A stretch of 64,000 nucleotides of DNA, taken from assembly GCA_907163375.1 (NCBI GenBank), contig CAJQUW010000492.1, positions 62,001 through 126,000 on the forward strand. The letters are read 5' to 3'. The notes beneath the pieces are model-generated. The model was not told the origin of the DNA. It did no database searches and saw only the letters and a program-made list of their open reading frames with translations. Positions 1 through 64,000 of this stretch are shown here, piece by piece (positions within the stretch are counted from its first letter, which is position 1; every line of letters starts with the position of its first letter). A program made the translations under genes and the position numbers. Origin of the DNA: Prostheceraeus crozeri. Its lineage: Eukaryota > Platyhelminthes > Polycladida > Euryleptidae.

Positions 1-3000
1 AGGCGTGTCGGGAGGACCGTGCTGGGGGTTTCATACTATAGCGCTATATGGACTGGATTTCACACTTAAGTACATGAGATCGTACAAGGCCGCTTAGCAA
101 GCTTTGTGACCATTGCTGTCGAAAAAGAAGCATCCACTTTCTCTGTACTTTGTTGCAATGAATGGATTAGACCTTTGTATTTTCATTTGAAGCTTTCTCC
201 CGATTTCTCTATCGCTTTCATTTTTGTTTTACTGTTTCATTGTTTCTTATTCTCTTGCTGAATTATGTGTTGCCTGTACCTATGTCATACCATGTTTCCT
301 TTCTTTTTTTCTGTTGGTTTCCATTCTTGGGGTGGGTATAAAGGTCTAGTCTCATTTTGTTATCTTCGAAGAAAGTTTTGTAAACATTTAACGCTGACTT
401 TTGTTAATTGTGTTCAGACGTTTTTGTTGTATCAGGAGTTCTGCATGCTTCTGCTTATTTCTGTTAAACCTTTGTAGTTTCTGTCCACGGTAAGTGTTGA
501 CTGTAGCTTGGCATTATTCCCAACATTCGTTTCAGTTGAGATTGCACTATGACCTTTTCAAGGATGTTTCTGTCGGATATCATAGGGCCTGTGATTAGAA
601 TAAATGTTGAGTTGCACCCTCAGTTAAAAATTGGAACAGAACTGAATAGCTGCCATTTCATCCAATATCAGGAATCATCAGCAGTCCCAGTTTACATCTC
701 TCAACATCAACACAACTCCCTAATCAAAGTTGCAGCCATGCCAGGGTGCATTTGAGATTTACAATTAGCAAGCTAAGGAAATTTCGACGAGCATTCATTA
801 AATATCCTTAAATATAATGCATATTTACTCGCCTACTCTTCGTGAGCTTAGTTAGATTGTAATCAGGCAAAAATACACATGATCACTCTGTATTTTATTC
901 AATAAAGATTTCTGTGTCTATCTTTTAGCAGCAGTCAATGATGAGGTTTTTCTTCAATTTCAAATTAATGAAAAATGAAAAACGGAATCAATCGATGAAA
1001 ACTTGGCACAATTCAAAGCGAATCAGCATCTGTAGACAAATTCATAAATGGGCCGGAATTTCCCCAGGCCAGACCCGTTTCACAGTGAATACTCAGACCC
1101 AGTCATGTTAATACATTCGTGATACACAATGTCTCATTTCTCAATCTGTGAAGTTGATGAAAATGAGCTAAATTTTTGTCATAGCCTAAGAATGGTCTGC
1201 ATCTTGTCTTTTTAGTAGAAGACAACCAAACGGTCAGCATATTCACTTGATAGACTTATCGATTCGATTTATTTCAAATTATAGGCGCATGTACTTGAAC
1301 GCGAACAATCAACATAAACCATGTCCACCTGACTTTAGTTACAGTTAAATTTAGCATAGTCCGATAATAATAGTATTGAGACTTCTAATTCCACAACTGC
1401 ACTGATAGGGTTGCATTATTTTATCGCATTGCTTCTAGTTGATAATCAGGGCTGCCTTTGTTTCACGTGATTCGTGCGTGCGTGCGCAAGAACCCAGCAT
1501 GCAGCAGGCATGTGTGAATTCTCTCAAGCATCAGCACCATGTAAATAGAGTCAAAACATGTCCCAATTGTAAAACTCTTATTTATTGATTTTCACAGCTT
1601 CACAAAAAGAGTTTTCAGCCAGCCCACATACAAGTCAGTCTGTGCTTGTGAAGATTTATTGAGAACAACATAAATGCAGATTATCATGTTTCTCAAACGG
1701 CTAATGGTATTGGCAGTAACTATAGAGATCTGCTTCATGTTGCAGTAATTCGATTCACATGAATTTCGACTCAATAATATCAGCTGCAGGAATCGGTTTG
1801 TATGGGAACGCTGTCTGCGTACCTAGATTGAGGCAATTTGACTTATTGTGATGAACATTTAAATGAATACATTTCTCCTACACAAAGACGTCATGTTTCG
1901 AATTTAATTGAAGCCGCGTCAAGCCACCTTTGCCGATATTAATAATAATTAACAAACTGGAGGCAGATTTTGAATATAATGAGAGTGCGCATGTTTTGGA
2001 AGCAATCTTCGCTAATGCTGTGTGCTCTCTTCTTGATCTGTATAGTTCTCTCCTTCTGTATATGCCCTCAGACCAGATAAAATCCATTAATTGCATAAAT
2101 TGTTGATGAGAGCATTTTTTGCGCACATTCAGCATCGAGTTGGACATGACGTGCGCCGTCAACCAAAGGCGATGGTGTGATATGGTAGCGATAATCGGAA
2201 GTATCACCAATTCCTTCCAGTGCGTTGCGGCACTGATCAATACTACGGCTGATTTGCAGTGACTGCAGCTGGAGACGCAGACTATGGATGAATCTTCCTG
2301 GCGCACATCGAACAATAACAAGATCCCCGTGTGGCAACCAAAGAGTGGATTTCCTATCATCTCACAGCGTGCTTTTTCCGTGTCATGTGCGGTCAGTCCT
2401 AAAGTGCAGATATCACTTCATAAAAAAAAACAAAAACAAATCATTAGATATCTGACTTCATCGTCTCTTGAGTTTCAGACTCCAGACTTTCAATTATCCA
2501 CATGTGTCATTGTCACTCATAAGAAAAACAACTGGTCCCCGTTTCAATACCAGAGCAGTCTGGCGCGTGTTGAGCATCTGCCACATGTGCAGATTTCTAA
2601 CTTTCGTTTTTCGATTTTCAAGTTCGTCTACCATTCATATTCGTTTTCGCTTTCATTTTATTCGTTTCACGACTTTCTGTTTTTGCATTTTAAAAATTTA
2701 ACTACTTATTGATAAATTGAAAAGTTACCTTCGAATTTGACAAATTGAAAAATTGAAAAGCTTCTCAGTTACTTGCAAGATAATTGGATTTCTGTGTGCA
2801 TGTTTATTAGAATATCTTGGTATGTGACAGGATTCCATGTATCATGCCATCGACGTTGAAAGCTCAGTACTGAATGAAACGCTGCCAGAAACGCTGTATG
2901 TAGACGTATTGTAGGATGCAACTTGGATATTGTCGCATTTCGAGAGCTGAGATGATGTCCATTCATCCTTGCTTTATGAGCACTATCTTGTTTATCAACT

Positions 3001-3814
3001 TTGATAACGAAAACGTTAAATAGTTTTCGCTATCGTTTTAAAAGCAGCCGCAATAGAATTTTCTCGATTGTGTCAAGCGTGCAGCATTTACCGGTATACA
3101 TGACTACTCAAAAACAATATTTTTGATACAGTATATTCAACATTAAAACATGTAGAGAATGATAAAAATGCGTTGTGAAAACGTCTTCTCAATAACTTCT
3201 GCTAACTTAAACCCGCATCACGAGTTTCATCAAGCATAGAATGTTGAAGGTTTTTTGTTTTAAAATGTAATTGCCGCTCATATATCAAAGAAGTGTGCTT
3301 TATTCAATACATTTTTATGATTTTCATAATTTTTGTGTAGAAAGAGCGGTTAGAACAACAAAAGTTTCCCTCATTTAGGTCCTTGTTGTTCGACAAGATG
3401 CATGCGATTGTTATTGACACTTTTCTGCAGCAACAGATTTAGGGAAGAGCATTTCTGAGATGTTGAGTAAACGCAACAAGTTCCCTCATGTCTTTATTCA
3501 AGTTGACAGTTTTTGCGCATTTCATTGAACACGAAGACTTCGTAAATAGTAGCCAGAATTGTTTTGAGAATGAAACATTTCGCATCTTAATTCCAAATGC
3601 TCACATTCAATCAATTTACTCTGTCAAATCTCCTTACAGTTTTCAACTTCACAGTCCTTGGTCAACATGAGTCGTTTTCTTGCTTTGTACAGTTTTCTAT
3701 CATTCCAAATGCGACAGGGAATGTGCAAGAGAAAGGAAAACTGACATCACATTATTTAGGTGACAGTTACGGCTGTTCCACATGACCTGTATTCAATCTT
3801 ATATAATCTCTAAG
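1..3814. other. Gene-free stretch
   Basis: I see no recognisable gene or repeat with defined ends. Open frames here are short. The longest (1878-2360, minus) and an overlapping one in another frame (2068-2337, minus) show no domain I recognise and no convincing splice sites. Runs of A/T and scattered ACATGT motifs are background for this genome. A diverged exon could be hidden here. Confidence 0.5.
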
Positions 3815-3822
3815 GTTGCAAT

Positions 3823-4970
3823 CACAGAATTAGATTGTTTAACCGTGTCACTTTGCTAGATATGGAAACTGATTCAAACAGATGGCACATGCAGAAACTT
3901 ACTAGGTGGGCAAAAAGACATTTTTAATACATTGGAGAGCAAAATGCTCCAATCGCCACGATTCCTTCACATTCGAAGAATTCAGATAACTGCGCAAAAG
4001 TTATAATCTTCAGTGTTAAAAATGGCCAGACCATTACCTTAGTCATACGAGCATATACGTATGTCTTTACGCTTAGCCAATTTACTTAGACTTTCGTGTA
4101 TTCTTTTATTTTTCTGTTCATTACAAACTTTTTTACCATCTTTAATAAAATTAGTGACTAAGTTCTGTATTTCTTGTTTGATAGTTGGGGTCAAATCAAA
4201 TTGATCATTATTTTTCATGTTTACAGCTATTGATTTTTCCACTTCGTATTTTAGTTTATCATTATCTAGATTCTTAGGGATAATGCTATGTTTCAAACCA
4301 TACCTTAAGAGCTCGTTCTTCTCTAAGGTTAGTTGATAATTACTAAGGTTGACTATGGCATCCGGTACACTCGTTCGATTCGAGAACCAAAGTCTTTTAA
4401 GTTTATCATTCTGCCTAACTTCAACAGTTTTGATTTTATTTTTTACAGATTTTACTACAAGTAGTTTCAGCAGAACAAAACGAAACCAAGGAAGAAAACT
4501 ATCTATCCTCTGTGTCAAAGACATCAAACTTTTATCATTATTTTTGATCTGCTTCTCAACGTTCTTCAAATGTGTAGTTAACACTATCTTATTACAATCA
4601 TCACCAATCTCCCTCAAAACTTTAACTTTAGGAACTTTTATAGTCAAAAATTTCGGGACTACATTCAGCAAAAGTTTTCTCGATAATGGTGGGCCTTTCG
4701 ATCATTTTAAAAAAGTTAGCAGGTGCACGAAAAAACGTTCACAGACTTCTCTGTTGAGCTTGACATCGACCGTGTCTCTTTGCGGGGTGATCCGGTTGAT
4801 GACAGTCACTAAAACTTCGCACAATTTGGCGTGTTTAATGTTGAACTGGCTTCTAATTGTTCGATTGCTATGGTATTTAGTCAGGAGATTGTGCCATTTC
4901 ATTAGCGTTACATGTTCCAATGCTTCCATTCAAGTCAAACAGAAAAAGAGACGACCTTTCTAATTCTGTG
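3823..4970 (+). mobile_element. MITE-1 copy 1, split by a PLE insertion
   Basis: Non-autonomous DNA transposon of a family seen several times in this window (34456-34976, 43783-44305, a longer form at 21915-22521, its reverse at 17855-18455, and a reversed fragment at 43029-43372). The ends are inverted: it starts CACAGAATTAGA and ends CTAATTCTGTG. It is flanked by an 8-bp duplication, GTTGCAAT at 3815-3822 and GTTGTAAT at 4971-4978 (7/8 match). Without the nested PLE fragment at 4003-4667 its length is near the roughly 520 bp of intact copies. An 8-bp duplication is usual for hAT and P superfamilies; which one supplied the transposase is not shown. Confidence 0.85.
4003..4667 (-). pseudogene. 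Penelope-like element fragment, N-terminal part
   Basis: A minus-strand open frame (about 4671 to 4039) has the character of the N-terminal region of PLE polyproteins: a lysine-rich helical stretch, then IVNLSNYQLTLEKNELLRYG, then the approach to the reverse transcriptase, RKDIRICSYD. The frame meets a TAA where PLEs normally read KGNG. After it, GNGLAIFNTEDY follows in frame, so the TAA is a point mutation. The fragment stops just inside the reverse transcriptase, so it is 3'-truncated. It is flanked by GCAAAAGTT on both sides (3994-4002 and 4668-4676), a 9-bp target duplication inside MITE-1. Confidence 0.75.
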
Positions 4971-5213
4971 GTTGTAATGATGGAAAATTTAACAACATTG
5001 ATTTCCACATTGGCTTCACATTCTGGGTTGCGCAAGCATCAGCTAATAGATTGCGCGCTAATTTGACTATTAGTTCGCATGTTATTACTTTGACTGGTAC
5101 GAAGCCTAGAATTCCTGGGAAGTTCAGTGATGGACATGGGGGATTTTTCAGGCCAGGCCAGCCCCAATTGATGCATGCAGTGGCCAAGCAAATTGAAAAA
5201 TAGACGATAAGAC

Positions 5214-6030
5214 CATAGAGTAGGGATATATAGGTACAGTGTCGACTCAAAAAAGTGTCTGTATACAGTGAAAATTTTTGTATCACAGGATTCAGTTTTT
5301 TGCGGACATTACGCTCCCATGGTCCAAAAAATTATTTGAGCACTTTTAAAAAAAGTCAAAATTTGCCAATTTATATACTACCGAGATGACTCTCCTATAT
5401 AAATAGTATGAAACAAGTTGGATTCAAACGGAATGAATATTTGCTAATAAGTATCCTAACTAAGCGGAAATTAAGCTGATTATCAAGGGAATTTCATGAA
5501 TTGTATTATAATGAATGTCTTCATGAAAAGGTCGCGAAATTATTCGTGCTTTCTTGGCTGAAGTTTCAAGTTTTTAGTTCAATTTTCATCGACATGATTT
5601 TATGATTCACTAAATTTATGTTTCTTTTCTTGAGTCTGAATAGTGATGAGGACCCATTTACATCTTTCAAAGTTAAATGAAGTCATTGTCTTTGATTTTG
5701 TGATTTTGCTCTGCCAGTGGTACGTTGCCTGTGATATGATCACGCTTAAGAAAATACTCTTGAGATTGAGCATGAAAGTACTAGTAGGAACCCATCGAAT
5801 TGTTAATTTAACAAACATATTAAATCTCCAAGCCTGTCATGAGAATCTGTGAAATACCATTATTCCTTCTGCATTACAATCATGACTATCATAAAATATG
5901 CATATCTCCCATTTGGTGACAATACTATACTGTATCTCCCTTGAGTTCATTTAATAAAATCAAAAGTGTATACACATTGGGGATTTAATAAAAGCGGAGT
6001 TACCACTCTACCTAACATACTTACTCTATG
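5214..6030 (+). mobile_element. MITE-2 copy A
   Basis: Second non-autonomous family, about 820 bp. The termini are inverted: CATAGAGTAGGGATATA at the left and TACTTACTCTATG at the right, with similarity continuing for about 28 bp (…AGGTAGAGTG in other copies). It is flanked by GATAAGAC (5206-5213) and GATGAGAC (6031-6038), an 8-bp duplication with one mismatch. Other copies lie at 15500-16244, 29893-30348, 39601-40526 (reverse) and 44841-45658 (reverse). No coding capacity; the open frames in it are shadows. Confidence 0.85.
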
Positions 6031-6038
6031 GATGAGAC

Positions 6039-6676
6039 GTTCACTGCATCTAGTTGACTTCTACCGATCTCACATCTTTGGTGAACTGTAGGTTTAACCT
6101 TAACCCTCTTCGTCGTGGAAGGAGGGGGGGCTCGGTTTTTTCAGTCTCACGCCGGTACTAATAATTGCTTGAAGGTCTTCTTCAGTGACTTTTAATAACT
6201 TTGTGTTGGCTTTCTCTGAGTGGTAGCTGCTTCTTTGTAGACCAAATATTTTAGTCACAGGAGACACATGAAAAAAATTTACAACCAAATTTTTTCGACA
6301 TTTTGGATTTTTTCGTCTATTGACAAACATTTTGAGTCCTAAGTTGATTTGTAACTTCTGTAGTTTGCCCGCTTAGGAAAAAAATGTCGAGTAATTATGC
6401 GAATTGATGCTCAGATACTTTTTACCTTGTTATGATGACTAATATTATGCATGTTCTATACATACTACTTATTAATGCGAAATTAAAAAAAAGATTGCTT
6501 GAATTTCAAAATTCCATTCATGGTAACAAGAACCGGCCGCTTGAATTGCAAAATGGACAGTATCAGCAGAAAGAGCGTGTTTTAAAGGGTTATACTGAAA
6601 TTTTCATGAAATGATGTCGAATATTTTAGATACAATTACGAAATTTAAAATAATGAATGTTCGAATTTTAATAGGC
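6039..6676. other. Gene-free stretch upstream of histone H4
   Basis: No other histone gene is visible next to H4, unlike the clustered arrangement common in animals. A 76-codon minus-strand frame at 6100-6330 resembles nothing I know. Confidence 0.5.
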
Positions 6677-6685
6677 TATTTATAG
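6677..6685 (+). promoter_or_regulatory. Possible TATA box of histone H4
   Basis: TATTTATAG lies 59 bp upstream of the H4 start codon. That leaves a short leader, as is usual for histone genes. The match is imperfect, so this is only a candidate. Confidence 0.35.
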
Positions 6686-6731
6686 TAACAAGATCGAATT
6701 GGAATGAAAAATTGATGTCCTTATCGGATAG

Positions 6732-7055
<324 letters not shown>

Positions 7056-8927
7056 TGCGGTTTTCCTGAGTGAACGCCTACTACTGTTCCAGATGACGGA
7101 CATTTCACTCTGCGACTTGAAAGTTGGTGCTAGAGTTATGATCATGTTCTTCAGATATTGATGTCATGATGTACTGCGTGTCAGGGTCACATTTTACTTA
7201 GCTCGCCTGAGGAAGCAGCAGGTCTGCGATACGTCGCGATTGAACCACTAATTTGGCAGATTGGTTTTTATTTAAAAATTCGTGGATAACACCCAAGATA
7301 GGTAGCCTTATCATGTTATGCCACATGAGTTAATGGTTTAGAAAATCATAGGGGTATAATCAAAACTATTACTATGCAAAATGCATTTCGTCCATTACTC
7401 TTATTCAAGTTCAAACATTAGACTAAATAAACGTGGAAGAAGTAAACTTTTGATTTTCTTAAAATGAAAAAAGTGGCTTTATTCATACAAAAAAATTGAG
7501 TAAAGGGGAGTCATTTTTTAAAGATCTATCTGACAAACAAAACTTTCGTTTTCAAAATTAGCAATATTGATTGAAGTCTGTAACCTTTCACTGCTTGCTT
7601 TATCGATTTCAGAGAGTGTGTATCAGTAAAAGCTGTACCACCAAGTATTCTAGCGTATTATTCAACGACGAGATTTTATATAATCGAATCAATACATGTA
7701 ATTACTATCGAATCAAATAATATATAAATAGTAACACATCAATGAACAACAAATAATCGATGAAACTATTACTACCTCATGTGATGAATGAGGATCTCCT
7801 TGTATCACTTTCTGATATCACTGCATGCTGTATTGTTCCATCCTCGCTTAGACTTTAAAATATAAAAATTACTATTCCGTTATTCATCTCTAGCCTTAAT
7901 TGCATCAAACGTTTCAATTCTCACATGCGAATCAAAATTACAGGTTGCTTGACGACAAATATCAGATAAATGTCAAGACCAAAAGTTGCAGTAAAATGCG
8001 CAAATGTATTGAAACCAAAATTATTGAGTGCTTCATCATAAGGTGTGGTTGATATACTCGAGGAGGTAATCAACATTTGAGATTCATGTGCTAACTTTTA
8101 AATCACTTTTATGTACCATTTTTGAGTTGGAATTATATCATGAATTCTACTTTTATTTGAAAAAACGTATTATTTTTCAGGGCATCTTTCAAATCACTTA
8201 CATGTAGTATCTTTACAACCATCATCATATTTATCATTTCACATAAAGCGGTAGGATACTTTTTAGAACCGCTTACGTGATCAACAATGATCAAATACTC
8301 AATTGAAATTCAGTTCATTTTGTATGAAGAAAATATTAAAATGAAAAAATTATGTAAATATGCATTCTGTCTTTTGGATATACCTTCAGAGAGTAAAACA
8401 CGATGGTGTTGAGGTCTCTTCAAAGCTTATTCAATTCCATGGTTCACCGCTATGCAGAAATGCCTTGGAACACTCATATTGTGATGATCATGAAAAGTCG
8501 ACCACTTAAACATTGTCTGACAGGTATAAATTCGACAGACTAATAGAATAAAGGTTGAAATAAAATTTTCTTTGTTGTTCAGTGGCTCTGTAAAGCCATA
8601 TGGCCCTTAGTGTTAGATTCAAAGGTGGTCAAAAATATTTCGCAACCTCACCAGAATGTTCAGTCAATTATCTAATCCGAAATGAGATGCTTGTCATCAG
8701 ACTATTGATCAGTGCTTGATCTAAACTCTCCCTCTCTTTCCGTAACAAAACTTCAAGTAGAGAAAGACCATCTCCAGGAAGAATTAATCGACTCACACCG
8801 AGCTTCAGTAAATGTGCATTTCCAATTTTTTTACATATCCATCGGAATTCATGTCATGCCTTTCAATATGGAGTTCAGTTCGGCCATTCAGCACAAATAA
8901 GCAATATTTTACCTCTGTGGTTCAGGC
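7056..8927. other. Gene-free stretch
   Basis: No gene or repeat with defined ends recognised. It holds the candidate polyadenylation signal AATAAA at 7426-7431 for H4. The rest is AT-rich with only short open frames. Confidence 0.5.
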
Positions 8928-9035
8928 AACGTCAAATGATCAGAAATTGGATCACTTGACATCATCCAAACTCTCAAATGGCCATCGTGACCTCTGAGAC
9001 AGGCAGAGGCTTCATCAGTCTAAACAACTCGATTC
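8928..9035 (-). pseudogene. Tc1/mariner transposase remnant
   Basis: Reading the minus strand gives TNRVV, a stop in place of one residue, then TDEASACLRGHDGHLRVWM. This matches the block around the first catalytic Asp of Tc1-like transposases (usually VVFTDES…DGR.RVWR). Nothing else of the transposase could be followed with confidence, and no inverted repeats were found. It is an old fragment. Confidence 0.4.
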
Positions 9036-10160
9036 GTGCATGATTAAGCTACATAGCGAAACGTCGCACAGAATAAAAGTTGTGTTTGGAGTACCCGAAG
9101 AAATTTTCAACAACATAATTTATATTTCTCCTAACTCGATTCCATTGAGAATGCCAGTGGCAAGGCTATATCGACCACCTCAGCCTCAAGCTCTTTTGAT
9201 TGGCGGTCATTTAGATCCTTGATGGTCTCTTACGGCTTATGAAGTGCTCACTTTTCAGACGACGTGTCACCGATGTCGCAGAAACCGACGGTTTCATAAA
9301 TGAATTCTTCAACTGGCCAAAGAACTCTTCAAAATCCGAGCTGTTCGAAAGCTTAATTTCTTTCCTTTTCGATGGGATCCAACTTTTCTAGGACGGGAGA
9401 AAAAAAATAGTTTTCCACCTTTGACGTTGGTGTTTGGGAAAACTACTATTCGGCAAACTAGCTGTTCGGACTGTCCTTCTGACAAAGGAGTAGAAACTTT
9501 GCCGTTCAAAATCTCTACACCCATTTCGACGAGTAATACATCAGAAGAATGCTCATAGAAAGCCCTTTCACCTCGTGTTTGATTCATTATTATGCTCACA
9601 TGCTTCCATATCGAAAATTTAAGATTTTTGAAAGTGGCGATCTTCACATTTGACCTCTGTCCACCGTAAACAATGACGGATGCAAATGCATAATAGCTCA
9701 TTGAAAAGCTGAGAACATAAGCTCTCGAATGCTGTATGGCCTGTCAATGTAACACGAAATTGAAAAACGGGAGAATCGATTGAAGTTTGACATAATTTAG
9801 AGTCCGTTTTTTATGATCAACTCTGTATTTCACAAATAGTTGCTACAAAAGTATGCAGTATGGGATGTGTAACTCAGAAAGTATGAATTCTGTTTCGCAT
9901 ACAAGATTTCCATTTCAAATGTTAAAATGGAGCTTTCAAATTTAATAGTTATCTTTATGCAATAATGAAATGATGGATGATGATATAGACAAATTTCGTG
10001 GCCAAGTATTGTATAAATTACTATGAAAATAGCAATTAGTAAGTAAGTAAGAAGCGTATATATTCTTGATAATGAAAATCGAAAACATGGCAAATCTTTA
10101 CAGAATACGAAAAGTAATGAATAAGTAAATTGGAGGCACAGAATTATACATATACACAGA
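9036..10160. other. Stretch without recognised gene
   Basis: A 130-codon minus-strand frame (9309-9701) has no recognisable domain, and its first codon and neighbourhood give no support. A short (TAAG)n run near 10038-10051 may belong to the tail of the neighbouring LINE. Confidence 0.4.
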
Positions 10161-10162
10161 AA

Positions 10163-12766
10163 CTAATCAAAGTTAAGTAACTTGCACACAAATGGGAAGA
10201 ATGATTCAGATCGACGTGCAGTTATTGCAATTGGTTGACTCAACAACCCAGTTCTTGTAAGGCGATTCGGTACAAGTCCATGCAGCCGGTGACTTGAACA
10301 TTGCTCAGCCTTAAGCAATAAGTTCTTTGCTTGCTCCAGGCGCATGCATTTAATGGAGGGAAGCAAATCGCAACGGCAAGATATCCCACACAGATAATCT
10401 TGTGTGCCCTCTTTTGCACCTGCTCTAGATGTCCAGAGAGGTGGACATTAAGACCTACAAACACAGATGACGCATACACCAACACCGAAACCACCAATGA
10501 CTTGTAAATGGTTATTAAGTCTTTCTTACTGAGAAGTCTTTTCAGCTTGCGCAGAAGATGAAGACGGGATGAGCACAATTTCACAATGTAGTTAATATGA
10601 TTGTTCCACTTTAAGTCACAAGAAAAAAATACACCAAGAATCTTTACACTGTGGTCACAATTCAGAAACGGAGGTGTCGATGTTGTAATGCTTCTTCATA
10701 ATAAATAGTCTCTTGTTCTTTTTTCTCATTAAGCAATAAACCACTTTTTTGTAGCCAAAGTTTGATATGTGGCAACTCAATGTCAGTGAAGGGATCGTAG
10801 TTATCAGAATGCAGGGGCTGAATAACTGTAATGTCGTCAGCATATTTCACATAACAAATGTTACTCGATGTCGGGAGGAGGGAACTCATGTACGATGCGA
10901 AGAGGTAAGGACCGAGGATAGAACCCTGAGGCACACCGGATAGGACTCTCATTGTGCTGCTGTATTTGTCACCATATCGAATTCTGAAGGTTCGTTGTGA
11001 TAAATAGTCTCTCAACCAATTCAAAAACACATCAGATGTCTTTCCTTTCAAATGTTGAATCAAATATTCATGTGGTAACTTATCGAAAGCCTTCGATAGA
11101 TCGATGGTGGTCACAGAAACACCAATACAGCCATGGAAATCAAGAATTTGAGTTATCTTGTCATGAATTGCAACTAGTGCCGACGTCGTAGATCCATGTG
11201 TTCGGTATGCAAATTGATATTCATCATAAGTACTTAACAGTCTTTCCTTTTCTTTGGATAGTACAACAGTTTCCAACAATTTGCTAGGGATTCCAGGTAG
11301 AGATATCGGGCGAAGGTCATGCATAGTAGGATTCTTTCATTTTGGGACAAGTGTCACATTAGACAGTTTCCACTTGCATGGGACACAACTTTCTCTTAAA
11401 GAGGATTCAAAAATGCAGGCCAGTGGTTCCGACAATTCAAGCGCTCCAGCCTTTAAAAGTTCAGGATGTATATTATCAGATCCCGATGTCTTTGTGGTCT
11501 TAATCCGGCGAAGAAGATCAAACACCGTGTGACATGAAACTGAAGTGTCAAATATATCAGACCGATCAACTGTCTCCGCAGAACCGAAGTTACTGAACGT
11601 CGTGGGATTTGGAGTCACCTTTGAAAAGAAAGTATGAAAAAGGTGAGCAACTTCATATAGCTTTGTTTTACAATCTTCACCATCAAGAAAAGCAATTGAG
11701 CCAGAATGACGATTACCACCAACCTCGCGCACAACATCCCACAACTTTTTCGCCGAAGTAGATGCCTTTTCTGCCCATAATCGTTTTGCTTTTTCAATTT
11801 CTATTTTTGCTTTCATCTTGTAATGATTGTATCGAGGCATATCACGGTCTCTAAATGCTTGCCAACGCTTGTTGATAATCACTGTCAGAATAGGAGTTAC
11901 CCATGACTTGTCCTTGGTAGTAAAAGTGACGAAATCGGATGGAATTGAAGTAGAGACGGCATAGTCAAGTTTGTGGTAAAATAGGTCACACATTTCATTT
12001 ACATCTTTAGAGTGACGAATAGCCGAAAAATCACAATTAGAAAGTCTGTCACAGAAACAAAGTATATTGCTCATGCGGAAGTCAGGGACTTTTACAATGT
12101 TATTGAAAGCATTACAACAAACACTGTTATTACAACAATATGACAATAAGACACTATCATGGTCTGACGAAGCCAAAGGAGGAACCAAATCAATAGATAT
12201 TGTGTACTTATTCAAAAATTCATTTGTGTCAAAGCACTTATCTAAATAAGACGACGCACGTGTTGGACAATTTACTACATTGCTCATATCAAGTTGCTGC
12301 TAAAAAATGTCACAGGGAAAGCATTAAAGTCACCCATTACAAGCAGACTGTAGTTAATGAATGATAAAAGTATCTCATCTACTATATCAACAAAATATTG
12401 TAGGCTCAGATGCTTATTATCGGAAGACAAACCCGGAGGAATGTAAACACAGCAGCAAGCAATCATGAATTTATGAGAAATGATCCATGATGCCTCAATG
12501 CAATCAGGCTTCAAGGTATTTAGAAAATACTCAATGCAAAGCAAACATTTTACAGACCTGATGCATGTACCACCCCCACGTCGGTCAACACGATCATTTC
12601 TTAAAAACTGAAAGTTAGGCATGTCCAAAAGGTTTGATGAGATGTAAGGAGTTAACCATGACTCACAAACAGCCACGATATCCGGTTTTTTTGCACTCGC
12701 AAGAACATTCAATTCATCTATCTTGGGTAAGATAAATCGTGCATTAAAAAATAGCAAACGTTTCAT
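10163..12766 (-). pseudogene. CR1-like LINE A, ORF2 (endonuclease-reverse transcriptase)
   Basis: Minus-strand remains of a non-LTR retrotransposon polyprotein. In order: an AP-type endonuclease (FFNARFILPKIDEL, VCESWLTP, MGDFNAF, then SSDHDSV), the reverse transcriptase (LRPISLPGIPSKLLE, TIDLSKAFDKLPHEY, SGVPQGSILGP, catalytic KYADDITVI) and a thumb/C-terminal part (SLVVSVLVYASSVF). The pieces lie in different frames: 12766-12284, then 12287-11337 and 11324-10662 in one frame separated by a TGA at 11334-11336, then 10584-10240. So there are at least two frameshifts and one stop. The element is dead. Confidence 0.85.
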
Positions 12767-13480
12767 ACATGCTTTACTAGCTAAAACCGGTTTAGAAAAA
12801 TTTGATTTCTCACATCAAATCTATCAATTTCATTGTCATTTACCAAGAGTCGTCCATTCGTCAAAATTACATTTGCATCCGGTCTATCATCTCGTTTCTG
12901 TCGAAGCACACCTCGAAGTCTTTGATTTTCCATACGGGTTACCACGGGTAAATCTGGATTCAGGAAGATTCGTTTGAATCTCTCATATTGCCTGAGTCTG
13001 CCGGCTTTACTGAGAATGTTCCTTCTGATCTATTCAGATGTAAATTCAATTAAAAGCGAACGAGGCTTATTTCCATTGGTGCTCTTCCCCATTCGTCGCA
13101 TCGCTCTTATGTGCAGCTGGTCTATTTGAACACCCATCCAATCTAAAAGATGATGCACCTTATCACAATCAAAGTTAATGACATGATGACCATCAGAGTC
13201 CGCAAAGTTCCATGAAACGTTAGCCTCGGGCAAACCATTTACAATGATATTATTTGACTTTGCCTCAAGCTGTATTCGCTCAAATTCAATTTGTTGCCTC
13301 ACAAATATCGCAAAAAAATATTTTGCATTTAGAGTCGCACCCACTTGTTTTCATCAAAAGTATAGCATCAATTAGATCTTTCTTTTTGATTACAGCAGAA
13401 CATGATCGAAAATCTTCCACGCTCAATTCTTGAGTATCATTCGGGGAAAACTTCTTTGATTGAGACATCTTCAAACATTA
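12767..13480 (-). pseudogene. CR1-like LINE A, ORF1 remnant and 5' part
   Basis: An ATG at 13468 (minus) opens MSQSKKFSPND. A frameshift follows near 13300, and then comes a stretch typical of the LINE ORF1 nucleic-acid-binding domain: NNIIVNGLPE, a leucine-rich helix with LDWMGVQIDQ, then MRRMGKSTNGNKPRSLLIEF. ORF1 proteins bind element RNA as oligomers. Placement directly 5' of ORF2 on the same strand makes the assignment firm. The frame is broken. Confidence 0.7.
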
Positions 13481-13503
13481 CATTGTATCACGACTACGGT
13501 AAA

Positions 13504-13590
13504 AACTATTTATGAGCGCAAGATTTGAACTCTGTCCACCGTAGATCTTTAGCAAATACCAGCACTTTTACCAACTCGGCTGAGTTCGCT
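13504..13590 (-). repeat. tRNA-like sequence, possible SINE head
   Basis: On the minus strand there is a degenerate A box (GCCGAGTTGGT) and, about 45 bases on, a B box (GTTCAAATC). The acceptor stem does not pair cleanly, so it is not a working tRNA. It sits just 5' of LINE A, so it could be a SINE remnant. Confidence 0.35.
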
Positions 13591-15498
13591 GTTGACAGAA
13601 TTTCACCGCAACTAATATTTAGATGATATTTCAGATTAACGATTGATGACCCAACCACGTGCCACTTCGTGAAAATTACAAAAATCGATTGGTGCTGACA
13701 ATACCAGCCGCAAGGCACGAAAGCTATCATTTTTGCACAGATCACAAAATGCTTTGATGTAAGACCAATACTGAAGGCAAAATCTATCACAATTGCAATC
13801 GATATGGACGCAACGTTTTAACAATCCGCCTTGAAACTTGTAGCAGTAGTGAATAGACTATACGAGTAATTAGATCCACCACAAAACGGAATTCCAGGCT
13901 TAAATGACAGAGAATGAACCAACCACTGAGAAGCAATCACAATGGAAACTGCGTAATATCAGTAAAAAGGGGAAGTTTTCCACAATAAGTCACTGACGTG
14001 AAAAAATTTCCAGATAACCAGAAAGCAAGGGTCAAGAGGATTCGAACGATATATAACACACCAATGCTAAATTACTGTGAATCAAATCTTAACACATAAA
14101 TAACTGATTGACGAGAGCAGCAATAAGTAAGACCGCACACGACAACGACAATGTTGTATATGCTGTTATTATATGTTGTTATATAGATTCTTCTATTATT
14201 TTTTTTTATTTCAGTATATTTTGCATTATATGCAGACATATCATAATATCTGAGTGTGATGTTAGACAGTGAACAAACAATTAAGTTTTATTTTCTACCT
14301 TTTGAATATAATTTTGATGCCTCTACTTACTACTGATGTTGGATTCTTCTACTTGAGTTCATCTTTTACGTAATAAGATAATTGTTTTACGTATTGAGAT
14401 GTTTTCATGATTTGCTCAGTTCAATTTAAGTTGATTGTAAATAATAAATTGGGTCTTCAACTCGATTTGCTTTTCTTGTTTCTGCAGGTCATTACGGAGA
14501 TCTACTTTACGATTTACACCACACTGAGTAACTACCTAGCTTCTCCTAAAACTTGGAACTTGGAACGCTTTTGGCGCCAATTATCCTCCCTCTGCTAATA
14601 TCTGCGAGAAATTAAGATTGATTAATAAGGAAATTTAGAGGATACTTAATTTAACTTAACCCATCGTAAAATGAATTATTTGATGTCAAATTAAACTTTG
14701 TGACTGTTATCAATTATTCGACTGATAAAATCGACTTCATTCAGTTAATTGACATTCTCTCTATTTTGTATCATTCAATTCGAAATCACAAAGAAAAAGT
14801 CGATGAACTAACGAAGATAGATCACTCTCTGCTGTATAGCATTTCACTTTCTTGCGTTTCTACCTTATTTAATCCTTTGTTCAATTTAATAGTTGCTAAT
14901 GTAGCTTCACTCAGCCGCAGGTTGTACCTGAATAATGAGAATGAAAATGCTCTCAGGCTGCATTACAAGGAAATCTGACTCTATATCATTCTACGTGATA
15001 TTTTTCACAATACTCAGCGATGTAGCAGAAAGCTCGGATTTTGAATATCTCCTGACTGTTAACAGAGTTTGCGTAATATCTGATAGTTGATAAATATATA
15101 CTGTAGACTGTTTATCCGATGAAGAAAAGTGAGCATCATTCTAAATTAGCAGCTAAAATTAACTTCACAGCTTTTTGTAATCTGAGTAGAAGCAGTCGAG
15201 AAAAAATTGTTTTGTCTGTTGTTAATTGATTCTAACTGTGACGTCATTGACGTCGCCAAAGATACCTGATCTTAGCGGCTATTTTCTGTAAAGTTCTTCT
15301 ATGAAGATTGACTGCTGTTTTCACTGTTTTTGGCGAATTACAGTCTGTTGTGCATATTACACCATGAGCGGGAGCTTGACCCCATCCATCCACCGCGTGG
15401 GAGTTCGGCCCCTGTTTCATCTGTGCATTGTTCCTCGTGAAGCCAAACTGGCTGAACTTCGCTCTTGTAACTTTTTTGTTTTGGCGTCTTCATATTGG
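13591..15498. other. Gene-free stretch
   Basis: AT-rich. A 92-codon plus-strand frame (14700-14978) has no recognisable features. No inverted repeats with target duplications were found. Confidence 0.5.
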
Positions 15499-15499
15499 C

Positions 15500-16244
15500 G
15501 TATCTGTATACAGTGAAAGTTTTTATATCAAAGGATTCAGTTTTTTGACGAGATTACGTTCCTGCGGTCCAAAACATAATTTGAGCAGTTTTTAAAAAGC
15601 TAAATTTTTGCAAATTTGTGTACTGCCGACATGACGTCCACCTTCTAAGCAGTATGAAACAAATTGGATATCTAAAGAAATGAATATTTGCTAATAAACA
15701 TCCTAAATAAGTGTAAATTAAGCTGATTATCAAGGGTATTTCATGAGCCGCATTATAATGGAAGTCTTCATGAAAAAGTCGCGATCTTATTTTCCTTTCT
15801 AGGCTGAAACTTCAAGTATTTGATTAAATTTTCATCGGCATGATTTTATGATTAACTAAATTTATGTTTCATTTCTTGAATCTAATAGCGATGTGGACCC
15901 ATTTAAATATTTTAGAGTTAATTGGAATCATTGTCTTTGATTGTGTTGTTACTCTTGATGTTGAGCATGAAAGCATAATACCAACCTGTCGAATTTCTAA
16001 TTTAACAAACATTACCTCTCCAAGGCTGTCATGACACGGAGGATCTGTAAAAATACTATCATTCCTTCTGCATTACTATCATCATCACTCAGTATCGCGG
16101 TAATTTCTTCAAAACCTCAGAAATTTGCATATCTCACATTTGGTAACAATATCCTCAAGTTCACTTAATAAAATCGAAAGTGTATACGCACTGGGGATTT
16201 AATAAATACGGAGTTACCACTCTACCTAATATACTTACTCTATG
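15500..16244 (+). mobile_element. MITE-2 copy B, 5'-truncated
   Basis: It aligns to copy A from the motif GTATCTGTATACAGTG onward and ends with TACTTACTCTATG like copy A. The first 30 bases or so of the element, including the left terminal repeat, are missing. Confidence 0.75.
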
Positions 16245-16440
16245 GTTATAGCTTTCAGCTAACTTTTCAGTTTTTAATGTGAGTACTTCATTCCATCGGT
16301 ATGAGTGTGAATCATAAGCTTATCATGATCAATGATCATCTATAGGATCTTGCAAATCGAATAGAATATTGGAATCTCGAATTCTATGTATATGCCACCC
16401 TCTGTCCTATAATGGTATTAGTCCTGTAGTTCCTAATGCA

Positions 16441-16690
16441 AAGGTCATTATTGCCCTATGGCGCTGTGGCCTTGTATTGGAGTGTTCGCTCTGCGTCCGG
16501 TGGATTTCGGTTCAAGTCTTGGTCCGGTCAAACCTAAGACTTTTAAAACAGGTACACTCAGCATTCTTGCTGATCATTCAGCTCAAAAAGAATGAGAGTG
16601 GGATGGATAACAACTCGGCCACATGAAAAGGAAAAAGCTCCGCGCCCATTGTGCTTCCGAGTATAAATAAGATTCATGAATTAATTTTAC
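16441..16690 (+). repeat. tRNA-derived SINE
   Basis: It starts with a tRNA-like head containing an A box (GTGGCCTTGTATTGG) and a B box (GGTTCAAGTC) spaced as in polymerase III promoters. A non-tRNA body follows, with AAGCTCCGCGCCC and an A/T-rich 3' tail (GAGTATAAATAAG). It lies inside the DD39D mariner remnant, so it inserted later. Target duplications are not clear. Confidence 0.65.
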
Positions 16691-16734
16691 TTTTAATTGC
16701 CTGCTGGTGAATGAAGAACATATCAATGCAACAG

Positions 16735-17118
16735 TCGGTGTCAGCGTGAAAGAAAACCGTAAGGATGTTTCTCATGATGGACACTTCTTGTGTCGTCTTT
16801 TAGATGAAGAAATCCTACCTGCATGTGAACGATTGGGTATCACCACCATTCAATGATAATGCCAATCCACATGTAGTAGAAAATGATGAGTCTTCAATTG
16901 AAGCAGTGATTGCTGATCATCCTACGATTCATATTCTCCGTCAACCACCCCTAAGTCCAGATCTCAACCCACTGGATCAAGGACTTTTTCGATTCGTCGC
17001 AAATGGAGTTGAGATCGTCGACCTTAGTGAGACATAATATAATGCAGTGATGGAAGTTTGGGATCAGTTTCGTAGAAGAGACATTGTGAAGCTTATGACG
17101 GAGCAAAAGGAGGTATGA
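16735..17118 (+). pseudogene. DD39D mariner-like transposase, C-terminal half
   Basis: An upstream frame reads FLCRLLDEEILPACERLG. A one-base frameshift at the second catalytic Asp joins it to NDNANPHVVENDESSIEAV, then QPPLSPDLNPLDQGLFRF. Between the Asp of DNANPH and the Asp of NPLDQG there are 39 residues, so the triad spacing is DD39D, as in plant-like mariners. The N-terminal DNA-binding part is missing, probably lost or displaced by the SINE region. Confidence 0.65.
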
Positions 17119-17451
17119 AGACAAAGTTCTTCACAATCGGTTGGAAACACATTTGTTTAGTCTTATAGGCCCTACACAGGTAGTCATTGTATATTGTTCG
17201 CATGATTTATTAACAAATAATGTGAATAATTGCAAATATGTTTAACTAGCTTTGTTTTGTGCAATGCAGAAAATCGCTCATAAAAATTTTAATTTGATGC
17301 TTCAAGTACATGAAAATATACAAGGTCGATTGATATTGTACGAAAATATATTGAGAATAAAAATAGAATTCGAAATAAAGAGTATTTAAACATAATTGGT
17401 ATTTGCATGGTACTAATTCCTATGCACGGTGACTTTTAGGACAGAGGGTGC

Positions 17452-17846
17452 TTGGTAAACCTTTCAGCAATGCTCGTAAAAATAAGTAGTCAATTTTGTG
17501 ACTTTTCCTCATTATTTGAATTCTCTAGGTGCATCCTCCATCTTCTTCATAGCCACGTTTGCAGCTATAAGCATTGCAGTGAAGCATGGTGAAAGGACTA
17601 CAAAATTCGTCAATGATAAATAAAGCAGCAGAGGAAAACGTGTACACCAAGGCTTAGAAAATTCGCCTACGCCTCCAACTTATACCAAAGACCCTTTACA
17701 TTGAAAACGATTCCACAGCTTTGGTTCAGACACAAAACGCTAGACTTGGATTGCATAACATACCGCGCTGACGCCATTATCAAATAACTTCTGAAGTAGC
17801 GTAGATGGCCACTTGACTCAACCCTCTGAAATACACGGAAAAAAGT
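17452..17846. other. Short stretch without recognised feature
   Basis: No open frame, repeat or RNA gene could be supported here. Confidence 0.4.
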
Positions 17847-17854
17847 GTTCCGTG

Positions 17855-18455
17855 CACAGAATTAGATTCATCTGCTTGCGCGTCTTTGGTTTCCTAGAAT
17901 AGAAATTTCGTATCTGTCCTTAACATCAAAATGGTGCACCTCACAGTCAGACAACTTGCTCCTTCTCGAATGGATAATTTGTGTATCGCTTGCTATTGGA
18001 AATGGCAAACAATAAGCTGTCAGCAGAGGACACCAGAGCAAGTGAGAGATGCCCTGCGTGCTGTGATACCATTTCGCATACACCAAAACACACATAATCT
18101 AGCTAACATTCAATTCAGTGTATACACTATACAGTGAGAAATGCTGAGAAGTGGATGGTGAAATCATCAAGTGAACTAATTTTCGTGCGCCTGCTATTTT
18201 CTTTAATAATGATCGGATCGACCAACATTATGGAGAAAACTTGTGCGCATTCTGAATTCTTCAAATCTGAAGGAATTGTGGCAATCAAAGCACTTTGCTG
18301 GAACTCACATTAATCCGCACGACTTTTTTTCCTATCTCTGTAAGGTATTAGGAATTCCTTTTGCCCACTTAATAAGTTCCGCGATGTGCCGTCGATTTCG
18401 AATAAATCTCATTTCTAGTAAGCAGAAGCAGATAAACAAAATATGCAATTCTCTG
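17855..18455 (-). mobile_element. MITE-1 long subfamily, reversed copy
   Basis: The reverse complement matches the copy at 21915-22521 along its length, including the TTGTGCGCAT and GCTTGCTATTGGA regions. It starts CACAGAATTAGATTCATCTGC and ends near CAATTCTCTG. No clear 8-bp target duplication remains, and the right terminus has diverged. Confidence 0.75.
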
Positions 18456-20441
18456 TTAATTTACACTAAAAAGTGGTCTCCTACTCTTCTTTTTCCGTAA
18501 TTGTCTCATCCAGAATCAAAGATTCCCACTGATGAAGCTTTGCTTTTAGAAATTGACGGATACTGCGCTACATGTACTTTGATCAAAGTCTTCGGTCTTG
18601 ATTGCTATGTCAAAGTATCACTTATTATGAGGCAGTGGGAGTGCATTTTACATTTTTGCATATTGTCAACATTCCTTTTTGCAATGTCTGTTGTAATGAT
18701 ATTTTGATAATGCGGAAAGGCTTGTTTCATATTTTTGTCTTAAACTTGTATTTTAAGATTCACATGTACAATTGTGAGGTTCAAATCGAAAAAATAACTT
18801 TCCAAGGACTTTCCCGCTCTATGGCTAACGGTTATGAGTCACTACATATTAGTAGGCTCAATATCAGCAATACATTGAGTATTTTATGAATTGTCCAATT
18901 CCAGGAATATGCTCAATTCTCGCGTTTATGAATGCCTAAAGCCAAACCATCAAGACACTGACATTTTGGAAAATTATTCTATCAGAAGATGGTAACCGTT
19001 TGCAAATGTTGATATATAATAATTCCTAGATACTTTATTTCGTTGACGACTTCAATCATAATGTGCTTGTACCATGCGTTTAACTACAAACTAGCGAGTA
19101 CTTGACATGCAATCCTGTGATCTACGAATATATACGCTAATTATACGCTTTACGTAGTTCTTTTATCTGCGTTTTACATTATGGTTAAATGCAGCAATGA
19201 CATCCGGACTACATTACAAAACATGGCACTACGCGAAGCCGATCACAATGACAGTGACAATTATGCAATGATGTGTTCACAATGACATTGTTCTAAGTTG
19301 TTGATTCCTCCAAGGGTGTAGAAGAAGCCATGAATTAATGTGGGAAACAAGGAAAACTCGTGATACTTGCATTTCGTGTTGTAGTTAATAGATGTGCATT
19401 GTACAGTGTAGTAAGATAATGCATTGCTTTAATTACTTTCGTCGTGTTTCGATGCTTTTGACAGGTTTTTATTCTTTCCAACGAATTTCCACGAAATCGT
19501 CGGCTTCTGGAGTTGAATACGATTGATGAACGGCAGAAGCTTATGAAAAACTTGACTGCAATCTCTTGATCTGAGAAGAGCTCGTTCACTGATCGGTTTG
19601 GTACATAGAAATAGATTGTTTATCTGAAAAGTTGACTAGAATGAAAATTAACTCAAGGTCGCGGCACAGCCGGGGGGGCTGCATGTACATGTAAGTTGGC
19701 ACCTGAACCACCAATGATAAGCTTAGAATTCAACACGTGACTGATTCTAACCAATGATTCAGCCGTTAACAAGTGCATCTAAGTGAAAATGCCTGTGATT
19801 TTTGTTCCATATGAAGATTAACTTCCATTTCAGAGGTGTTATCGTTATCAATTTCTGTGGTTTTGTGCATCCTATTCTATCATCAATAAACATCTTTCTC
19901 AATACGTCGACAAGAATATCTCCCTTAACATATTGTCATATATTTCCCTTGTCATATTGCACTTACAAGACATAGTCAATTCTAAGAGATAGCATAGAAA
20001 TTGAGAAGACATTGAATTCTATACAGATCATGCACAAGCCGTTATTCAAAATGTTCCTTGTGCAGATTAGATCAAGCAAAGAATTAATTCCTTTTCAAGA
20101 GGACTGCTCTCTAAGATGAAATTGTCCTTTCTATCACTGGTGACAATAATTAAAAGACGGTACTTCATCCCCCGAAGGAAGTGAAACAGGTGGTTGTGAT
20201 TCATACAAATTGCACTTCCTCCAAATGCTTGTAATAATGGCTTCAAGATTTACAGAGCTATTTGTAGACTGTGTCATAAGGTGTATTAGGTTTATCGATA
20301 AGCAGAAAACAGGCTCCGTGAATAACTTTCCAAAGAATATTACTCAGATGTGAAATCGCATTTTCGAGACGAACATAATTCACACATTTGAATAAATTTC
20401 ATTTGCTGGTATAAAAAGCTAGATAAATGGTGCTGCCGAGA
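18456..20441. other. Gene-free stretch
   Basis: AT-rich, with only short open frames and no recognised repeat. A small GC-rich palindromic spot with a run of seven G lies near 19669-19682. Confidence 0.5.
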
Positions 20442-20449
20442 GTCTAGAG

Positions 20450-21078
20450 CAGGGGTGCGCAAGCTGCGGCCGTAGCAGAGGCTAAGTGCGGCCGTGACAA
20501 TGAGAAGTAAATGAAAAAGAATATTGTACATGTATATTGCAAATATTTCTGAAGTTCAAGACAATCGAAAACAATCGTCACTATAGTGGCATACTACTGT
20601 CGAACACCTTTATGCCCATGCGGCTTGGAAAAATGGCGCAGGCGCGAAGAAGACGTTCAAACAGTTCGATAACTCATGAATAGAATATTTTAGGGAAGTT
20701 ACATTCATGTGCATTCATGGCTAGTCATCAGCTAAAAAAACAGAAGGGACTGTTGTAGTTTGCTCGAATTGTTCGTGTGTTAGCTTCAAGTCCATGACCT
20801 GAAGAAGGATGCAAGTGTTAATAACACTTTAAGCTTAAAATCTTTTCGGTCTGAGGTGACCGTCGGTTGTGTATGGGCTAACGTGCTGACCCATTCTTTG
20901 CGAAGTAGGCCTTTATGCGATTTTCACTGCGTCATTCATCAGGGAAAGCTAATTTGATTGGTGGAATATAAAAAGGATTGCCTATTGACCTAGTTGTTTG
21001 CACACATATTAAGTGCGGCCGTGATTCTTTCGGCCTTCGAAATGGCGTCCGAAAAATATGAAAGGTTGCTCGCCTCTC
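20450..21078 (+). mobile_element. Small non-autonomous hAT element
   Basis: It starts CAGGGGTGCGCAAGC, a classic hAT terminus, and ends GGTTGCTCGCCTCTC, an imperfect inverted match (10 of 15). The flanks are GTCTAGAG (20442-20449) and GTCTAGGG (21079-21086), an 8-bp duplication with one mismatch. A subterminal motif, TAAGTGCGGCCGTGA in one copy, occurs near both ends (about 20483 and 21012). No transposase is encoded. Confidence 0.75.
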
Positions 21079-21086
21079 GTCTAGGG

Positions 21087-21906
21087 CCTACATGTGTTTG
21101 ATGCATATTGAAAAGTTAATCCGTCTCTTTTGATAGCCATCGTGTTGGACTTAACGTTATCTTATACAATTCCCAACTTTAGATGCAGATACCTTTATCC
21201 TCTGTTGTATGAATATCTAAGCATTAGTTTACTTATCAAACTTCGTCAGTATCATGTAGCATAGTGTATCTTGTAATTGATCTGAATTTTGCATGGAAGA
21301 GATATCGTGTGCTGTCAATAAATTTGCATCCGCAAAGATGATATTTTGACTTTTGAATTAGCTCTATAGTCTCGAGAAAGCAAAAAAGGATATGAAGTTC
21401 ACAACAACTTCGAACTTTCATGTCTGCAGCATTTCAGAGAGTGTAGCATTTTAAGGAAAAGTAGAAGAAGCTGCACTGTATCTGCTTTGTCATCTAAGTC
21501 TGTGAAGGCAAAATGCCATGAAAATGTCGCAGAGCAATGTGACATTAACATGGATTTTTGAGTGCAATAATGCAGAACTATCGCGGGTGCGAAGGCGCCT
21601 GAAAATGTCCTTCATTCACATCTCCTTCATTTACATTGTCCTTCACATTCACATCTCCTTCATTCACCAACCTTACAAATATATCCGTCAAAATAATTGA
21701 AGAAGAGCAAGAAGCAAACATAGCTAACAATCCTACCTCTATGAAAAACTCTATTTCCACATTGTCATAAAGATGTTGTTCTTCAAAACCATTGCTGATC
21801 AGCGGCTTATATGTAGACCTAGAAAACCATCACATTTTATATGGAATTTTGAACATGGCGGACTGATGCTGAGAGTAACGGAGAAGTGAGATTGAAAATA
21901 TCGTGA
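21087..21906. other. Gene-free stretch with a short CT-rich tandem repeat
   Basis: Between about 21607 and 21668 a unit resembling CTCCTTCATTCACAT recurs about four times with variation. It gives spurious open frames on both strands. Nothing else was recognised. Confidence 0.5.
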
Positions 21907-21914
21907 GTAACAAC

Positions 21915-22521
21915 CACAGAATTAAATATTTTGTTGATCTGCTTCGGTTTGCTAGAAGTGTGATTAATACGAAATCGACGACGCATCGAGGAACCTATTA
22001 AGTGGGCAAAAAGGAATTCTTAATACCTCACAGAGATAGGAAAAAAGTCATGCGCCGCTTGCGGATTAATGTGAGTTCCAGCATAGTGCTTCGATTGCCA
22101 CAATTCCTTCAGATTCGAAGAATTCAGATCAATGCGCACAAGTTTTCTCCAAAATGTTGGTCGATCCGATCATTATTAAAGAAAATAGCAGGCGCACGAA
22201 AATTAGTTCACTTGATGATTTCACCATCCACTTCTCAGCATTCCTCACTGTATAGTGCATACACTGAATCGAAGCCAGGCATCGATGTGTGTTTTGGTGT
22301 GCGCGAAGTGATATCACAGCACGCACGCATCTCTCACTTGCTCTGGTGTCCTCTGCTGACAGTTTATTGTTTGCCATCTCCAATAGCAAGCGATACACGA
22401 ATTATCCATTCGAGAAGGAGGAAGTTGTCTAATTCTGTGATGTGCCATTTCGATATTAAGGCTACATATAACTCTTCCTTTCTAGGAAACCGAAGCGCGC
22501 GCAGATGAATCTAATTCTGTG
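21915..22521 (+). mobile_element. MITE-1 long subfamily, complete copy
   Basis: About 607 bp, starting CACAGAATTAAA and ending CTAATTCTGTG. The flanks are GTAACAAC (21907-21914) and GTAACGAC (22522-22529), an 8-bp duplication with one mismatch. The left half shares AAGTGGGCAAAAAGGAATTC and the internal GATCATTATTAAAG block with the shorter MITE-1 copies. The right half differs and is shared only with 17855-18455. Confidence 0.85.
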
Positions 22522-22529
22522 GTAACGAC

Positions 22530-22966
22530 AGTCATTTGGACTTAGGAGTATGTCCGTCATTGAAAGCAGTTCCCTGGGCACAACGCACCGTCGGCTTTAC
22601 TGTGTAGGCCTACTACCTGCTTCGTGGTCCATATGATTAGACTGTTGCCCAAATAAATCTGTGTTGATATGCGTAATTGAAATGGACTAAGCAGCAGGGT
22701 AGGGAAAAGGCGGGCAGCAATGCTACGAATTCACATGTAGGTGATACGCTAACTAAGATTTCTAGAATATCTCTCAGTTGATTCGGTACGTCATGGGAGA
22801 TACATTGTTGCCTTCTTCTTTACATATTATGCCGCAGTTGAATAACGCATAACATCTTTACATTTGCTATGTCTGGGAGCTAAAATTCATATTTTGATGA
22901 AAATAATCACAAATTCTTGTTGGACATCTGTCATTCATCTGTCTGCTGCATAGAGAAGACAAGATA
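22530..22966. other. Stretch without recognised feature
   Basis: Nothing could be supported between the MITE-1 copy and the P-like transposon. Confidence 0.4.
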
Positions 22967-23587
22967 TATTCTACAAGGTTGGACCTTGGGTTTTTTAGGT
23001 CAAACTTGGTTTTTGGGCCGACCTTGGGTAAATGATACAAAACTTGGTTGGGTCTTCAACTAATGTTGCATAGGTAGGCTATTGATCAAGTCATAAAATT
23101 TAACTTTTTGATTTTAATCTAGGGAGAATTACATAATAAGAGCATAAAGTTTTGCTCTTTTATCAAAATTCCACTCAATTTAGAGAATATTTCAAATAAT
23201 AAATATTTGTGATTATTAGCTATTGAATTTTTGGGTTGACAAAACCGCGCATTGAAATGTTGCTGATAGCCTACATTTATTTTGTTACATTTGTGCATAT
23301 TGAATTTTTATACATTTCACATATTATATCTTCTCACCCTTAAACTGTCTCCGATAGCCGGCAGTTATTCAAAAACGAATTTATTCCAATTTCGTATTCT
23401 TACTATGTTTAACGATACACTCACTACGCAGCCATAATATTTATTAAGCCTGTTTATATTTTTGAATGACAAAATGAAAACAATTGCTTTGTTATGAGCA
23501 ATGTGTAGGCTAATTCAATCACAATTACATCAAAGATCTTCGATTAGTCAGTAGGCCAATATCAATGTACATGTAGGCAGGGAGTAC

Positions 23588-23595
23588 TATAAATA
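23588..23595 (+). promoter_or_regulatory. Candidate TATA box of the P-like transposase
   Basis: TATAAATA is followed by a TCAGT initiator-like motif at 23624-23628. The distance is a little long, but the pair sits about 130 bp upstream of the transposase ATG, where a promoter is expected. Confidence 0.4.
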
Positions 23596-23754
23596 GAACA
23601 ATACCGGGAGGTTGCACGCGCGCTCAGTGAGTGATAGCTGGAGGCCGATCGTTTTGGCTATTCACGCACTAGTATGGGAATCTGCACACTGCACAAGTAG
23701 AACGAATGTCATTGTGTTGTGAGTCAGTGCATCTGACGGTTGACAAGTTCGACA

Positions 23755-25857
23755 ATGCCGAGAAAGTGTAGTGTCGGAAAGTTTAAAACCAATGATTTCA
23801 CATCGAGCTCTTCGAAAACACCGATTTATCGCTTTCCTACTAACCAAGAAGAAGCAGAAAGATGGATTGGTGCATTACCAACCGTCACAAGACTTATGGG
23901 TATTTGTCGTCTGCATTGGCCATCAAACACAAAAAGGGAGAAACGCTTGGCAGTGAAGTTCCCGTTGATCCACCTTCGGTTTTTCCGGGGTGTCCTAAAA
24001 GTTTTCACGTCGAACTGTAAATTTTCAGGGCCGAGACATTCGAGACGTGCATCTTCGTCGGAAAGATCAGATTACAACGAGCTTCCACAATTTGAGGAGA
24101 AGGACATATTGCCATCCGATTTCAGCTCGTTCAGTGATGAAGCTGCTACGAAGCACTATCCTAACATATTCATCATAAAATCGCATGTGTCGTGTGTCTG
24201 CTATCTTTTGACCCAAACTTCACCGAAGTTGAATATTCTTTGTTGATCAAGAACGATTTCTCGATATCTGGTTAAAGGAAACATACACGAGTTTCTTTTC
24301 ACAATTTACGGGAAATACTTGGATTTCAAATGGAGATTACTCGATGGTCACAGATTGATGCCTCTAGGTGAAAAATTCAGAAATAAAATTGAGTTGTGAA
24401 TTAACTGCTGTGTCGGAGAATTTGTTGGAGACTATCAGGACCGTCGATTGTTATACAGCGACATTTGAATCTTTACTCGAACAGTTTCAACTTCATGGCA
24501 TCACGCCATCAAATCGACGATATTCTTCGGTGACTACAATTCAAACCATGAAAATCTACCTGGTAAGTCGTGGTGCCTACAGATTGTTGCGCAAGTTTTG
24601 TGCCTTCTTCATGCAACTACTCTTACTCGTACACTGGGCGATTCACAGACAGTAAGATCTGAAGCTTAAACAGAATTGTATTTTGATAATGTCTCAAATC
24701 TCCAGAGCAACTGTATGCTCTTACTTGTTGAGGTATATATAAAGCCCTCTTTGAGATTCAGATGGGGGCACGTCGTCGGATATTCTATTGACTTTCTAAA
24801 ACAGTTAGCCAGAACAGTTCTAGCATTCATGCTGAAACCAATTTTTGGCAGCAAAGCTATTGTAGTTCGTTTCCTTCCTGTGTATAAACTTGATGTGGAG
24901 TTTTTTGATGCAGATACTTTTGAAAATCATGAAACATATGGAAGAGGCGGGAGCTGTACTTAGGGGGATAATGAGTGACAATTTATCGGTAAATAGATAA
25001 TTTCACAAAAATCTCATCCATGACTTTGAATCGGCGCCATCGTTTAAGTTTCCTCACCCAAACGACCAAAACAGATCTCTGAATTTGTTATTCGATACCG
25101 ATTCCCCCAGGCCAAAAGGAGGAAGTTTCAGCGAGGTGGTAAGATATCATAGATCTTCATAAATCAGAGCTCAATGCTATTGTACGAAGAACTGTTATTA
25201 CTGAAAGAGCTCTTTATCCAACGTCATTTGAAAAACAAAATGTAGGATTAGTAATTCAAATATTCAACGATAAAATTGTCGCTGCTCTCGCATATGATAA
25301 CTAGCAAGAAACGACATCATTTGTTTTTAATGTCTTACGCACGTGGAAAATTCTTAATAACAGAAGCACGGCAGCTTATAAACATCTCAATAATTCTGAT
25401 AGGAAACCAATAACGTCCTCGTGCGACTCAACAGCAGAATGAAAGAACTGTATATATTACAAAAAGATATAAGGAACATTATTTGTAAGCATCTTTTGCT
25501 TCCTAATACTGCTCCACTGCACAAGTCGGCACAAGTGATTATTGTGAGGGGGTGGAATAACCTAGTGAATGAATCAGCCTCCACCTGTTTGCTCACTCGG
25601 CTCGCTTGCAACCTCTCGGTATAGTTCTATATGTAGTACTCACTGATGTAGGTTACATTAAAGGAAAGCTTTATAACCTTGAAGTTATTGCCAATTACAG
25701 TTATTGCAATAAACAGTCGTTTCCCACTGATACCACACTTCTCATGGACCTAACAGGAATTTCGGCCTTTCGAAAAATCCTTATGTCAATACAAAATACA
25801 AAGAATGCACTTCTTTTACTTGATTCTACTCATTTTTTGAAACTTGGTGGCACTTGA
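23755..25857 (+). pseudogene. P-like transposase with THAP domain
   Basis: ATG at 23755 opens MPRKCSVGKF. A THAP zinc-finger pattern follows: RFPTNQEEAERWIGALP and ICRLHWPSN, ending near FRG. The usual second Cys of the C2CH ligand set is replaced by Phe (GKF where GNC is common). Downstream blocks typical of P-element/THAP9-type transposases appear in changing frames: VEVYIKPSLRFRWGHVVGYS, KPIFGSKAIVVRFLPVYKL, then ALYPTSFEKQNVGLVIQIF and NDKIVAALAYDN, and WNNLVNESAST. Many stops and frameshifts separate them, so the gene is dead. THAP binds element ends; the later blocks are the RNase H-like catalytic region. Confidence 0.8.
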
Positions 25858-25887
25858 AAACTTATTTTTGCCCAACCTTGTATTCTA

Positions 25888-27900
25888 TTATCCTAGGTGG
25901 CAAATAGAATCGCAGAAATCGTTCTCCTCGCGGCGACATTTTATCTTGCCCTTCTGAGTTCATAGAACACTATCTAGATATTACTTTTGAGATTCATGCG
26001 TACTGATATTGAAAAAAGTGGACTAGGACTGCTGATGATCAAGATATTGAAGGAAATAGCGGCTATTCAGGACTTAAGTGATTTCATTTTTCAAATGAGG
26101 ATACAACTCAATATTCAATGATTTAACACACATGTTTTTGAGAAATCTATGAACATTGAAATCCGCGATCACTGTTTGCAATGTATAATGGTAACGGAGA
26201 AATATTTTAATAATTATTGCTGTAAAATGTTCGCCAAAAATGTTCTACCTGAAACGTAATTTGAAATAACCATTTACAAATTTATTCCTGAGCTCTCAAC
26301 CTGAGCGATAGTTTTCAACTATCCGGCAAATTGAGAATGATAAATGAAATGCTTAGCATGAGCTGGTAAATCATTGTCCTCTAATTCCGTGCACAAATTC
26401 TTCTGAATGATATTTTGATAATTTTGTTGAAAATCATTTTGTGTTAATTAAGCTATGAATGATACTGTCCAAAAGTCTATTTTCGTTGAACACTGTATGA
26501 TACTGTTTCTGTTTTATAACTCTCTATATATTGTAGTTTGACTTAAAGTCAGTGACTGTTCGAGACCGAAAATTAATTGTAAGAAAATCACCTGTGTAAA
26601 CATCTACAAACAGAGCAGCAAAGGCGTGTGAAGCATGATTGTAGTTTGAAAATAAGAAACGAAGCCGAGATGTCTATGCTTCAAAAGCCGTCCAATTGAA
26701 TCCATGAGAAACGTGCGCATTAATGTGCATGTAGTCAAAAATACATCGTGCTAATAAGTGTTTTCAACGTGATTATTGATGTACATAGATAATTAACATT
26801 GCAACTGTTCTTGGACCGTTCTAGGTGAGTTGCCACTGTCTGTCTCACATTTGCCTAGCGTCTTCAAACCGCATGGACATGTATTCATGTCATGAATAAG
26901 CGGCCATGAATGCATTTACCATGAGTGGATCTTAGAAATAGAACTATCTCTATGATACTCAATAATATGCAGCTAGCTGATGAAAATTGAGCTACCTGAA
27001 TAATGAAAAATTATGAATGTATTTCAAATTCATCCAATTCTATCTTCAAGTCATAACAGCTCTTTCTCTCGAGCTCATGAACTTATTAAAGCTATGGAAT
27101 TCTAATCAAATTATATTAAATAGCCTTAAAGATAAATTATCATTTTTATAGCTTCCTTTAGAATACAATGAATCTATCTTACAGAGAAATTAGAAACTCA
27201 CCTCACTTCTTATGAATGGCGTCGTCAATATGTGTAAAGAATACAGAAGATTTGAAATAAATTTAAACTCAACAATAACATCTGAATTAGTCAAAGGATG
27301 AGAGTAGCAATTCGTCGTCGCAACATACGTAGACTTGTTTAACATTCTGACGACCACACGAGCATCTCTTCTTGTTTGTCTTCTCGCTTTCTGTTGATTG
27401 GATCGAGTGTGAGATAAGATTGAATCCAATCAATTGATTGGAGGATGTTACTCTCACGTCATTGCTTGTCCAAGATAAAGATCTAACGTAAATATTCCAA
27501 AATTCATCTCCGGAATACCTTGAATTAGACAGAACAATTCTAAGGGTTCTCCGCACATCAGACTTATCGATTTCAAAGACAGACAAATAAGCCAGCATTT
27601 AAATGAAATTATTATTCAACCATGTTTCCGAAAAGTCTAGACTCAGCGATGACAAATATCAGAAATAATCATCGCTGACATTTCCTCCGTCTTTATAGTG
27701 TGACCGTTTCGACTCTCTCCTCTCACTGACAAAGCACGATTCTCAAGTCAGAATTTCATCGAGAGATTTCCTGTCACGATCAGAAAAAACTTCTAGTTCT
27801 CCTATCTCTATGTTTGATATGTAAAACTCAACACTGTGCCATTTGATCATGTGTCATTATCCAAACTGAACCTTTATTTGACTGCTAATGTGCGGCTTTC
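25888..27900. other. Mostly empty stretch with one unexplained open frame
   Basis: A minus-strand frame from a true ATG at 27598 down to 27287 encodes 103 residues with a cysteine-containing end (KKRCSCGRQN then VYVCCDDE). I recognise no family. Its amino-acid composition is less skewed than the other chance frames here, so it might be a small gene or exon. The rest shows nothing. Confidence 0.3.
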
Positions 27901-27903
27901 ATA

Positions 27904-28103
27904 GGGGCTGTTCATTAACCAAAATTCTGCCGACAGAAAATTAAACCGATTTAATATTCTGCCGGCAGGATATTCAGCCGACTTAATGAACGACGGTTTA
28001 ACACCGAAACCGACTGAATATTCTGCCAGTTTCGGTGTTATACCGTCGTTCATTAAGTCGGCTGAATATTCTGCCGGCAGAATTTTAGTTAATGAACAGC
28101 CCC
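27904..28103. mobile_element. Palindromic MITE, PIF/Harbinger-like
   Basis: A 200-bp element that is almost one long inverted repeat. It starts GGGGCTGTTCATTAACCA and ends TTAGTTAATGAACAGCCCC. ATA flanks both sides (27901-27903 and 28104-28106). An internal pair of blocks containing CTTAATGAACGACGGT is also inverted, so the single strand can fold completely. GGG-rich ends with a 3-bp duplication resemble PIF/Harbinger MITEs, though their duplication is normally TWA. It carries no coding sequence. Confidence 0.75.
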
Positions 28104-28436
28104 ATAGACGCTTCACTGCACTATTGAATTGTTATCATGCTTCGATCAAAGTTGTGCAATAGCGGAACAATCAAAATATAATCACTCTTTGCATGTCAAT
28201 CTTCATCTTGTGATAAAATGCACCGATAGCAATTGTTACCACAGAAACAATTCTTAGACAATTTCAACTTTCCGGCTGTTATTCAAAACCTACGTTCTCA
28301 ATGCATTTTCTCATTGTTCAGTAAAACATCAAAAATCATTTTAGGAATGCATATGCAAATATCGGAACCGGTCGGCGATGACAGACTGACTTCAGATATG
28401 TGAATAAACAATTTAACAGACGGAAAATAACTGCCG

Positions 28437-28508
28437 TGTTGGTGGATTAGAACCACCGACCTCCGGCAATCTAGGCCAACTCTCTACCAACTGAGCTACC
28501 GACGTGCG
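28437..28508 (-). repeat. tRNA-like sequence (pseudo-tRNA or SINE head)
   Basis: The minus strand carries a good A box (TAGCTCAGTTGGTAGAG), a possible anticodon arm with loop CTAGATT, a perfect 5-bp T stem (GGTGG/CCACC) and a near-consensus B box (GGTTCTAATCC). The acceptor strands (about ACGTCGG and AACACGG) do not pair, so a functional tRNA is unlikely. The conserved box A and box B suggest a polymerase III-derived repeat. Confidence 0.6.
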
Positions 28509-29892
28509 ACAACGACATCAGCCATCAATTGAAGAATCTACGTAATCCAATCAGATGGCTTCATCCCCGAAGACAACATGACACAAACCGTCAAACCAAA
28601 CTACTAATCACAAGATAGCAGTAATCCAAAGCCTGCATTATACTTTAGGGTTTTGAGGTGTATATTTTAGAGTTTTCAAAGTAATTTGAAAAGAATAATT
28701 GCACTGTGGATAAGTTGTAGTTTGTTATCTCAACAGCTGCCTTGCAAAGGAGTGATTTAGATTCTCATAAATAGTTAGGGATCCTTTAACATCAGGCTTG
28801 CCGTTCGGATGAATTTCAATCCCAACCCAATCCCAATGAGAATTTCCATTGGGATTGCAACAGATCCCAATCCTAATAGAAATCCCAATAGCCTGCTTTA
28901 GAGCTAAAAAGATGCACAAGTTGACCACAAGCTGCATCGGTGCTTACCGTATGGGCCAACCATATGTGCTACCTTTTGAATAGACGAAGTTTACGAAAGT
29001 AGGCCTAGGCCCATACTAGTCTAACTAGTAATAGGGGCTTTAATTGATTCTACACAATTATGTATAGTAGGCCCACTGTGTGGCTTAATTTTGCGCCGAG
29101 ACTCCCTTCACCTAATAGCTTATAGGGGCTTACGTGTATAGCTAATATGTAGACCTATTACGAGCTACAAACGCACTTGGTATTAATTGAGCATATACAG
29201 TATAAGTTAATGCGGTGTTAATAAACATCTCGCCACACGAGCTCTGTTTGAAGCTATTGTTCCTGCGCGGCGTGACATTTCCTATTACCCGTTTCAATTA
29301 ATGCCTCATACACACGCGCAAAGCACGAGTCGAAGCGCAAAAAGCCTCCCAATTAAGCCACTATTTTTAGCAACTAGGGAAGTTAAAGCTATAGAGTCAA
29401 TTTGTATGGATCACACGGGCTCTCAATGCTCGGATTCGAGAGAGGCAATAGTCCGGCAGCCAGAACGAGTTTCTGCAGGGAATGTGGCCGAAAGTGAGAC
29501 TTTCACAGAATGATGTACACCCTATGCCTACTACGAATCTGCACGTCTGCCAAGTTCTTATGAGTTCTTCTTCTTGTCAGACAGGATCAAAGAAAAACAC
29601 GTGCAAATCCAATGGGACGCAGGTTGCAGTTTTTGGTTGAAATGAAATTTTTTATGTTTTCGCTTATCAACTGTTGAGTATTAAGCCCAGAGTAATAATT
29701 TTTGGCATGGAATGTCTTCAGGTCATTTCTTTTCATGTTCATGCACCCCGTGTCTATAAATCAAAACAAATTTTGAACTGGTAAGCCTCTTAATGTCGGC
29801 AAACACAAACATTTTGAGCAACTACATCCACATTCAAGCACATTCTCACATACATTGCCGATCAGAAGCATGATAATAGCACATGAGCATTA
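28509..29892. other. Gene-free stretch with degenerate short repeats
   Basis: At about 28805-28890 the minus strand holds variants of GGGATTGGGATT, interrupted and imperfect. At about 29465-29520 a block containing GTTTCTGCAGGG and CACAGAATGATGTA recurs at about 34117-34170, so it is part of a dispersed repeat whose ends I could not find. No gene. Confidence 0.4.
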
Positions 29893-30348
29893 TCAAAAAA
29901 AGTATCTGTATACAGTGAAAATTTTATATCAAAGGATTCATTTTTTTGTGGAGATTACGCTCCCATGGTCCAAAAAATTATTTGAGCAGTTTTAAAAAAG
30001 TCAAAATTTGCCAATTTATTTACTACCGAGATGACGCCCCTATATATATAATATGAAACAAGTTGGATGTCAAAAGTAATGAATATTTGCTAATAATCAT
30101 CCTAACTAAGAGGAAGTTAAGCTAATTTGTAAGGGAATTTCATGATCTGTATTATGACGGAAGTCTCCATGAAAAAGTCGCAATATTATTCGTGCTTTCT
30201 TGGCTGAAATTTCAAGTTTTATTTCAATTTTCACCGGCATGATTTTACGATTCACTAATTTCGATGCTTCATATCTTGAGTCTGGATAGTGATGTGGACC
30301 AAGTTACATTTTTCAAAATTAATTGAAATCATTGACTTTGATTACGTG
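29893..30348 (+). mobile_element. MITE-2 copy C, truncated at both ends
   Basis: It aligns to MITE-2 from TCAAAAAAAGTATCTGTATA through the GACTTTGATTACGTGAT region, then similarity stops. Both terminal repeats are missing. Confidence 0.7.
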
Positions 30349-30825
30349 ATGTAACAGGACGCTTAGGAAGCTTAATTACATGAACCTAGTTGTTAACTAT
30401 AACTCATTCCAACAATGTTTTCGTGTAATCATGTTGTCTTATATATCTCAAACATAACTACTTTTGTGTTCATGAATTATAATGTATTTTTATTTCGGAT
30501 TGATAATATGCTTAATTTCAAAATTACATAATGCATAATTGTTGATGGCTGAATACGTATTGATTATCCACGAAATGCCTTAGACTTACGTGAATTAAAA
30601 TCGAATTCAGTATTGAAAGTATGACTCTTGAATGTCATTATCTCACTACTTACAAAACAGTAGTAACATTAGTGTGATCTTTATTGACAAAAGGCCTTAA
30701 ATCAACATGTATTAGAAATTATTGATGCTTACTTTTGACATTGTGCTGGTATGGAAAGCATTAGAATGCTTTAGAATGTAAAACATACCACATTTGAAAT
30801 AACGTACGAAAAGCATACAAATATA
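30349..30825. other. Stretch without recognised feature
   Basis: AT-rich sequence between a MITE-2 fragment and the mariner element. Nothing supported. Confidence 0.4.
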
Positions 30826-32265
30826 CCGGGTACTAAAAAAGTAACGCAAAATTTTCATCATAGTCAGCAAACAACTGAATCGAGAACGACTGAATGGAAC
30901 TGATACCATAGAAAGCTAGCTACCATAGAAATATTGCAAAACTACCAGACTTGCAGCACATTTATGTTTAGAATCGTCCACTTCACGAGTCGCTGCTATA
31001 GTTTCAAAATTGATTGTCCAGCATTGAATTGTACTCATCTACTAATGTCACTCCTCGTGTTCAGTCAATCAGCTTTGCGTATTAACTATAGCTCTACGTT
31101 AATGGCTCGAAGTTTCACAATCAAAGAGAGAATAAATCTGGTGAAAAATTATTATTCATCTGGATGTAATGCATCTGAAGTTGCAAGACAGGCTGGTGAG
31201 AGCCCTCCCCATGTTTCAACAATAATGAGACTCATTCACAAGTTTGAAGAAAGCGGGTCTGTTGCTGATAAGGGTCGTTCTGGTCGGCCATCTGTATGCA
31301 AATCTCAAGAGTTTCAAAGAGTTGTGTTGCAAGAAATTGAACCGAATACTCCAACGTCAACACGTCGTATTGCACGTCAAATATCCAATACTTCAGAATA
31401 CAATGTATCTCACGTGACTGTGTTCAATACCTTGAAAGAATTAGGATATAAGCCGTACATTCCTCGATTATTTCATGCCATCAATGAGGATGATCCAGAC
31501 AGGCGAATGCAAAGTTGTGAGAATTTTGAAGAAATGTTCAGAGCAAATCCTGCAAGTATTGATAACATCATCTGGTCAGACGAGGCTACCTTTAAATTAA
31601 ATGGTCATTTGAATCGGCACAACTGCATTTATTGGAATGACACCAACCTGCATCACATTATCGAAAAAGACGTCAATATGCCTGGAGTGACTGTATGGTG
31701 TGGTATTTCTTCTGTTGGAATAATCGGTCCCTATTTATTTGATGGCAGCGTTACCGGACAGTCTTACCTTTACATGCTTAAACATTTTTTGATCCCTCGC
31801 TTAGCAAACTACGACGATGACGTTATGTTTCTGCAGGACGGTGCTCCCCCGCATTTCGCATTCTGTGCGAGCTTTCCTTGGTGAAAAATTTCCCGGAAGG
31901 TGGATTGGTAGGAGGGGACCAATCGAGTGGCCAGCCAGGTCGCCCGATTTGACACCAGCAGATGTTTTCTTGTGGGGTGTTTTAAAAGATAATCTACTCC
32001 CACAACCCAACTTCTCTCGACCAGCTGCGGTTGCTTATTTCTGAACAGTTGCAGACCATTAATGTGACTCTTTGCAGAAAAGTGTGCAGGTCTGTGCGAG
32101 ACAGAATGGCGAAGTGTGTTCAAAATGACGGAGGACACTTTGAACATCTTCTTTGATCGTCTTCTACGTTCTCACTTCTCATTATGATCGTCATTAAGTT
32201 TATTAAGTTTATTATTGAATAAAACTTTTAACAATTAAATTTTGCGTTACTTTTTTAACACTCTG
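30826..32265 (+). mobile_element. Mariner-family transposon (DD41D)
   Basis: The ends are inverted: the left has TAAAAAAGTAACGCAAAATT and the right AATTTTGCGTTACTTTTTTA, with weaker similarity extending outward to CCGGG/CTCTG. TA precedes the left end and CA follows the right end, probably a mutated TA duplication. About 1440 bp with one transposase gene, the normal size for the group. Confidence 0.85.
31102..32156 (+). pseudogene. Mariner-family DD41D transposase
   Basis: ATG at 31102 opens MARSFTIKERINLVKNYYSS, the start of a helix-turn-helix DNA-binding domain (SEVARQAGESPPHVSTIM, then GRSGRPSV). The catalytic core follows: IIWSDEATFKLNGHLNR (first Asp), then VTVWCGISS, then MFLQDGAPPHF (second Asp). 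A frameshift occurs just after PPHF at about 31855. The rest continues as FLGEKFPGRWIGRRGPIEW and SPDLTPADVFLWG (third Asp), ending FEHLL-stop at 32154-32156 after another frame change. There are 41 residues between the second and third Asp. The short divergence from consensus suggests a fairly young but inactive copy. Confidence 0.85.
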
Positions 32266-32267
32266 CA

Positions 32268-33139
32268 TACCAAGAGAATACAGAAATATACCAAAAAAAT
32301 ATTTCCTTCGTATGTGATTGGTATTGAGCGATTTACAGTGTACTTTCAATTCTTCACTCAAACGATGCTTATCATGGCGAAGTCTTTCTGTTGCAGATGA
32401 TCACACAACATCAATTGGATGATGATTGGATCAGCCTTCAGCAATCACGCCTTGTAACGGAACGCCTACTTTTTTCTTCCAAAGTATACGTCTCTTCCAA
32501 ATTTAGCCCCAAAACATTTTCATTTACTTCTTCCAACTCTTCACTTAAATGATAATCATCATGACGAAGTCTTTTCACCGTTGTTGAAAATGACCAAGCA
32601 GCTTTCATTTCAATCATGCAGTACTGAATATTCATAGGTACATAAAGGGATCGACATATTTCTAAATGAAAGGAGCAGTTAATGCAACCTTTCTGCACGG
32701 TAGTTGCATGTATTACCAACAAAGGTCTCTATTTAAGTTGTATTCAGCACGGCTAAGTTGTCTCAATGAAATCAAACATTCTCCCAACATTGTCTTAAAA
32801 CGTTTTCATGTGATAGAAACACATCGTTTATCAGAATAATTTACCATCAATTTTGAATTATATACTGAAACATCGTTTCTTGAAGAAGAGTGGAATTTAA
32901 GTATTAAGGCGCATGTACACGGGTTAGCCCAGTAAACTTCCATCAAATCTCGAGCGTCATGTTACACCACAAACACACACTTCTTCTTCGGTCAAGTAAG
33001 TTCTCTCTCCGTTTACACGGCAAGCTACCTGTGACAGTTCACTAGCAGACTACAACAGCATAATTCATTTATTTTCATTCTCTTGCGACATGTCTAACAC
33101 AAGCACATGATAGCAACATCTCTGAAACAGACATACTAG
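32268..33139. other. Stretch without recognised gene
   Basis: Two similar blocks of about 50 bp (near 32352-32395 and 32538-32580), each with ATGRCGAAGTCTTT-like sequence, suggest an old local duplication. Nothing else. Confidence 0.4.
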
Positions 33140-33802
33140 GATGAGAGATACTGACACTTTCTTCCTAAATTCGCGCACAAAGGGCTCAGTAGCATGGATT
33201 TGTGGATCTTGAAACGCTGAATACAAAAATCAAGTTCTCAAGTGTCACAGCCAGTCGCTTTCGGTTATAGGTAAGGTTAATGGATTCAAGAAATATCTGT
33301 GGATTGTGAAACACTTGGCAATTTTCGTACATTTTCTTTTGCAGAAAAGAAACTATTTATCAAAATGCCATGAAATTTGAACCATGATTGAGTTCAGAAC
33401 ATCAACTTCGATATAAAAGTTGCAGTGAGTCACATGATTCAGTATTTGATGCGTCTGCAAAATGAGTGAAATCACCAAAATTAAGTCAAAACATGAAATT
33501 TACCCATTTACCTATTCTCGACTTAATCATGTTTCAAATTTCGAGACATTGTGATAAATCGTTTCTTTTCAATCTGCAACGGAAAATGTACGAAAATTGC
33601 CAAGTGTTTCACAGTCCATAGATATTTCTTGAATTTTGCCATTGGATTCCAATGGGAATCCATTAACCTTACCTATAACCGAAAGCGACTGGTTGTGACA
33701 CTTAAGAATTTGATTTTTGTATTCAGCGCTTCAAGATCTACAAATCCATGATATTGAGCCCTTTGTGCGCGAATTTAGGAAGAAAGTGTCATTAGCTCCC
33801 GG
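33140..33802. mobile_element. Foldback element, copy I
   Basis: Long inverted arms of roughly 270 bp flank a short middle. The left arm begins near TGACACTTTCTTCC, then CGCGCACAAAGGGCTCA. The right arm ends TGAGCCCTTTGTGCGCG, then GGAAGAAAGTGTCA. Both arms contain ACCGAAAGCGACTGG or its complement. No coding capacity. No clear target duplication. Confidence 0.75.
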
Positions 33803-34447
33803 ACTATGCACCTCAAGCAATTCAATCTAATGCAACGAAGGTACACTTTCAACTATCTATGGTTTAGGACACCGCCTACTTTTCCAACAGGTTAAAGGAA
33901 TTTAGTTCAGCGATTTCATAGATTCCGATGTCGCACGCGCAATTTGACAAGTGTGTCCGTGTGTGCAGCGGTTTGTGTCTATTGTACGTCAACGTAGGCC
34001 GGAGGTACTAGTCTGGCAGCCGGGGGTTACCGCACCATCTCACTGATAGTGACTTGTAGTGAAACAGGACAAGTAACAGAATTGCGAGGGAAGTTGGTGC
34101 GGTACCCCCAGAAAGAGTTTCTGCAGGGCACGAGGCCGAAAATGAGACTCTCACAGAATGATGTATATATACCCTGTGCCTGACGATCAGAAGCATGGTA
34201 ATAACTCATGCATATCAATGGGATGACCTGAAGACATTCATGTCAAAAATTATGGTACTAGACCTTTTATTTTTGTTTAATCAGAGAAAACATGGAAAAC
34301 TACATTTTCAACATTTGTTTTCTTTGATCCTTTCTGACAAGAAGAGGAACTAACTAGAATACGTAGAAAACAATATATCTAGAAATTGGAATTCGTATCT
34401 TGCTTCGCTCAGGAGGTAGATGAAATATTAGGTAGTGGCAACAGTTT
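33803..34447. other. Gene-free stretch with dispersed repeat piece
   Basis: The block at about 34117-34170 (GTTTCTGCAGGGC, CACAGAATGATGTA) repeats that near 29465-29520. TTCTTTGATCCT with TCTGACAAGAAGAG at about 34318-34347 is the inverse of a block near 29570-29600. So a dispersed repeat is present but its limits are unclear. Confidence 0.45.
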
Positions 34448-34455
34448 GTTAATGG

Positions 34456-34976
34456 CACAGAATTAGATTGTATAAGCGTGTCGATTTACTGGATGTGCAA
34501 ATTGATTCAAAACGATGGCACATGCATGAACTTACTAAGTGGGCAAAAAGACATTTTTAATGCCTTACATAGATAGGAAAAACACTCGTGTGCCGCTTGC
34601 GGATTGCTATGAATTCCTTAAAAATGCTCCGATCGCCACGATTTCTTCAGATACGAAGAATTCAGATAATTCTACCAAAGTTCTCTCGATAATGTTGGTC
34701 CCTCCGATCATTACTTAAAAAGTTAGCAGGCGTGCGAAAAAGCGTTCACAAAATTCTCTGAAGAACTTGACATCGACTGTGTGATTGCTGTGTGATGCGG
34801 TTGATAACAATCACTGAAACTTCGCACAATTTGGCGTGTTTAATGTTGAACTGGCTGTTCATTGTTCGATTGCTATGGTATTATGTCAGCAGATTGTGCC
34901 ACTTTATTAACGCTACATGTTCCTGTGCTTCATTTCTAGTCAAACAGAAGAAGAGACGACCTGTCTAATTCTTTGG
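34456..34976 (+). mobile_element. MITE-1 complete short copy
   Basis: Starts CACAGAATTAGATTGT and ends CCTGTCTAATTCTTTG (end at 34975 or 34976). The flanks GTTAATGG and GATGATGG agree in 6 of 8 positions. It serves as the undisturbed reference for the copy split at 4003-4667. Confidence 0.85.
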
Positions 34977-34983
34977 ATGATGG

Positions 34984-36389
34984 TCATTTTCAATTAGTTG
35001 GTCACAGGCACCGATCTGCATTACTATATATCCACGGATCAAAATCGCTATAGATCCTCAGAAGAATCAAATTGCTAAAACATGAAATAACTGCCGGTTC
35101 AAGTCTTAAAGCAGTATTATGCAAGTTATTTTATCAAGATGATAATGAACTTGAACTTGAACTGATTTAGTCTTCTTTATGTAAGTAAATATAGAAATAT
35201 TGCCCATCTGAGGGCTTTAATAGCGATAATTCTCAGATTGCCGTCATTAAAGTCGATTGAGATGGGCAGTTACTCTCCTTAGAACCCAAATCAATGTCTG
35301 TGTCCATCGGGATTTTGTGCCATTAGCCTTTCCGAACTCTGATGAGCATATGTCAAAAATCATCATAGAAACTTCCATGTCTATCTATCGTCAACAGAAT
35401 TTTCAGGGCGGTAATGCCCTTGCTCTCAATAAAGTCCTTCAGAGGAGACAGAAATCTTAGCAATTGTAGGCTGCAATATCAAATTATAGCAAATTTTGCA
35501 TAATCAGATGGATCAAGTATGTAAACATAATGTATGTACATGCAAAATTATGTCCAATGATAAATTATGATTATTCATTCACACGCACATGTAGAATTAC
35601 AAGTCTTTTTGAAATTCAGCATTTGAAATGAAAGTATGAAGATGTTGCTATACACCGTAGGTCCTTTAAACTTGCCCGACTGCTGACCGATTCTACGCTT
35701 ATGCTATAAACAGACTATGTTCTGAGTTTGCATTTTGTGATGCTTGGATTCATCTGATACTTTATTTTAATCGCATTTCGAAAAATTCCATCATTTTGAT
35801 ATTCATCTAAGCTGCTATTCTTCAGAAACATCGCATCGTAGCAACCCGTATATCATAGCGGCACATATATTGTCTTCAAAGTGGTCATCTTCATCGTGTC
35901 CTTTCCAGTTCTGCTATATTACAGTGATTTATTTCTCTGATTTTGGTGTTTTCCCTAAATACATGTACATTGCTCAGACTTTGTGAATAATTTCTGAAAT
36001 GGCCCACTTATGATGATGGTGAGGAACGAATCGCAGGAGAAATTATCTTTTGATGAAGATTATTCGGCAGGTGCTAAATTGGCTATACAGATTGAAATCC
36101 TGTCATTCGGTTGCTCATCATCTCTACAGCTGTGATTAAGCTGGCGCGCTGCAGTTTTGGTAAATCTTGCAAATTACTGAACCAATACCAACATTCTTTC
36201 CGCAATTTTCTCTTTAATGAAGCTGAAAGCAGGTGGCTGGAGAATGCTACACCGCCAAATTACCTGAAATGGCTTGGAATAATACTGACGTTCCACTGAA
36301 TCTATTATTGCTCAAGCAGTAGATCCATAACTGTCGATATGAGCCTTGAGTTAGACAATTGAAAGTGAGATGTGTGCAAAGGTTTTGCT
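34984..36389. other. Gene-free stretch
   Basis: A 67-codon plus-strand frame (35257-35460) has no known domain. No repeats with defined ends were recognised. Confidence 0.45.
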
Positions 36390-37165
36390 CCGGTAGATGC
36401 TGACACTTTCTTCCCAAAGTCGCGCACAAAAGGCTAAACAGCATGGATTTGTAGATCTTGAAACGCTGAATACAAAAACCAAGTTCTCAAGTGTCACAAC
36501 CAGTCACTTTCGGTTATAGGTAAGGTTAAAGGATTCCCATTGGAATCCAATGGTAAAATTCAAGAAATATCTATGGAAGCACTTGGCACTTGGCACTAAG
36601 TACTAAGCACTTGGCAATTTTCGTACATTTTCTTTTGCAGAAAAGAAACTATTTATCAGAATGCCATGAAATTTGAACCGTGATTGAGTTCAGAACATCA
36701 ACTTCGATATAAAAGTTGAAGTGAGTCACATGATTCAGTATTTGACGTTTGGGAGCCTCTATAAAATGGATAAATTTCATGTTTTGACTTAATTTTGGCG
36801 ATTTTGCTCATTTTGTAAAGGCTCTCAGACATCAAATACTGAATCATGTGACTCACTTCAACTTTTATATCGAAATTGATGCTCTGAACTCAATCATGTT
36901 TCAAATGTCATGGCATTCTGATAAATGGTTGCTTTTCTGCAAAAGAAAATGTACGAAAATTGCCAAGTGTTTCACAATCCACAGATATTTCTTGAATTTT
37001 GCCATTGGATTTCAATGGGAATCCTTTGACCTTACCTATAACCGAAAGCGACTGGTTTTGACACTTAAGAATTTGATCTTTGTATTTAGCGTTTCAAGAT
37101 CTACCAATCCATGCTATTGAGCCCTTTGTGCGCGAATTTAGGAAGAAAGTGTCGGTAGCTCTCGG
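36390..37165. mobile_element. Foldback element, copy II
   Basis: Same family as 33140-33802. Here the inverted symmetry runs through the centre: CACATGATTCAGTATTTGA at about 36727 is mirrored by TCAAATACTGAATCATGTG at about 36833. The left arm has a small local expansion of the CACTTGG/ACTAAGTACTAAG type near 36579-36612. The outer ends read CCGGTAG…TGACAC and GTGTCGGTAGCTCTCGG. Confidence 0.8.
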
Positions 37166-39592
37166 ACTATTTTGGCTCATTTTAAATTTTACAACTTGCA
37201 CGCGTGGATATTTCAATAGAGTGCTGCAAGGAAATTTCATCAAAAGTATCTTCATGCTTAGTGATTAGAAAAGTGTGATACTTCAAGATGAAGAACGTGG
37301 CGATGAAATACGATCCATGGACTTCAGTGATCAACTCTTGGTCATGGTGTTAACATTAAGAGACCGAGTTAAATGGTGTATTTGCGGCGTGCGTTACAGA
37401 AGAGTTCTAATACGTGAAAAATCGATTTGATGTTCTATTATCAACAGTTAGCGTGAGTATAACGCAAGGATTTCTACTGAGAATATTTACACAGTACTGA
37501 TGCGTATAGTACATCTACTCGCATGAACTGCGATTACTTGCATTTTTAGAGTTATGCATTAGCATAATTTCCCTTTTTAGAAATTTCGAACTTTGGCACC
37601 CTTTTTATCTTCATTTTTCCTATGAAGTAACGAAATTTGTAAAATAAAACCTTTTGTCTTGATGAACAATTCATGAGCCTTCATTTAGATTTGATTCGAT
37701 CAGTTTTCATCAAGTGCCAGTGTGATTCAGCTTCTGAATAATATTTGATATCAGATTACATATCAAAGCAAACATAAGTTAAGATTTTTCTGCTTGCAAA
37801 CGTGGTTTAATTTTCAGTCAATTTCCAATGTTGAAAAATATGTCAGCCAGCATATTAATTGATTTCTATGACATGAACATTCAATTGTATTTTGTTGCCA
37901 ACATTTTACTGATCCTTATAAGTATGGCAATTTTTATCACCTAAAAATCGAAAAAAAATTACTTAAGAAAGCTCAAAATATAGCGAAATATGACCATAAA
38001 ATAGCGTTAGATATATCCACATAAATGCATGATCTAAAAAACTCAAAACGTGACCAAAATATGACCTAAAAATTGCACATTGTAGTTTGGCAAAATTTAA
38101 AAATCGTGAAATATGGCAAAAACTATATTTCCAGTTTCAGTCAAAGAGTCAAAAGGTTCAATTTAAGACAAATAAAACGATTTATTTCAAACTTTTATCA
38201 GAGTATACCCATTTACAGCTTGTTGTACAAAACAGTAATTTGCTTCATTTGATGTTTAAAGATGTTTGATTTGCTTTAATTTGATGTCTGTCTTTGCGTA
38301 TCATCTTCTTCAACATAGAGACGAACTCTCTACCGAGGCAGCGGTTGGCTGGCAAGGAAAAGCAGACGACAGACGAGCCAATCCGGTAACATTCATATCT
38401 GTAGGGAATGCATGTATCGGAACTGTCCTCAGTCTGCATCACGCTGCTGAGAAGACCAATATTGCGTCATTCTGCAAGCATCATCAATTTCTATATCTAC
38501 TTCCCGGCAAACTCTAACAGTCTAAAAATAAAAAAATGACCGAAATATGACTGAATATGATGAGACACAGAAAATTTGACAATATTACCCTACCCAAAAA
38601 ATATGACAAAATATGACGTAATGAAAAAATTGCCCTACTTAGAAGAGTATAAGAGTATTCAATAGAATAACCACGGGCGTATCGTCCGTTGGGGCAATTG
38701 GGGCAGTGCCCCGAATGTATTTTTACATAACTTCCGCAACATATTTTGATCATGTACAATGTGCATAAGTGGCCAAAAACGCTACATCTTATCTTAAGTC
38801 TTTATTCATCTTTCCAACGGATGCATGTACATTGTACAACTGTCGGTGGTTTTATCCCTATTCCTCTCTCAGGGGCAGTCGCTGGAGTATCGCCGAGATT
38901 GCACCGATTGGCCAAAACCTAACACGAGTCACACATGATCAGCAATGACTCGTTGATGTCATCGACAACTCAGCCCATCTATCTATGTGCCGTTCGCACG
39001 CGCCAGATCAGCTCGGCGACGCCTTTCAGATCGTCGCGGCCACTGCATGCAACCCACGGAGAAGCAATCCATCTCTGTGATTCAATCACAGCCCTAGGAT
39101 TCAACCCGGGCGAAAACAGGGGATTCTTTACGAGTGACACTTACACTACACACTGACTGGTTAATCACTGCGAGTCTGGCAGACGCGTAGGTAATTGTTT
39201 ACACATGCACATCTTCAGTAATTATTTCATCATTATTTGAAAACATCAAAGTGACTCCTAGATTAGAATCCACCGGGTACTTTGCATAATGCTACATACT
39301 ATAAGGTATACCGATGCCAAGACTGACTTTAGCCCCGGAAACAGTTTGAAGCACACTACGCCACTGAGAATCACCGTCGGCCCTCAGAAAATGCAAGTAG
39401 ATAGTCTCAAATCAATAGTGTAAGTGACCTATCGATAGACGCTAATATGCATTTTCGGTCCTGAGAATGCATATAGAAGTTTTTTCTAACTTTCTGATGC
39501 ATTTGATCAGATGTGAGACAAGATGTGGTCCACGACTGCGCCATGTGACCCATTAATTAAATAACGCTGAGATGAAAGGTATAAAAGATTAG
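37166..39592. other. Gene-free stretch with a possible TIR element
   Basis: From about 37922 (AGTATGGCAATTTTT) to about 38643 (AAAAAATTGCCCTACT) the ends are inverted matches. Both subterminal regions contain repeated AAAATATGAC-like words. This suggests a non-autonomous DNA transposon, but no target duplication is visible. The remainder holds nothing I can assign. Confidence 0.4.
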
Positions 39593-39600
39593 CCCTCAGT

Positions 39601-40526
39601 CATATAGACTAAGTATATTTAGGTAGAGTGATAACTCAGCATTTATCAAATCCCAATGTGTGTACACTTTCGATTTTATTAAATGAACTCGAGGAGGATG
39701 CAGTTGGATATTGTTGCATACTGTGAGATATGCAAAGTTTTGAGGTTCTGAAGAAATAACCACGGAATTACCACGGTTTTGAAGAAATTACCACGCAATT
39801 CCGTGGTAATTTCTTCAAAACCTCAAAACTTAACTATGATGCAGAAGGAAATGACATTATTTTTCAGATCCTCCGTGCCATGACACCCTTGGAGTTGTTT
39901 AATTAGAAATTCGACAGGTTGCTATTATACTTTCATACTCAACCTCAAGAGTATTTTCTTTAGCGTGATCACATCACAAGCAACCTGCCACTGGAAGAGG
40001 AAAACAACACAATCAAAGACAATTATTTCAAATAACTCTAAAATATGTAAATGGGTCCACATTGCTATTCAGATTCATGAAATGAAAACATAAATTTAGG
40101 GAATCATAAAATCATGTCGATGAAAATTGAATCCAAAACTTGAAATTTCAGCCGAGAAAGCGCAAATAAGATCGCGCTTTTTCATGAAGACTTCCATTAT
40201 AATACGGAGCATGAAATTCCCTTGATAATCAGCTCAATTTCCGCTTAATTAGGATGCTTATTAGCAAATATTCATTCCTTTTGGTATCCAACTTGCTTCA
40301 TACTACTTATAAAGTGGGCGTCTTGTCGGTATTATATAAATTTGAAAAATTTTGACTTTTTCTGAAATACAATTTTCTCAAATACTTTTTCTCAACTGCT
40401 CAAATAATTTTTTGACCACGCGAACGTAATCTCCACAAGAAACTGAATCTTTTGATATAGAAATTTTCACTGTGTACAGATAATTTTTTGAGTTGACACT
40501 CTGAACCTATATATCCCTACTCTATG
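39601..40526 (-). mobile_element. MITE-2 copy D, reversed
   Basis: Reverse-complement copy, from CATATAGACTAAGTATA to CCCTACTCTATG. The flanks CCCTCAGT (39593-39600) and CCAACAGT (40527-40534) match in 6 of 8. It is about 110 bp longer than copies A and E, partly because of a local hairpin near 39780-39825, where GAAGAAATTACCACG is mirrored by CGTGGTAATTTCTTC. Confidence 0.8.
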
Positions 40527-40534
40527 CCAACAGT

Positions 40535-41119
40535 GTAATGAGAAGTGCAAATGGTGATATAAAGTGCGTTGTAAAATATAAATCAGCCAGATTTTCAAAT
40601 ATGATTATGTCTATGTTATTGCCGAATATATTGGCATGTGCGCAATCACATTTGCAAATATAGCTGACTTTTATTTGACACTATATTTATATATGAACCA
40701 TTGGAACATCAAATTCGCCTGAGTAAAACACGATTAAATAGGAGTGAAATGAGGAAGCGAACCGAATATCACTCTGCAATCCAATCTCATTGTATTGAAA
40801 GTCAACAGTGAAGTTATTTCTAGATGAGTTATTGACTGACTTTCTTTTTTCGATCATTTCAAGTGCATTCCTTCTATAAGGAAATATATATTTACTTGTC
40901 TCAGCAAACTTGCATGTTTTCATCTCATTTGGCAGCTGAGAAGAAGCAATTTCTAATTCTTGTTCAATATTTAGGTGTCAAAAATGAAATGAAGTAAAAG
41001 GATAAGCTACTGAAGAAACAAGATCAACTGTTTCATCTGGAAATATATTACTTGCATCTTCCCTTACTTTATTTGCATCTTCCTCGTAATTGCTAATTGC
41101 CAAAATGCCTGCATAAAGA
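40535..41119. other. Stretch without recognised gene
   Basis: AT-rich. A 78-codon minus-strand frame (40687-40923) carries no known motif. Confidence 0.4.
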
Positions 41120-41610
41120 AGGCAATAGAGACATATGGGCAAAAGACAGAATAGCAAAATGAAAAGGGTGGAAGACATAAAGATTGGAGACAATAGAACG
41201 AAACAAAAAGGACAGGAGGCAGAAGGGCAAAAGGGTAATAGAAAAAGGATAATAGACAATAAAACAGAGGACAGAGGGCAGAAGGGTAAGATACAACAGC
41301 AAGCTTCTCGTACCAAGGAAAGAGGGAAAACAGATAATTGACAATAGAACAAACTACAAAGGACAGAGGGCAAAGACAGTCTTCGGGGCAATTAGGTAGG
41401 GGACAATAGAGCAAAATGCAGAGGACATAGAACAAATGAGTAGGATACATTGAGAGAATAGAGAAACTACAAAGGACTTGGGAAGGATGGGAAGGAGACA
41501 ATAGAACAAACAACAAAGGAAATAGGGCAGATGAGTAAGAAACAATAGAAATAGAGCAAACCACACAAGAAATAGGGTAGATGGGTAAGAGACAATCAGT
41601 GGCTTATTTA
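41120..41610. repeat. Degenerate purine-rich tandem array
   Basis: The plus strand is almost all A and G for about 490 bp. Irregular units recur: GACAATAGAACAAA, AAAGGACAGAGGGCA and GATGGGTAAGA appear several times at roughly 50-60-bp spacing. Long minus-strand open frames here are a by-product of the purine bias. Confidence 0.7.
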
Positions 41611-42777
41611 GGGTGCTGCTCGTGCTGCAATCGCAGCACATGAAAAGTTAGAGCTATCAAGAAGATAATTATTCAATCATGTTTCAAGTGATTATAGTTA
41701 TGCTCCTCTTCCGGAGTTATGAAATTTGTATAGTTTCTCTTCGATTGAGGCGCATTTTGAATGATTGCTGCGATCTCTCTGACATCCCACGCACCGCAGC
41801 TAGATCTCATTCCTGAGCTCCCATTGGATGATATCACCGCCAAGAGATTCTTAGCTTGAGCGCTACAACACGTGAGAATACAATACGTGCTGCGCTTGGG
41901 AAAATTATCAGCCTATTGAAGCAATCATTTTTTCATCTGATGTTCTCGTATTCGGTTAACTGTAGTTGTGTGCATTAGCTTGCTATGATTTGAGTTAGAC
42001 ACTGGAACGTGTAGATCGCAAAATGTGATTGTGAATGCAAATTTTGTAAAGGATAACATAAACAAAACTGTTGAAAAGCCTGGATTAAACTGCTCTTTTG
42101 ATTCTTTCTTTCCCACTGTCACCAATATAAAAAAAACTAATCAAAACTGCATTAGTCATCCCAGCAACTTCGGTTGTCTGTGAGCACACATTTAGCAAAC
42201 TGAATCTTTCTAACATTTTTGAGGGCGACCATGACCCAAGAGCGCCTCAATGAACTAGCAATTTTGAGCATTGAAAGGAAGTTAACAAAAAGTGTTGATT
42301 GTGATTTGACTTTAATTTCATGAAGTAGCAAAAGGGTCTTCATTCGAATTCATAATCTTAAATGGGAAATTGAAGTAATGTTGTTGGTATTTTTGAAGTC
42401 AGTTTTTTATAAGCTAAGCGTCGTTATCATCAGGGCACATATCATAGAAAGTCATATAGATTATGATTTCATGAAGTTGAAAGGGAGGTTGTGAAAAGTG
42501 TGGTTACACAGATCTTATCGTATTTTTTACATTACATAGAAATCCTAATATACAAAAATATTCAATTGACCATGTACATATCATCGTGTTTCCTCTGTGA
42601 ATTTAGTCTAACAACGAAATATTAAGCCAAGTTAACCCGGCTAGGGCGTTAAAGGGTCAACAATTCAAGTTAGATAAAATTCTTTGTCATCTTCTATATA
42701 AATCAAGCATGCACGCATAAAGTGGATTCGCTTATTTACGTATTTCTCAATTATTATATCAAATCTCAACAGATGTA
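41611..42777. other. Gene-free stretch
   Basis: Only short open frames. No repeat ends recognised. Confidence 0.45.
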
Positions 42778-42782
42778 ACCAC

Positions 42783-42838
42783 CACAAGACATGTTGACAG
42801 CCATGAGACATGGCTGTTGGGCCTCATCAGTCGTGGGT
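42783..42838 (-). ncRNA. Hammerhead-like motif, left end
   Basis: On the minus strand: CCCACGA, then the core CTGATGA, then a 9-bp hairpin (ACAGCCATG / CATGGCTGT), then AACATGTC and TTGTGG. The first strand could pair with the last, as helix I. The second core, normally GAAAC, is degraded to TCAAC, so self-cleavage is doubtful. Confidence 0.35.
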
Positions 42839-43028
42839 GGGTATGTTCGAACCAGCAACGTTGTACCTAGAGGACGCGTAAGCATACCCGCTATGCACAA
42901 AGCTACTGAACCAATCGTTGAGAGAGAAATTAGACAGGAAGGCACTGCTTTAACGCAGGCACACAGATGGTGGATTGCTTTCTGTATTCACTTAATGTCG
43001 CATCCGACATTAAGGCGCTTCTACAGAA

Positions 43029-43372
43029 GTAGACAGGTCGTCTCTTCTTCTGTTTGACAAGAAAGGAAGCATTGGAACATGTAACGTCAATGAAGTGGCA
43101 CAATCTGCTGACATAATACCATAGCAATCGAACAATGAGCAGCCAGTTCAACACTGTAAAAGTCAATTCTAGCAGCCAATTCTTCACACGCCAAATTGTG
43201 CCAAGTTTCAGTGACCGTCATCAACCGGATGAAGCAGCTAAGAGGCCCAGACGATGTCAAGTTCTTCAGAGAAGTTTGTGAACGTGTTTTCGTGCGCCTA
43301 CTAACTTTTCTAATAATGATCGGAGGGACCAACATTATCAAGAAAGCTTCTGCGCAATGTTGTGAATTCTGT
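43029..43372 (-). mobile_element. MITE-1 fragment, reversed
   Basis: It matches the right two-thirds of MITE-1 in reverse orientation, from GACAGGTCGTCTCTTCTTC to the TCTGCGCAATGTTGTGAATTC region, with one small insertion near 43160-43190. Both terminal repeats are missing or damaged. Confidence 0.7.
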
Positions 43373-43507
43373 GGGCGCTTCACGCAGGCGCCAATCATCA
43401 CATTCATGCAATCCGCCCGCCACGTGCCCACGATATCAACAGATGGTCCCCTTGTGGATTCTTCCACGTCCTCTAGCTCCAACGTCGCTGGTTCGAACAT
43501 ATCCACC

Positions 43508-43548
43508 CACGACTGATGATCCTGAAACATGTCCCGTGGTGGTTAAAC
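43508..43548 (+). ncRNA. Hammerhead-like motif, right end
   Basis: Plus strand: CCACGA, CTGATGA, TCCT, GAAACATGTC, CCGTGG. Both conserved core boxes are intact, and CCACG can pair with CGTGG as helix I. Helix II is lost (only four bases), so this is a relic. It is the inverted partner of the motif at 42783-42838. Confidence 0.4.
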
Positions 43549-43782
43549 AGAATGTGCAGATTGACTACAAAATACAACTAGAAGCAATTATTAAGAAATA
43601 AAGTTTCCATAGAAATTCGACACTCTGTAATAGTAAAGGACTAGAAGGGACACACACATTGAAAAAAACAGAACATCTTGGACATGCGCTGTCACGATTG
43701 CGGCTTCCAGCGGTCAACAATAGGAAGTCACCGTCAACTTACAATAGATCGCCTTATGGCAGGAATCCACAACTGTTGCATT

Positions 43783-44305
43783 CACAGAATTAGATTGTTT
43801 AATCGTATCACTTTGCTAGAAGTGCAAACTGATTCAAACAGATGGCACATGCAGGAACTTAACAAGTGGGCAAAAAGACATTTTTAATACCTTGCAGAGA
43901 TAGGAAAAATAGTCGTACGTCACTTGCGAATTGCTCTGAATTCCTTCAAAATGCTCCGATCGCCACGATTCCTTCATATTCGAAGAATTTAGATCATTGC
44001 GCCAAAGTTTTCTCGATGATGCTGGTCCTTCCGATCATTATTAAAAAAGTTAGCAGGCGCATGAAAAAGCGTTCACAAACTTCTCTGTAGAATTTGACAT
44101 CGACTGTGTCTCTTGGCTGTGTGATCCGGTTGATAGCAGTCTCTGAAACTTTGCACAATTTGGCGTGTTTAATGTTGAACTGGCTGCTCATTGTTCGATT
44201 GCTATGGTATTTAGTCAGCAGATTGTGCCATTTCAATAACGCTACATGTTCCAATGCTTCCCTTCTAGTCAAACGGAAGAATAGACGACCTGTCTAATTC
44301 TGTGG
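43783..44305 (+). mobile_element. MITE-1 complete short copy
   Basis: Starts CACAGAATTAGATTGTTTAA and ends CCTGTCTAATTCTGTG. The flanks GTTGCATT (43775-43782) and GTTGCATG agree in 7 of 8. Apparent proteins in both orientations of all MITE-1 copies are conserved only because the DNA is. Confidence 0.85.
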
Positions 44306-44832
44306 TTGCATGTTTCAGTCATTTGTTTCTTCTAAAGACATCCGATATTCAACCTGCTGAAATAACCAACAAAACAAAAGCAACTGTTGTTCATTCTACT
44401 CTCATTAACTTAGACAAAGCGAAAAGTCGGATTTCTGTGGCATTTTCTTACTGGATTGAAGTGTGTGTGAGTGTGTGTGATGGTTCACGGTCACCAACGC
44501 GGTTCCAGATGCTGTCTTGCTATATTGATTCTCTCGCCTAGCAGGCTGGTGCGGATCTATGTCGTCACCATGGTTCTCGCTTTGCTCTCCAAATAGCAGG
44601 CAACGGAGGAGGTTGTTCCATTCGTCCCTGCTTGTTTTGCTAGTTTACCGCTCATTTAAAATAGAATTAACTGATCCATCCTCACTGGTCCCAGTCTCGC
44701 CATAGTGTTTTTGTATCAGAACCACGAATTATCAGCGCAGTGCTTTTGAATATGCGTAGCATGCAGACTCGATTACGGCTTACTGCTACTTATTACATGC
44801 TTCATCACCACTATAATCGCTTCATGCTGACT
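44306..44832. other. Gene-free stretch
   Basis: Contains a short GTGTGTGTGAGTGTGTGTG run near 44461-44479. No gene seen. Confidence 0.45.
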
Positions 44833-44840
44833 CAAAAACT

Positions 44841-45658
44841 CATAGAGTAAGTATATTAGGTAGAGTGGTAACTCCGCATTTATTAAATCCCAGTGTGTAC
44901 ACACTTTCGATTTTTTTAATGACCTCGAAGGGGACATTGTAGGTAATTGCTACCAAAAGTTTTGCAGTTTTGCAGAAATTGCCACGGAATTGAATGATCA
45001 TGATTGTAATGCAGAAGGAATGATGGTATTTTGCAGATTCTCATTATCATGACAGCCTTGGAGATTTAATGTTTGTTGAATGAGCAATTCGATGGTTTCC
45101 TATTACTTTCATGCTCAGCCTCAACAGTATTTTCTTAAGCGTGATCATATTGCAGGCAACCTGCCACTGGCAGAGCAAAATCACATAATCAAAGACAATG
45201 ACTGAATTTAACTTTGAAAGATGTAACATCAATATTCAGATTCAAGAAATGAAACATCGAATTTAGTGAATCATAAAATCATGCCGTTGAAAATAGAATT
45301 GAAAACTTGAAATTTCAGCCAAGAAAGCGCGAATAAGATCGCGACTTTTTCATGAAGACTTCCATTATAATACGGAGCATGAAATTCCCTTGATAATTAG
45401 CTTTATTTCCGCTTAGTTAGGATGATTATTAGCAAATATTCATTCCTTTTGATATCCAACTTGTTTCATACTATATATAGGGGCGTCATCTCGGAAGTAT
45501 ATAAATTGGCAAATTTTGACTTTTTTAAAACTGCTCAAATAATTTTTGAACCACGGGAACGTAATCTCCGCAAAAAATGAATCTTTTGATATAAAAACTT
45601 TCACTGTATACAGATACTTTTTTGAGTCGACACTCTACCTATAAAACCCTACTCTATG
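44841..45658 (-). mobile_element. MITE-2 copy E, reversed
   Basis: Complete copy of 818 bp, from CATAGAGTAAGTATATTAGG to CCCTACTCTATG. The flanks CAAAAACT (44833-44840) and CTCAAACT (45659-45666) match in 6 of 8. Confidence 0.85.
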
Positions 45659-45849
45659 CTCAAACTTAAGCGTCGTCAATCAATGGAAATCGTCTGACCT
45701 AGCCGTTTCACTCCCTCTGCAAATGTGTATCCATTAACTGACTTGTGCCCGCTCGCTGATTCATGTCTTTCAGTGGTGTCCAGGAGGCCTCGATCTCTGT
45801 GGTCTCAATTTACAAGCACGGCACAGGAGACTCTTTGGTCAGTGTTTGA

Positions 45850-46436
45850 TGGACGTTCCCATCTAATGAGGGCGTGGTGCTTGACATTCTTCCTGGTCAA
45901 TCTGAAACCGGTGAAAGAATGCAGGCACTCAATGAAAGTGTGATTGACCTGCTGAAGCAAAACCGAGGTTGGGGAACCATTGGGAAGCGTAAAATCAAGC
46001 GTGGAAGGAAGATCCATCCAGACAGGGAACTATCGCTATGATGAAGCAGGAGTGACATCATCCGGAGCAGCAAGAGATCAACATTCAAGATAAGTCATCA
46101 TATGATGATGGTGATGATGAGTCATCATATGATGATGGTGATGATGAGTCATCATATGATGATGGTGATGATGAGTCATCATATGATGATGGTGATGATG
46201 AGTCATCATATGATGATGGTGATGATGAGTCATCATATGATGATGGTGATGATGAGTCATCATATGATGATGGTGATGATGAGTCATCATATGATGATGG
46301 TGATGATGAGTCATCATATGCTTATTGCTTGATTTTATGGAGGGGCTACAAAGGCCCGAATTGTGATCTGGGCTTCGAATGCTTGAAAAAACTCCGCGGT
46401 GGACGCTACTGTATTCTTTTTCGTATGTTAAAATAA
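45850..46436 (+). pseudogene. Unrecognised coding remnant with acidic repeat and Cys tail
   Basis: Two adjoining open frames. The first (45850-46038) reads VVLDILPGQSETGERMQALN, then a basic patch GTIGKRKIKRGRKI, and ends at tandem TGA codons. The second, in another frame (46056-46436), reads HPEQQEINIQDK, eight SSYDDGDDE units, and a tail with four cysteines spaced x11, x5 and x9, including GYKGPNCDLGFEC and GGRYC, stopping at TAA 46434-46436. AATAAA overlaps the stop region (46431-46436). I recognise no family. The reverse copy lies in 54722-56566, with about 41 repeat units and a one-base shift in the tail. It may be a captured host gene, an old retrogene or part of an element. Confidence 0.45.
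46095..46310 (+). repeat. 27-bp minisatellite, 8 units
   Basis: Eight exact-length units of TCATCATATGATGATGGT plus GATGATGAG, then a partial unit. The unit length is a multiple of three, so frames stay open on both strands. The sense frame reads SSYDDGDDE. The matching array in the other arm has about 41 units. Confidence 0.95.
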
Positions 46437-46687
46437 ATTATAGTGCTGCTGTTAGGGATTGTTGGTATTCTAATCATGTCCTTTTCATTGAATATCGGAT
46501 GCCAGATCTCTGTTGAAGATATAAAAGAGCATTTTTGAAAATCTTCCTCTTACTCTTGAAATAACGGAAGATGAATAAATGACGAAACATGTTGAATTAT
46601 ATATCTAGTCATCACTCAAACTCACAACCTATACTTTTCTCAGACTAATTGATAAATGAATTGCAAGTTTATTCACAACGTTTCTGC

Positions 46688-46835
46688 TTTAACTGCGTTC
46701 GTAATCGGATCTTTGTAATTGAAATGATTTTGGATTTTGTTGGTTCTAAAAATTGGGACTATTTTGGCTTTTTCAGACAACTTTTCGTTAATATCATGAA
46801 TACGACACATCAACATTTTATTAGTGGACTCAATG
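46688..46835 (-). pseudogene. Penelope-like element, left arm, downstream part
   Basis: The minus strand encodes ESTNKMLMCRIHDINEKLSE and on to TNAVK, the linker between reverse transcriptase and endonuclease. It continues the frame interrupted by the LINE at 46836-51316. At 46687/46688 it joins the unrecognised minisatellite segment exactly as in the right arm. Confidence 0.85.
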
Positions 46836-47462
46836 ATATTATGTCATCAATGTCATATTATATATCAACTGTGGTCGCTGCTGGTCGTGTGTCTCTCTTG
46901 TCCTGACACAGTGTGTAGATTTACTGAAATTGTGCTGGATTGTTCGAGGTTATTTGCGTTAAAATTTGGATCTGTGGATTTGTCGTCTTGCTCCCCATCT
47001 TACTAAGTGATTCGTTTACATCTTCTACTGATATCTTCGTTGGAATTCGCTGCTGTTTTTTGGCTTTTTGGTTACACGTTCCTGAATTTCACTCATTTCA
47101 TCGCAGTTGTAGTGGTTTGGAAGCACTTGATTTGGATCTCCGCAGTGTCCATCGTGTCGCTATAAATAGCTCAGTCTGTCCTATTCATCGCGTCGCCATA
47201 ATCGCCAAGCCAAGCTCTTTCCGTTATTGTCATCGATTGATATCTGAAGTGTCTCACTTTCTACCATTGTCTGTTTGCGATCGAAGACTGTTTGTGGCGG
47301 CAGGTTTTGTCTGCTGTACATTGAATCAGCTGTTAAGAATCAGCTCTGGTGACACTATCTTCGCCAAACTTTCACAGATTATCGATTTTCTGTCACGTGA
47401 CTATACACGTTTGACCTTTCAAGATTGATCTTCTGAAAGATTGGACTAACAACAATAACGCT

Positions 47463-48190
47463 ATGCCGAAGACATGATCTGGTTCCCAAACATCTCTTCA
47501 GTTGGACGAAGTAGAACAATTGATTCTTCGCTCGGAAGCACGAATCATTGCAAGTTTCGACTCTCTTGCTGAACGTATATCTATGATAGATGCACGTCTG
47601 AATAACATACAATCTGAACCATATCTACTTCTATGATCTGAACAGGTCAGATTAGACATAGATTTCACAACAGTAAAAGAAATCATTACGACTCAACAAA
47701 CTCAGATCGAAAAGATTGAATCCGAGAAGCGAAAATACAATCTGATATTTAATGGTGTTTCAGAATCAGACTCATGTGAATTCGATGATGATGTTTTCAC
47801 AACAGACATTGAAAAATTGACATGTATATGCAAAACTATTGACGAGGGAAACCTGAGTTCATTTCCTCGCATTATCGGCTTGGACAAACTAGAAACGGTC
47901 ATTCACGACCTATAAAGGTTACGTTTGCCGATGGTTTCGTCAGAAAGAATATGCTGTACGGTCAGAGGGTTATCCGAGATGATGCTTCTTTCAAACACGC
48001 TTTCGGAACTATTTACATTAATAAGGATTTAACTTTCCTTATGCGTAAAGAAAAGAAACGCCTGAAAGATAAAATGAAGGCGATCAAGCAGGATTCTTTG
48101 CCTACTGATGAGATCCGCATTAGAAATGGCAGATTGTTTAAGAACAGAGCCGTCATTGATGAGATTCAAGTGGTCAATCAGTTGTTCTGA
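47463..48190 (+). pseudogene. LINE B ORF1
   Basis: ATG at 47463 opens MPKT, then TGA, then SGSQTSLQLDEVEQ. A coiled-coil-like helix follows (LILRSEARIIASFDSLAER), a second TGA, and an RNA-binding domain (YNLIFNGVSESDS). A frameshift near 47885 lets RNGHSRPIKVTFADGF continue to a basic end, DEIRIRNGRLFKNRAV, stopping at 48188-48190. Both TGA codons fit CGA-to-TGA changes. ORF1 proteins coat element RNA. Confidence 0.75.
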
Positions 48191-48388
48191 CAACTTACAT
48201 CAAACTGCTGTTTGCTTTGTTATTTGGCCATTGTCCAAAGATTCTACCCTGCCTCTGCTAACTTTTTGTCTCCGTTGTATTCAACCCTTTCGCATTCCTG
48301 TCCCACTACCATTTGTATTGAGTCTTCTAATTCAGATTCTGAGTATTCCACGTCTAAAAATAACCTGACTAACTTTACCTGCTCGTCC

Positions 48389-51187
48389 ATGAAACTTTAC
48401 TTATTCAATGCCAGGTCTATCAATAACAAATTACCCGATCTTCTTGCATTATTACGTTACGACCGCTATGACTTCGTACTGATAACTGAAACATGGTTGC
48501 GTTCTTCAATATCTGATGGCCTGTTAACCGGGAGTGAGCCTTACTTAGTCTATCGATATGATCGTCCTGATGGATATGGTGGAGTTGCCATTATATATCG
48601 AAATAAATTCTGTATTTCTGGCGTTGACTTTACGTGTCTGCCTGGTGTTGACATAGCTTGCATTGATATAAAGTTTATGAAGCATACTACATATCGACTT
48701 ATTGTGATATACAATCCACCAAATGCAACAGCCGAAAGGGTATCACTGTTAAATGAAGTATTGAAACGATTGATGGATTGTGACAATCCTATTTTCATAT
48801 GCGGAGATCTAAATTTTCCCAAGATCTGTTGGTCTGTTCCTAATTCATTCGGTGATGTTCCTTATGACATGTTCCTACAATCTCTCGTCGAAAATGACTT
48901 ACATCAACAGGCTCTTTACCCCACCAGAAATGATGCTATACTTGATCTGGTTTTAACAAACAGACCTGACCTTTTGCTCTCTTGTGATGTCGTTGAGCCC
49001 TTTAACAGCAACTGTGATCATTCTGCAGTATCATTTTCAATCTTTATGCTAACAACACATGATACTATGCATACTTGTAGACCTAATTCAGATCCTAAAC
49101 TTAATTACAGGGACGCTGACTATGTCCTTTTTCGGCATCATATTGCTTCGTATGATTGGTCAACTTTGCTAACTGAATACTGTGATATAGAGGACATGTG
49201 GACACAGTTTAAAACCGTGATTGATGAGGCTAAGGACCTATACATCCCATCTTTCATCCCTTACCGTAATTCACCAAAAATCCCAAAGTTCTACGTAAAC
49301 TTCTTTCAAAAAAGCGAAAATTATACAAAAAATACTTTGAAATATCGACAAGTAGCAAAGGAGTATGATGAGGCTGTTCGGATGGTGGCAAGCCAAAATG
49401 AAGCAAAAGTGATTTCAACAGGCAACGTGAAACAAATATTCTCATATATCAAATCAAAGAACTCAGTCAACAATGATTTCACACACATAGCAATGTCAGA
49501 TGGTTCACTTTGTTCTTCACCATCACAAACTGCTGAGATTTTCAGTAACTATTTTTCTTCCAGCTTCACTGTAGACGACAACGTTCTTCCAATCGTATCT
49601 GCTCGTAATATCCATGATCAATGTTTAAGGACAGTATCATTCACTGCTGAAAAAGTATTCAAGGCTATCAAACAATTACCTGCTAAACTTTCCCCGACGC
49701 CTGATGATATTCCCGCTATGTTATTGCGCCAGATTGCTGATGTCATATGTGTACCTTTATCTATCTTGTTTGAAGTCTCCATGCATCAGGGTGTACTACC
49801 AAAACAATGGAAATGCTCTTACGTACGACCAACCTTTAAAAGCAAAGGCAACGCTACACCTCCCTTAAATTATCGGCCTATTTTATTGACTTCCAACTCT
49901 TGCAAGGTCATGGAGAGAATAATTGTTGAAGATATCACCAACTACTTGACAATGCACAATTTGATATCTGCTAAACAACACGCTTTCCTAAGTAGACGCT
50001 CCACAACAACTCAACTACTCGATACCATTTACGATTGGTCTGATGCCCGTTGGCAAGGTAATCATGTTAATTGTGTTTACCTGGATATTTCGAAGGCCTT
50101 CGATCGAATATCTCACAGAAAACTATTATTCAAATTTCAAAAGTATGGCATTTATGAAGAAGTATACAATTGCATAAAGTCATTTATTACAGGTCGAACA
50201 CAGATGGTGAAAGTTAATTGCGCATATTCAAAAGAGGTTCCTGTGATAAGCGGCATTCCTCAAGGTACAGTACTTGGTCCGATTTTCTTTGTCCTCTACC
50301 TAAATGACATTGTCGACTGCCTGGAAGATGACGTTGAGATACAGATATTTGCAGACGATGTGACGCTGTATGGTCATTGTACCAAAAATGATATGTCGTT
50401 CTCATTGCAAGCAACGTTATGTAGTCTGGAAAAGTGGTTCAATTCATGGCAACTAATTATTTCTCCTGAAAAATCTCAGTGTTTATCTGTTGGTCTACGA
50501 AATAAGACGAGCTTTGATTACAGAATGTTTGGTCGAGTTATTCCATCTTCTGACTCCACCAATGACCTTGGTATACACCTGACATCCGACTTGAAAATGA
50601 GTGATCATTGTAGCAAGATTTCCGACAAGGCATACTCCAGATCAGTTTGTCTACTGAAATCCTTTGTTACATCGAATCTTTCAATGATGGTACAAGCATA
50701 TAAATCTTTAGTTCGGTCTCTGCTTGAATATGCTAGTCCAGTATTTTCACCAGTCTTACAAAATGATATTATGAAGATTGAGCGAGTTCAGAGATTTTTC
50801 AGCCGATCTGTCTGTAGACGATTGAATATTTCTTACACTTCACACTCTGACCGCCTTCGTTTACTCGATTTGTACTAACTAGAGCACAGGCGAATAATTT
50901 TGGACTTATGTTTTATGTACAAGCTCTACCACAACCTCGTCGATCTCGATTTTGATAAATACTTTGTACGAATCTCAAATCCATATCTCTCAAGATCGCA
51001 AGCACGGAATCCATGTCAAGTGAGATGCAAAATCGATGGACATGATAAGTCTTCACGCAACATATTCTTCTTACGTATTTGTCCTATTTGGAATGGTCTA
51101 CCTGATGACACTGTCCATGCGACCTCTATCAACGCATTTAAAGAACGACTGCACCAAGCAAATCTGACTCAATATTGTGAATTCTAA
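48389..51187 (+). pseudogene. LINE B ORF2 (endonuclease-reverse transcriptase)
   Basis: Open upstream of the likely ATG at 48389 (MKLYLFNARSINNKLPDL) and uninterrupted to a TAA at 50876-50878. The C-terminal part resumes in frame (LEHRRIILDLCFMYKLYHN) to the true stop at 51187. Endonuclease motifs: ITETWL, YDRPDGYGGVAI, ICGDLNFPKICW, CDHSAV. Reverse transcriptase motifs: LNYRPILLTSNS, VYLDISKAFDRISH, GIPQGTVLGP and the catalytic FADDVTLY. About 930 residues in all, normal for CR1-like LINEs. A single premature stop separates this copy from an intact ORF2, so it is young. Confidence 0.9.
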
Positions 51188-51320
51188 TGTTTTCCTACGC
51201 AGAACGTAAGTGCCTTTTGGCTATTACTGCGTTTTCCGCAAAAATCATTCATGTAAATCATGTCAAAATTATCCATGTATCATTATATTTTGTCGGAATA
51301 AATTATTATTATTATTAATG

Positions 51321-52528
51321 TAATGAACAGACCAATACACAACCTTTTCAGGTTCAGCTTTTTCTTCTTTTGCTCTGCTTACTCTCTTTTCCATATTGTT
51401 CTTCACTCGCAAAACTGTGCGTTCATCGTAGCCATTATTTTTGAAAATATCAATTAACTGATCAACCGCTTTTTGGTAATTACAACGGTTGGAGCAAATT
51501 TTAAAGGTACGAAAAAACAAAGATCTCATAGCTGCCATTTCGTACGAGATCGGCGCATAAGAGGTTGAAGGAATATAGATTCCAGTGTTTCCATCTTTCA
51601 AATGATGCGAGATATCAAAGACACCAGTACTTATACTCACAGTGGTATCCAGAAAATTCATTGTACCACTGGAACTACATTCCATTGTGAAATGCAGTTC
51701 ATCAACCATAGAATTCAGAGCTTCTAAGAACCGCTTGCCATCCGCCTCTGTCTTGAAGATGGCAAAGCAGTCGTCCACGTACCTGCAGTATAACTCAGGC
51801 AGTTGAATATCTAGATCATCAAAGCGACTCTCAACAAGATCCATGGCAAAGGCTGCCATAGTAGGGGCTAATTTTGAGGCCATCGGCATGCCATCAATTT
51901 GATAATAATACTTGCTGTTAAAGGAGAACAATATGTTAGAGCAAGCAATTTCTAGCAAAAGCTTTAGAGCATTTTTCGTTAAAGGAAAATCTTCAAAGGT
52001 GATCATGGATAATACATGCTCAATCGTTTTTTCACCGGAATGGAAGTAAAGAGGCTGCTCGTCACATCATAGCTAAAGAGCTTATAGTGCTGAAGATCAG
52101 GGATGTGAGAATTATTAAGCAGCTCAACAAAGTGAAAAGTATCTCCTAAATTGAATTTTTTAGGAATGTGAGGCTTCAGGATGTCGTCAAGCCAGCCAGA
52201 TAAATTAGACAAGTACGAGTTGCGCATATTCAGAATGGGCCCAACAGGAGGGTCTGACTTTTGTGCACTTTTGGCAGGCCGTATAAACGAGCCGGCTGAG
52301 AGCTACTCGCTTTGATTTGATTCAATATTGCATCATTGATCATTTGCTTTGATTTCAAAGATTGTAATTTGCGATTGAATCGCTCCTCTTCCAAAATAGA
52401 AGGATCTTTTTTGGATCTCTTATAAAAGTATAATGTTTGAATTTCTCACTGTCATTTATCAGATCATTCAATTTCTCATCACAATTTTTCCGATCTAAAA
52501 TCACGATGCCATTGCCTTTATCAAATCT
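51321..52528 (-). pseudogene. Penelope-like element, left arm, reverse transcriptase
   Basis: The minus strand runs from the KGNGIVIL motif (52528) through RLYGLPKVHK, YDVTSSLFTSIPV, GMPMASKLAPTMAAF and the catalytic YVDDCFAIF to FLDTTVSIS and beyond. It is broken by the LINE at 51321. Frames change near 52240 and 52003, as in the right arm, so those lesions are older than the duplication. The element is 5'-truncated exactly at the arm boundary. Confidence 0.85.
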
Positions 52529-52541
52529 TTACTTGTGTTTG

Positions 52542-52583
52542 CCGCTGAAGATGGAATGATTCTACATTCCGAAACATGTTCGG
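52542..52583 (+). ncRNA. Hammerhead ribozyme-like motif in PLE 5' region
   Basis: Order on the plus strand: CCG (52542-52544), core CTGAAGA (52545-52551, fitting CUGANGA), a 5-bp stem GGAAT/ATTCC, core GAAAC (52571-52575), ATGTT and CGG (52581-52583), which can pair with the first CCG as helix I. ACATGT could form a minimal helix III, best as a dimer. One extra U between the first core and the stem may weaken activity. Hammerheads of this short-helix-III type are known in PLEs. Confidence 0.5.
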
Positions 52584-54721
52584 TTGAGAGAAAACGTAGC
52601 TTTTCCTTCAAAAGATATTATGACGATGGGTCAATTATGTTTGAAATCTATCAAGTCAACCCTTGATCCACAATTCCAAGTGCAACTGAAAGGAATTATC
52701 AAACTCGGAGATAAATGTGCGCGAGCAAATTTGCGAATAAAGTTCCTCAAAGACTGTCAAAGGAGTGATCCCGAAATTCCTGAGGTTCAAGGTGCCCGCA
52801 CCGTTGAGATCATCCAAACAATTGATCAGAAAGACTCTTACCAAGGAGCTGAGAAAAGAAGTTGGTAAGGCCATTAAGGACTCGCAACTCAAAAATGATA
52901 AACTCACTGAGAAAATGTCTCTGTACTCTGACAGAGATCAATGTCTAATACGTTCGATCATGGATCATACAGTAGCTATGCTAAAAGATCGTATCTCCAA
53001 TATTCATTCTAAAAAAATTAACCAGCTTAGTTAATCAACAAAATCCGGTGAAGTTCCGGACGCAAAAACAAAATACTTTCATCAATCTGTCCTCTTATAG
53101 CTTTTCTGAAACTGAGAAAGACGTTCTCGCTCTTGGTATGTCTATGTCCATATCGCATCGCAAATTGAGCATGAGCATTCAAATAGCCGAAGCAGAATCA
53201 GTCATTCACAGACTCCGATCCTTTGGAGTTATAGATGATGACCTCATCTGCGGCTTCCGCAAAATTTTCAAAAGCTATTTTTCCAAGCAGAAATTCAGCA
53301 GTAAATGGTCTCGCCATTTTAAAACTCTGCGCAATTGTGCAAAAACCAAAGACATCGAGATATCACGATTTGATAAAGGCAATGGCATCGTGATTTTAGA
53401 TCGGAAAAATTGTGATGAGAAATTGAATGATCTGATAAATGACAGTGAGAAATTCAAACATTATACTTTTATAAGAGATCCAAAAAAGATCCTTCTATTT
53501 TGGAAGAGGAGCGATTCAATCGCAAATTACAATCTTTGAAATCAAAGCAAATGATCAATGATGCAATATTGAATCAAATCAAAGCGAGTAGCTCTCAGCC
53601 GGCTCGTTTATACGGCCTGCCAAAAGTGCACAAAAGTCAGACCCTCCTGTTGGGCCCATTCTGAATATGCGCAACTCGTACTTGTCTAATTTATCTGGCT
53701 GGCTTGACGACATCCTGAAGCCTCACATTCCTAAAAAATTCAATTTAGGAGATACTTTTCACTTTGTTGAGCTGCTTAATAATTCTCACATCCCTGATCT
53801 TCAGCACTATAAGCTCTTTAGCTATGATGTGACGAGCAGCCTCTTTACTTCCATTCCGGTGAAAAAACGATTGAGCATGTATTATCCATGATCACCTTTG
53901 AAGATTTTCCTTTAACGAAAAATGCTCTAAAGCTTTTGCTAGAAATTGCTTGCTCTAACATATTGTTCTCCTTTAACAGCAAGTATTATTATCAAATTGA
54001 TGGCATGCCGATGGCCTCAAAATTAGCCCCTACTATGGCAGCCTTTGCCATGGATCTTGTTGAGAGTCGCTTTGATGATCTAGATATTCAACTGCCTGAG
54101 TTATACTGCAGGTACGTGGACGACTGCTTTGCCATCTTCAAGACAGAGGCGGATGGCAAGCGGTTCTTAGAAGCTCTGAATTCTATGGTTGATGAACTGC
54201 ATTTCACAATGGAATGTAGTTCCAGTGGTACAATGAATTTTCTGGATACCACTGTGAGTATAAGTACTGGTGTCTTTGATATCTCGCATCATTTGAAAGA
54301 TGGAAACACTGGAATCTATATTCCTTCAACCTCTTATGCGCCGATCTCGTACGAAATGGCAGCTATGAGATCTTTGTTTTTTCGTGCCTTTAAAATTTGC
54401 TCCAACCGTTGTAATTACCAAAAAGCGGTTGATCAGTTAATTGATATTTTCAAAAATAATGGCTACGATGAACGCACAGTTTTGCGAGTGAAGAACAATA
54501 TGGAAAAGAGAGTAAGCAGAGCAAAAGAAGAAAAAGCTGAACCTGAAAAGGTTGTGTATTGGTCTGTTCATTACATTGAGTCCACTAATAAAATGTTGAT
54601 GTGTCGTATTCATGATATTAACGAAAAGTTGTCTGAAAAAGCCAAAATAGTCCCAATTTTTAGAACCAACAAAATCCAAAATCATTTCAATTACAAAGAT
54701 CCGATTACGAACGCAGTTAAA
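52584..54721 (+). pseudogene. Penelope-like element, right copy, N-terminus and reverse transcriptase
   Basis: Starts just after the hammerhead-like motif. The N-terminal region (52620 on, frames shifting near 52780 and 53030) contains MIPKFLRFKVPAPL and INLSSYSFSETEKDVLALG. The reverse transcriptase follows: ISRFDKGNGIVILD, ARLYGLPKVHKS, YDVTSSLFTSIP, GMPMASKLAPTM, YCRYVDDCFAIF. About four frameshifts are visible (near 53490, 53640 and 53885 among others). PLE proteins prime at nicks or telomere-like ends. Here the frame ends TNAVKAETL because the endonuclease part is displaced downstream to 56579. Confidence 0.85.
54597..54721 (+). repeat. 125-bp direct duplication, first copy
   Basis: Identical or nearly so to 56579-56703. 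Begins TGATGTGTCGTATTCATGAT and ends CGCAGTTAAA. It encodes MCRIHDINEKL to TNAVK in both places. It flanks the 54722-56578 segment, so the PLE can be read through only if one copy and the segment are removed. Confidence 0.9.
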
Positions 54722-56578
54722 GCAGAAACGTTGTGAATAAACTTGCAATTCATTTATCAATTAGTCTGAGAAAAGTATAGGTTGTGAGTTTGAGTGATGA
54801 CTAGATATATAATTCAACATGTTTCGTCATTTATTCATCTTCCGTTATTTCAAGAGTAAGAGGAAGATTTTCAAAAATGCTCTTTTATATCTTCAACAGA
54901 GATCTGGCATCCGTTATTCAATGAAAAGGACATGATAAGAATACCAACAATCCCTAACAGCAGCACTATAATTTATTTTAACATACGAAAAAGAATACAT
55001 TAGCGTCCACCGCAGAGTTTTTTTCAAGCATTCGAAGCCCAGATCACAATTCGGGCCTTTGTAGCCCCTCCATAAAATCAAGCAATAAGCATATGATGAC
55101 TCAGCATCACCATCATCATATGATGACTCATCATCACCATCATCATATGATGACTCATCATCACCATCATCATATGATGACTCATCATCACCATCATCTT
55201 ATGATGACTCATCATCACCATCATCTTATGATGACTCATCATCACCATCATCTTATGATGACTCATCATCACCATCATCATATGATGATTCATCATCACC
55301 ATCATCATATGATGACTCATCATCACCATCATCATATGATGACTCATCATCACCATCATCTTATGATGACTCATCATCACCATCATCATATGATGACTCA
55401 TCATCACCATCATCATATGATGACTCATCATCACCATCATCATATGATGACTCATCATCACCATCATCATATGATGACTCATCATCACCATCATCATATG
55501 ATGACTCATCATCACCATCATCATATGATGACTCATCATCACCATCATCATATGATGACTCATCATCACCATCATCATATGATGACTCATCATCACCATC
55601 ATCATATGATGACTCATCATCACCATCATCATATGATGACTCATCATCACCATCATCTTATGATGACTCATCATCACCATCATCATATGATGACTCATCA
55701 TCACCATCATCATATGATGACTCATCATCACCATCATCATATGATGACTCATCATCACCATCATCATATGATGACTCATCATCACCATCATCTTATGATG
55801 ACTCATCATCACCATCATCTTATGATGACTCATCATCACCATCATCATATGATGACTCATCATCACCATCATCATATGATGACTCATCATCACCATCATC
55901 TTATGATGACTCATCATCACCATCATCATACGATGACTCATCATCACCATCATCTTATGATGACTCATCATCACCATCATCATATGATGACTCATCATCA
56001 CCATCATCATATGATGACTCATCATCACCATCATCATATGATGACTCATCATCACCATCATCTTATGATGACTCATCATCACCATCATCTTATGATGACT
56101 CATCATCACCATCATCATATGATGACTCATCATCACCATCATCTTATGATGACTCATCATCACCATCATCATATGATGACTCATCATCACCATCATCATA
56201 TGATGACTTATCTTGAATGTTGATCTCTTGCTGCTCCGGATGATGTCACTCCTGCTTCATCATAGCGATAGTTCCCTGTCTGGATGGATCTTCCTTCCAC
56301 GCTTGATTTTACGCTTCCCAATGGTTCCCCAACCTCGGTTTTGCTTCAGCAGGTCAATCACACTTTCATTGAGTGCCTGCATTCTTTCACCGGTTTCAGA
56401 TTGACCAGGAAGAATGTCAAGCACCACGCCCTCATTAGATGGGAACGTCCATCAAACACTGACCAAAGAGTCTCCTGTGCCGTGCTTGTAAATTGAGACC
56501 ACAGAGATCAAGGCCTCCTGGACACCACAGAAAGACATGGATCAGCGAGCGGGCACAAGTCAGTTAGTAGATGGTTAG
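54722..56578 (-). other. Segment interrupting the right-hand PLE
   Basis: About 1.86 kb between the reverse transcriptase and endonuclease parts, with the 125-bp duplication on both sides. Its coding sense is on the minus strand: it is the reverse of 45735-46687 and carries the acidic (SSYDDGDDE)n frame and the cysteine tail. A relic similar to the PLE hammerhead region (GGAAGATG…GACGAAACATGTTG, minus strand) lies near 54821-54855, which hints that the segment has a retroelement end of its own. Confidence 0.6.
55090..56206. repeat. 27-bp minisatellite, about 41 units
   Basis: Same unit as at 46095-46310 in reverse orientation. At least a quarter of units carry an A-to-T variant (CATCATCTT instead of CATCATCAT), scattered among standard units, plus single units with other changes. 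Scattering of variants points to unequal exchange within the array. Poly-His open frames on the plus strand are a by-product. Confidence 0.95.
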
Positions 56579-56892
56579 TGATGTGTCGTATTCATGATAT
56601 TAACGAAAAGTTGTCTGAAAAAGCCAAAATAGTCCCAATTTTTAGAACCAACAAAATCCAAAATCATTTCAATTACAAAGATCCGATTACGAACGCAGTT
56701 AAATCAAATGTTGTGTATCTCTACACTTGTGATCGCTGTTCTATGCGATACGCTGGCGCCACTAGACGTCATTTTGCTTCTCGCATTTCGGAGCATTTAA
56801 AAGGATACCCATGTCAAACTGAAATTTCTATGCATCAACATAGTCCTTGTTGTGTCCGATATCTTGGACATCGATTGGACAGCGCAGTGTAG
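56579..56892 (+). pseudogene. Penelope-like element, GIY-YIG endonuclease part
   Basis: Opens with the second copy of the 125-bp duplication and continues SNVVYLYTCDRCSMRYAGAT, then RRHFASRISEHLKG. This is the PLE GIY-YIG-type endonuclease: VYLYTC..C…Y.G.T, the arginine, and the SEHL end. It stops at TAG 56890-56892 soon after the His/Cys pair QHSPCC. GIY-YIG nicks the target for priming. It is separated from its reverse transcriptase by 1.86 kb. Confidence 0.85.
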
Positions 56893-57031
56893 TTGTTATC
56901 TTTCGTCCATGCACCGCGCTGTTTGAGATCAATTCATGTCATAACTTTAATGATGTTTCATAAACTACCAAGGCACAATAAACTGGACTGGCAAGCAGAT
57001 CGGTCGTTCTTTTTTGGATCTAAACATAGCA

Positions 57032-57600
57032 ATGGCGTCGCAGAGCAATGAGTGGCGAATAACAGAGGAAAATGCAAAACAATGGTTTCAACGATTCGAA
57101 GGCAGAATCTGGAAATCAATTTTTAAGATTGCAGATGAGAAGGACAGGAACGAATTACGTCTAAATGAATTATTTGGGCAAGTCGGCAGAGATGGTTTTG
57201 GATTATTAACAACACTTGTTGAAAAGGAACCTTCCGAATACACGTATGATGAACTCAAAGAAACTTTGATCAATCATTCCAAACCAAATAAGATTCCAAT
57301 TGCTGAAAGATATGAATTCAGTCTCACAAAGCAAGGGAATCTTTCAATTTCTGACTACTACTTTGATTTATAACAAATCGAAGAATTGTGATTTTGGTAG
57401 CCAACTTAAAACGTATTTGAGAGATCGATTTGAATTTGGTTGCGTGACTCGGATGTGAGGTCAATGATTCTGAATAGCCCTGAAGCAAAGTTAAGTGGCT
57501 TAGCCTTTGATTGAGCAGTGGAATTGGCAAAGGCCTCAGAAGCACTGAATGCAGCAGAGAAACGCATCAAACCGGAGAAAGGCAATGTGCTATTAACGAT
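57032..57600 (+). pseudogene. Gag fragment of a Ty3-like LTR retrotransposon
   Basis: ATG at 57032 opens MASQSNEWRITEENAKQWF. The continuing motifs (LTTLVEKEPSEYTYDELKET, IAERYEFSLTKQGNLSISDY) match the capsid region of Ty3/gypsy-type gag. After a frameshift near 57370 come NCDFGSQLKTYLRDRFEFG and, in a third frame, VRSMILNSPEAKLSG with one TGA. No zinc knuckle, protease or polymerase follows. An AATAAA at about 56978 and a TTTTTTGG before the gene may be the remains of an LTR end. Confidence 0.65.
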
Positions 57601-58792
57601 AAAAAATTTTCTTTATAGATGGTCCTGTCGAGAAACTTCTGCTTGCCCCCATTTGGATTCGAGAATATAGCCACCTGGTTTGGTCATTGCATTATGCACT
57701 TCTCATTTCCCTCATTGCCTTTTTCTTATCCATCTTCTATCTCCGACTTGAAGTGGACGAGACAGCTCAGTTATATAGACAAATGTGCATCCCAACGTTA
57801 CAATGCATTTCGAGTTTTGAAACCAGTTTTGGAACGCACTCAAATGGCAGCTGCGTATAATGGACAAATGCACACTCGGTAATTGAGCATTGTGGCCCTC
57901 TTGTGATACGATTTTCAAATAGTGATCAAATGACTCTAATCTAAGTACAGAGACTTCCTCATTGCTCATATGTGGCTCTAGTAAGTGTAGCTGTGAACAA
58001 TATTTGGATTTGAGTGGGCGACGAGAAGCAGCAGCTATGAAATTCTTCCCAATTGATGCTATCATTTCTTGCAGGTTATAGTGCAGATTTAAGCCTAGCT
58101 GTAAACAACACGGCGAATGAATTTATTTTTTCCAATATGTTGTCTTAATTAATTAAACAGCAGTTGAATATTTCAAGTATTCTACTTCTTCTTCTCATTA
58201 AAATGAAACGAGCTTGCTCCTCTATTACTTTCATTTGATTCATTTCGATGAACATGGGTGCATTATTACTTCACTGCACCACAAGAAGTTTGGCATGGTG
58301 AGCTGCTGCCATTCCAGAAAGATTTTGTTTGCAAATGAAAAGTGCATGTACCATTTTCATTCAAAGTTTGAAAAATATACGTTGCTCTCTCTCTCACACA
58401 CACACACAAATCATTCTTCCACATTATCTTTTCACATGAATTTTTCGCATCATCCTTTTGCATCGATCTTCTACATCATCCTTTTACATCATCATTGCAC
58501 TTTAATTTTCCACTGCATCTGAATGTGGGTCCTTGCCTTTGGCACCTCTTTCTGTGTACCTTATATTGAAATGATTTCGCATCTGAGATAGTTGCATTTA
58601 AACTGTTGCCAAAAAGTCATGGGAGTAAATTGTCTTGATTATGTATAGGACCTTTTGAAGGGATATTTTATTATTATGAAGATTTAAGCATGATAAATGA
58701 AATGAAATTTCCATGTTTATTGAATGACATAGAAATGACGCTTCCAATTTTCACTTCTGTTCATTAACTTTAATCTTTTCTGTCATTTTCAG
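57601..58792. other. Gene-free stretch with microsatellite
   Basis: A (CT)n(CA)n microsatellite lies at about 58384-58411, followed by CATCATCCTTTT-like repeats to about 58495. The stretch ends in a good splice-acceptor-like sequence (CTTTTCTGTCATTTTCAG, ending at 58792) just before the LRR-Ig gene. No gene recognised. Confidence 0.5.
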
Positions 58793-58838
58793 ATAATTTC
58801 ATCACTTTCAGTGACGTTTCTGTGAAGTTCTCGAGGAA

Positions 58839-60115
58839 ATGCTTCAAAAGAAGAAATCCTCCTTCTGATTGCTGTTGTGTGTGCAGGAACAAGTGCGGAG
58901 GAAGGCTGTAGAAAACATGCCATCTGGGTTCTATGCAAGAGGTAGTGTTGGACCGCTGAACCCACAAATCGATGGGGAAAGTGCGCATTCTCGATCTTCC
59001 ACACAATAAAATATCAAGATTAGCAAACAACTCATTCACAACTTGGGAAGGGTCAGACTTGTGGATACTTGATCTCAGCTTCAATAAAATTCAAACAATC
59101 AGTTCTGGTACCTTCAAACCACTGAGACGTTTGCAGTATCTGAATCTCAATTCAAACCATTTGACGATTGACAAAGGATTAAATGCAAATGTTTTCATCC
59201 CAATTCCAAATCTGGAGATCTTATATCTCGATGACAATCCTCTTGGAACCACTCCGAATCATTTGTTCAGGAATTTGAAGAAACGTCGGAGACTTTACCT
59301 CAACAGTACAATTGGAGATTTGAAATTGCACAAACATTCATTTTCTGGCTTGGGGGAACTCCGAATTCATTGATCTTGCAAACAACAGCCTCACGAAATT
59401 TCCAGAGGAGATGAAAGAGGATCTGAACATAACGAGATTGGAAAGCTTTGACATCAGGGTGAATCAATGGCACTGTGATTGCCGACTTCGATGGCTGCAT
59501 AGTTGGTTTATCCAATACCGCATGCCTGAAAGATATCTTGCAGTATGCGCATCTCCAATTCAAATAAAAAGCAAACAATTTTCTGATCTTAAATACAAAG
59601 AATTCCAATGCACTCCACGAATCACAGCCAACAACTCAAACATCACTGCAAAGGCTGGAGACAATGCCGCTCTTGTCTGCCACGTCTTCTCCGATCCAAT
59701 TGGCGCACTGTCTTGGTGGAGGAATGGAGTGAGAATAAAAAATGAGTCCACGTCGTTCCTTATCTCTCAAACAACAGGAATCAGATTTCAATATCAACTG
59801 ACCATCTTAAATGCAAAGGACGCTCATACTGGAGAGTGGAATTGCGGTGCTGTCAATGATGGTGGAAAGGCTACCGCCAGCATGTTCCTCCAAATTGAAA
59901 GCTCTGCAACACATATCATGTCAATCGTCATCGGAATAGCTGCAGCAATGATGATAATTGTGTCCTCTGTCATTTGGGTTTGGATGGTTAGACGTCGCAT
60001 AGGAAACAACACATTCATTTCAATTTACAGTCCTTCAAAGGGGAAATGTGGATTGATGGGAAAGTCATCGTCGTTGTCATATGTTTATTCGACTGATCGC
60101 TATTTGAATTGCTAG
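58839..60115 (+). pseudogene. LRR-Ig single-pass membrane protein, frames broken
   Basis: ATG at 58839. A signal-peptide-like run (ILLLIAVVCAGTSA) follows in a shifted frame, then an N-cap cysteine stretch (GCRKHAIWVLC) with TAG at 58943. After another shift come five LRRs (ILDLPHNKISRL, ILDLSFNKIQTI, YLNLNSNHL, ILYLDDNPL, RLYLNSTIG). A shift near 59350 at a GGGGG run gives a sixth (DLANNSLTKFP), an LRR C-cap (WHCDCRLRWLHSW), an Ig domain (ALVCHVFSD, LSWWRNG, GEWNCGAVND), a membrane helix (IVIGIAAAMMIIVSSVIW) and a short tail to TAG 60113-60115. Such proteins act in adhesion or signalling at the cell surface. The 3' half (59411-60115) is open and well kept. Either a young pseudogene or sequencing errors. 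Confidence 0.8.
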
Positions 60116-60417
60116 CCGATGATGTTTCTCACTTTGATTTGACTTTCTTTTTAAAAGTTCAATAGTTCATTTTCAAGCTTCTTTCAATATTTTCTCTCAT
60201 TGCCGCTACAGTGCACAAACACTATGCAAAGTCATCGAAGATTTAAAACACGATTCTAGTCGAGTCGAGATTGCAGCTGCACGGTGACGCGGAAACAACT
60301 AGCAAAGGCGTAGTATCTTTGTTCTCTCAGCGCACCGACTGCAGATGAAACATACATCGTATAGGGCACGGTTTTAAAAACATCCTTGAAAACCTGTTCA
60401 TAGTTTCTACAAATCTC

Positions 60418-60806
60418 ATTGGATGTTTAAACGTCGCAGAGGAGCTACACGCTCATTTCAATCTACATTCCTTCAAAGTGGAAATGAGGACTGATTTAAA
60501 GTCATAGTCGTTGTCACCTGCTTATTCAATTGATCATTATTTGAATTGTTAGCTGAACGATAATGTTTCACACTTTGATTTGACTTTCATGTTAAGAGCT
60601 CAATAGTTCTTTTTCAAACTTTTTTCAATATCTTCTTTTTGCCGCTAAAGGCACTACGCAAGGTCAACAAAGATTTAAAACACGATTCTAGTTGAGTCGA
60701 GTCTCCAGCTGCACGATGACGCACAAACAACCAGCGAAGGCGTGTCTTTGTTTTGTCACCGCATCGACTGCAGATAACAGATACAAAGCAAGGTTTTAAA
60801 AACACT
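60418..60806 (+). pseudogene. Duplicated 3' end of the LRR-Ig gene
   Basis: Aligns to 59979-60383: TTGGATG, then AAACGTCGCAGAGG matches the membrane-proximal RRR region, then CATTTCAATCTACATTCCTTC and the 3' untranslated part down to CGACTGCAGAT and GGTTTTAAAAAC. A one-base deletion and a TGA break the tail frame. This is a tandem relic of a second gene copy, so the locus was once multi-copy. Confidence 0.75.
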
Positions 60807-61580
60807 ATTGAAAAGAGGTTCAGAGCATTGGTCCAAACCTTCTTTTTATGTCTTTGACAATGCAACTATTTAATTTATATTAGAAGCTTATGTACATCCT
60901 TGTGAAAATACAAAATGCTGAACGTTCCCATTAATGTTCATGTAATGTAGTGAGCGTCATTATATGAATGAATAATCATTGACTTTCAAATCAATATAAA
61001 AGCAATAAAATACGAGCATGAGAACCTATCAAGGTCATTGCCTATCAGATTAGGTCGGTGAATCTTATGTCGCATGTTATTATCCGGACAATATAAAAAA
61101 AAGAAAATGCACAATGGAAACTAAAGGCCTTTCTAATAAAAAATACTTTTAAATAGCGAGGTGGTTAGGGCAATATTTTTGGCACTTAAATAATTACAAG
61201 CTGGTATTTTTCTTGGATAGGACACAAAAATGTGTGTTGCATAGATTGTAGCATCTTGGATACTTACCCTATGAATGCTGACTGCTCGGTGAAAATTCCA
61301 GAAACCTTTAAGGAATTACACATTTCTATCAAATTTGCGCTTAATCGTCGAAAAACAACATTCTGAATTTCTTGGATAAAAACACTTGCATTTCAAATAA
61401 TGAAGTAAAATACATACAGTGTATATGGCTGAGCAAAGAAAGTCATTCCGGTAATACTCATCACCCTGTTTTGTTGTTGGGCAAAACGAATGGAAAATAA
61501 ATGAAAGAATAACGGATTCTCAGTAAATTTATAAAATATAAAATGCGAATTATTTTTGTGCAGCTGCAACCAATGAATAG
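60807..61580. other. Gene-free stretch
   Basis: AT-rich with nothing recognised between the LRR-Ig duplicate and the second PLE cluster. Confidence 0.45.
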
Positions 61581-61651
61581 TCATAATAAGCTCATATGCT
61601 GACAATGACAAACAACGATTCAAGGAAAACAATAACAATTATCAAAAACAA

Positions 61652-61926
61652 TTATTCGAATACTTTTAAGAAAAGAGATTTACCATTAAGATCTAGGGTT
61701 TGATTTATTAACAACGCTTCTACTATGCGAGTTTCAAATTCACTACGTCCTGTGTATTTAACAGAAAGACAGTTATTAATGTCATTACTACAGTTTGGAC
61801 TTATGTTCAGATGGCTACTTACGGCTGAGTTACCTCTTATATATTCTTTTATTCTTTGATGTAATCTGCGTTCCGTTTGTCTCAAGTATTGGGTATCAGG
61901 ATCAACCCGACATTCAAAATTATAGT
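61652..61926 (-). pseudogene. PLE GIY-YIG part, reversed copy
   Basis: The minus strand encodes RQTERRLHQRIKEYIRGNSA, then KYTGRSEFETRIVEALLIN and an end LNGKSLFLKVFE-stop. It matches the plus-strand copy at 62937-63225 and preserves a more intact C-terminus, but lacks a 15-20-bp stretch (NDRTPR) there. Confidence 0.8.
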
Positions 61927-62110
61927 AACTTCAATTATATAAAAAGAACTATATAATATATAATTATATTATAATCATACATAATAAATTATATATATAA
62001 TAATTCAAAACCTAGTAACTATTTGAAAATGGTTGTTCGCTATAAACAAGTTCTGTAGCTAAATCAATTACTTCTTTTACAAGTACGTTTGAGAATAGTG
62101 ACTCGACGTA

Positions 62111-63210
62111 TCTGTAAAAGAAGTAATTGATTTAGCTACAGATCTTGTTTATAGTGAAAATAATTATAGTAGGCCCCAATATGATAAAACCATTTTCAAA
62201 AAGTTATTAGGTTTTGCGGTCAATGGGTGTCTATCTTTTAATGGTAATGTATATCGCCAAATCGATGACGTTAGTATGGGCTCACCATTGGGTCCTACAT
62301 TAGCAAATTTATTTCTTTTTAACCTTCAGCAAAGTTGGATGAATGAAGCATTTGCCCCTAAGTTTTATAGACGGTATGTCGATGACACATTAGTTGTTTT
62401 CGATAATATTGAGAATATAAATAAATTTCATTCTTCTTTGAATTCACAACACCCCAATTTAAAGTTTACAGTAGAGAAAAGTAAAAATATTATTTCATTT
62501 TTGGATGTTGCCATTGACAATAGTAATGGCCTATCCACATCCATTCTTAGGAAAAGTACATTTACAGGTCTACTAATGAATTATAATGCTACCTGCCCTA
62601 TCCAATAATGTATGCTCAAGCTGGAATCGTAGTTGACATAGAGATTAAAAATATCACAAAAATTCTGTTAAGCAACTCATATCACATTGACTTCATGAAC
62701 TTATGAAATAAATTATAATACGGATAACAAAGCAACGAAGAAAGTTGAATGAGAGGATGCCAAGTTTATGATACTTCCGTTTGTAGGTAAAACATCCATA
62801 AAAATCCAACGCAAACTTGTTAAAGTATTTAGGAAATTGGACCATGAAGTTAAAATAATATTCAACACCTGTAAAACAGGACAGTATTTTAGTCTGAAAG
62901 ATAAAACAAATGAGCTGAAGCGATCATGCGTTGTGTATAATTTTGAATGTCGGGTTGATCCTGATACCCAATACTTGGGACAAACGGAACGCAGATTACA
63001 TCAAAGAATAAAAGAACATATAAGAGGTAACTCAGCCGTAAGTAGCCATCTGAACATAAATAAGTCCAAACTGTAGTAATGACATTAATAGCTGTCTTTC
63101 TGTTAAATACACAGGACGTAGTGAATTTGAAACTCGCATAGCAGAAGCGTTGTTAATAAATGATAGAACTCCTAGATTAAATCAAACCCTAGTGGTAAAT
63201 CTCTTTTCTT
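62111..63210 (+). pseudogene. PLE reverse transcriptase and GIY-YIG endonuclease, plus copy
   Basis: Open from 62111 (VKEVIDLATDLVYSE) through MGSPLGPTLANLFLF and the catalytic RRYVDDTLVVF to FLDVAIDN, ending in CPIQ-stop at 62608. After a lost stretch, DIEIKNITKILLSNSYHIDF resumes in another frame, then ILPFVGKTSIKIQRKL, VVYNFECRVDPDTQYLGQT and RRLHQRIKEHIRG (GIY-YIG) in the first frame. The N-terminal third is absent. The family differs from the PLE at 52-57 kb and may be the one that supplied the fragment at 4003-4667. Confidence 0.85.
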
Positions 63211-63297
63211 AAAAGTATTTGAATAATTGTTTTTGATAATTGTTATTGTTTTCCTTGAATTGTTGTTTGTCATTGTCAGCGTATGAGCTTATTATGT

Positions 63298-64000
63298 TTA
63301 CAAAACAAACATTGACGAAAGTCCCGTGAGTGAGAGTAATACAGCACCGGGTATTCCTTGACTTCATTTCTATTTAATGCTGCTTCCACTCGTCAATTGA
63401 CCCTAAAAGAGACATGGGACAACATGCATGAATAGTATATCAGCTTTAGGGTAGTTTAGCCCTAAACTTCATAATGTTGCACTTTCGCAACATAGCAATC
63501 AGGTACTAAATTAACACAAGCATCCTCAAAATTTACAATTCACTGACCTGTGATGATTTCAATATTTCTGACAATTCACAGGTCGACCGTATGCGTTGAA
63601 TTTGTTCTATGCTTGTACATGTGAAATTTTGTGGATTGATATTTTGGGATTTTTATTTATTTCACATAGTTTCATACAGAACTCTAGAGCAACTATACCT
63701 GAAGCTTAAATTATAGGTCATTTGAACAAAATAGACAGAAACGGAATCTAGAAAGTAATCAGAAATAATCAGAAGCATCAAATTCACATAAATTCGAAGT
63801 AGTCTTCATGGATTCCTTGACCCTGATAACCTTGGAATAGACTCCATTATCACTATGCTATGGGGTTTCAGCAACCAAAAGCATCAAATTAGTATATAAA
63901 ATGATGATCTTGGCGGCCATTTTGCACTTAATTGACTATGAGATAGTCTAATCGACTTAGAAATAGTTTTAATGGACTCCTCGACCCTGATAACCTAGGA
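63298..64000. other. Gene-free stretch with tandem unit at the window edge
   Basis: A block ATGGATTCCTTGACCCTGAT (about 63808) recurs as ATGGACTCCTCGACCCTGAT (about 63972). AAGCATCAAATT also recurs (63773 and 63880). So two units of a roughly 110-165-bp tandem repeat are cut off by the window end. A hairpin GACCTGTGA…TCACAGGTC lies near 63546-63585. Confidence 0.5.

Follow-up and report, generated by a model that had tools for sequence, protein, structure and literature searches.

A head-to-head Penelope-like element pair in Prostheceraeus crozeri with a repeat segment and a 27-bp minisatellite probably copied between its inverted arms

Layout of the inverted repeat

The stretch analyzed (the window; 64,000 nt) belongs to Prostheceraeus crozeri (GCA_907163375.1, contig CAJQUW010000492.1, positions 62,001-126,000 of the forward strand), and positions within it are marked w. 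A mitochondrial COX1, translated with code 5, pointed to an invertebrate. A single assembly of 2.05 Gb was the basis of the analysis, and other loci of this assembly that were compared with the window carry L-numbers. When the window was compared with itself by BLAST, an inverted repeat was found whose left arm consists of w45729-46835 and w51317-52527 and whose right arm extends over w53367-56572 (Table 1). The inverted pairs were w45729-46320 / w56572-55981, w46089-46835 / w55321-54574, and w51317-52527 / w54577-53367, the last one being 1,211 bp long with 99.9% identity. The original prediction had placed the structure at 45735..56566; the locus was right, but the aligned ends lie 6 bp farther out and the left arm is split by a LINE.

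Once the tandem array was left out, as had been proposed, the arms aligned in segments of 360, 515/516 and 1,211 bp with 5, 4 and 1 mismatches, respectively, and one 1-bp gap in the second. The predicted reverse transcriptase (RT) of a Penelope-like element (PLE) and its adjoining segment were indeed present, nearly identical, in both arms. Chance can be excluded for kilobase-long arms at 99% identity. The differences were concentrated in the outer part, with 1 in 1,211 bp inward of the LINE point versus 10 in 875 bp outward (Fisher p 0.0011, array left out). The locus had also been called a palindrome and a likely fragile site. Fragile palindromes have long arms and little or no spacer; with 839 bp separating the arms and a 4.48-kb LINE in one of them, this is an inverted repeat rather than a spacer-free palindrome, and its fragility is hypothetical. 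On its left side the structure borders on repetitive DNA, and w45300-45800 had at least 40 other matches in the assembly (40 scored of 5,725 candidates).

Table 1. Features of the inverted repeat and its flanks (positions in the window).
Feature	Position	Strand	Remarks
Dispersed repeat, flank left of the structure	44841..45660	.	Five copies in the window, this one counted
Y, resident left flank	45662..45796	+	Final 68 bp (w45729-45796) duplicated in the right arm
Left arm, outer part	45729..46835	+	Holds the Y end, X including its array and some 162 bp of PLE; self-BLAST, arm alignment
X, piece of an old dispersed repeat family	45798..46626	+	About 67-85% identity to other places
27-bp array, left	46089..46320	+	8 identical units and a partial one; 8.6 copies, 99% matches (Tandem Repeats Finder)
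PLE piece in left arm	46674..46835	-	Ends at the LINE
LINE	46836..51316	+	Endonuclease and RT, 895-aa stop-free frame; splits the left arm (4.48 kb)
Left arm, inner part	51317..52527	-	Inverted PLE RT fragment; self-BLAST, arm alignment
Spacer	52528..53366	+	5' part of the right PLE copy; sequence comparison
PLE RT region, right arm	53367..54733	+	Frame broken; breaks identical to those of the left arm
First of the two 125-bp PLE copies around right X	54597..54721	+	Exact duplicate of w56579-56703
X, putative duplicate in right arm	54783..56503	-	With the long array
27-bp array, right	55090..56212	-	41 units and a partial one; 41.6 copies, 97% matches (Tandem Repeats Finder)
Y end, putatively copied	56505..56572	-
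Filler at right junction	56573..56578	+	6 bp; five letters repeat a stretch 10 bp upstream (by eye)
Right PLE remainder	56579..56847	+	Second 125-bp copy, then GIY-YIG region; PLE 3' end absent
Retroelement 5' fragment	56848..57598	+	Weak gag match (Retrotrans_gag E 0.059, below cut-off); abuts the truncated PLE

The Penelope-like elements and the LINE

Judged by its sequence, the core of the locus is a broken head-to-head PLE pair. Two small frame-changing deletions are common to both arms, and the left arm had the state of the right one in 42 of the 42 columns where it departs from two other copies, these deletions among them (46 of 49 when 7 columns at the alignment edges, here set aside, were kept). 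The RVT_1 domain scored 27.8 and 28.0 bits in the PLE pieces of the window, just below the cut-off of 29.6, versus 46.2 bits, above the cut-off, in the uninterrupted relative L032. The GIY-YIG match in the window was weak (16.0 bits, cut-off 22.6), and among the L032 matches with E up to 0.1 this domain did not appear. By its motifs, a 758-aa frame of L032 was read as an RT followed by an endonuclease-like tail. A search of solved structures at E 0.01 gave no match.

Head-to-head pieces recur in this family. In a table of 37 places, built from 40 scored out of 807 candidates, PLE pieces on opposite strands no more than 6 kb apart were found at 11 (window counted), always in the order minus then plus (11/11), some of these pieces being only 39-120 bp long and both strands reaching at least 250 bp at 5 of the 11. 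The recurrence of the element start after the 3' end, as pseudo-LTRs or a partial tandem, is presented as a PLE trait in PMC11167929. Here, the head segment (from w52528) was found again about 230 bp past the point of w56847 at 9 of 12 other loci (L010, L013, L014, L015, L016, L025, L026, L027, and L047) and was absent from L012, L017 and L018 and from the copy in the window, which has lost its 3' end. A hammerhead ribozyme in the pseudo-LTR, which is not obligatory, is reported for some PLEs (PMC11167929); in w44500-58000, where the PLE is without its 3' pseudo-LTR, cmscan gave 49 matches with E up to 5, none of them to a hammerhead family.

The LINE in the left arm ends in an ATT-rich tail and is bounded by a target duplication of about 4 bp (by eye), and the right arm is its empty site. 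Other copies of the LINE stretch searched were 96-98% identical where longer than 1.8 kb. In PLE coordinates, the LINE site corresponds to w54574-54577, and the duplicated stretch begins only 20 bp away, at w54597.

Segments X and Y and the right junction

The segment adjoining the PLE, named X, was rejected both as a PLE part (3' end or pseudo-LTR) and as a coding segment. Against the first, 14 X loci located elsewhere showed no PLE match among the best 14 hits of each, and none of the 12 other PLE loci has an insert at that point; against the second, the two window frames scanned had no Pfam match and the relative L037 showed no long frame by eye. X is unrelated to the PLE and looks resident at the left, with the right X as its duplicate. 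A stretch of about 45 bp (w46627-46671) that separates X from the PLE had no other match, which is a point against the repair-copy model presented below.

Beyond X lies repeat Y, which crosses w45729-45735 in each of the nine matches found away from the window locus (11/11 candidates scored); in the three of these loci that were aligned, gaps of 1-2 bp lay a few bases off. Since Y is continuous elsewhere through the point where the left arm ends, a new junction exists at the right end alone. There, X is embedded in the PLE between exact 125-bp duplicates (w54597-54721 and w56579-56703). Both copies carry the same three private bases (3/3), which none of the 11-13 further PLE copies in the alignment has; hence one PLE was interrupted, rather than two joined, and a partial tandem of two different PLE copies was ruled out. 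The retroelement of the right flank was also considered as the original target and dropped, as in L029 and L030 the 3 kb that precede the retroelement do not match the window.

The exact 125-bp duplication could be taken for a long target-site duplication, X having inserted in the right PLE and the left arm having been copied from the right and rejoined via Y homology. This reverse direction is very improbable: it needs a separate source for the right Y piece and a coincidentally matching Y on the left side, and 14 of 14 X loci had no PLE match among their best 14 hits to w44001-58500.

Repair from the inverted partner as the probable origin

We consider it probable that a break in the right PLE was mended with the inverted left arm as template, which was copied through X, the array and 68 bp of Y before end joining. 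In the starting state, a broken PLE would have stood head-to-head with a truncated inverted copy of itself, beside which the resident DNA would have been the old repeat X, with a small 27-bp array, and then Y. We infer a double-strand break in the right PLE near w54577-54597, after which the left-hand broken end would have paired with the inverted left copy and been extended to PLE position w54733, passing the PLE/X junction and continuing along X, with its array, as far as Y. Release and end joining to the other side of the break with the 6-bp filler would have followed. Such copying would produce the 125-bp duplication around the right X without a staggered cut. The LINE may have entered the left arm before or after it.

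An X copied after the pair had formed should be more similar between the arms than the inner parts, yet it is less similar, and a later conversion of the inner arms must therefore be added: these were probably kept nearly identical by conversion, and the parts past the LINE would have drifted. The outer PLE piece (162 bp) showed no difference between the arms and is neutral for the repair-copy model. The arm differences, polarised by eye, were about 4 derived on the left, 3 on the right and 3 undecided; since both arms carry derived bases, the differences give no sign that copying on the right was error-prone.

Alternatively, the whole inverted structure, X included, could have come from one PLE insertion by self-priming, template jumps and flank capture, a route put forward for rotifer Penelope elements, the array differences arising later. 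This would explain the equal outer ends and the near-identical inner arms without conversion, and the head-to-head pieces of this family fit with it. In the endonuclease-containing Penelope elements of Adineta vaga, PMC3846280 reports head-to-head inverted structures, flank capture and an RT-EN insert partly inverted upstream (Pen2a). We nonetheless regard this origin as unlikely: the left outer end is no true end, Y continuing across it in all nine other loci; the right PLE, interrupted by X, is duplicated over 125 bp, with the same private bases in both copies; and the frame-changing deletions in both arms would make the source a dead copy.

The locus shares with the Adineta vaga elements the head-to-head pieces, the RT-EN insert with a part inverted upstream and the flank capture. 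The inserts described in PMC3846280 are, however, asparagine-rich coding stretches with retrotransposition as the proposed cause, whereas the insert here is a resident repeat with a minisatellite, has no recognised protein domain and lies in a broken element that shows signs of copying at the DNA level. This suggests that inserts in Penelope elements that reappear inverted upstream, so far read as retrotransposition, could sometimes come from DNA repair between arms.

Templated insertions at double-strand breaks are the topic of PMC11724301. They arise by one-ended invasion, synthesis and end joining. As in such insertions, the insert favoured here as a repair copy would come from a nearby source, with filler at one junction and homology at the other. 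Unlike them, it measures about 1.9 kb, would have the inverted repeat partner as its source, carries a tandem array and is a natural genomic record. The parts are of known kinds and the head-to-head PLE arrangement is already published; the combination is instructive. The locus can be read as ectopic repair whose template and product seemingly adjoin each other, with a built-in array of altered length.

The 27-bp array

The 8 versus 41 units predicted within a near-perfect inverted repeat were confirmed by self-BLAST and Tandem Repeats Finder, which was used to size the arrays, and with 8.6 and 41.6 copies the fivefold length difference stood as well. With a 27-bp unit and a length that varies between the arms (arms being compared here, not individuals), the array is a minisatellite. 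The unit map of the left array consists of 8 units of type A, and that of the right array of 26 A, 12 C and one each of D, E and F. A two-unit pattern with up to 3 mismatches had at least 47 matches in the 2.05-Gb assembly, 47 of 47 inside these two arrays and none found outside them (repeat counts being lower bounds), and 0 when read backwards at the same threshold. Of the 38 other contigs in the list of X matches, 14 loci were retrieved, and all 14 had about one and a half units at most (by eye).

Inverted arms that are long and nearly identical commonly cause difficulties in assembly. Two haplotypes or misjoined reads, 8 versus 41 units, could have been put together here, and reliance on one assembly leaves room for this. 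Such an artefact is nevertheless quite improbable, considering that the flanks differ, that the LINE in one arm faces an empty site in the other, that each arm has derived bases (by eye) and that the junction is of repair type. Furthermore, L047, a second PLE locus, has 2-kb inverted arms at 98.9% identity, though in the same assembly.

The arms had been proposed as a before-and-after view of array growth or collapse. The idea gained a direction for the segment, which looks resident at the left and duplicated at the right; for the arrays, the change may lie on either side. With one deletion, the right map can be reduced to no more than 5 units that lack C, D and E, and with two deletions to up to 15, so shrinkage of the right array to the left one through one deletion was ruled out for the unit map as it now stands. 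A long left array may have collapsed in two steps; the favoured reading is that a short all-A array grew on the right, which accounts most simply for the maps. The difference would have arisen by slippage of mutually pairing 27-bp units during or after copying. It is possible, though with considerable doubt, that one repair event both copied the array and enlarged it about fivefold, the template and product maps still facing each other, the break perhaps made by the LINE's endonuclease cutting the same target in the right arm.

Minisatellite instability, the topic of PMC12708500, is tied to hairpins and recombination. Like unstable minisatellites in general, this one has self-pairing units, a length change and unit variants spread within the array; unlike them, it offers two sister arrays in opposite orientation at one locus, with directly comparable unit maps. 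Clustering of type C units was not above that in shuffles, and the only RNA-family matches in w44500-58000 (cmscan) were in the arrays, far below cut-offs. As a point against the repair-copy model, the fold of a single 27-bp unit was no better than that of shuffles (z -0.70); in its favour, two-unit folds reached -11.8 and -11.9 kcal/mol versus shuffle means of -7.5 and -6.5.

An inverted repeat around a Penelope-like element

The inverted repeat named in the original prediction is truly in the sequence, as found by BLAST of the window on itself and by pairwise alignment, and its arms are separated by an 839-bp spacer. The structure was read from the sequence of a single assembly, and an assembly error may lie behind it. 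As had also been predicted, both arms hold the reverse transcriptase (RT) of a Penelope-like element (PLE) and an adjoining segment; the PLE forms the core and the segment, here called X, adjoins it. The accompanying claim of a likely fragile site is backed by nothing testable in this analysis. The locus is a nested mobile-element structure of known type, a head-to-head PLE pair, which also bears a clearly marked duplication of repair type and whose two arrays differ instructively in length.

Coordinates of the main features (w, window positions)
Feature	Position	Remark
Left arm	w45729-46835 + w51317-52527	Window-versus-itself BLAST and pairwise alignment
Right arm	w53367-56572	Window-versus-itself BLAST and pairwise alignment
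Right PLE copy	from w52528 to w56847	Through RT to end of GIY-YIG region
Retroelement 5' fragment	w56848-57598	Weak gag match; adjoins truncated PLE
Second near-identical PLE inverted repeat (locus L047)	G000:C7170:471500-478000	Parts 45-2037 and 4271-6266

The left PLE copy lies in inverse orientation and has lost both of its ends. The retroelement fragment beside the right copy is about 95% identical to two longer copies elsewhere in the assembly (L029 and L030). In the PLE pieces of the window, the RVT_1 match fell just under the cut-off and GIY-YIG was weak; in an uninterrupted relative (L032), which carries RT and an endonuclease-like tail within one 758-aa frame, RVT_1 exceeded the cut-off and GIY-YIG was absent from the listed domain matches. 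Hence, the assignment to PLEs is based on the RT, the order of the parts and a pseudo-LTR arrangement, the latter present in 9 of 12 other PLE loci.

For the searched assembly (2.05 Gb, 14,165 contigs), a mitochondrial COX1 translated with the invertebrate code points to an invertebrate. In this assembly, the best 40 of 807 candidates placed the PLE family at no fewer than 37 places, the window included. Among these, opposite-strand pieces lay at most 6 kb apart at 11 of the 37 places, always in head-to-head order (11 of 11), and five of the 11 had at least 250 bp on each strand. Head-to-head is named the most frequently observed inverted arrangement of Penelope elements in PMC3846280, and the 11 places found here agree with this. 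At L047, the 2-kb inverted arms were 98.9% identical, with no difference in the 743 positions of the PLE part. The right PLE copy of L047 also holds a 1.8-kb insert with inverted-repeat-like ends, about 88 bp from the end of which also occur in the left arm; this hints that the L047 pair, too, was produced or rewritten at the DNA level. In the window, two sites share a similar motif, GAAGATG...GAAACATG: the PLE head (w52540-52580) and the inner end of X (w46570-46605); no hammerhead match was found for these sites.

Origin of segment X and of the right arm

Segment X does not belong to the PLE but is one piece of an old, dispersed repeat. It matched at least 38 other contigs (best 40 of 69 candidates), 14 fetched X loci aligned at about 67-85%, and none of 12 other PLE loci had an insert at the X point. 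In the right arm, X lies inside the PLE between exact 125-bp PLE copies (w54597-54721 and w56579-56703), both with the same three bases that are missing from the 11-13 other PLE copies aligned there. Therefore, the interruption hit a single PLE copy, 125 bp of which now occur twice. In four other X copies (L037, L039, L040 and L045), and partly in L033, the regions corresponding to w46387 and w46436 are set apart by about 430-500 bp of extra sequence, which the window X lacks.

One already damaged PLE copy is, judging by shared changes, the source of both arms. With two other PLE copies (L032 and L048) as reference, the right arm departed from both in 49 columns, seven of them alignment edges, and the left arm had the right-arm state in all 42 others, including two small frame-changing deletions. 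Additionally, 30 of 1,355 window PLE positions carried a base unseen in the other copies (up to 13, at least five aligned per position).

On the left, X is adjoined by a repeat, Y. Since Y crosses the end of the arm match in all nine other loci, the left side is taken as the resident one; three aligned Y loci had nearby gaps of 1-2 bp only. On the right, w56572 is the last position of Y; 6 bp of filler come next, and then PLE sequence. We infer a break in the right PLE and its repair, in which one broken end would have paired with the inverted left PLE, synthesis would then have extended this end across X and 68 bp into Y, and end joining would have linked it to the other side of the break. 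This route would yield the right arrangement, the 125-bp duplication included.

A LINE with endonuclease and RT (w46836-51316) interrupts the left arm; at the corresponding point, the right arm keeps an intact empty site. The LINE is from a young family: its stretch w48191-50000 had 19 other matches, and those longer than 1.8 kb were 96-98% identical. Expressed in right-arm PLE coordinates, its entry point falls at w54574-54577, 20 bp short of w54597, where the duplicated stretch begins. By after-the-fact arithmetic, the chance of a break within 20 bp on either side is about 3%, provided that any point along the PLE section of the arm (1.37 kb) was open to it. Possibly, the LINE's endonuclease cleaved this sequence in the right arm as well as in the left, one end being somewhat trimmed.

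With the array excluded, the near-identity originally described was confirmed for the arm parts on either side of the LINE point, the inner parts differing at one of 1,211 bp and the outer parts at 10 of 875 (Fisher p 0.0011). This counts against a simple repair story, since the outer arm, supposedly copied, is more diverged than the inner one. By eye, about four outer-arm differences were derived on the left and about three on the right, with three undecided, so that they look like drift on both sides and not error-prone copying of the right. Hence, if the repair reading holds, it requires either later homogenisation of the inner arms or shielding of the outer ones; the LINE would be a plausible barrier.

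Possible growth or collapse of the 27-bp array

The fivefold array-length difference also held. The left array has eight identical units of type A, versus 41 on the right (26 of type A, 12 of type C and single D, E and F units); clustering of the C units was not significant. In the 14 fetched X loci, about one and a half units were found at most. A one-step collapse of the present right array into the left one is ruled out, because a single deletion in the right unit map leaves at most five units free of C, D and E. With two deletions, up to 15 such units are left, and a two-step collapse may have occurred; the simpler interpretation is that an all-A array expanded on the right. The number of variant types on the right fits the outer-arm divergence: with about 0.6% for each arm, we estimate about six changes over 1.1 kb, and the four types seen are in range. 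Two-unit hairpins exceeded shuffled sequences in stability (z -2.8 and -3.4), unlike a single unit (z -0.7), and the two-unit hairpin may contribute to array instability.

The sequence TGAGTCA, which matches the AP-1/bZIP core motif, occurs eight times in the left array stretch (w46089-46320) and 40 times in the right (w55090-56212); counts in X relatives were taken over whole loci only. Unit A (w46089-46320) holds the perfect 12-bp palindrome CATCATATGATG, which was imperfect or missing, by eye, in the majority of the 14 aligned X relatives. Elsewhere in the window, self-BLAST gave two pairs of repeats at w59980-60825 and w61582-63296, one direct (79% identity) and one inverted (92%).
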